From the IMG/VR virus record IMGVR_UViG_3300009151_000330, positions 1-25,864 of that record: DNA of 25,864 nt, one strand, 5' to 3'. The position numbers were made by a program, and so were the translations under genes. Origin of the DNA: a virus. Each line of letters opens with the position of its first letter. The first letter of the stretch is position 1. This document shows positions 1-25,864 of this stretch, piece after piece. The notes below the pieces were generated by a model, which worked only from the letters and a program-made list of their open reading frames with translations, searched no databases and was not told where the DNA came from.

Positions 1-111
1 AATGAGGAGTATGAAAACTCATTGAATGACGCGCGTTCTACTATTCGCGTAGTCCGTCCTACTGAAATCTATGATTTTGCTCAGTCATTCAGTAAAAAAC
101 TAAATGGCTAA
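1..111 (+). CDS. 53: C-terminal end of a probable baseplate wedge protein gp53 (partial)
   Basis: The window opens inside a reading frame that ends at a TAA at 109-111, leaving the last 36 residues. The pattern NDARSTIRVVRPTEIYDFAQ resembles the end of T4-like gp53, where a charged helix is followed by a basic strand and a 'lkPxYlxxF' type helix. gp53 is the wedge protein that clamps neighbouring wedges together in the baseplate ring. The position directly before the hub and gp5 genes matches the T4 order 53-5. The stop overlaps the next start by 8 bases (ATGGCTAA), which suggests translational coupling. Only the tail of the protein is visible, so the family call rests on a short pattern plus gene order. 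Confidence 0.5.
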   Translation, partial: NEEYENSLNDARSTIRVVRPTEIYDFAQSFSKKLNG

Positions 112-1468
112 TATCTCAAACATCTCAGTCAATACTTCGCAGGCATTAGTGCCTACGTCGTATTCTCTCCAGCAAGTTACTATCACTAACCACGCTGGAA
201 AGCAGAATGATATAAAGGCACTAGTGACCGATTTTACGATCACTGAGAGTGTATATCGTTCTGCTCTCGTATTGAGCATGAATGTAAAAGATCCACTGAA
301 CCTCATAGAAGAACTACAGTTAACGGGTCAAGAGGTCATTAATGTAGTCCTCGCTAGAGCCGAGTTTGGATCAAACGATCAAGTCACAATAGATCTCAAT
401 TTTTATGTTAGTGAGTATCCTCTGCTTGGTAAGTATGATACTCGATTGCAGGTTTATACCATCAGAGGCGTCACAGAACACGCCTTTATATCAAACTTGA
501 AGAAGATTTCCCGAGCGTTCTCAGGAAACATTAATGATTTTGTTCAACAAGTCTTAACTCAAGATCTCAATGTATCTACAGATTCTATTAATGCTTCTGC
601 TTCTGCTTCTCCTATTATTACGTTCATTGTACCAAATTTAAGTCCTTTAGATGCAATCAGCTGGGCATTAAGAAGGTCATTTGATTCGACTGGCAGTCCT
701 TACTACTGTTTTCAGACCTTGGATGGCACGATTCATATCCAAAGTCAAACGGACATGATTTCTCAAGAATCATACAAAGAGTACATTGACGCCAAGTTCT
801 ATGAGTATGTCCAAGATGGTAAGACGGACGCGCAATCGGCGTACGAGGAGAGGTCTAAAAGGATCCTTTCGATTGCGTCTGAATTGAAGATGTCCAAATA
901 CATTTCAGCCAAAAATGGTGCATTTGCTTCCAAGACTCAGTACTTAGACCTATCGACCAAGTCGTTGTTACAACAAAACTTTAATTATAGCGATACGTTC
1001 TCAAAAATGACGGTGATTGATAAGTTCTCGGTGCTGTCACCATCCTTTAAACCAGAGAACACGTCGGACACACTCGCGGGTTATCCAAACTCAAAAGTCA
1101 ATTACATATCCACGAATAGTATGTCCTTTGATAAAGCAAATAACTATAACTCGGCAACTACGGCGACTTCTATCAATAAGGCTCAGTGTTATACAGAAAA
1201 TCTTGAGACGCTGACTCACGATGTAACACTGGCAGGCGACTTTCAGCTAGTCTCAGGCAGTGTCATAAGTCTTAAATTGCCACCTTCGATCGATCCACAG
1301 GTCAAAACAAAGAACTCCAATGCCAAGGGCGACCTAAAGAAAGATATATTCTTCTCAGGTAATTACTTAGTTACATCGGTGGTTCATAACTTTGCTGAAG
1401 AGTACACGGTGGATCTAAAAGTAAAGAAAGATTCACTATCGTTTGATCTATCAGTAGTTACATCATGA
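104..1468 (+). CDS. Baseplate central hub protein, gp27-like
   Basis: A 454-residue protein that probably forms the trimeric central hub ring joining the tail tube to the spike (T4 gp27 role; gpD/VgrG-like hub fold). What is seen: a beta-rich N-terminal half with the pattern LVTDFTITESVYRSALVLSM and 'YTIRGVTEHAF', typical of hub proteins that start with paired barrel domains, then a segment 'FIVPNLSPLDAISWALRRSF' like the gp27/gpD region in which small insertion domains occur. T4 gp27 is 391 residues, so this is somewhat longer. The next gene, the OB-fold spike, starts inside its stop (ATGA, 1465-1468), as expected for partners made in fixed ratio. Sequence similarity to gp27 is weak by eye; order and partner carry much of the call. 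Confidence 0.65.
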   Translation: MANISNISVNTSQALVPTSYSLQQVTITNHAGKQNDIKALVTDFTITESVYRSALVLSMNVKDPLNLIEELQLTGQEVINVVLARAEFGSNDQVTIDLNFYVSEYPLLGKYDTRLQVYTIRGVTEHAFISNLKKISRAFSGNINDFVQQVLTQDLNVSTDSINASASASPIITFIVPNLSPLDAISWALRRSFDSTGSPYYCFQTLDGTIHIQSQTDMISQESYKEYIDAKFYEYVQDGKTDAQSAYEERSKRILSIASELKMSKYISAKNGAFASKTQYLDLSTKSLLQQNFNYSDTFSKMTVIDKFSVLSPSFKPENTSDTLAGYPNSKVNYISTNSMSFDKANNYNSATTATSINKAQCYTENLETLTHDVTLAGDFQLVSGSVISLKLPPSIDPQVKTKNSNAKGDLKKDIFFSGNYLVTSVVHNFAEEYTVDLKVKKDSLSFDLSVVTS

Positions 1469-2862
1469 ACAATAACTCTTTCGATCAATTCATAGGCGGC
1501 CAATTCTCTTGGTTCACTGGAGTCGTGGAGGATATCATCGATCCTCAACAGATGGGTCGTATTAGAGTACGTTGTTTTGGTTACCATATTGACGATAAGT
1601 CTCAGATACCGACTGCTTCCTTACCTTGGGCGCTAGTTATGACGCCGATTACTTCGGCATCCATGTCAGGAGTCGGAACATCTGCGACAGGCATTCTTCA
1701 AGGGTCATGGGTGATCGGGTTCTTCCGCGATGGTCCTTCTGCACAGGATCCGATCGTGTTAGGTACGATTCCATCGATATCGACAGGCGGAGATCCAACG
1801 AGAGGTTTCTCGGATCCAGATAACGCGAATCCAAAGAATCCTGGACAAATTGACACACCGACTGAGGCTACGATCTCCTTTAAGAATGCGACGAGTTATG
1901 TGCTAAGGAACGACTTAAAGCAAACGAAGATTGAGACTGCGATTCCACCTAAAGTATCTTCAGTTGCTGTCGATAACCCTGATTCTTATTACACGAGACA
2001 GACATGGAGTAATTGGGATGTCTCTAAAGTCGTAAATCCAGTGTATCCAAAGAATCAAGTATTTCACTCGGAATCAGGGCACGTGAAAGAAATAGACGAT
2101 ACTCCTGGCTACGAGCGCCTGTTCGAGATGCATAAGTCTGGAACTTACACTGAAATAGATGCGATAGGCAATAAGACAACCACGATCGTGGGTAAAAACT
2201 ATCAAGTAGTGCTCAGTGATGACAACATCTACATTAAAGGAAATGCGAATCTAACAGTGGATGGAGACTTTAGGCAGCTGGTCAAGGGTAATTACTTCCT
2301 TGAGGTGGAAGGCAATAAGACCGAATACATCAAGGGTTCTAGACAATCAAAAGTTGGATTGTCAGATCAAACCGAGATCGGTCAGGACATGGCTTCAAAC
2401 GTGAAAGCAAATAGAGTCTCAAGGGTCGGTGGTGATACGACTGTCATACGAGATGGTAACAAGTCTGAAACGATTGGTAAGAACGATAGTGTCATGGTAT
2501 CAGGTAACGTCAGTAACATAACACTGGGTACTTTCCAACAGTACGTTGGTAGCCACCTAGAAGTTACGACGAGTGGTCACTTAATACTCGTATCGAGCCT
2601 AGATATGTCCATTGAGACGACAAACACGCTACTAATATCTGCTGATCAAGCAGTTACTCAACACTACGGTAGCACTCTCGCCATTACGACCGTCGGAGGC
2701 GTGACGGAGACATTCGGTGGAAGTCTTACAACTTCCGCAAGCGGAACGATGAGTATTGAATCGAGTGGAAATGCCACGATCGGGTCGTCTGGCGGTCAAG
2801 CGACAGTAGTAGCTGGCGGTGGAAACGTCGTGCTCTCACCTTCGGGTCAAGTCATACTGTAA
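1465..2862 (+). CDS. 5: Baseplate spike protein gp5, without a lysozyme domain
   Basis: A 465-residue spike that would sit at the tip of the tail tube and pierce the outer membrane. Residues about 14-105 form the OB-fold domain, with the family signature 'FTGVVEDIIDPQQMGRIRVR' and a later 'PWALVMTP' and 'GSWVIGFFRDGPSAQDPIVLG'. Residues about 106-195 are a Pro/Asp/Asn-rich linker. From about residue 200 to the end there are short alternating strands, beginning 'HSESGHVKEIDDTPGYERLF' and followed by repeated Gly/Asn/Asp turns, the intertwined beta-helix of gp5 and VgrG. T4 gp5 (575 residues) has a T4-lysozyme domain between OB fold and helix; nothing like it is seen here. It overlaps the hub gene by four bases. 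Confidence 0.88.
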   Translation: MNNNSFDQFIGGQFSWFTGVVEDIIDPQQMGRIRVRCFGYHIDDKSQIPTASLPWALVMTPITSASMSGVGTSATGILQGSWVIGFFRDGPSAQDPIVLGTIPSISTGGDPTRGFSDPDNANPKNPGQIDTPTEATISFKNATSYVLRNDLKQTKIETAIPPKVSSVAVDNPDSYYTRQTWSNWDVSKVVNPVYPKNQVFHSESGHVKEIDDTPGYERLFEMHKSGTYTEIDAIGNKTTTIVGKNYQVVLSDDNIYIKGNANLTVDGDFRQLVKGNYFLEVEGNKTEYIKGSRQSKVGLSDQTEIGQDMASNVKANRVSRVGGDTTVIRDGNKSETIGKNDSVMVSGNVSNITLGTFQQYVGSHLEVTTSGHLILVSSLDMSIETTNTLLISADQAVTQHYGSTLAITTVGGVTETFGGSLTTSASGTMSIESSGNATIGSSGGQATVVAGGGNVVLSPSGQVIL

Positions 2863-2872
2863 TAATAATAAT

Positions 2873-4099
2873 ATGTCTTTAATAATACCTACAATCTCGA
2901 GTGTTACGACCTTGCCAGGTTTATCTACACTGCCTTCGAGTGCCTCTTTGCCTGATTTTACGAGCTTGTTAAAACCACCCACGCCTAGTCTATCGAGTCT
3001 TGCTGGAGCGGGTCCTAGCCTGACGAGCGCGATATCAGGACTCTCAAGCTTAAGTGGATTATCTTCAGGGTCATCGGTCATACCAACGCTGCCAACACTG
3101 CCTGGCATACCTGGCTTACCTGTCGTTAATTTAACCTGCGGTCAAAATGAAACACTCGCGCAATTGGATAACATTCGATCCAATATCATGGGTCTATTGG
3201 CTAATAAGAAAGCAGGTCTTTTAGCCCTGGCGTCTCAGATACCACAAGCACAAGGCTTACTCTCTCAGCTTCAGCAGAAACAAGAGTTACTTTATTCTTT
3301 ACAGAACGACATTGCATCTCTTCAAGCTTCACATTATTCGCCTGAGTCGATCCTTTCCTTTGCAAATCGTTGGGGATCAATGATACCAAACGCTCAGTTG
3401 CAGTCAATTCTTGCCACTATCAATAATTCGATTAGTTCTGGTAATGGATTAGATATCTGTGGAAGCATACCAAACCTAAATATTAATCCTGTAACAAATG
3501 CAGTGGTGCAGCTCGCACCAGTGTCTTACACTCCGAATATTGCTCCTATCGCTGCGTCGCCTCTAGTGGCAACAGTCATTGATAATACTCAGGCAGTCAG
3601 TACTGGTAATAGTTCTGAAAAATATCAAGTTATTACTGATTTTGCACAGAATTTATATACGCCAGTTGAAAAACAAGTTTGGGACCCTCTTCACGCTCAA
3701 AAGGATAGTCTTGTTAAAGCGTTTCAGAAGGCGCTGATAGATGCAGCTCCGCTATTTGCAAAGATCAAGAAATATGGAAAAAATTCCAAACAGCTTAACG
3801 ACGCAGGTCTATTGACACCAGCGGATTTGCAGTTAAGAGATGCTTATAACAAGGCAAGACAGCCGTGCGTAAACTATAACTATGCAGAACCAAACGTGGT
3901 ATATTGGTTCTATTACTATCAAAAACTTATTAATGGACAAATTACTCAAAGCGCCTTTGACGCCAAAAGAAAGTCTTTTGTGGAAGATACTAATTTCGCT
4001 TTGTTTGTTCGATACATCGTATTAACTGAGAAAATCGTAGATTTAAACAAAGATACCGTAAAGAGATATTGGTACTATTCTGACAACAGAAGTCAATAA
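2873..4099 (+). CDS. Structural protein of unknown function between gp5 and gp25
   Basis: A 408-residue protein not recognised as a named family. The ATG at 2873 is chosen because it lies just past the gp5 stop and opens with MSLIIPTISS; an in-frame ATG at 2819 would overlap the gp5 beta-helix codons by 44 bases and adds an unlikely Cys/Asn-rich leader. Residues 1-85 are a low-complexity Leu/Ser/Pro/Gly stretch with motifs such as 'LPTLPGIPGLP'. Residues about 93-152 are predicted helix or coiled coil rich in Leu and Gln. Residues about 235-408 look folded and aromatic, with 'NVVYWFYYYQKLINGQ'. No signal peptide or membrane span is evident. Its slot, after the spike and before the sheath initiator, is the region where T4 encodes the spike-tip protein gp5.4, but no PAAR pattern is seen. 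A virion or baseplate role is inferred from context. Confidence 0.75.
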   Translation: MSLIIPTISSVTTLPGLSTLPSSASLPDFTSLLKPPTPSLSSLAGAGPSLTSAISGLSSLSGLSSGSSVIPTLPTLPGIPGLPVVNLTCGQNETLAQLDNIRSNIMGLLANKKAGLLALASQIPQAQGLLSQLQQKQELLYSLQNDIASLQASHYSPESILSFANRWGSMIPNAQLQSILATINNSISSGNGLDICGSIPNLNINPVTNAVVQLAPVSYTPNIAPIAASPLVATVIDNTQAVSTGNSSEKYQVITDFAQNLYTPVEKQVWDPLHAQKDSLVKAFQKALIDAAPLFAKIKKYGKNSKQLNDAGLLTPADLQLRDAYNKARQPCVNYNYAEPNVVYWFYYYQKLINGQITQSAFDAKRKSFVEDTNFALFVRYIVLTEKIVDLNKDTVKRYWYYSDNRSQ

Positions 4100-4105
4100 A
4101 ATACT

Positions 4106-4113
4106 TATAAATA
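4106..4113 (+). promoter_or_regulatory. T4-type late promoter box upstream of gp25
   Basis: An exact TATAAATA, the -10-like box read by the T4-type late sigma factor gp55, lies 18 bases before the gp25 start, in the 32-base gap after the previous gene. Transcription would start roughly 6-7 bases further on, giving a leader of about a dozen bases. No -35 element is needed in this system. The same box followed by the same ATTATTACC string recurs at 22676. Confidence 0.75.
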
Positions 4114-4131
4114 GAGTATTATTACCCATAA

Positions 4132-4575
4132 ATGAGCGTCGCACTATCAGATTACAATGTCAGAAATCGAGTGTCTGCGGTCGTGTCAAAACAGAAGCCA
4201 TATTCGGATTTGGATATGTCTTTGGACATAAACCCCTCGACTCGTGATATCGTGCCATTTTATGACATAGCTGCGGTCAAGAACTCAGTAAAGAACTTAA
4301 TCCTTACAAGCTTTTCAGAAAGGCCATTCGATCCTGAGTATGGGTCTAATTTAACGGCACTTTTGTTCGAACCCGTAGATAAATTTACTCGAAATTCATT
4401 AAAAAACGCTATTATTCGAGTCATTTCCGTCTATGAACCTCGCGTAGATTCACTAGTTGTAGAGGTCGACGATCAACCAGACAACAATAGGTATCAAGTA
4501 ACCCTAGGTTTTCGAGTTATTACATTGAATCATTCGGTCGTCAATATGGATGTATATTTACTCAGGATCAGGTAA
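4132..4575 (+). CDS. 25: Baseplate wedge protein gp25 (sheath initiator)
   Basis: A 147-residue gp25-family protein, also related to TssE of type VI secretion and gpW of P2. It docks on the wedge core and nucleates sheath polymerisation. The family signatures are clear: 'SERPFDPEYGSNLTALLFEP' at about residues 62-81 and the EPR motif at 102-104 (YEPRVDSLVVEV), followed by a closing beta hairpin. The length is close to T4 gp25 (132 residues). It has its own late promoter box at 4106 and precedes gp6, with which gp25 interacts directly in the wedge. The start ATG at 4132 follows an A/T-rich leader with no Shine-Dalgarno sequence. Confidence 0.93.
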   Translation: MSVALSDYNVRNRVSAVVSKQKPYSDLDMSLDINPSTRDIVPFYDIAAVKNSVKNLILTSFSERPFDPEYGSNLTALLFEPVDKFTRNSLKNAIIRVISVYEPRVDSLVVEVDDQPDNNRYQVTLGFRVITLNHSVVNMDVYLLRIR

Positions 4576-4599
4576 TAATCACTATTAAATCTTTCTATT

Positions 4600-6429
4600 A
4601 TGCCTCAATTTAACGTTACCAACTTGGATTATGACCAGATAAAAACCAATATGATCGAGTATTTCTCGTCATTAGGTGGTGCATATAATGATTGGAACTT
4701 TGAAGGAGCGGGTCTGTCTCAATTGATGACGATTTTGGCATATAACACGCACTATAACGCCATGATCGCTCAGCTGTCGCTGAATGAGGTGTTCTTAAAC
4801 TCAGCGCAATTGAGAGGTAATGTTGTATCGGCGGCCAAGACCCTTGGGTATACACCTAGATCTTTAAAGGCTTCCAGTGCGGTCGTAAACATAACAGTGA
4901 ATGCTTCAGGAACGCCTCCTGCGTATCTAGATCTACAGCGTGGCACTCGTTTTACGGCGAGTACAAACTCCGAGCAATACACCTTTGTCGTATTGGATAC
5001 TCAGGAAGCTGCAAATCAGTCAAATAGCTACAGCTTTAATAACGTTAAGATCACTCAAGGCATACTCAAACGCATGCTTTATGTCGTTGATCCAACCGTG
5101 ATCCGTCAGATGTATGTCATACCTGATATGAACGTTGATATGACGACTGTAAGAGTCCGAGTAAAAGCGAATACACAATCTGACAGTTATACGATATTTA
5201 CACCATTCGTGACTCTTTCAGGTATTGGTTCAACCTCACAGATCTACTTCTCTCAAGAGAACAACCAGGGTCAATACGAGTTATACTTTGGAGACGGAGT
5301 CATTGGTAAAGCATTGGAAGCCAACAATATAGTAGAAATTGAGTACATTTATACCGATGGAACTATTGCAAATGGCGCGAGCGCTTTCACTGCAGTCGAT
5401 ACGATAGGTGGCTACAACACGATTAGCGTAAGCGTCGTATCGAGTTCGACAGGCGGAGCGGTCGCTGAAAGTATTGAGTCGATTCGTTTCAACGCACCAC
5501 TGTCTTATATCACTCAAAATCGTGCAGTGACTGCCGACGATTATAGATCTTTAATTCTAGCGGGCGTCGGTAACATCCAATCGATATCGGTATGGGGTGG
5601 GGAAGACTCAGTCATTCCTGACTATGGTAAGGTTTACATCTGTATTAAACCGACTGGAGCTGCCGCTTTAACTACTGCTGAAAAGAATAATATTACTTCA
5701 AACATCTTGAAGGGTAAGAATGTAGTTTCAATCACTCCAATCATAGTTGATCCTGACTATACGTATATCACGCTACAAGTATTCTTTAAGTATAATCCTA
5801 ACTTGACTGATTTAAGCTTAATCGATCTTCAGTCGGTCGTTCGTAACACAATCACGAGATACAACAGCGATAAGCTAGAGAGCTTCCAAGGAGTGTTCCG
5901 TTACTCTGAGTTCTTAAGAGCCATCGACGCTTCTGACTCCTCGATCATCAATTCAGACGCGATCGTAAAGATGTATAAGACAGTCACGCCATTGAATACG
6001 GTAAATAACACATTTAACATTCAGTATTCAGCTTCAATCATGATCTCGAATACGACTGACTCATTGATTGCCTCAAGCTCGTTCTTGATCAATGGAGTTA
6101 CTTGTTACTTTGGAGACTCACCTATTAATAATTCAATCGATCGTACAGTATTTGTTTATAAGTTAGTAAACGGTAAACCAGTCATACTTTATAACGTAGG
6201 TAATATCGATTCAGCAAATGGTATTATTAATATCTCATCATTTAGACCGGACACTACTACACCAATTCAAATCATGGTTCCATCGAGCTCGAATGATCTC
6301 GCACCAAAGAGGAACCAGCTATTAGAGATTGATCTCACTCAGACAATCGTCATTGGTTCTATCGATACTATCGCAGTCAGTGGTTCAGCAGGCGCAATTA
6401 ACTACCAGACACCAGCTACTAACATATAA
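4600..6429 (+). CDS. 6: Baseplate wedge protein gp6 (J-like)
   Basis: A 609-residue gp6-type wedge protein, the backbone of the baseplate ring, which dimerises and bundles with gp7 and gp25. The N-terminal helical core has the diagnostic pattern 'LMTILAYNTHYNAMIAQLSL' followed by NEVFLNSAQLRGNVVSAAK at about residues 42-80, then 'LGYTPRS'. The middle beta domain carries 'YELYFGDGVIGKALE' near residue 228, and 'TQNRAVTADDYRSLIL' near 303 marks the baseplate J-like region. T4 gp6 is 660 residues, so the protein is near full length. It follows gp25 by 24 bases, and the next gene starts three bases after its stop. Order 25-6-(7)-8 fits a wedge operon. Confidence 0.92.
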   Translation: MPQFNVTNLDYDQIKTNMIEYFSSLGGAYNDWNFEGAGLSQLMTILAYNTHYNAMIAQLSLNEVFLNSAQLRGNVVSAAKTLGYTPRSLKASSAVVNITVNASGTPPAYLDLQRGTRFTASTNSEQYTFVVLDTQEAANQSNSYSFNNVKITQGILKRMLYVVDPTVIRQMYVIPDMNVDMTTVRVRVKANTQSDSYTIFTPFVTLSGIGSTSQIYFSQENNQGQYELYFGDGVIGKALEANNIVEIEYIYTDGTIANGASAFTAVDTIGGYNTISVSVVSSSTGGAVAESIESIRFNAPLSYITQNRAVTADDYRSLILAGVGNIQSISVWGGEDSVIPDYGKVYICIKPTGAAALTTAEKNNITSNILKGKNVVSITPIIVDPDYTYITLQVFFKYNPNLTDLSLIDLQSVVRNTITRYNSDKLESFQGVFRYSEFLRAIDASDSSIINSDAIVKMYKTVTPLNTVNNTFNIQYSASIMISNTTDSLIASSSFLINGVTCYFGDSPINNSIDRTVFVYKLVNGKPVILYNVGNIDSANGIINISSFRPDTTTPIQIMVPSSSNDLAPKRNQLLEIDLTQTIVIGSIDTIAVSGSAGAINYQTPATNI

Positions 6430-6432
6430 TAC

Positions 6433-7524
6433 ATGTCTACGTATCTTATCGAAAGTACAGCCAGCGTTAGAAAGCAGAGCAAGGAGAACCTGCGCGTTGA
6501 GTCATTGATACCTGAGCAGATACGCCAGAACATTGAGAATCCAAACAACTTAAATTTAGTTCAGTTACTTAAGGACTACTACACATATTTAAATCAAAAT
6601 GGTCAGGCGTCGTTTGCATTGAATACTATTCAGCAAGCGAGAGACCTCGATTCAGTAGATAACAACTACTTGAATCTGATTCAAACTGAAATAGCGGTAT
6701 CGATTCCTCGCGCAATTACGACCGATAGAGTAACTCTATATAAGAACTTAATTCGTTACTACTCAATGAGAGGCTCTGAAGAGTCTATCTCATTGTTCTT
6801 CAAGATCTTATACAGTGACGAGGTTACGATCAGTTATCCAAAAAATGTATTATTGATCCCATCGTCAGGAAACTGGGACACTAGCTATCGTACTCCTATC
6901 TATGACGATATGGGAGCGCTGACTGGTTATTCTCAGGGTGCTTATACGAATAACTTAGGGTTTCTCTCAGATACGATTAAACTTCAAGACTCCTATTACT
7001 ATCAAAAGTTCTCGTACGTGATCAATACGGGCAACAATATAACGATATGGAACGACACGTTTAAGAAGCTGGTTCACCCGGCTGGATTCATATATTTTGG
7101 TCAGATATTGATACTTTTATACCCGACAGAGGTAGTAAACTATAATCCATACACGAATAATCTATTATCAATGATGCCGTTGGAGCAGCCCGGCATCATC
7201 ACGTCCTTGGACTACCCATTGATTCTGATCATTCAGCCAAATGGCGGTATAGACAACATCACTCAAAACACCTTTTATGATACCGTTGGAGTCACAAATG
7301 TTGCGTATGACTCATCGAGTTATAGTATGTCTATCGTAATTCCTTCAGGAACTGATCACAGTGAATTGATCCATTTCTATGATCAATGCTCAGTCTATCA
7401 ATACGCTACAGTTACTTTCGAGACTCAAATAACTTTATACCCTTGGGATGATTATACCATCTCAGACGTTATAAATAATTCATACACTTGGAACAATACC
7501 TCACTCGGCGTCATACTTACCTAG
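6433..7524 (+). CDS. Baseplate wedge protein in the gp7 position (short gp7-like candidate)
   Basis: A 363-residue protein lying exactly between gp6 and gp8, where T4 has gp7. The N-terminal half is mostly helical with 'LVQLLKDYYTYLNQNGQAS' (about residues 43-61), a conserved-looking 'NNYLNLIQTEIAVSIPRA', then 'YYSMRGSEESISLFFKILYS' and 'EVTISYPKNVL', a pattern seen in wedge-core proteins that share the P2 gpI/T4 gp7 N-terminal bundle. The middle has 'LQDSYYYQKFSYVI' and the rest is beta-rich. T4 gp7 is about 1030 residues, so if homologous this keeps only the wedge-core part and lacks the large peripheral domains. The role is inferred from order and motif style; another wedge-associated protein is possible. 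Confidence 0.5.
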   Translation: MSTYLIESTASVRKQSKENLRVESLIPEQIRQNIENPNNLNLVQLLKDYYTYLNQNGQASFALNTIQQARDLDSVDNNYLNLIQTEIAVSIPRAITTDRVTLYKNLIRYYSMRGSEESISLFFKILYSDEVTISYPKNVLLIPSSGNWDTSYRTPIYDDMGALTGYSQGAYTNNLGFLSDTIKLQDSYYYQKFSYVINTGNNITIWNDTFKKLVHPAGFIYFGQILILLYPTEVVNYNPYTNNLLSMMPLEQPGIITSLDYPLILIIQPNGGIDNITQNTFYDTVGVTNVAYDSSSYSMSIVIPSGTDHSELIHFYDQCSVYQYATVTFETQITLYPWDDYTISDVINNSYTWNNTSLGVILT

Positions 7525-7545
7525 TAATTATAATAAGATACCAAC

Positions 7546-8907
7546 ATGCCAGCAATCATTACAACTAACTTTAGAATCGAGAACGCAGTCAATTTCATTA
7601 CTGACGTAGCGAACACCTCGAATGGCGTCTATCTGTTCATCGGAAAGTCTGACGCGTGGTCCAATAGTCTGTCTATCAGTTCGGACAGTGCGGCAGATAC
7701 CCCAAGCGATAACATCGTTGATATCGACAAGGCTTGGACAAACATGATCGCTATGAAGCATATCACGTCATCAAACGTGATAAACCTCACTCCACGAATT
7801 AACTGGACGTCTGGCACGACTTATGTGCCTTGGGATGACGTAGACACTACAATCTATTCAAAGTCTTTCTACATCATTACTGACGAATTTAAGGTCTATA
7901 AGTGCATATTAGCTGGAGCTGGTGCATCTACTATCAAACCTACGCAGACCAATACTAATCCAACCGCCGAAGGTGACGGTTACACTTGGAAGTACATGTT
8001 CTCAATCAGTACGATTGATGCAAACAACTTCCTTACAAATACTTATGTTCCAGTCAAGACTGTAGTTATTCCTACAGGCGGTAGCATAGGAGACCTTACT
8101 GCTGACGATCAAACCAAATATAATATTCAGCAAAATTCGGCAGGCAACAATGGTAAGATCTACCGCGCTGTTGTGACGTCCGGTGGTACTGGTTATTCTG
8201 CGAGTCCTACAATTACAATTAAAGGAGACGGCGCAGGAGCGACCGCTCAAGCGGTTGTTTCTGGTGGAGTGATCACCGCAATCAATGTTACTGCAAATGG
8301 TACGACTCCTTATCATAATGCTTACATAACAATTACTGACAGCACGGGATCTAGTGCCACGGCGAGAGCAGTACTCTCACCCTCTGGTGGTCATGGGACT
8401 GATCCAGTTCGTGAGCTCGGGGCCTTCTTTACAGGAGTCGAGGTAAGTTTACTATATGCAGATGGTTCTGGTAACTTCATCGTCAACAACAGCTTCCGTC
8501 AAATTGGTATCATAAAGAACCCTTATGTGTATGGTACGAGCACAGTTGGTTCTGCAACAACTTATTCCACACTAAAAGCGCTACAATTAGATTCTGGTTC
8601 AGGTTTTACGACTGGTGACTATATCACGGGTGGTAGCTCAGGAACAAAGGCATTTATTGATTCCTATGACGGTGCTGCTAATATAATCAAATACCATCAA
8701 AATAATAAGACAGGCTATGGCAACTTTACTTTAGGAGAAGCTATAACTGGATTCACGAGTGGAACAGGTACGATTGCGGCTTCTGGTGGTCTTATAAATC
8801 CTCAAGTACAGCCTTACAGCGGTAAAATGCTTTTCCTTGAGAACCGCGCTCCAATCAATCGTTCAGCTTCGCAGATAGAGAATATCAAGTTAGTCATCGA
8901 ATTTTAA
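7546..8907 (+). CDS. 8: Baseplate wedge protein gp8
   Basis: A 453-residue gp8-type wedge subunit. In T4, gp8 dimers connect the wedge core to peripheral baseplate proteins. The N-terminal part shows the family pattern 'ANTSNGVYLFIGKSDAWSN', then 'DDVDTTIYSKSFYIITDEFK' and VYKCI, and 'EGDGYTWKYMFSIS' near residue 145, with 'NTYVPVKTV' after it. The C-terminus has 'GKMLFLENRAPINRSASQIE' then NIKLVIEF, the usual gp8 ending. T4 gp8 is 334 residues; the extra length comes from inserted beta repeats from about residue 205 ('SGGTGYSASPTITIKGDGAG') to about 275 and another Gly/Thr-rich stretch near 340-410. Similar enlarged gp8 proteins are typical of aquatic T4-like phages. Confidence 0.9.
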   Translation: MPAIITTNFRIENAVNFITDVANTSNGVYLFIGKSDAWSNSLSISSDSAADTPSDNIVDIDKAWTNMIAMKHITSSNVINLTPRINWTSGTTYVPWDDVDTTIYSKSFYIITDEFKVYKCILAGAGASTIKPTQTNTNPTAEGDGYTWKYMFSISTIDANNFLTNTYVPVKTVVIPTGGSIGDLTADDQTKYNIQQNSAGNNGKIYRAVVTSGGTGYSASPTITIKGDGAGATAQAVVSGGVITAINVTANGTTPYHNAYITITDSTGSSATARAVLSPSGGHGTDPVRELGAFFTGVEVSLLYADGSGNFIVNNSFRQIGIIKNPYVYGTSTVGSATTYSTLKALQLDSGSGFTTGDYITGGSSGTKAFIDSYDGAANIIKYHQNNKTGYGNFTLGEAITGFTSGTGTIAASGGLINPQVQPYSGKMLFLENRAPINRSASQIENIKLVIEF

Positions 8908-8913
8908 TACTAC

Positions 8914-8923
8914 TATAAAAATA
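8914..8923 (+). promoter_or_regulatory. Possible degenerate late promoter before the DUF4815 gene
   Basis: TATAAAAATA followed by G lies 10 bases before the ATG at 8934, in the 26-base gap after gp8. It is the late box with two extra A residues, and sits at a spacing like the exact boxes at 4106 and 22676. It may be a weak late promoter or simply A/T-rich leader. Confidence 0.3.
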
Positions 8924-8933
8924 GAATAATCAC

Positions 8934-11900
8934 ATGTCCATCAAGACCTATAACACTTCTCCTTATTATGATGACTTCGATAAATCGAAGAACTATCTGC
9001 GCGTGCTATTTCGTCCAGGTCGTGCTGTACAGGCTCGTGAATTAACCCAGATGCAGACTGCGATTCAGGCTCAACTGGATCGTTTTGGTAGTAACATATT
9101 CAAGGATGGTTCTCCAGTCGTAGGTGGTCAGGCTTCTTTAGATACTGCTTATTCATACATAAAGATTTATTCTAGTTTTACATACTCTGGATCAACCGTA
9201 GGTGGAATCACCAATGGAACTGCACTCATTTCTGATAACTACTACAGTGATCTCGTTGGATCAGTCATCACTGGACAAACTACAGGAATTACGGCTAAAG
9301 TCGTAAATGCCGTTGCTGCAACTAATTCTGGAGATCCATTAACCATATTCGTTAAGTATACCTCGTCTGGAACAGATAACGTAGCAAAGGTATTTTCACC
9401 AGGAGAATACTTACTTTCTGACGGTTCGAATGGACAATCAGTTCGTTTAGTACAAGTAAAGAACTTATTAAGCGTAGATCCAACAAATGGGGATGATATT
9501 CCTACTGGTTATGGCGCTAACGTGTCAGTCACTGAAGGCGCTTTCTTTATCTCGGGTAATTTTGCATACGCCGCGCCTCAGTCAATCATTTTAAGTAAAT
9601 ACAGCAATAATCCAACGGCTAGGATTGTCTATAAGATCACTGAAGAGGTGGTCAGCTCAACTGAAGATATCACACTGTCGGACAATGCTTTAGGCGCACC
9701 AAACTTTGCCGCACCAGGCGCAGATCGCTACGCGATAAGTCTTCAACTGATCGTGCAACCAATAGCTTTTGCAGATCGTACAGAAGCTAACATCATTCAG
9801 CTTTTAGTCATTGTAAATGGTGTTGTAAACAGTCCTGCAAATAATCCTTACAGCGCTATTGGTGACACAATGGCCAAAAGAACCTTTGAAGAAGCAGGAA
9901 ACTTTGTCGTCAATCCGTTCCTCTTAAACCTTCGTGAGTATTTAAACACCGGCACTAATGGTGGTTTACTAACTACTGACCAGATCATTGCAAACGGAGA
10001 CGCCGCAAGTACTAATGATGCGACCACGTTTGGTTCTGCAAAGGTCGCAGTCGGAATTGAAAAGTCAACGGCTTATGTTGATGGCTATCGCATTGAATTA
10101 GTAGATACTAAGTACGTTTCACTAAATAAAGCTCGTGACGTTAGTTCGGCGCATGAATTATCTTTAATTGCTTCTGTAGGTAGCTTTGTAGCTATTACAA
10201 ACATTATTGGTGTACCTGACATCAATACCTTTTCTAAGATAACTCTTAAGAATAACTCGTCAACTACAATTGGTTATGCGAGAGCGCGTTCACTCGAGTA
10301 CGTAAGTGGAAGTGGAAGCGGCGCTATTTACAATCTATATCTGTTTGATTTACAGATGCTTTCAACGTATGCTTTCTCCTCAACGCATACATTTTATTGC
10401 TCTTACGGTACCGGTGCAGCTTTTCAAGCGACTGCAGTAGACTCGAGTCCACTATTAGCTGGTGGAAATAACTCGATGTTATTCCAGTTACCGCGCGCGG
10501 TGTGTAAATCGCTTCTCACTTCAGGATTATCTTATACATCTTATTCAGTTAAAAAGAGATATGACCCAAATCCAGCAGATGGATCTGGCAATGTAACATT
10601 AACTCCAATTGCCAATGAAATATTCTATTCAATCGATGAGAATGAATACGTTGTTGTTAAAAATTCAGACGGTAGCATCGTACCTCAAACTGCAGTACCT
10701 ACATTAACTTCTTCAGGCGGAGGTTCAGTAGTAACAGTTACGCTACATCTAGGCTCAGGCAATTCTGGTTTAAGCGTTCATATCATTGCACCATCGAGCA
10801 GATATTTAACTCAAAAAACAAAGACTCTTCAGACAGCACAACAGATTATATTAGATACTCCAAATGTGACCTCGGGTGGATACGACGCATTGAATGTAAC
10901 GGATCTAGTCAGTGTTTCAAATATATACATGTCTGCGAATAATTCGACAGACCCAACCACATCTGATACTGATGTTACAAACCGTTATTATGTAGACAAT
11001 GGCCAACGTGATAACTTCTATGATGTCGCAAGGATTCAATTAATACCAGGACAATCTGCACCAACTGGTAGACTCTTAGTGGTTTATAGTTATCTACAAC
11101 ATGGAGCGGGTGACTACTTCTCGGTCGATTCATACACCGGTGTAATCGATTACGTAAATATTCCTTCTTTTCAATCGTCTCAGGGATTATTACAGCTGAG
11201 AGATGTTCTTGATTTTCGTCCAACAAAAGATCTTTCAGGCGAATTTACTGGCGCTGGAGCTTCTGTAGGTGCAACAATCGTTCCTAATACGGCTGTAGTA
11301 TTTGATATCCATTATTACTTACCGCGTATCGACAAGATATATGTAGATAAGAAAGGTAACTTTGCGATTACCCAAGGTGTATCAGCAGATAAACCAGTCG
11401 CTCCATTAGATCCAGACGGATCGATGATACTTTATACCGTTAGAATAAATCCTTATACATTTAATGCAAAGGACGTATTACCTACAATGATAGACAATCG
11501 TAGATACACGATGCGAGACATCGGTTCTATCGATAGTCGTTTAAAGAACGTAGAGTATTACACAGCGCTCTCACTGCTTGAAAATAGCACAGCAGCGACT
11601 CAAATAATTGATCCTGCGACTGGAACACCTTACTATCAACACGGATTTGTAGTGGATTCCTTTACTGGATCTAGCGTAGGTAACGTATCAAATCCTGATT
11701 ATAGCGTCTCCATTGAGAATGCAGCAGGCGTTTGCCGTCCAAGCTTCTTCCAAGATAATGTAAAGTTACAATATAACTCATCATTATCAACTGGAATAAT
11801 GAAGACTGGTCCTCTACTCACGATCCAGTACTATGAGACTGATTATATTAAGCAGCCTTATGCTTCAAATACTTTAAATGTAAATCCATTTGATGTATTC

Positions 11901-14714
11901 AATTGGACCGGTACTCTTCAAATTTCTCCTGCGAGCGACGATTGGAAAGATACCGTTCAAGCTCCAGACGTAGTCATTAATGACAATGGTGCTTATGATA
12001 GTTTGGCTGCACAGATCAGTTCTTCTGCAGCTTTAGGAACCGTATGGAATGATTGGCAGACTACTTGGAGCGGTGTCACTTCTACTTCTATCTCGGATTC
12101 ATTCGGATTAACTGGAACTGAAGCATTACTCTTAAAACAGTATGCAAATACGACAACAGTCACTACAACCAATACGACAAATCAGACAAGGACCGGTACA
12201 CAGACTTCACTATCTTCTACTGTAAATAAACAAAGTTATGGTAATACTGTAGTTGACGTGAGTGTCATCCCATTCATTCGTTCGCGTATTATTTTCTTCT
12301 GGGGCACGGGCTTAAAGCCAAATACCAAGTTGTATCCTTTCTTTGATTCAACTCCAGTGACGAGCTATTGCAGACAATTGACTCCAACTGGTGGAACTAC
12401 TTATACTGACAAATATAACTATTGGATAACACTGCAGTACAGCAATCTTACTACTTCTTCTTTAGTTTCTGGAACAGCAATTGGTTCTAGACCAATTACT
12501 GCAGCGAGCGGTAATACTGCAATCACTGGACCTTCAGATTTAATAACTGATAGCGCTGGCGACGTATTTGGTGCTTTCTTGATTCCTAACAATGGAGTTT
12601 ATCAGTTTAAGACTGGTACTCGTATATTCCGTCTCTGCGATTCAGTTACAAATACCTCAGATCTTGTTACAACTTCTGCTGAAGCGTCATACGCCGCTCA
12701 AGGATTGCTTGATACTGTTTCAAACTTAATAGTTTCAACACAAGTACCAAAGGTCAATACAACACAAGTAACTGATACGAGAGTATTGACAAATGTAACT
12801 AGTTCTCAAACAACAAGTAATGCAGTTACAAATACAGTCGCGCCAAGCTATCCAGCACCAACTCAAGGTACGACTGCTCCATTCACATTAACGATTACTG
12901 GACCTGCTTTAACAACACCTACGAGCTCAAGCGCTCCTTCCACGTTTGTTGGTCCAGTGCTTCCTAGCGGTGTGGGTGGAGTGTCAGTCCCAGGTGCAAC
13001 CCTCGGAGACGGAACTTCAACAACACTACCAACAACTCCAGTTACGGTAGGAGGTCCTACTCTGGTAGCTCCAATAGCCGTGGGTGGTGGCGGCGGAATG
13101 GCAATCATTCAACCTGGTGTGAGCAATCAAGTCTACTATCTTGATCCATTAGCACAAAGCTTCCTTGTAGATATGCAAGGCGGCATAATGGCCACTTCAA
13201 TCGATATTTACTTTCAAGCAAAAGATCCTTCACTTCCAGTCACTTTAAGCATTGTGACGATGGAAAATGGTTCTCCGACTGAGAAGATCTTACCATTCTC
13301 AACAGTAACTCTACCTGCTTCTTCAATAAATGTATCATCTTACGCCGCCACAGCTACTACATTTAAGTTCAGCGCGCCAGTAATGTTACTTCAAGGAGTA
13401 GAGTACGCATTTGTACTTCATTCAAATTCAAATCTTTATAAAGTCTGGATCTCTGAATTAGGTAACTACGATGTAACTAATACTACATTCCGTATCACTG
13501 AACAACCTTATGCAGGCGTATTATTTGAGTCACAGAACTCTTCAACTTGGACTCCAAGTCAGACTTCAGACATTAAGTTCTTAATCCGTAGAGCTGCATT
13601 TAGCATGGACGGTGGTTCTGTAGTATTAAATGAATGTCCATTACCAACGGCTGCATTAATTGCGGATCCATTATATTTTACAAACTCTTCTAACATCGTT
13701 CGGGTATATCATTCAAATCATGGTATGTTTGTAGGATCCAGTGTAGTTCTTAGTGGAGTTGTAGCAAACAGCGGAAGTGCAGTTAATGGCATCCCAATAA
13801 CTCAATTAAATAAAACTCTAACAGTAACTTCAGTAGAGATTGATAGCTATACGGTACAGACCACCGCTTCAGCTACCACTAAAGGAAGAGCTGGCGGTTC
13901 TGCAATACTAGCTACTGAAAATAAGACAATCGATGTAATGGATCCAATCATCCAAGACATCGTGATGCCTGATACAAACATTAATTGGTCTGCAAAATTG
14001 ACTTCTGGTAAGTCGCTAGCTGGATCTGAAACTCCTTATGTGCTTTCAGATTACGTACCAGTAAAGGAAAACGATAATACCTTTATGAAGTATCCTCAGA
14101 CGATCTTATCAACTGCTGAAGTTGGAAATGTATCAGACCGTAATGGATATAGCTTCTATCTAAAGGCAGCAATGACTACGAAGAGGAATAATATCTCCCC
14201 AATCATTGATCTCGATAGAGCGTCATTGGTGACAGTAGCTCATCGTATCGATAATCCATCTAATACAAATCCAGCTCCTGTTGGCTATAACTATGTTACT
14301 GGATATCTTCCAGATAGTTCAGCTATCGGCGGATCAGCATTATCAAAGTATCTAACAAAACAGATTACTCTAGATAATCCAGCTGAAAGCTTGACGATCA
14401 TCATGGGAGTAAATCAGCCTTCCGGCTCATACATCTCAGTATACTTTAAGATTCCAAATCCTTCGCAATTAGACACCTCATTTGATTCAATACCTTGGAC
14501 TCTCGCAAATCCAGATAAATCAATACCAGTATCTGATGATCCTAATGTATATAAAGAGGTAACATACACCGTGAATGCTGCAGATATTCAAGCTTCGGTG
14601 AATGCAAATTCTGCTGTTTACTTTAGCTCCTTTGCTATAAAAGTAGTATTCTATTCACAAAACTCCTCACAAGTTCCAACGATTAAGAACTTCAGAGCGA
14701 TAGCACTATCTTAA
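8934..14714 (+). CDS. Very large DUF4815-type virion structural protein (baseplate or tail periphery)
   Basis: A 1926-residue protein, the largest in the window. Its N-terminus matches the DUF4815 pattern of aquatic T4-like phages: 'SPYYDDFDKSKNYLRVLFRP' then GRAVQARELTQMQTAIQAQL and 'RFGSNIFKDGSPVVGG' (residues about 10-66). Near residue 1107 comes 'VIPFIRSRIIFFWGTGLKPN' followed by 'TKLYPFFD', a recurrent strand motif in this family. Residues about 1276-1397 form a Thr/Pro/Ser/Gly-rich linker with a GGGGG run. From about residue 1400 ('YYLDPLAQSFLVD') a second conserved beta region begins. No catalytic motif is seen. It occupies the place where T4 encodes gp9/gp10, so it may be the peripheral baseplate adaptor to which fibres attach; that role is inference. 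The start follows an A/T-rich leader. Confidence 0.8.
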   Translation: MSIKTYNTSPYYDDFDKSKNYLRVLFRPGRAVQARELTQMQTAIQAQLDRFGSNIFKDGSPVVGGQASLDTAYSYIKIYSSFTYSGSTVGGITNGTALISDNYYSDLVGSVITGQTTGITAKVVNAVAATNSGDPLTIFVKYTSSGTDNVAKVFSPGEYLLSDGSNGQSVRLVQVKNLLSVDPTNGDDIPTGYGANVSVTEGAFFISGNFAYAAPQSIILSKYSNNPTARIVYKITEEVVSSTEDITLSDNALGAPNFAAPGADRYAISLQLIVQPIAFADRTEANIIQLLVIVNGVVNSPANNPYSAIGDTMAKRTFEEAGNFVVNPFLLNLREYLNTGTNGGLLTTDQIIANGDAASTNDATTFGSAKVAVGIEKSTAYVDGYRIELVDTKYVSLNKARDVSSAHELSLIASVGSFVAITNIIGVPDINTFSKITLKNNSSTTIGYARARSLEYVSGSGSGAIYNLYLFDLQMLSTYAFSSTHTFYCSYGTGAAFQATAVDSSPLLAGGNNSMLFQLPRAVCKSLLTSGLSYTSYSVKKRYDPNPADGSGNVTLTPIANEIFYSIDENEYVVVKNSDGSIVPQTAVPTLTSSGGGSVVTVTLHLGSGNSGLSVHIIAPSSRYLTQKTKTLQTAQQIILDTPNVTSGGYDALNVTDLVSVSNIYMSANNSTDPTTSDTDVTNRYYVDNGQRDNFYDVARIQLIPGQSAPTGRLLVVYSYLQHGAGDYFSVDSYTGVIDYVNIPSFQSSQGLLQLRDVLDFRPTKDLSGEFTGAGASVGATIVPNTAVVFDIHYYLPRIDKIYVDKKGNFAITQGVSADKPVAPLDPDGSMILYTVRINPYTFNAKDVLPTMIDNRRYTMRDIGSIDSRLKNVEYYTALSLLENSTAATQIIDPATGTPYYQHGFVVDSFTGSSVGNVSNPDYSVSIENAAGVCRPSFFQDNVKLQYNSSLSTGIMKTGPLLTIQYYETDYIKQPYASNTLNVNPFDVFNWTGTLQISPASDDWKDTVQAPDVVINDNGAYDSLAAQISSSAALGTVWNDWQTTWSGVTSTSISDSFGLTGTEALLLKQYANTTTVTTTNTTNQTRTGTQTSLSSTVNKQSYGNTVVDVSVIPFIRSRIIFFWGTGLKPNTKLYPFFDSTPVTSYCRQLTPTGGTTYTDKYNYWITLQYSNLTTSSLVSGTAIGSRPITAASGNTAITGPSDLITDSAGDVFGAFLIPNNGVYQFKTGTRIFRLCDSVTNTSDLVTTSAEASYAAQGLLDTVSNLIVSTQVPKVNTTQVTDTRVLTNVTSSQTTSNAVTNTVAPSYPAPTQGTTAPFTLTITGPALTTPTSSSAPSTFVGPVLPSGVGGVSVPGATLGDGTSTTLPTTPVTVGGPTLVAPIAVGGGGGMAIIQPGVSNQVYYLDPLAQSFLVDMQGGIMATSIDIYFQAKDPSLPVTLSIVTMENGSPTEKILPFSTVTLPASSINVSSYAATATTFKFSAPVMLLQGVEYAFVLHSNSNLYKVWISELGNYDVTNTTFRITEQPYAGVLFESQNSSTWTPSQTSDIKFLIRRAAFSMDGGSVVLNECPLPTAALIADPLYFTNSSNIVRVYHSNHGMFVGSSVVLSGVVANSGSAVNGIPITQLNKTLTVTSVEIDSYTVQTTASATTKGRAGGSAILATENKTIDVMDPIIQDIVMPDTNINWSAKLTSGKSLAGSETPYVLSDYVPVKENDNTFMKYPQTILSTAEVGNVSDRNGYSFYLKAAMTTKRNNISPIIDLDRASLVTVAHRIDNPSNTNPAPVGYNYVTGYLPDSSAIGGSALSKYLTKQITLDNPAESLTIIMGVNQPSGSYISVYFKIPNPSQLDTSFDSIPWTLANPDKSIPVSDDPNVYKEVTYTVNAADIQASVNANSAVYFSSFAIKVVFYSQNSSQVPTIKNFRAIALS

Positions 14715-14741
14715 TAATATTAATAATAATATATAAACGTC

Positions 14742-14987
14742 ATGGCTACACCAATAGTACAAAAAGTTCAAAGTCATCCTCATCTCGTAAGAGATGATGC
14801 TTCTAAGGCTATCATTAATAAAAATACTACTGATTACCATCGTCGTCATCACTTTAAAAAGCATCATAAGAAAAAAGAAGAAGAACTTGCAGCATTAAAG
14901 GCTGATGTGGCTTTACTCAAAAAGCAAGTAGCTGATCTTCTCGCAAAAGCAAATCCTGCTCCTATCACACCTACACCTAGCTCATAA
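14742..14987 (+). CDS. Small His/Lys-rich coiled-coil virion-associated protein
   Basis: An 81-residue protein of unknown function. Three parts are visible: an N-terminal segment with 'HLVRDDASKAIINKNTTDYH' (about residues 18-37), a pattern I associate with small proteins beside tail-fibre genes in T4-like aquatic phages; a very basic patch 'RRHHFKKHHKKKEEE'; and a heptad-like helix 'LAALKADVALLKKQVADLLA' at about residues 50-69, ending in a Pro/Thr tail. It starts 27 bases after the DUF4815 gene and ends five bases before the tail-fibre start, so it is probably co-expressed with both. A structural linker or assembly role is plausible but unproven. Confidence 0.75.
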   Translation: MATPIVQKVQSHPHLVRDDASKAIINKNTTDYHRRHHFKKHHKKKEEELAALKADVALLKKQVADLLAKANPAPITPTPSS

Positions 14988-14992
14988 TCTAT

Positions 14993-17983
14993 ATGTCACT
15001 CATAGTCACAAATCGTTCTGATAATTTCGAAGCTTGGAGAGTAAACACCAATCAACTTGGTGCAAACGTAGGCGATTTAGCCACTCTTGCTTCAGGTATA
15101 TCTTCTAGTTCTTCGGTGGTCGGTGCAGCTAATACTATCATGGGATATATTGGCACCTCGGCATTTACTACTTCTGCGAGTGACGTAAAGACGGCAATTA
15201 ATCAGATTACCGATGGAGTATCTATATTTCATGGAAATAAGACATTTGCAAACAATCTTAGTGTACAAGGTATACTTGGTTCTACTGGAAATTTCTCAGT
15301 AGGTTCGAGCCAACTTACGGTTGATGCATCAACAGGCGATGTTCTTGTTGCGGGAACTTTAGGAGTGACTGGCGTAGGTACATTCACTGCAGGCATAACG
15401 GCAGATGGTTTAGCTATTGGCACGACGAGTAACACGATTGCAGTAAATGGATCTGGTAGTCTTTATTTGGCCGCTGGTACCGGTGGATCTATCAGTATGG
15501 GATCTCCAGTAGTAGTTCCTGCTTCAGGTACCACCACAACTCCAGTCATCTCATTAACGAACACTGCGTCGTATCCATCTACTCCAAATCGTTTTACTAT
15601 CGACGCAAATGGAAATGTAGCGATCGTTGGAAATCTATCAGTTTCAGGAACAACCACTCTTACAAGCACAAACTATACGCCTGCTTGGTCTTCTATTACA
15701 GGAAAATCATACTATGGTGTAATGAGTGATGGTACTAACACTGCTAGTCCAATAACAAACGATGTAACTGGAGATACATTTAAATTCCGTGGATCAAACG
15801 GAGTAACAACTACTATTGCAAACAACGATGGTACGTATGGAGATAATCTACTGATTAGTCTCTCAGGAGTACCAAATTCGGTACTTTCAAATAGCTCATT
15901 GACGGTTTCTGCAGGCACCGGCTTAAGCGGCGGTGGCGCAGTGTCTTTAGGTGGTACAGTAACTTTAAGTAACGCAGGCGTAACATCAAACGTTGCAGGA
16001 ACTGGTATCAGTGTTAGCGGTGCGACTGGTGCGGTAACAATTGCAAACACTGGAGTATTATCTTTAGGACACGGAAATGGTATCTCATTAAGCGGTTCAA
16101 CTGGAGCAGTGACAATCACAAATAGTGATCTAGGTTCATCACAGAATATCTTTAAGAATGTGGCAGTGTCTGGACAAACAACTCAGGTTGCAACAATCAA
16201 TAATGATACTATAACATTAGTCGCAGGGACCGTATCTGCGACACCTGGCATCAGTATCACCACTCCTTCGAGTGGTCCAAGCCAAGTCACAATCTCACAC
16301 GCCACGACCACTGCAATAGCTGGAACAAGCACAAACTCAGGCGGTAATGTAATTCAGAATTTGACCTTAGATGCTTATGGTCACGTAACGGCAATAGCTG
16401 CTGCAGCACCAACGACTTACATAGGTACTACTGGAGTTGCTCTTGGAAGAGCTTCAAACTCATTAGCGTTAAACGGTATACTCTCAGTAACACTGCCTGG
16501 CTCAACCTCAGGTTCAATACAACTCGTACCTACCGCTGTTGCAGGAACTGGCACCGTCATTACGATTCCAGCCACGACTGGAACTCTTGTGACAACTGGC
16601 GATACCAGCACTGTAAGCAGTGCAATGTTAGCTGGATCAATTGCTAACTCAAAACTATTAAATAGTTCTCTGACTCTTGGATCAACGAACGTGTCTTTAG
16701 GCGGTACTGCATCTTCATTGAGCGGTCTTACTTCTATCCAAGCCACAACATTCACTGGAAATCTTGTAGGAAATGCGTCATCTGCTTCTAATTGGGCGAG
16801 CTCAAGGACGGTTTCCTTTACTGGTGGAGATGCGACAGGTAGTTTCAGCATCGATGGATCAACTAATGTTGGATCGGTAGCTCTAACTTTACAGTCAGTA
16901 AATAGCAATATTGGTACGTACGGTTCAACCACGACTGTACCTGTCATTAATGTTGATGGTAAAGGAAGAATTTTAAGTGTTTCAAGCGCAACTATTAGTG
17001 GCGGCGGTGGCGGTGGTACACAAGGCGTACAAGGTATTCAAGGCATTCAAGGTACGCAAGGCACAGCAGGTGCAGGAACTCAAGGTACGCAAGGAGCTCA
17101 AGGTATCCAAGGTACAACTGGTTCAGGCACTCAAGGCGCTCAAGGAACAAGCGCGGCTGGTACTCAAGGTACTCAAGGTGCGATAGGTGCAGGCACTCAG
17201 GGTACTCAAGGTAGACAAGGCATCACTGGCTCTCAAGGTACAACTGGAACTGGTACTCAAGGTACTCAAGGAACCGCTGGCCCAAGCGCAAATCAATTAT
17301 TAAATACGACGAGTGCTCCTACCTTTGATACGGTGAATCTTACGAGTAGCGGTGGCGGTTCTTCAGTAAGTTTGACGAGTGGAGGCTTAGCTTGGCTACA
17401 ATCCGGTATCGTAGGACCTGCAGTAATTTACACGAATGGATATAATCAAGGTGGTAGTACTAATTATGGTCTTGGATTAACTGATTTATCTTATGGTCAA
17501 GGCGCAAAGACTTGGTTATACGGAAATGGAGACGCAAGTTTTGGCGGTGCTTTATCAAAGGCGTCTGGTTCATTTAAGATCAATCATCCATTACCAGCGC
17601 TGTCCAAGACTAATTATCTCTATCACTCATTTATTGAAGGTCCATACTGTGACTTGATCTATCGTGGAACTGCAGTTCTTTCTGCAGGAACGACATCGGT
17701 CAATATCGATTCACACTTTGGAATGACTAGTGGTACATTTGCGGCGCTTTGTAAAAACTGTCAAGTGTTTGTGACAAATCAGACCGATTGGTCAGGAGTA
17801 AGAGGTTCAGTATCTGGAAGTACTTTGACGATTAGCTGTCAAGACAGTAATGCAACTTCTACGGTTAATTGGATGGTCGTAGGTGAACGTAATGATCCTC
17901 ATATCATTGATACTGATTGGACAGATCATAACGGGCGTCCTATACTTGAGCCAAAGATACCGATCGATCCAAAGATCGCTTAA
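14993..17983 (+). CDS. Tail fibre protein with a collagen-like segment
   Basis: A 996-residue tail fibre. It opens with 'MSLIVTNRSDNFEAWRVNTN' then QLGANVGDLATL, a common attachment N-terminus of T4-like fibres. Residues about 60-670 are Gly/Ser/Thr-rich beta repeats with phrases such as 'GTGLSGGGAVSLGGTVTLSN', 'LDAYGHVTAI' and 'VSFTGGDATGSFSIDGSTNV', usual in fibre shafts. A GGGGGG run leads into about 30 Gly-X-Gln style triplets at residues about 675-765, such as GTQGVQGIQGIQGTQG, forming a collagen-like stem. The C-terminal module starts near residue 860 with 'SFKINHPLPALSKTNYLYHS' and 'FIEGPYCDLIYRG', a module shared by many phage fibres. It is likely host-binding or host-range determining. 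A sugar-modification cassette lies directly downstream. Confidence 0.9.
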   Translation: MSLIVTNRSDNFEAWRVNTNQLGANVGDLATLASGISSSSSVVGAANTIMGYIGTSAFTTSASDVKTAINQITDGVSIFHGNKTFANNLSVQGILGSTGNFSVGSSQLTVDASTGDVLVAGTLGVTGVGTFTAGITADGLAIGTTSNTIAVNGSGSLYLAAGTGGSISMGSPVVVPASGTTTTPVISLTNTASYPSTPNRFTIDANGNVAIVGNLSVSGTTTLTSTNYTPAWSSITGKSYYGVMSDGTNTASPITNDVTGDTFKFRGSNGVTTTIANNDGTYGDNLLISLSGVPNSVLSNSSLTVSAGTGLSGGGAVSLGGTVTLSNAGVTSNVAGTGISVSGATGAVTIANTGVLSLGHGNGISLSGSTGAVTITNSDLGSSQNIFKNVAVSGQTTQVATINNDTITLVAGTVSATPGISITTPSSGPSQVTISHATTTAIAGTSTNSGGNVIQNLTLDAYGHVTAIAAAAPTTYIGTTGVALGRASNSLALNGILSVTLPGSTSGSIQLVPTAVAGTGTVITIPATTGTLVTTGDTSTVSSAMLAGSIANSKLLNSSLTLGSTNVSLGGTASSLSGLTSIQATTFTGNLVGNASSASNWASSRTVSFTGGDATGSFSIDGSTNVGSVALTLQSVNSNIGTYGSTTTVPVINVDGKGRILSVSSATISGGGGGGTQGVQGIQGIQGTQGTAGAGTQGTQGAQGIQGTTGSGTQGAQGTSAAGTQGTQGAIGAGTQGTQGRQGITGSQGTTGTGTQGTQGTAGPSANQLLNTTSAPTFDTVNLTSSGGGSSVSLTSGGLAWLQSGIVGPAVIYTNGYNQGGSTNYGLGLTDLSYGQGAKTWLYGNGDASFGGALSKASGSFKINHPLPALSKTNYLYHSFIEGPYCDLIYRGTAVLSAGTTSVNIDSHFGMTSGTFAALCKNCQVFVTNQTDWSGVRGSVSGSTLTISCQDSNATSTVNWMVVGERNDPHIIDTDWTDHNGRPILEPKIPIDPKIA
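17019..17284 (+). repeat. Collagen-like Gly-X-Gln coding repeat in the tail fibre
   Basis: Degenerate 9-base repeats coding mostly for Gly-Thr-Gln, Gly-Ile-Gln, Gly-Val-Gln and Gly-Ala-Gln, with small interruptions such as GAG, GSG and AAG. Two stretches within it (17075-17097 and 17124-17145) are identical to stretches in the collagen-like gene at 25420-25442 and 25451-25472. Confidence 0.9.
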
Positions 17984-18078
17984 TTGATAAAAAAAGTTTA
18001 TTTCGTAATTTACTTCTTATAAGGAAGTGAATATATAGTAATGTACTCGTATAAGACACTACTTTATTATAATATACT
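17984..18078 (+). other. A/T-rich intergenic region with a hairpin between fibre and sugar cassette
   Basis: A 95-base gap, the largest in the window. It holds an inverted repeat: TTTACTTC at 18009-18016 and GAAGTGAA at 18024-18031, an eight-pair stem with one G-T pair and a seven-base loop. No T-run follows, so it is not a clear intrinsic terminator. Downstream there are A/T-rich strings including TATAAT at 18068-18073, too close to the ATG at 18079 to leave a leader of useful length. No exact TATAAATA box is present. Confidence 0.5.
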
Positions 18079-19071
18079 ATGAATAATTTCGTAAAAGCTG
18101 CAATTCAAGCAGGTGGTTCAATCAAGCCCCTGATTATTCCTTCGGAACTCACTGGCGGTACTGGTCTCATGAATCCTTCCGTTCTAAATGATAACGGAAA
18201 GATTCTTGTAAACATCCGTCATGTAAATTATACCTTCTATCATTCAGAGAATAAGGTATTCTTACATCCTTGGGGTCCATTGACGTACTTACACCCTGAG
18301 AATGACTTAAAGCTACGTACGACTAACTGGTACTGTGAGATGGACGACCAGTTAAACATCACTCGTTACAATAAGATCGATATGAGCTTTGGAGATACGT
18401 ATGAGCCAAAGTGGGAGTTTATTGGTTGTGAGGACGTTCGCTTAATGCGTTGGGAAGGAAAGCTTTATATCGCTGGAGTTCGCCGTGATACAACTACGAA
18501 TGGCCAAGGTCGTATGGAACTCTCCGAGATCGTAGTCACTCCTGATGCAGTCAAGGAAGTATCACGCTTTCGTATTCCTACACCAAAAGATCCAAACGCT
18601 TACTGTGAAAAGAATTGGATGCCTATTCTTGACATGCCTTATCACTTTATTAAGTGGTGTACTCCTACAGAAGTAGTTAGGGCAAATCTTGACACTAGAA
18701 CTTCTACGACAGTCGTGATGCAAGACACGGATCCTAAAGTGCGTAGAGATCTTCGTGGCGGTACACAGCTTATACCTATGGGCAATGGCTATCACATGGC
18801 GATTACTCATGAGGTTGACTTATTTAAGTCTGAAGTAGGTAGAAAAGATGCAGTATATCACCATCGCTTTATCATTTGGGACGATAAGTGGAATATAGTA
18901 AAGTCATCAAAGGATTTCTTCTTCATGCACGCGCATGTCGAGTTTGCTATCGGCATGTGTCATTATAATGAGTCGGACGTCTTAATTACTTTTGGCTTCC
19001 AAGATAATGCCGCATATATACTTCGTTGTCCTATCAAAGTCATAATGGATTTTATAAATGAAAATAATTGA
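18079..19071 (+). CDS. Beta-propeller protein resembling GH130-type glycoside phosphorylases/hydrolases
   Basis: A 330-residue protein with repeats suggestive of a five-bladed beta-propeller. The line 'MNPSVLNDNGKILVNIRHVN' (residues 31-50), 'EFIGCEDVRLMRWEGKLYIA' (113-132), 'CEKNWMPI' (176-183), 'LRGGTQLIPMGNGYHMAITH' (225-244) and 'FAIGMCHYNESDVLITFGFQ' (289-308) resemble the blade starts of the GH130/GH43/GH32 propeller superfamily, and the 'EDVR' at 118-121 is like the EDPR motif of GH130. GH130 enzymes act on mannosides, commonly by phosphorolysis. Which sugar is handled here is unknown, and it could be a non-catalytic sugar-binding propeller. Its last 14 bases overlap the next gene, so it is coupled to the GT17 fusion. 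Confidence 0.6.
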   Translation: MNNFVKAAIQAGGSIKPLIIPSELTGGTGLMNPSVLNDNGKILVNIRHVNYTFYHSENKVFLHPWGPLTYLHPENDLKLRTTNWYCEMDDQLNITRYNKIDMSFGDTYEPKWEFIGCEDVRLMRWEGKLYIAGVRRDTTTNGQGRMELSEIVVTPDAVKEVSRFRIPTPKDPNAYCEKNWMPILDMPYHFIKWCTPTEVVRANLDTRTSTTVVMQDTDPKVRRDLRGGTQLIPMGNGYHMAITHEVDLFKSEVGRKDAVYHHRFIIWDDKWNIVKSSKDFFFMHAHVEFAIGMCHYNESDVLITFGFQDNAAYILRCPIKVIMDFINENN

Positions 19072-21082
19072 TTGTTTTCCATATTATAACGAAAAAGAAC
19101 TCTTACAACTACGTTACAATTTATTAAAAGACGTAGTAGACGAGTTCATCATTTGTGAAGGTGACGTCACTCATACTGGCGATCCTAAGCCAATGACCTG
19201 CGTTGATACCTTGAAAGAACTTGGTATACCTTTAGATAAGATCAAGCTTATTAAAGTTAAATTACCAAGCGACAAAGGATTAAGCAATTGGAGGCGTGAG
19301 AACGCTCAACGCGATGCTGCACGCAGCTTCTTAAATGATAATAACACAGTCGCTATCATAAGTGACTGTGACGAGATCATGAATCCAGTCTCAGTGAAGT
19401 ATTATGCCGAGTCTGCTTTAAGATATCCAGATCGTATCATTCGTATACCAATGGCTTACTTGAATTGCCGCGCAGACCTTCAGGTGGTAGATAAGAGTGG
19501 TAACGCTCGTGATTGGAACGCACCATTCATGTGCTTAAGAAAGCATGTAGAAAAATATTCTTTAAGTCAGATCCGCGAATCATACACACGAGGCAAGAAT
19601 GACATTAGCTTTACTGATACTTATTTAATAGACAATGGTGTTATTGAGAAAGCTGGTTGGCACTTTAGTTGGATGGGTAATGCAGCGCGCATGCAAACAA
19701 AGATAAAGTCATTAGCAGATCATGGCGACTTCATCGCTGGTGCCGTCGGCGGTGGGTCTGATAAAACGAAGATCGTTGATTTCATGGATTCTTATAAGGC
19801 AAAGGATGGATCAACCGATCCGTTAGGTCGCGAGGATCACGTATTAAAGTATTATCCTACATCAAAGTTACCACAAAAAATCTTTGAATTACCTTTAGTG
19901 CAAGATTACCTCTTACCTGTCAAGATTAAGCATTTCTATGACCAACCGCAGTTTGGTGAGAACTGGTTCACATTCCCTGAGTTATACGCAGAGATGGTAC
20001 GCAAGTTCCCAGATGGCAGTAAGTTTGTAGAGATTGGTTCTTGGAAAGGTAGATCAGCGGCTTATATGGCCACTGAGATCATTAATAATGATAAACAGAT
20101 TGAGTTCATGTGTGTTGATACTTGGCAAGGCTCGATTGAACACCAAGAAGCAAATAAGGATGAACTAAAAGATCTTTACCACATCTTTATTAAGAACATG
20201 AGTCCTGTGGATGGTAAGTACAAACCACTCCGGTTGACTTCAGTACAAGCTGCACAACAATTTGCTGACAACACATTAGACTTTATCTTTATTGATGCCT
20301 CACACGAATACGAGGACGTAAAGAATGATATAAAGGCTTGGCTACCAAAACTAAAGAAAACTGGTGTAATAGCTGGGCACGATTGCTATCCTGATAATCC
20401 TGAGTTCGGCGGTGTATATAAGGCAGTCAAAGAACTCATTCCTAACTTTAAGATCTCTGAAAACTGTTGGATATACGAACCAATGAATCCTATTAAATCT
20501 GAAATTGAAAATCTACTCTATAAGTTTATAGATAATCCTAATGACGCCGAGTCAAACTTTGCACTCGCACTATATTACGATCGCTTGAATCAAACTGCTT
20601 CAGCGGTGTCATATTATATCCGTACTGCGGAACGCGCACCAGATCCATTACTTCAGTATGAAGCTTTAGTTAAAGCAGCACTTTGTTTCTTACGACAAGG
20701 TACGCGCGGCTTATCAGTTCGTGGATTGCTGCAAAGAGCGATCACTGTACTTCCAAAGCGCCCAGAGGCGTATTTCTTATTAGCTCGCTGGTGGGAGAGA
20801 GACAGCACCGTTGAGGGTTGGGTAAACTGCTATACGCTCGCTACGATTGGAGAAAATCATTGCGACTTTAATTTAGCGCCCTTACGAACCAATGTTGAGT
20901 ACCCTGGCAAATATGGCATGATCTTTGAAAAGGCAATCAGCGCTTGGTGGGTAGGTCTTTGTGAAGAATCTCGCGACTTATTAAAGATTTTATTAACTCA
21001 ATATAAATTAGACGCAACTCATAAGAATGCTGCCATAAACAACTTAAAGTTTATGAAGCAGAATGTAGATCAATATCTCTAA
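19058..21082 (+). CDS. Three-part fusion: GT17-like glycosyltransferase, class I methyltransferase, TPR-like tail
   Basis: A 674-residue protein. Residues about 1-290 match family GT17 (N-acetylglucosaminyltransferase III-like): 'MKIIDCFPYYNEKELLQLRY', 'DVVDEFIICEGDVTHTGDPK' and the acidic metal/nucleotide-sugar site 'IISDCDEIMNP' (about 100-110), with 'AGWHFSWMGN' later. Residues about 310-460 are a Rossmann methyltransferase: 'KFVEIGSWKGRSAAYMATEI' is the SAM-binding motif I, then 'FIFIDASHEYEDVKNDIKAW' and 'VIAGHDCY', as in the Methyltransf_24 family. Residues about 485-674 are helical TPR-like repeats ('AESNFALALYYDRLNQTASA') ending with 'YPGKYGMIFEKAISAWWVGL', a tail I associate with phage glycosyltransferases. 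It probably transfers a sugar and methylates it or an acceptor. The target is unknown; it overlaps the propeller gene by 14 bases. Confidence 0.8.
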   Translation: MKIIDCFPYYNEKELLQLRYNLLKDVVDEFIICEGDVTHTGDPKPMTCVDTLKELGIPLDKIKLIKVKLPSDKGLSNWRRENAQRDAARSFLNDNNTVAIISDCDEIMNPVSVKYYAESALRYPDRIIRIPMAYLNCRADLQVVDKSGNARDWNAPFMCLRKHVEKYSLSQIRESYTRGKNDISFTDTYLIDNGVIEKAGWHFSWMGNAARMQTKIKSLADHGDFIAGAVGGGSDKTKIVDFMDSYKAKDGSTDPLGREDHVLKYYPTSKLPQKIFELPLVQDYLLPVKIKHFYDQPQFGENWFTFPELYAEMVRKFPDGSKFVEIGSWKGRSAAYMATEIINNDKQIEFMCVDTWQGSIEHQEANKDELKDLYHIFIKNMSPVDGKYKPLRLTSVQAAQQFADNTLDFIFIDASHEYEDVKNDIKAWLPKLKKTGVIAGHDCYPDNPEFGGVYKAVKELIPNFKISENCWIYEPMNPIKSEIENLLYKFIDNPNDAESNFALALYYDRLNQTASAVSYYIRTAERAPDPLLQYEALVKAALCFLRQGTRGLSVRGLLQRAITVLPKRPEAYFLLARWWERDSTVEGWVNCYTLATIGENHCDFNLAPLRTNVEYPGKYGMIFEKAISAWWVGLCEESRDLLKILLTQYKLDATHKNAAINNLKFMKQNVDQYL

Positions 21083-21083
21083 T

Positions 21084-21097
21084 ATATACTAGTATAT
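21084..21097. repeat. 14-base perfect palindrome before the GT25-GT2 gene
   Basis: ATATACTAGTATAT reads the same on both strands and fills most of the 19-base gap between the GT17 fusion stop and the ATG at 21102. It could be a binding site, a weak hairpin in the leader, or a chance result of A/T-rich sequence. Confidence 0.4.
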
Positions 21098-21101
21098 TAT
21101 T

Positions 21102-22655
21102 ATGAATCCTTTGAAAGGTGTTCCTCCAATTTATTATCTCTCACTCGCGGGTGAGACCGAGCGTCAAAAGTGCATACAAGATCAATTTGACAAGTATTTT
21201 ATAAAGAATACGACTATGATTCTAGGCTTCGACGGTCGCAAGACTGATCTGAAGAATAATCCATTAGTTCGTGGTTCTTATTTTGATGCTTTATCCTCTG
21301 GAGATGTGGCGTGTTCGATGGGTCATATTCAGATGATTAAGACTTGGTTAGAAACATCTGATAGTGATACCGCATTATTCTTGGAAGATGATGTCAATCT
21401 CGATAACTGTGAGTATTGGAGTTTCTTATGGTCAGAGATGGTTGAGGCTTTGCCTAAAGGATGGAAGTGTATGCAGTTGGCATTAATCAAGCCGCACGAC
21501 ATTGAGGAAGTAAAGTTTCGTCCACGCATTACTAACAATTGGTCAGTGACTGCTTATCTCTTAACAAGAGATTACGCTAAGTTCTTACTAGATCATTATT
21601 ACGTAAACAATCAGTTTGTACTGAATGTGTTTGGAGATCCAAGGGCTTTGCCTATCGTGGAGAACTTGATTTATTTCCCAGCAGAACCTCACGTATACAC
21701 ATTCCCTATCTTTACTGAGAAGAATACTTTCTCAAGTACGTTTATTGCAGGTCAAAAAAAGGTAAAGGAATATAATGATATCTCTGAAAAGTCTGCAACG
21801 AAGTGGTGGCAGAACTATGGTAAGAAGACATCTCTTTCTCAATTTATGGATACTACACACGTCTTTGAACCAATACCGATGTTAGGCACCGCAGTGGTAA
21901 ATAACACTAAGTGGGTCAAGAGGCTCATTGAAAGTGTGGATCATCCAGTGAAAGAGTTCTTGATCATTAACAATAATGGTCGTGGCATAATCGATAAAGA
22001 ACTGGATGAGATTGCAGCGGTGCCTCATAAATTTATTGGAAAGATTCGTGTCCTTCACATGGCGTGTAATTTAGGAGTACCCGCGTCTTGGAACTTGATG
22101 ATCAAGTCGTATATCAAAGCTCCTTACTGGATCATCATGAATGATGACGTTGCGTTCACGCCTGGGCTCTTAGCCGAGATGCATTTAGCCACTCTTCGTG
22201 AACCCATGGTGGGTATGATTCACGCGCACGAGGGAGATCATGGCATCGGTAGTTGGGACTTATTTCTTATCCGAGATCACGTCATAATGAACTATGGTTT
22301 ATTTGATGAAAATCTATATCCTGCTTATAACGAGGATGCTGACTATTTCATGCGATTCCTAGTAAAACCTATTCGTAGGATCATGTCCTTACAAGGGAAT
22401 TACTTGCATGGAGATGGTAATAAACAAGATTACCATACTCATGGTAGGCAGACTGCAAAGAGTGATAGTAAACTGCACGATCAATTACATCAAGTAAATC
22501 TTACTAATTTTGAGTATATGACACAAAAATGGACTGAAGGATGGAGGCTTTGTGCACCTTCCCAGAGTCCATTTAGAGATAAAAACACTGAATTTCCTAT
22601 ATCTTATACTACTTTTGACTTAAAATTTATAAGATCAAAACATCTAGGTTTTTAA
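21102..22655 (+). CDS. Fused glycosyltransferases: GT25-like N-terminal half and GT2-like C-terminal half
   Basis: A 517-residue protein with two transferase domains. Residues about 8-240 resemble GT25 (bacterial LPS and animal collagen galactosyltransferases): 'PPIYYLSLAGETERQKCIQD', 'GDVACSMGHIQMIKTWLE' and the acidic site 'ALFLEDDVNLD' (residues 91-101), then 'SVTAYLLTRDYAKFLLDH'. Residues about 258-480 resemble a GT2 (GT-A fold) enzyme: 'VVNNTKWVKRLIESV', 'EFLIINNNGRG', 'LGVPASWNLMI' and the DxD-like 'WIIMNDDVAFTPGLLAEM' (about 343-360), followed by 'YPAYNEDADYFMRF' and 'GNYLHGDGNK'. Both sites look intact, so it may add two sugars in sequence. It follows the GT17 fusion by 19 bases. The acceptor is unknown; the neighbouring collagen-like fibres are candidates by analogy with the GT25 family. 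Confidence 0.82.
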   Translation: MNPLKGVPPIYYLSLAGETERQKCIQDQFDKYFIKNTTMILGFDGRKTDLKNNPLVRGSYFDALSSGDVACSMGHIQMIKTWLETSDSDTALFLEDDVNLDNCEYWSFLWSEMVEALPKGWKCMQLALIKPHDIEEVKFRPRITNNWSVTAYLLTRDYAKFLLDHYYVNNQFVLNVFGDPRALPIVENLIYFPAEPHVYTFPIFTEKNTFSSTFIAGQKKVKEYNDISEKSATKWWQNYGKKTSLSQFMDTTHVFEPIPMLGTAVVNNTKWVKRLIESVDHPVKEFLIINNNGRGIIDKELDEIAAVPHKFIGKIRVLHMACNLGVPASWNLMIKSYIKAPYWIIMNDDVAFTPGLLAEMHLATLREPMVGMIHAHEGDHGIGSWDLFLIRDHVIMNYGLFDENLYPAYNEDADYFMRFLVKPIRRIMSLQGNYLHGDGNKQDYHTHGRQTAKSDSKLHDQLHQVNLTNFEYMTQKWTEGWRLCAPSQSPFRDKNTEFPISYTTFDLKFIRSKHLGF

Positions 22656-22675
22656 ATTTTATAGATAGTTTATCA

Positions 22676-22683
22676 TATAAATA
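22676..22683 (+). promoter_or_regulatory. T4-type late promoter box upstream of the polyglycine adhesin
   Basis: An exact TATAAATA followed by G lies 16 bases before the ATG at 22700, in the 44-base gap after the GT25-GT2 gene. Downstream it carries ATTATTACC, the same nine bases seen after the box at 4106. It would let the adhesin block be made late in its own transcript, separate from the sugar cassette. Confidence 0.75.
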
Positions 22684-22699
22684 GTCATTATTACCACTA

Positions 22700-23806
22700 A
22701 TGGCTATCTACGCTAACATATCTATTGATCAGGGTTCAGACTTCTCAGCTGTCATAGGAGTGCAAGGTGTAGACGGTTTAACCTTGGATTTAACAGGTTT
22801 CACCGCTCGTGGTCAAATAAGAAAGACGTATACTTCTAGAAATTCAATCGTTTTTACTACTTCTATACCAGATCCTACGAGTGGTAATATACAGATCTCA
22901 TTAACACACTCGCAAACAGCCACGATGAAGGCAGGTCGTTATCTTTACGATGTAGAAATCATAAGTATCGATAACTTAGTCACTCGTGTGGTGGAAGGAC
23001 AAGTTGATGTAGATCCACGTATTACATTACCTGACAACTCTCATGGAATGCAGGTATTTACGGCGAGTGGATCGTGGACGGTGCCTTCAAATGTAAATGC
23101 AGTAAATGTTTTAGTTGTAGGAGGAGGCGGAGGCGGTGGTAATTGGGCAGGTGGTGGAGGAGGCGGAGGCGGAGTTATTCGAAACTTTGATGTCGGTCAT
23201 CAAACCTTTGCGGTCATTCCTAATTCAAGTATACCAGTCATAGTAGGTTCAGGCGGTTCAGGCGCTTCTGCATACGGCGCAGTGGGTACGGCCGGTGGAA
23301 ATTCTTCGTTCGGCACTTTAGTCGCTCTAGGTGGTGGATTCGGTGGATCAGGGCCTGGATCCGCTCATGCAACTGCTGGCAATGGTGGTTGTGGTGGAGG
23401 AGCTTACTCAACAGGTAGTTCTGGCTTAGGCACAGACGCACAAGGCGAGGGAGGCGGACTCGGTTACAATTACGGTGGAGGAGCGGTTGGACCTGGTGGC
23501 GGTGGTGGCGGTGGTGCCGTAGGAGGAGGAGGCTCAGTCGATGGCAACGGCGCAGGCGGTGGAGGACTTGGTTATGAAAGTCAAATTTCAGGAGTGAACG
23601 TCATGTATGGATCTGGCGGAGGTGGCGGTGCAGGTCGTGGAGCAATCGCGGGTCAAGGTAATATTGGTGCAGGCAATGGCGGAAATCAATTCTCAGGCGG
23701 TTTAAATGCAATCATTGCAAACGTAGGAGCAGGCGGCGGTGGAGGAGGAGAAAGCTCAATCGACGGCGGCGATGGCTCTGCTGGCGTAGTCATAGTTGTT
23801 TGGTAA
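22700..23806 (+). CDS. Polyglycine-rich tail adhesin or fibre-tip protein
   Basis: A 368-residue protein in two parts. Residues 1-110 are a small beta domain, 'DQGSDFSAVIGVQGVDGLTL' then DLTGFTARGQIRK, 'LTHSQTATMKAGRYLYDVEI' and 'TRVVEGQVDVDPRIT', a module repeatedly seen in aquatic phage structural proteins. A joint with 'MQVFTASGSWTVPSNVNAVN' (117-136) then leads to a glycine-rich region up to the end, with runs of seven and eight glycines, and a closing 'AGVVIVVW'. This is the layout of the phage glycine-rich domain, which can pack as polyglycine-II helices in receptor-binding adhesins such as gp38 of some T-even phages. It probably contacts the host surface. It has its own late promoter box and is followed closely by a small fibre-associated gene. 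Confidence 0.8.
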   Translation: MAIYANISIDQGSDFSAVIGVQGVDGLTLDLTGFTARGQIRKTYTSRNSIVFTTSIPDPTSGNIQISLTHSQTATMKAGRYLYDVEIISIDNLVTRVVEGQVDVDPRITLPDNSHGMQVFTASGSWTVPSNVNAVNVLVVGGGGGGGNWAGGGGGGGGVIRNFDVGHQTFAVIPNSSIPVIVGSGGSGASAYGAVGTAGGNSSFGTLVALGGGFGGSGPGSAHATAGNGGCGGGAYSTGSSGLGTDAQGEGGGLGYNYGGGAVGPGGGGGGGAVGGGGSVDGNGAGGGGLGYESQISGVNVMYGSGGGGGAGRGAIAGQGNIGAGNGGNQFSGGLNAIIANVGAGGGGGGESSIDGGDGSAGVVIVVW

Positions 23807-23810
23807 TAAC

Positions 23811-24056
23811 ATGGCTAACATAACTGCAAAAATCACTCCTCAGCAAAGAATTCGTTCTACGATCTCTGGACAGATTATTGTTCAAGCTAGAACAATCACT
23901 TTAGGCAATCTTCGTTCTTTATCATCATTGATTGATGTAGATTTAGCAGGAGCAGAGGATGGCGCACTTTTAATTTATGATGGTACTAGACAGAAATGGA
24001 TAGCAACAGTTTTAGCAAACAACCAACACACAATCGTCGATGGCGGCTCATTTTAA
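23811..24056 (+). CDS. Small fibre-associated structural protein
   Basis: An 81-residue protein. The start at 23811 (MANITAKITPQ) is chosen over an in-frame ATG at 23796, which would lie inside the adhesin gene and add only MFGNN. The diagnostic part is 'SLIDVDLAGAEDGALLIYDG' then TRQKWIATVL (residues about 39-68), a short module found alone or inside tail-fibre and virion proteins of aquatic phages. No enzymatic motif is present. It begins four bases after the adhesin stop, so the two are probably translated together. A role as a small connector or trimerisation module of a fibre is inferred. Confidence 0.75.
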   Translation: MANITAKITPQQRIRSTISGQIIVQARTITLGNLRSLSSLIDVDLAGAEDGALLIYDGTRQKWIATVLANNQHTIVDGGSF

Positions 24057-24087
24057 TACATCTTAACTCTCTTAACTGAATCACATC

Positions 24088-24095
24088 TATAAAGT
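24088..24095 (+). promoter_or_regulatory. Weak late-promoter-like box before the second collagen-like gene
   Basis: TATAAAGT differs from TATAAATA at two positions. It lies in the 79-base gap upstream of the ATG at 24136, which is otherwise filled by T-rich sequence. It is listed because this gap is long for this genome, but the match is weak. Confidence 0.25.
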
Positions 24096-24117
24096 GGATT
24101 TTTATCTGCTTTTTGAT

Positions 24118-24131
24118 TGAGTTTTTACTCA
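24118..24131 (+). other. Short hairpin immediately upstream of a start codon
   Basis: TGAGT, TTTT, ACTCA form a perfect five-pair stem with a four-base loop, ending four bases before the ATG at 24136. It is placed to affect ribosome access or mRNA stability. No T-run follows the stem, so it is not a typical intrinsic terminator for the upstream gene. Confidence 0.45.
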
Positions 24132-24135
24132 CCAT

Positions 24136-25864
24136 ATGTCAACTAAAGGAACAAATATCCTTTTTAAGAAATCGTCTATACCTGGGAAAATTCCCGGTGG
24201 TGGGGACTTGTCGTATGGTGAATTAGCGCTCAATTATGCGGATGGCGTTTTATACTATAAGAACGCAAATGGTGCGGTAGGGATATTAAATTTACAAGGT
24301 GCGCAGGGCGTAAATGGCACCAATGGTATTCAAGGTGCCAAAGGAGCTCAAGGCGTACAAGGATCTAGCGGTTATCAAGGATCCGATGGGTTGCAAGGAA
24401 CTCAAGGCGCGAGTGGTTATCAAGGAATCAATGGAACTCAAGGTGCGCAAGGTGCCGCAGGTTATCAAGGAATAAATGGCGCGCAAGGTACTCAAGGTAC
24501 TTCTGGCTATCAAGGAGTTAATGGCGCCCAAGGTTCTCAAGGTATACAAGGCATTCAGGGTCTTCAAGGTATCCAAGGTAAAGATGGTCAGTCTATCTCA
24601 ATTAAAGGCAGTGTAACTAGTGCCACTGTAGAAAACTTTAGCGCTATTACTCCACCTCCAGTTTTAGGTGATGCTTGGATAGCTGATGATACAGGTCATC
24701 TTTGGGTTTATACTGTAACTGGACCAGTCGCTGGATTCTCCGATGTAGGTCAGATAGTAGGTAGTCAAGGTACTACTGGTTCGCAAGGTTCTCAAGGTAT
24801 TCAAGGTATCAATGGTACTTCTGGAACCCAAGGAGTACAAGGTGCACAGGGTATTCAAGGTACGAGTGGATATCAAGGCGCCGATGGCACTCAAGGTAGC
24901 CAAGGTATTCAGGGCAGACAAGGCACACAAGGTTTACAAGGAGAGCAGGGTGTTCAAGGAATACAAGGCGCTCAAGGTGCACAAGGCACTCAAGGCGAGC
25001 AAGGTATCCAAGGTGTTCAAGGAACTCAAGGAGTTCAAGGTGCCCAAGGTCAACAAGGGATTCAAGGTACTCAGGGTACACAAGGAAGACAAGGAATTCA
25101 AGGGTCACAAGGCACTCAAGGCGACGTCGGTCTTACTGGTAATGATGGTGTTCAAGGTACTGAAGGACAACAAGGTATTCAAGGAACTGCTGGTCTTCAA
25201 GGTTATCAAGGTGTCCAAGGTGTTCAAGGTACTGAAGGACCTGCAGTCATTATTTCTCCAACAGTTCCACTCTCACCAGTTGATGGAAATCTTTGGTGGG
25301 ATAATACGGTTGGTCAACTGCGTATATTTTATAACGACGGCAACTCGTCGCAATGGGTTGATGCCGTTATCGCTGGTGAAATGGGTATTCAGGGTTTTCA
25401 AGGCGTTCAAGGCTTTGGTGGAACTCAAGGTACGCAAGGAGCAACTGGCGCAGGCACTCAAGGCGCTCAAGGTATTCAAGGTGAACAAGGCGTTCAAGGT
25501 AATGATGGCGCGCAAGGCGTTCAAGGAGCACAAGGTACCGTCTTAAACTTTATTGGTACCTGGATACAAAGCTCCTATGTCGCTCAAACTGTTGCAGTAT
25601 CTCCTTTAAATAATAATACTTACATCAGTTTAGTAACAACTACTAATGTATATACTGATCCTGCAAATGATCCAAGCGAATGGGCATTATTTGCAGCAGC
25701 TGGCAGTCAAGGTCTTCAGGGTGTTCAAGGTTCTAGTGGTACTAGTGGTACTAGTGGTACACAAGGCGCGCAGGGAGCAAATGGTAATCAAGGTATACAA
25801 GGAACTCAAGGCGCGCAGGGTCTACAAGGCGAGCAAGGTGTACAAGGAATTCAAGGTACACAAG
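24136..25864 (+). CDS. Large collagen-like tail fibre protein (3' end beyond the window)
   Basis: An open frame of 576 codons from the ATG at 24136 to the window edge, with no stop. The N-terminus 'IPGGGDLSYGELALNYADGV' then LYYKN is the common phage-fibre start module. After it come four blocks of Gly-X-Gln triplets (residues about 54-152, 212-368, 417-469 and 524 onward), separated by small domains: one with 'GDAWIADDTGHLWVYTV' (about 155-210), one with 'PLSPVDGNLWWDNTVGQLRI' and NDGNSSQWVDA (about 369-415), and one with 'NFIGTWIQSSYVAQTVAVSP' and 'NDPSEWALFAAAG' (about 470-522), which looks like a carbohydrate-binding CBM5/12-type insert. Glutamine replaces the proline usual in animal collagen. 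It is probably a long fibre stem with inserted knobs; the receptor-binding end is not visible. Confidence 0.88.
   Translation, partial: MSTKGTNILFKKSSIPGKIPGGGDLSYGELALNYADGVLYYKNANGAVGILNLQGAQGVNGTNGIQGAKGAQGVQGSSGYQGSDGLQGTQGASGYQGINGTQGAQGAAGYQGINGAQGTQGTSGYQGVNGAQGSQGIQGIQGLQGIQGKDGQSISIKGSVTSATVENFSAITPPPVLGDAWIADDTGHLWVYTVTGPVAGFSDVGQIVGSQGTTGSQGSQGIQGINGTSGTQGVQGAQGIQGTSGYQGADGTQGSQGIQGRQGTQGLQGEQGVQGIQGAQGAQGTQGEQGIQGVQGTQGVQGAQGQQGIQGTQGTQGRQGIQGSQGTQGDVGLTGNDGVQGTEGQQGIQGTAGLQGYQGVQGVQGTEGPAVIISPTVPLSPVDGNLWWDNTVGQLRIFYNDGNSSQWVDAVIAGEMGIQGFQGVQGFGGTQGTQGATGAGTQGAQGIQGEQGVQGNDGAQGVQGAQGTVLNFIGTWIQSSYVAQTVAVSPLNNNTYISLVTTTNVYTDPANDPSEWALFAAAGSQGLQGVQGSSGTSGTSGTQGAQGANGNQGIQGTQGAQGLQGEQGVQGIQGTQ
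24292..25864 (+). repeat. Extended Gly-X-Gln collagen-like coding repeats
   Basis: Imperfect 9-base units of the type GGN-NNN-CAA run through four blocks, broken by the small domains near 24600-24768, 25240-25380 and 25543-25704. Common triplets are GTQ, GIQ, GVQ and GAQ, with recurring GYQGINGTQ- and GNDG-like variations. Synonymous codons vary between units. Confidence 0.9.
25732..25758 (+). repeat. Tandem 9-base repeat coding for Ser-Gly-Thr units
   Basis: Three nearly identical units (TCTAGTGGT, ACTAGTGGT, ACTAGTGGT) sit inside the fourth collagen-like block and encode SSGTSGTSG. They preserve frame, so slippage would change fibre length by three residues per unit rather than break the gene. 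Confidence 0.8.

Follow-up and report, generated by a model that had tools for sequence, protein, structure and literature searches.

The window, that is the whole stretch of DNA analysed here, is an entire 25,864-base contig of an IMG/VR virus. It carries a block of three closely spaced genes within an operon of the T4-like tail type, which according to PHROGs comprises baseplate hub, wedge subunits and fibres. The block and its neighbours are arranged as follows:

14993-17983, + strand, tail fibre with two short Gly-X-Y runs (about 12 triplets, Thr at X in 6)
18079-19071, + strand, gene 1, 330 aa, GH130-like propeller
19058-21082, + strand, gene 2, 674 aa, GT17 (aa ~1-290), Methyltransf_24 (aa ~315-460) and TPR, assigned with Pfam
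20498-21070, + strand, TPR module, gene 2 aa ~480-671, here at the C terminus
21102-22655, + strand, gene 3, 517 aa, fusion of GT25 (aa ~1-252, Pfam) and GT2 (aa ~258-517, Pfam), assigned with Pfam and PHROG
22700-23806, + strand, glycine-rich protein, Pfam Gly_rich_2 58 bits, PHROG 3304/1084
24136-25864, + strand, collagen-like tail fibre, Pfam Collagen 193 bits, extending past the contig end

All three open reading frames of the block were reproduced as first annotated, with genes 1 and 2 overlapping by 14 bases and genes 2 and 3 separated by a gap of 19 bases, and chance is excluded as the source of the block because hundreds of homologous loci exist. The region 5' of the block encodes T4-like baseplate hub and wedge families as well as a large protein that matches a PHROG strongly but is of unknown function. 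At 1465-2862 the homologue of the baseplate hub / tail lysozyme measures 465 aa, whereas the profile spans 868, and judging from this length it may be without the lysozyme part. Scans for promoters and terminators gave no excess over shuffled sequence. The initial annotation had placed collagen-like fibres on either side of the block, which holds for the downstream fibre, whereas the upstream one scores 17.4 bits against Pfam Collagen and thus stays below the 27.2-bit cut-off. The downstream fibre contains about 115 Gly-X-Y triplets in which the X position is occupied by Thr at a frequency of 0.23 and by Pro at 0.009; it includes GTQ repeats and is a candidate substrate of the cassette. The protein encoded at 22700-23806, previously termed a polyglycine adhesin, is indeed glycine-rich (Gly_rich_2 / tail-fibre-assembly protein), while its role as an adhesin had been surmised; its N-terminal domain resembles L-shaped tail-fibre assembly proteins, and it is a possible fibre component.

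Gene 1 scores 12.5 bits against Pfam GH130, below the gathering score of 26; no GH130 match at E≤1 was found in the record, and no NCBIfam model matches genes 1 and 3. A propeller profile compared with PDB sequences retrieved only weak GH130 matches (E 0.03 and 0.37) when built from a diverse alignment, and no GH130 match when built from a nearer one. The assignment was settled by fold comparison. The AlphaFold (AF2) model, calculated with 40 homologues as input (pLDDT 88.5, pTM 0.90), is a five-bladed β-propeller whose best structural matches are GH130 mannoside phosphorylases, with RaMP1 at the head (Z 24.2, rmsd 3.2, 279 aligned), and the top 21 structure entries are all GH130 or putative GH130-type glycosidases. 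These are followed by the Leishmania GT108 mannosyltransferases, which have a similar fold (Z 18.7) but are less close than GH130, and then by GH43 enzymes (≤18.6). The earlier description of a GH130-like propeller is borne out at the level of the fold; the model assigns gene 1 to the GH130-like fold family, and it is not filed as a proven GH130. Residues E118-D119 lie within a GLED(A/V)R motif and are invariant in the homologue alignment, the GLED-R residues being aligned to GLEDPR of 9fj8, a GH130 oligomannan phosphorylase. A number of basic residues (R47, R121, R135, R136, R145, K178, R226 and H244) are also invariant or nearly so and would suit the binding of phosphate or a nucleotide sugar. 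Gene 1 is predicted to encode a probable β-mannosyl (or other glycosyl) transferase/phosphorylase. As the propeller fold is common to GH130 and GH43 hydrolases, it could in principle belong to a glycosidase that is carried on the virion and degrades host glycans during adsorption, which is very unlikely for the window: the propeller is devoid of a fibre or trimerisation domain, it is always operonic with GT, methyltransferase or TPR genes, and it has the conserved basic residues just named, with the ligands that they would suit.

Gene 2 matches Pfam GT17 with 46.1 bits (cut-off 26) over part of the profile (74-191 of 348) and Methyltransf_24 with 81 bits, and its Pfam match to TPR is weak. In the AF2 model the GT17 and TPR parts are confident and the methyltransferase is poor. 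The TPR domain model has a pLDDT above 90 and reaches Z 14-16 to TPR proteins including OGT, a comparison that covers the TPR part, which dominated the fold search with gene 2; as modelled, the C-terminal domain is composed of tandem helical hairpins and has a TPR fold. Gene 3 matches Pfam GT25 with 37.9 bits (cut-off 24) and GT2 with 24.8 bits, and belongs to the PHROG category of glucosyltransferase / galactosyl transferase; a search of GT25-GT2 against PDB sequences returned no match at E≤0.1.

The three genes had been regarded as one cassette, and this natural unit is ruled out by the relatives, in which only the pair of propeller and TPR is constant. In a set of 86 viral loci, dereplicated at 95%, the TPR domain of about 190 residues is found 3' of the propeller on the same strand in 82, as the next gene in 55 and fused to the propeller in 3. 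Three of the four loci that lack the TPR partner are cut short, and the fourth encodes a protein of only 24% identity. Around the pair there are 54 arrangements in 85 loci, the permuted or fused partners being GT25, GT2, GT17, FkbM and other methyltransferases, radical-SAM/SPASM and DUF6445; the GT25 and GT2 halves of gene 3 shuffle independently, and single cassettes include sugar-nucleotide genes, for example for GDP-mannose dehydratase. The nearest relatives, with a propeller that is 73% identical, retain TPR and GT25-GT2 but have no GT17 domain, and BLAST does not match the N-terminal methyltransferase of their gene 2 to that of the window. The conserved unit is the propeller and TPR pair accompanied by interchangeable enzymes. 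The TPR domain alone occurs at no fewer than 594 loci, at least some of which are without the propeller, and these TPR-only cassettes are still located near Thr-rich collagen.

Gene 1 has at least 593 relatives in IMG/VR, as compared with 3 among 50,697 deposited phage records and 9 contigs among 84,980 cellular genomes. The cassette family is large, interchangeable, almost unstudied and nearly uncultured, and its carrier here is a virus of aquatic bacteria. The nine cellular matches (L036-L044), nearly all of them metagenome bins, come from unrelated phyla and are probably phage contigs binned with their hosts. In BFVD the gene 1 model also matches structures of Pithovirus, Solivirus, Satyrvirus and Indivirus proteins, several of which are annotated with fucosyltransferase, WcaK-like or LicD domains, hinting at a possible pool of propellers common to phages and giant viruses.

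The relatives give a mixed picture of whether such cassettes stay with collagen-like fibres or commonly lie at a distance from fibre genes, which would count against the initial annotation. Pfam Collagen is encoded in 23 of 24 cassette-bearing records. In 12 of the 13 long records, namely those with full collagen positions, the cassette lies within 10 kb of a collagen stretch, as compared to an expected 3.2, and none of 20,000 random-placement simulations reached this number. Likewise a collagen ORF is located within 10 kb in 32 of 49 dereplicated loci with an upstream flank of at least 7 kb (median distance 1.7 kb), and in the cultured Synechococcus phage DSL-LC02, where Thr occupies X at a frequency of 0.71, a collagen-like gene directly adjoins the cassette. 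The exceptions include a marine clade of three records, where the nearest collagen is 13-15 kb away from the cassette, and one divergent 124-kb record in which no collagen was found, so that a strict tie between gene 1 and collagen is ruled out for divergent members. Furthermore, the fetched flanks of 40 GT17-led loci contain no long collagen tract, and in 20 of these loci TPR and propeller are missing as well.

T4-like tail-fibre regions are hypervariable and collect unrelated cargo (PMC7029224), and proximity alone is therefore weak evidence. The main rival reading builds on this property and holds that the enzymes remodel a host surface polysaccharide such as O-antigen or capsule, for instance to block the adsorption of other phages, the fibre region being a hypervariable cargo site. 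In the literature, clusters of GTs from pelagimyophages and jumbo cyanophages are interpreted in this way (PMC7029224, PMC7824862). GT25, GT2 and WavE domains often take part in LPS synthesis, the domain turnover suits arms-race variation, and the occasional sugar-nucleotide genes would be in keeping with it. Modification of host glycans would, however, predict neither an invariant TPR module nor the near-universal presence of collagen-like proteins in cassette-bearing phages, nor the exchange of Pro for Thr in their collagen repeats that is described below, and it is considered unlikely, albeit a reading of some weight.

This exchange emerged from a control set that was assembled independently of the cassette. 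Because tblastn with the collagen fibre gave only 6 short phage matches, probably due to low-complexity filtering, contigs with QGxxQG repeats were selected by a DNA pattern and the 30 longest were typed for TPR. In this reverse direction, from collagen to cassette, only 9 of the 30 records were TPR-positive, 7 of them strongly. Thr occupies the X position at a frequency of 0.285 in TPR-positive records (8 usable) and 0.045 in TPR-negative ones (17 usable), p = 1.3e-4 for this comparison of 8 with 17 records in which lineage is only partly controlled, whereas Pro at X shows the opposite trend with 0.022 and 0.221, respectively. The Thr contrast persists upon GC matching (p = 4e-4) or when only strong TPR matches are counted (p = 4e-4) and is robust to a changed run-length threshold. 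Background Thr in other ORFs is 0.073 versus 0.087, and neither Thr nor Pro in this background differs in the direction seen in the repeats. Frequencies of Thr at X are 0.37 in 31 independent propeller and TPR loci and 0.22 in 13 TPR-only loci. Repeats of the Pro/Glu type with little Thr occur in G034 and G047, two records that match the T4-like baseplate strongly but are without a strong TPR; the weak TPR match of G034 (40 bits), which coexists with Pro/Glu collagen, is probably a generic TPR. Short contigs without a visible TPR are bimodal in composition, as expected if some cassettes have been cut off, and the repeats of P-SSM2 were left out as too short. Bacterial collagens without hydroxyproline are normally stabilised by Pro at X (PMC3368898; PMC8968730). 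In phage collagens without hydroxyproline, too, Pro at X usually takes this role, and glycosylation of Thr has been named as an alternative stabiliser of the triple helix (PMC3368898). The repeat composition of cassette-bearing phages looks as if glycosylated Thr had taken the place of Pro in this function.

A precedent exists in C. difficile, where SgtA O-GlcNAcylates Thr in the collagen repeats of BclA3 and its gene is located immediately upstream of bclA3 (PMC7157674). A GT gene beside a collagen-like gene can thus glycosylate Thr in the repeats of the latter, and GT25 enzymes are known to galactosylate collagen (PMC3244457). On balance, the block is probably one of a widespread group of phage cassettes predicted to glycosylate (and methylate) the phage's own collagen-like tail fibres in the infected cell. 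The original proposal that the enzymes act on a virion-fibre glycan is in this respect supported by collagen proximity, by the 23 of 24 records and by the Thr-rich and Pro-poor repeats, and is to be abandoned with regard to the three genes as a unit. Other virion proteins, for example capsid, tail tube or the Gly-rich protein, might be modified instead, by analogy with mycobacteriophages; virion glycosylation by phage-encoded GTs exists according to Freeman 2023, as cited in PMC12619734, and collagen-poor members of the cassette family are known. This is rather improbable, as the shift from Pro to Thr is a feature of the collagen repeats and is not shared by the other ORFs.

Under the preferred reading of fibre glycosylation, the TPR domain would bind and present the extended, not yet trimerised fibre chain, and a GT-A enzyme (GT25, GT2 or GT17) would place the first sugar on Thr at X of Gly-X-Y. 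The propeller and the other GTs would then extend the glycan, the propeller most likely with mannose as suggested by its fold, and the methyltransferase would cap it. GT17 enzymes act on β-linked mannose in animal N-glycans, and by analogy a β-mannosyl step carried out by the propeller would fit this substrate. The resulting sugars would both stabilise the triple helix in the absence of proline and hydroxyproline and give the fibre a variable coat. In its most specific form, which is put forward tentatively and falls somewhat short of an even chance, the hypothesis states that the family of TPR and GH130-like propeller O-glycosylates Thr at X of collagen-like fibres with the sugar replacing Pro as the stabiliser, while the swapped GT, methyltransferase, radical-SAM and Fe/2OG-type modules individualise the coat of each phage.

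The proposed system shares with SgtA/BclA3 (PMC7157674) a GT gene beside a collagen-like gene, a surface filament and the O-linked sugar on Gly-X-Y threonines, which is predicted here. Unlike the cassettes, SgtA/BclA3 consists of a single bacterial GT and a spore protein with Thr at Y (GPT), and is devoid of a propeller, a TPR module and a domain-shuffling family. The GT25 domain is shared with mimivirus and animal collagen glycosyltransferases (PMC9546862, PMC3244457), and in mimivirus, too, both GT25 and the collagen-like substrates are encoded by the virus; the animal and mimiviral sugars are, however, attached to hydroxylysine, whereas Lys is nearly absent from the phage collagen repeats. 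With the GH130 mannoside phosphorylases and the Leishmania GT108 mannosyltransferase/phosphorylases (PMC8950772) gene 1 has in common the five-bladed propeller and the catalytic ED(P)R, but at 10-15% identity and below the Pfam cut-off the phage propeller forms a phage-specific family coupled to TPR. Phage GTs have also been proposed to decorate virion proteins of mycobacteriophages (Freeman 2023, cited in PMC12619734); these systems have capsid and tail-tube targets and other gene content and are not combinatorial around TPR and propeller. The pelagimyophage and jumbo cyanophage clusters similarly combine GTs with radical SAM in islands of T4-like fibre regions, and the passages of PMC7029224 and PMC7824862 that were consulted, which interpret them as modifiers of host LPS or capsule, do not describe the TPR and propeller pair or the link to collagen. 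If correct, the hypothesis would provide a target for hundreds of unexplained GT and methyltransferase genes of aquatic phages, whose products are at present taken to modify the host surface, add a second way of stabilising collagen in the absence of proline and bring to light a combinatorial system for coating virions; two cultured cyanophages, DSL-LC02 and S-SCSM2R, would allow a direct test.

Phage GTs often target modified bases, and one divergent member of the family has DNA polymerase B and a Mom-like gene as neighbours, which raises the idea that phage DNA is hypermodified with sugars by the cassette. For the window this is highly improbable: here and in the nearest relatives the cassette is part of the late tail operon and distant from replication genes, and it is not adjoined by base-modifying enzymes. 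The divergent branch itself (L030:2994-10816, and L031) comprises a divergent propeller and a partial TPR, next to which a Mom-like protein and DNA polymerase B, split into separate genes, are encoded, and it may have another target.

Several further genes accompany the cassettes. DUF6445 is absent from the window and present in 38 of 85 cassettes (e.g. L002:15118-15711, L011:10398-10988 and L027:9979-10731). Its members have the invariant residues H-x-D ... H ... R by which Fe(II)/2OG oxygenases are usually recognised, so that many cassettes may include a hydroxylation step; comparison with solved structures yielded no relative of DUF6445 and only weak viral fibre matches. In 25 of 85 cassettes the TPR module has a radical SAM/SPASM domain fused to it or next to it, as at L010:4626-6065, L002:12968-15121 and L027:7683-9311. 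In the marine clade a gene for a PD-(D/E)XK (Cas4/RecB-like) nuclease is located 3' of the cassette (L022:5807-6826, L027:10728-11714).
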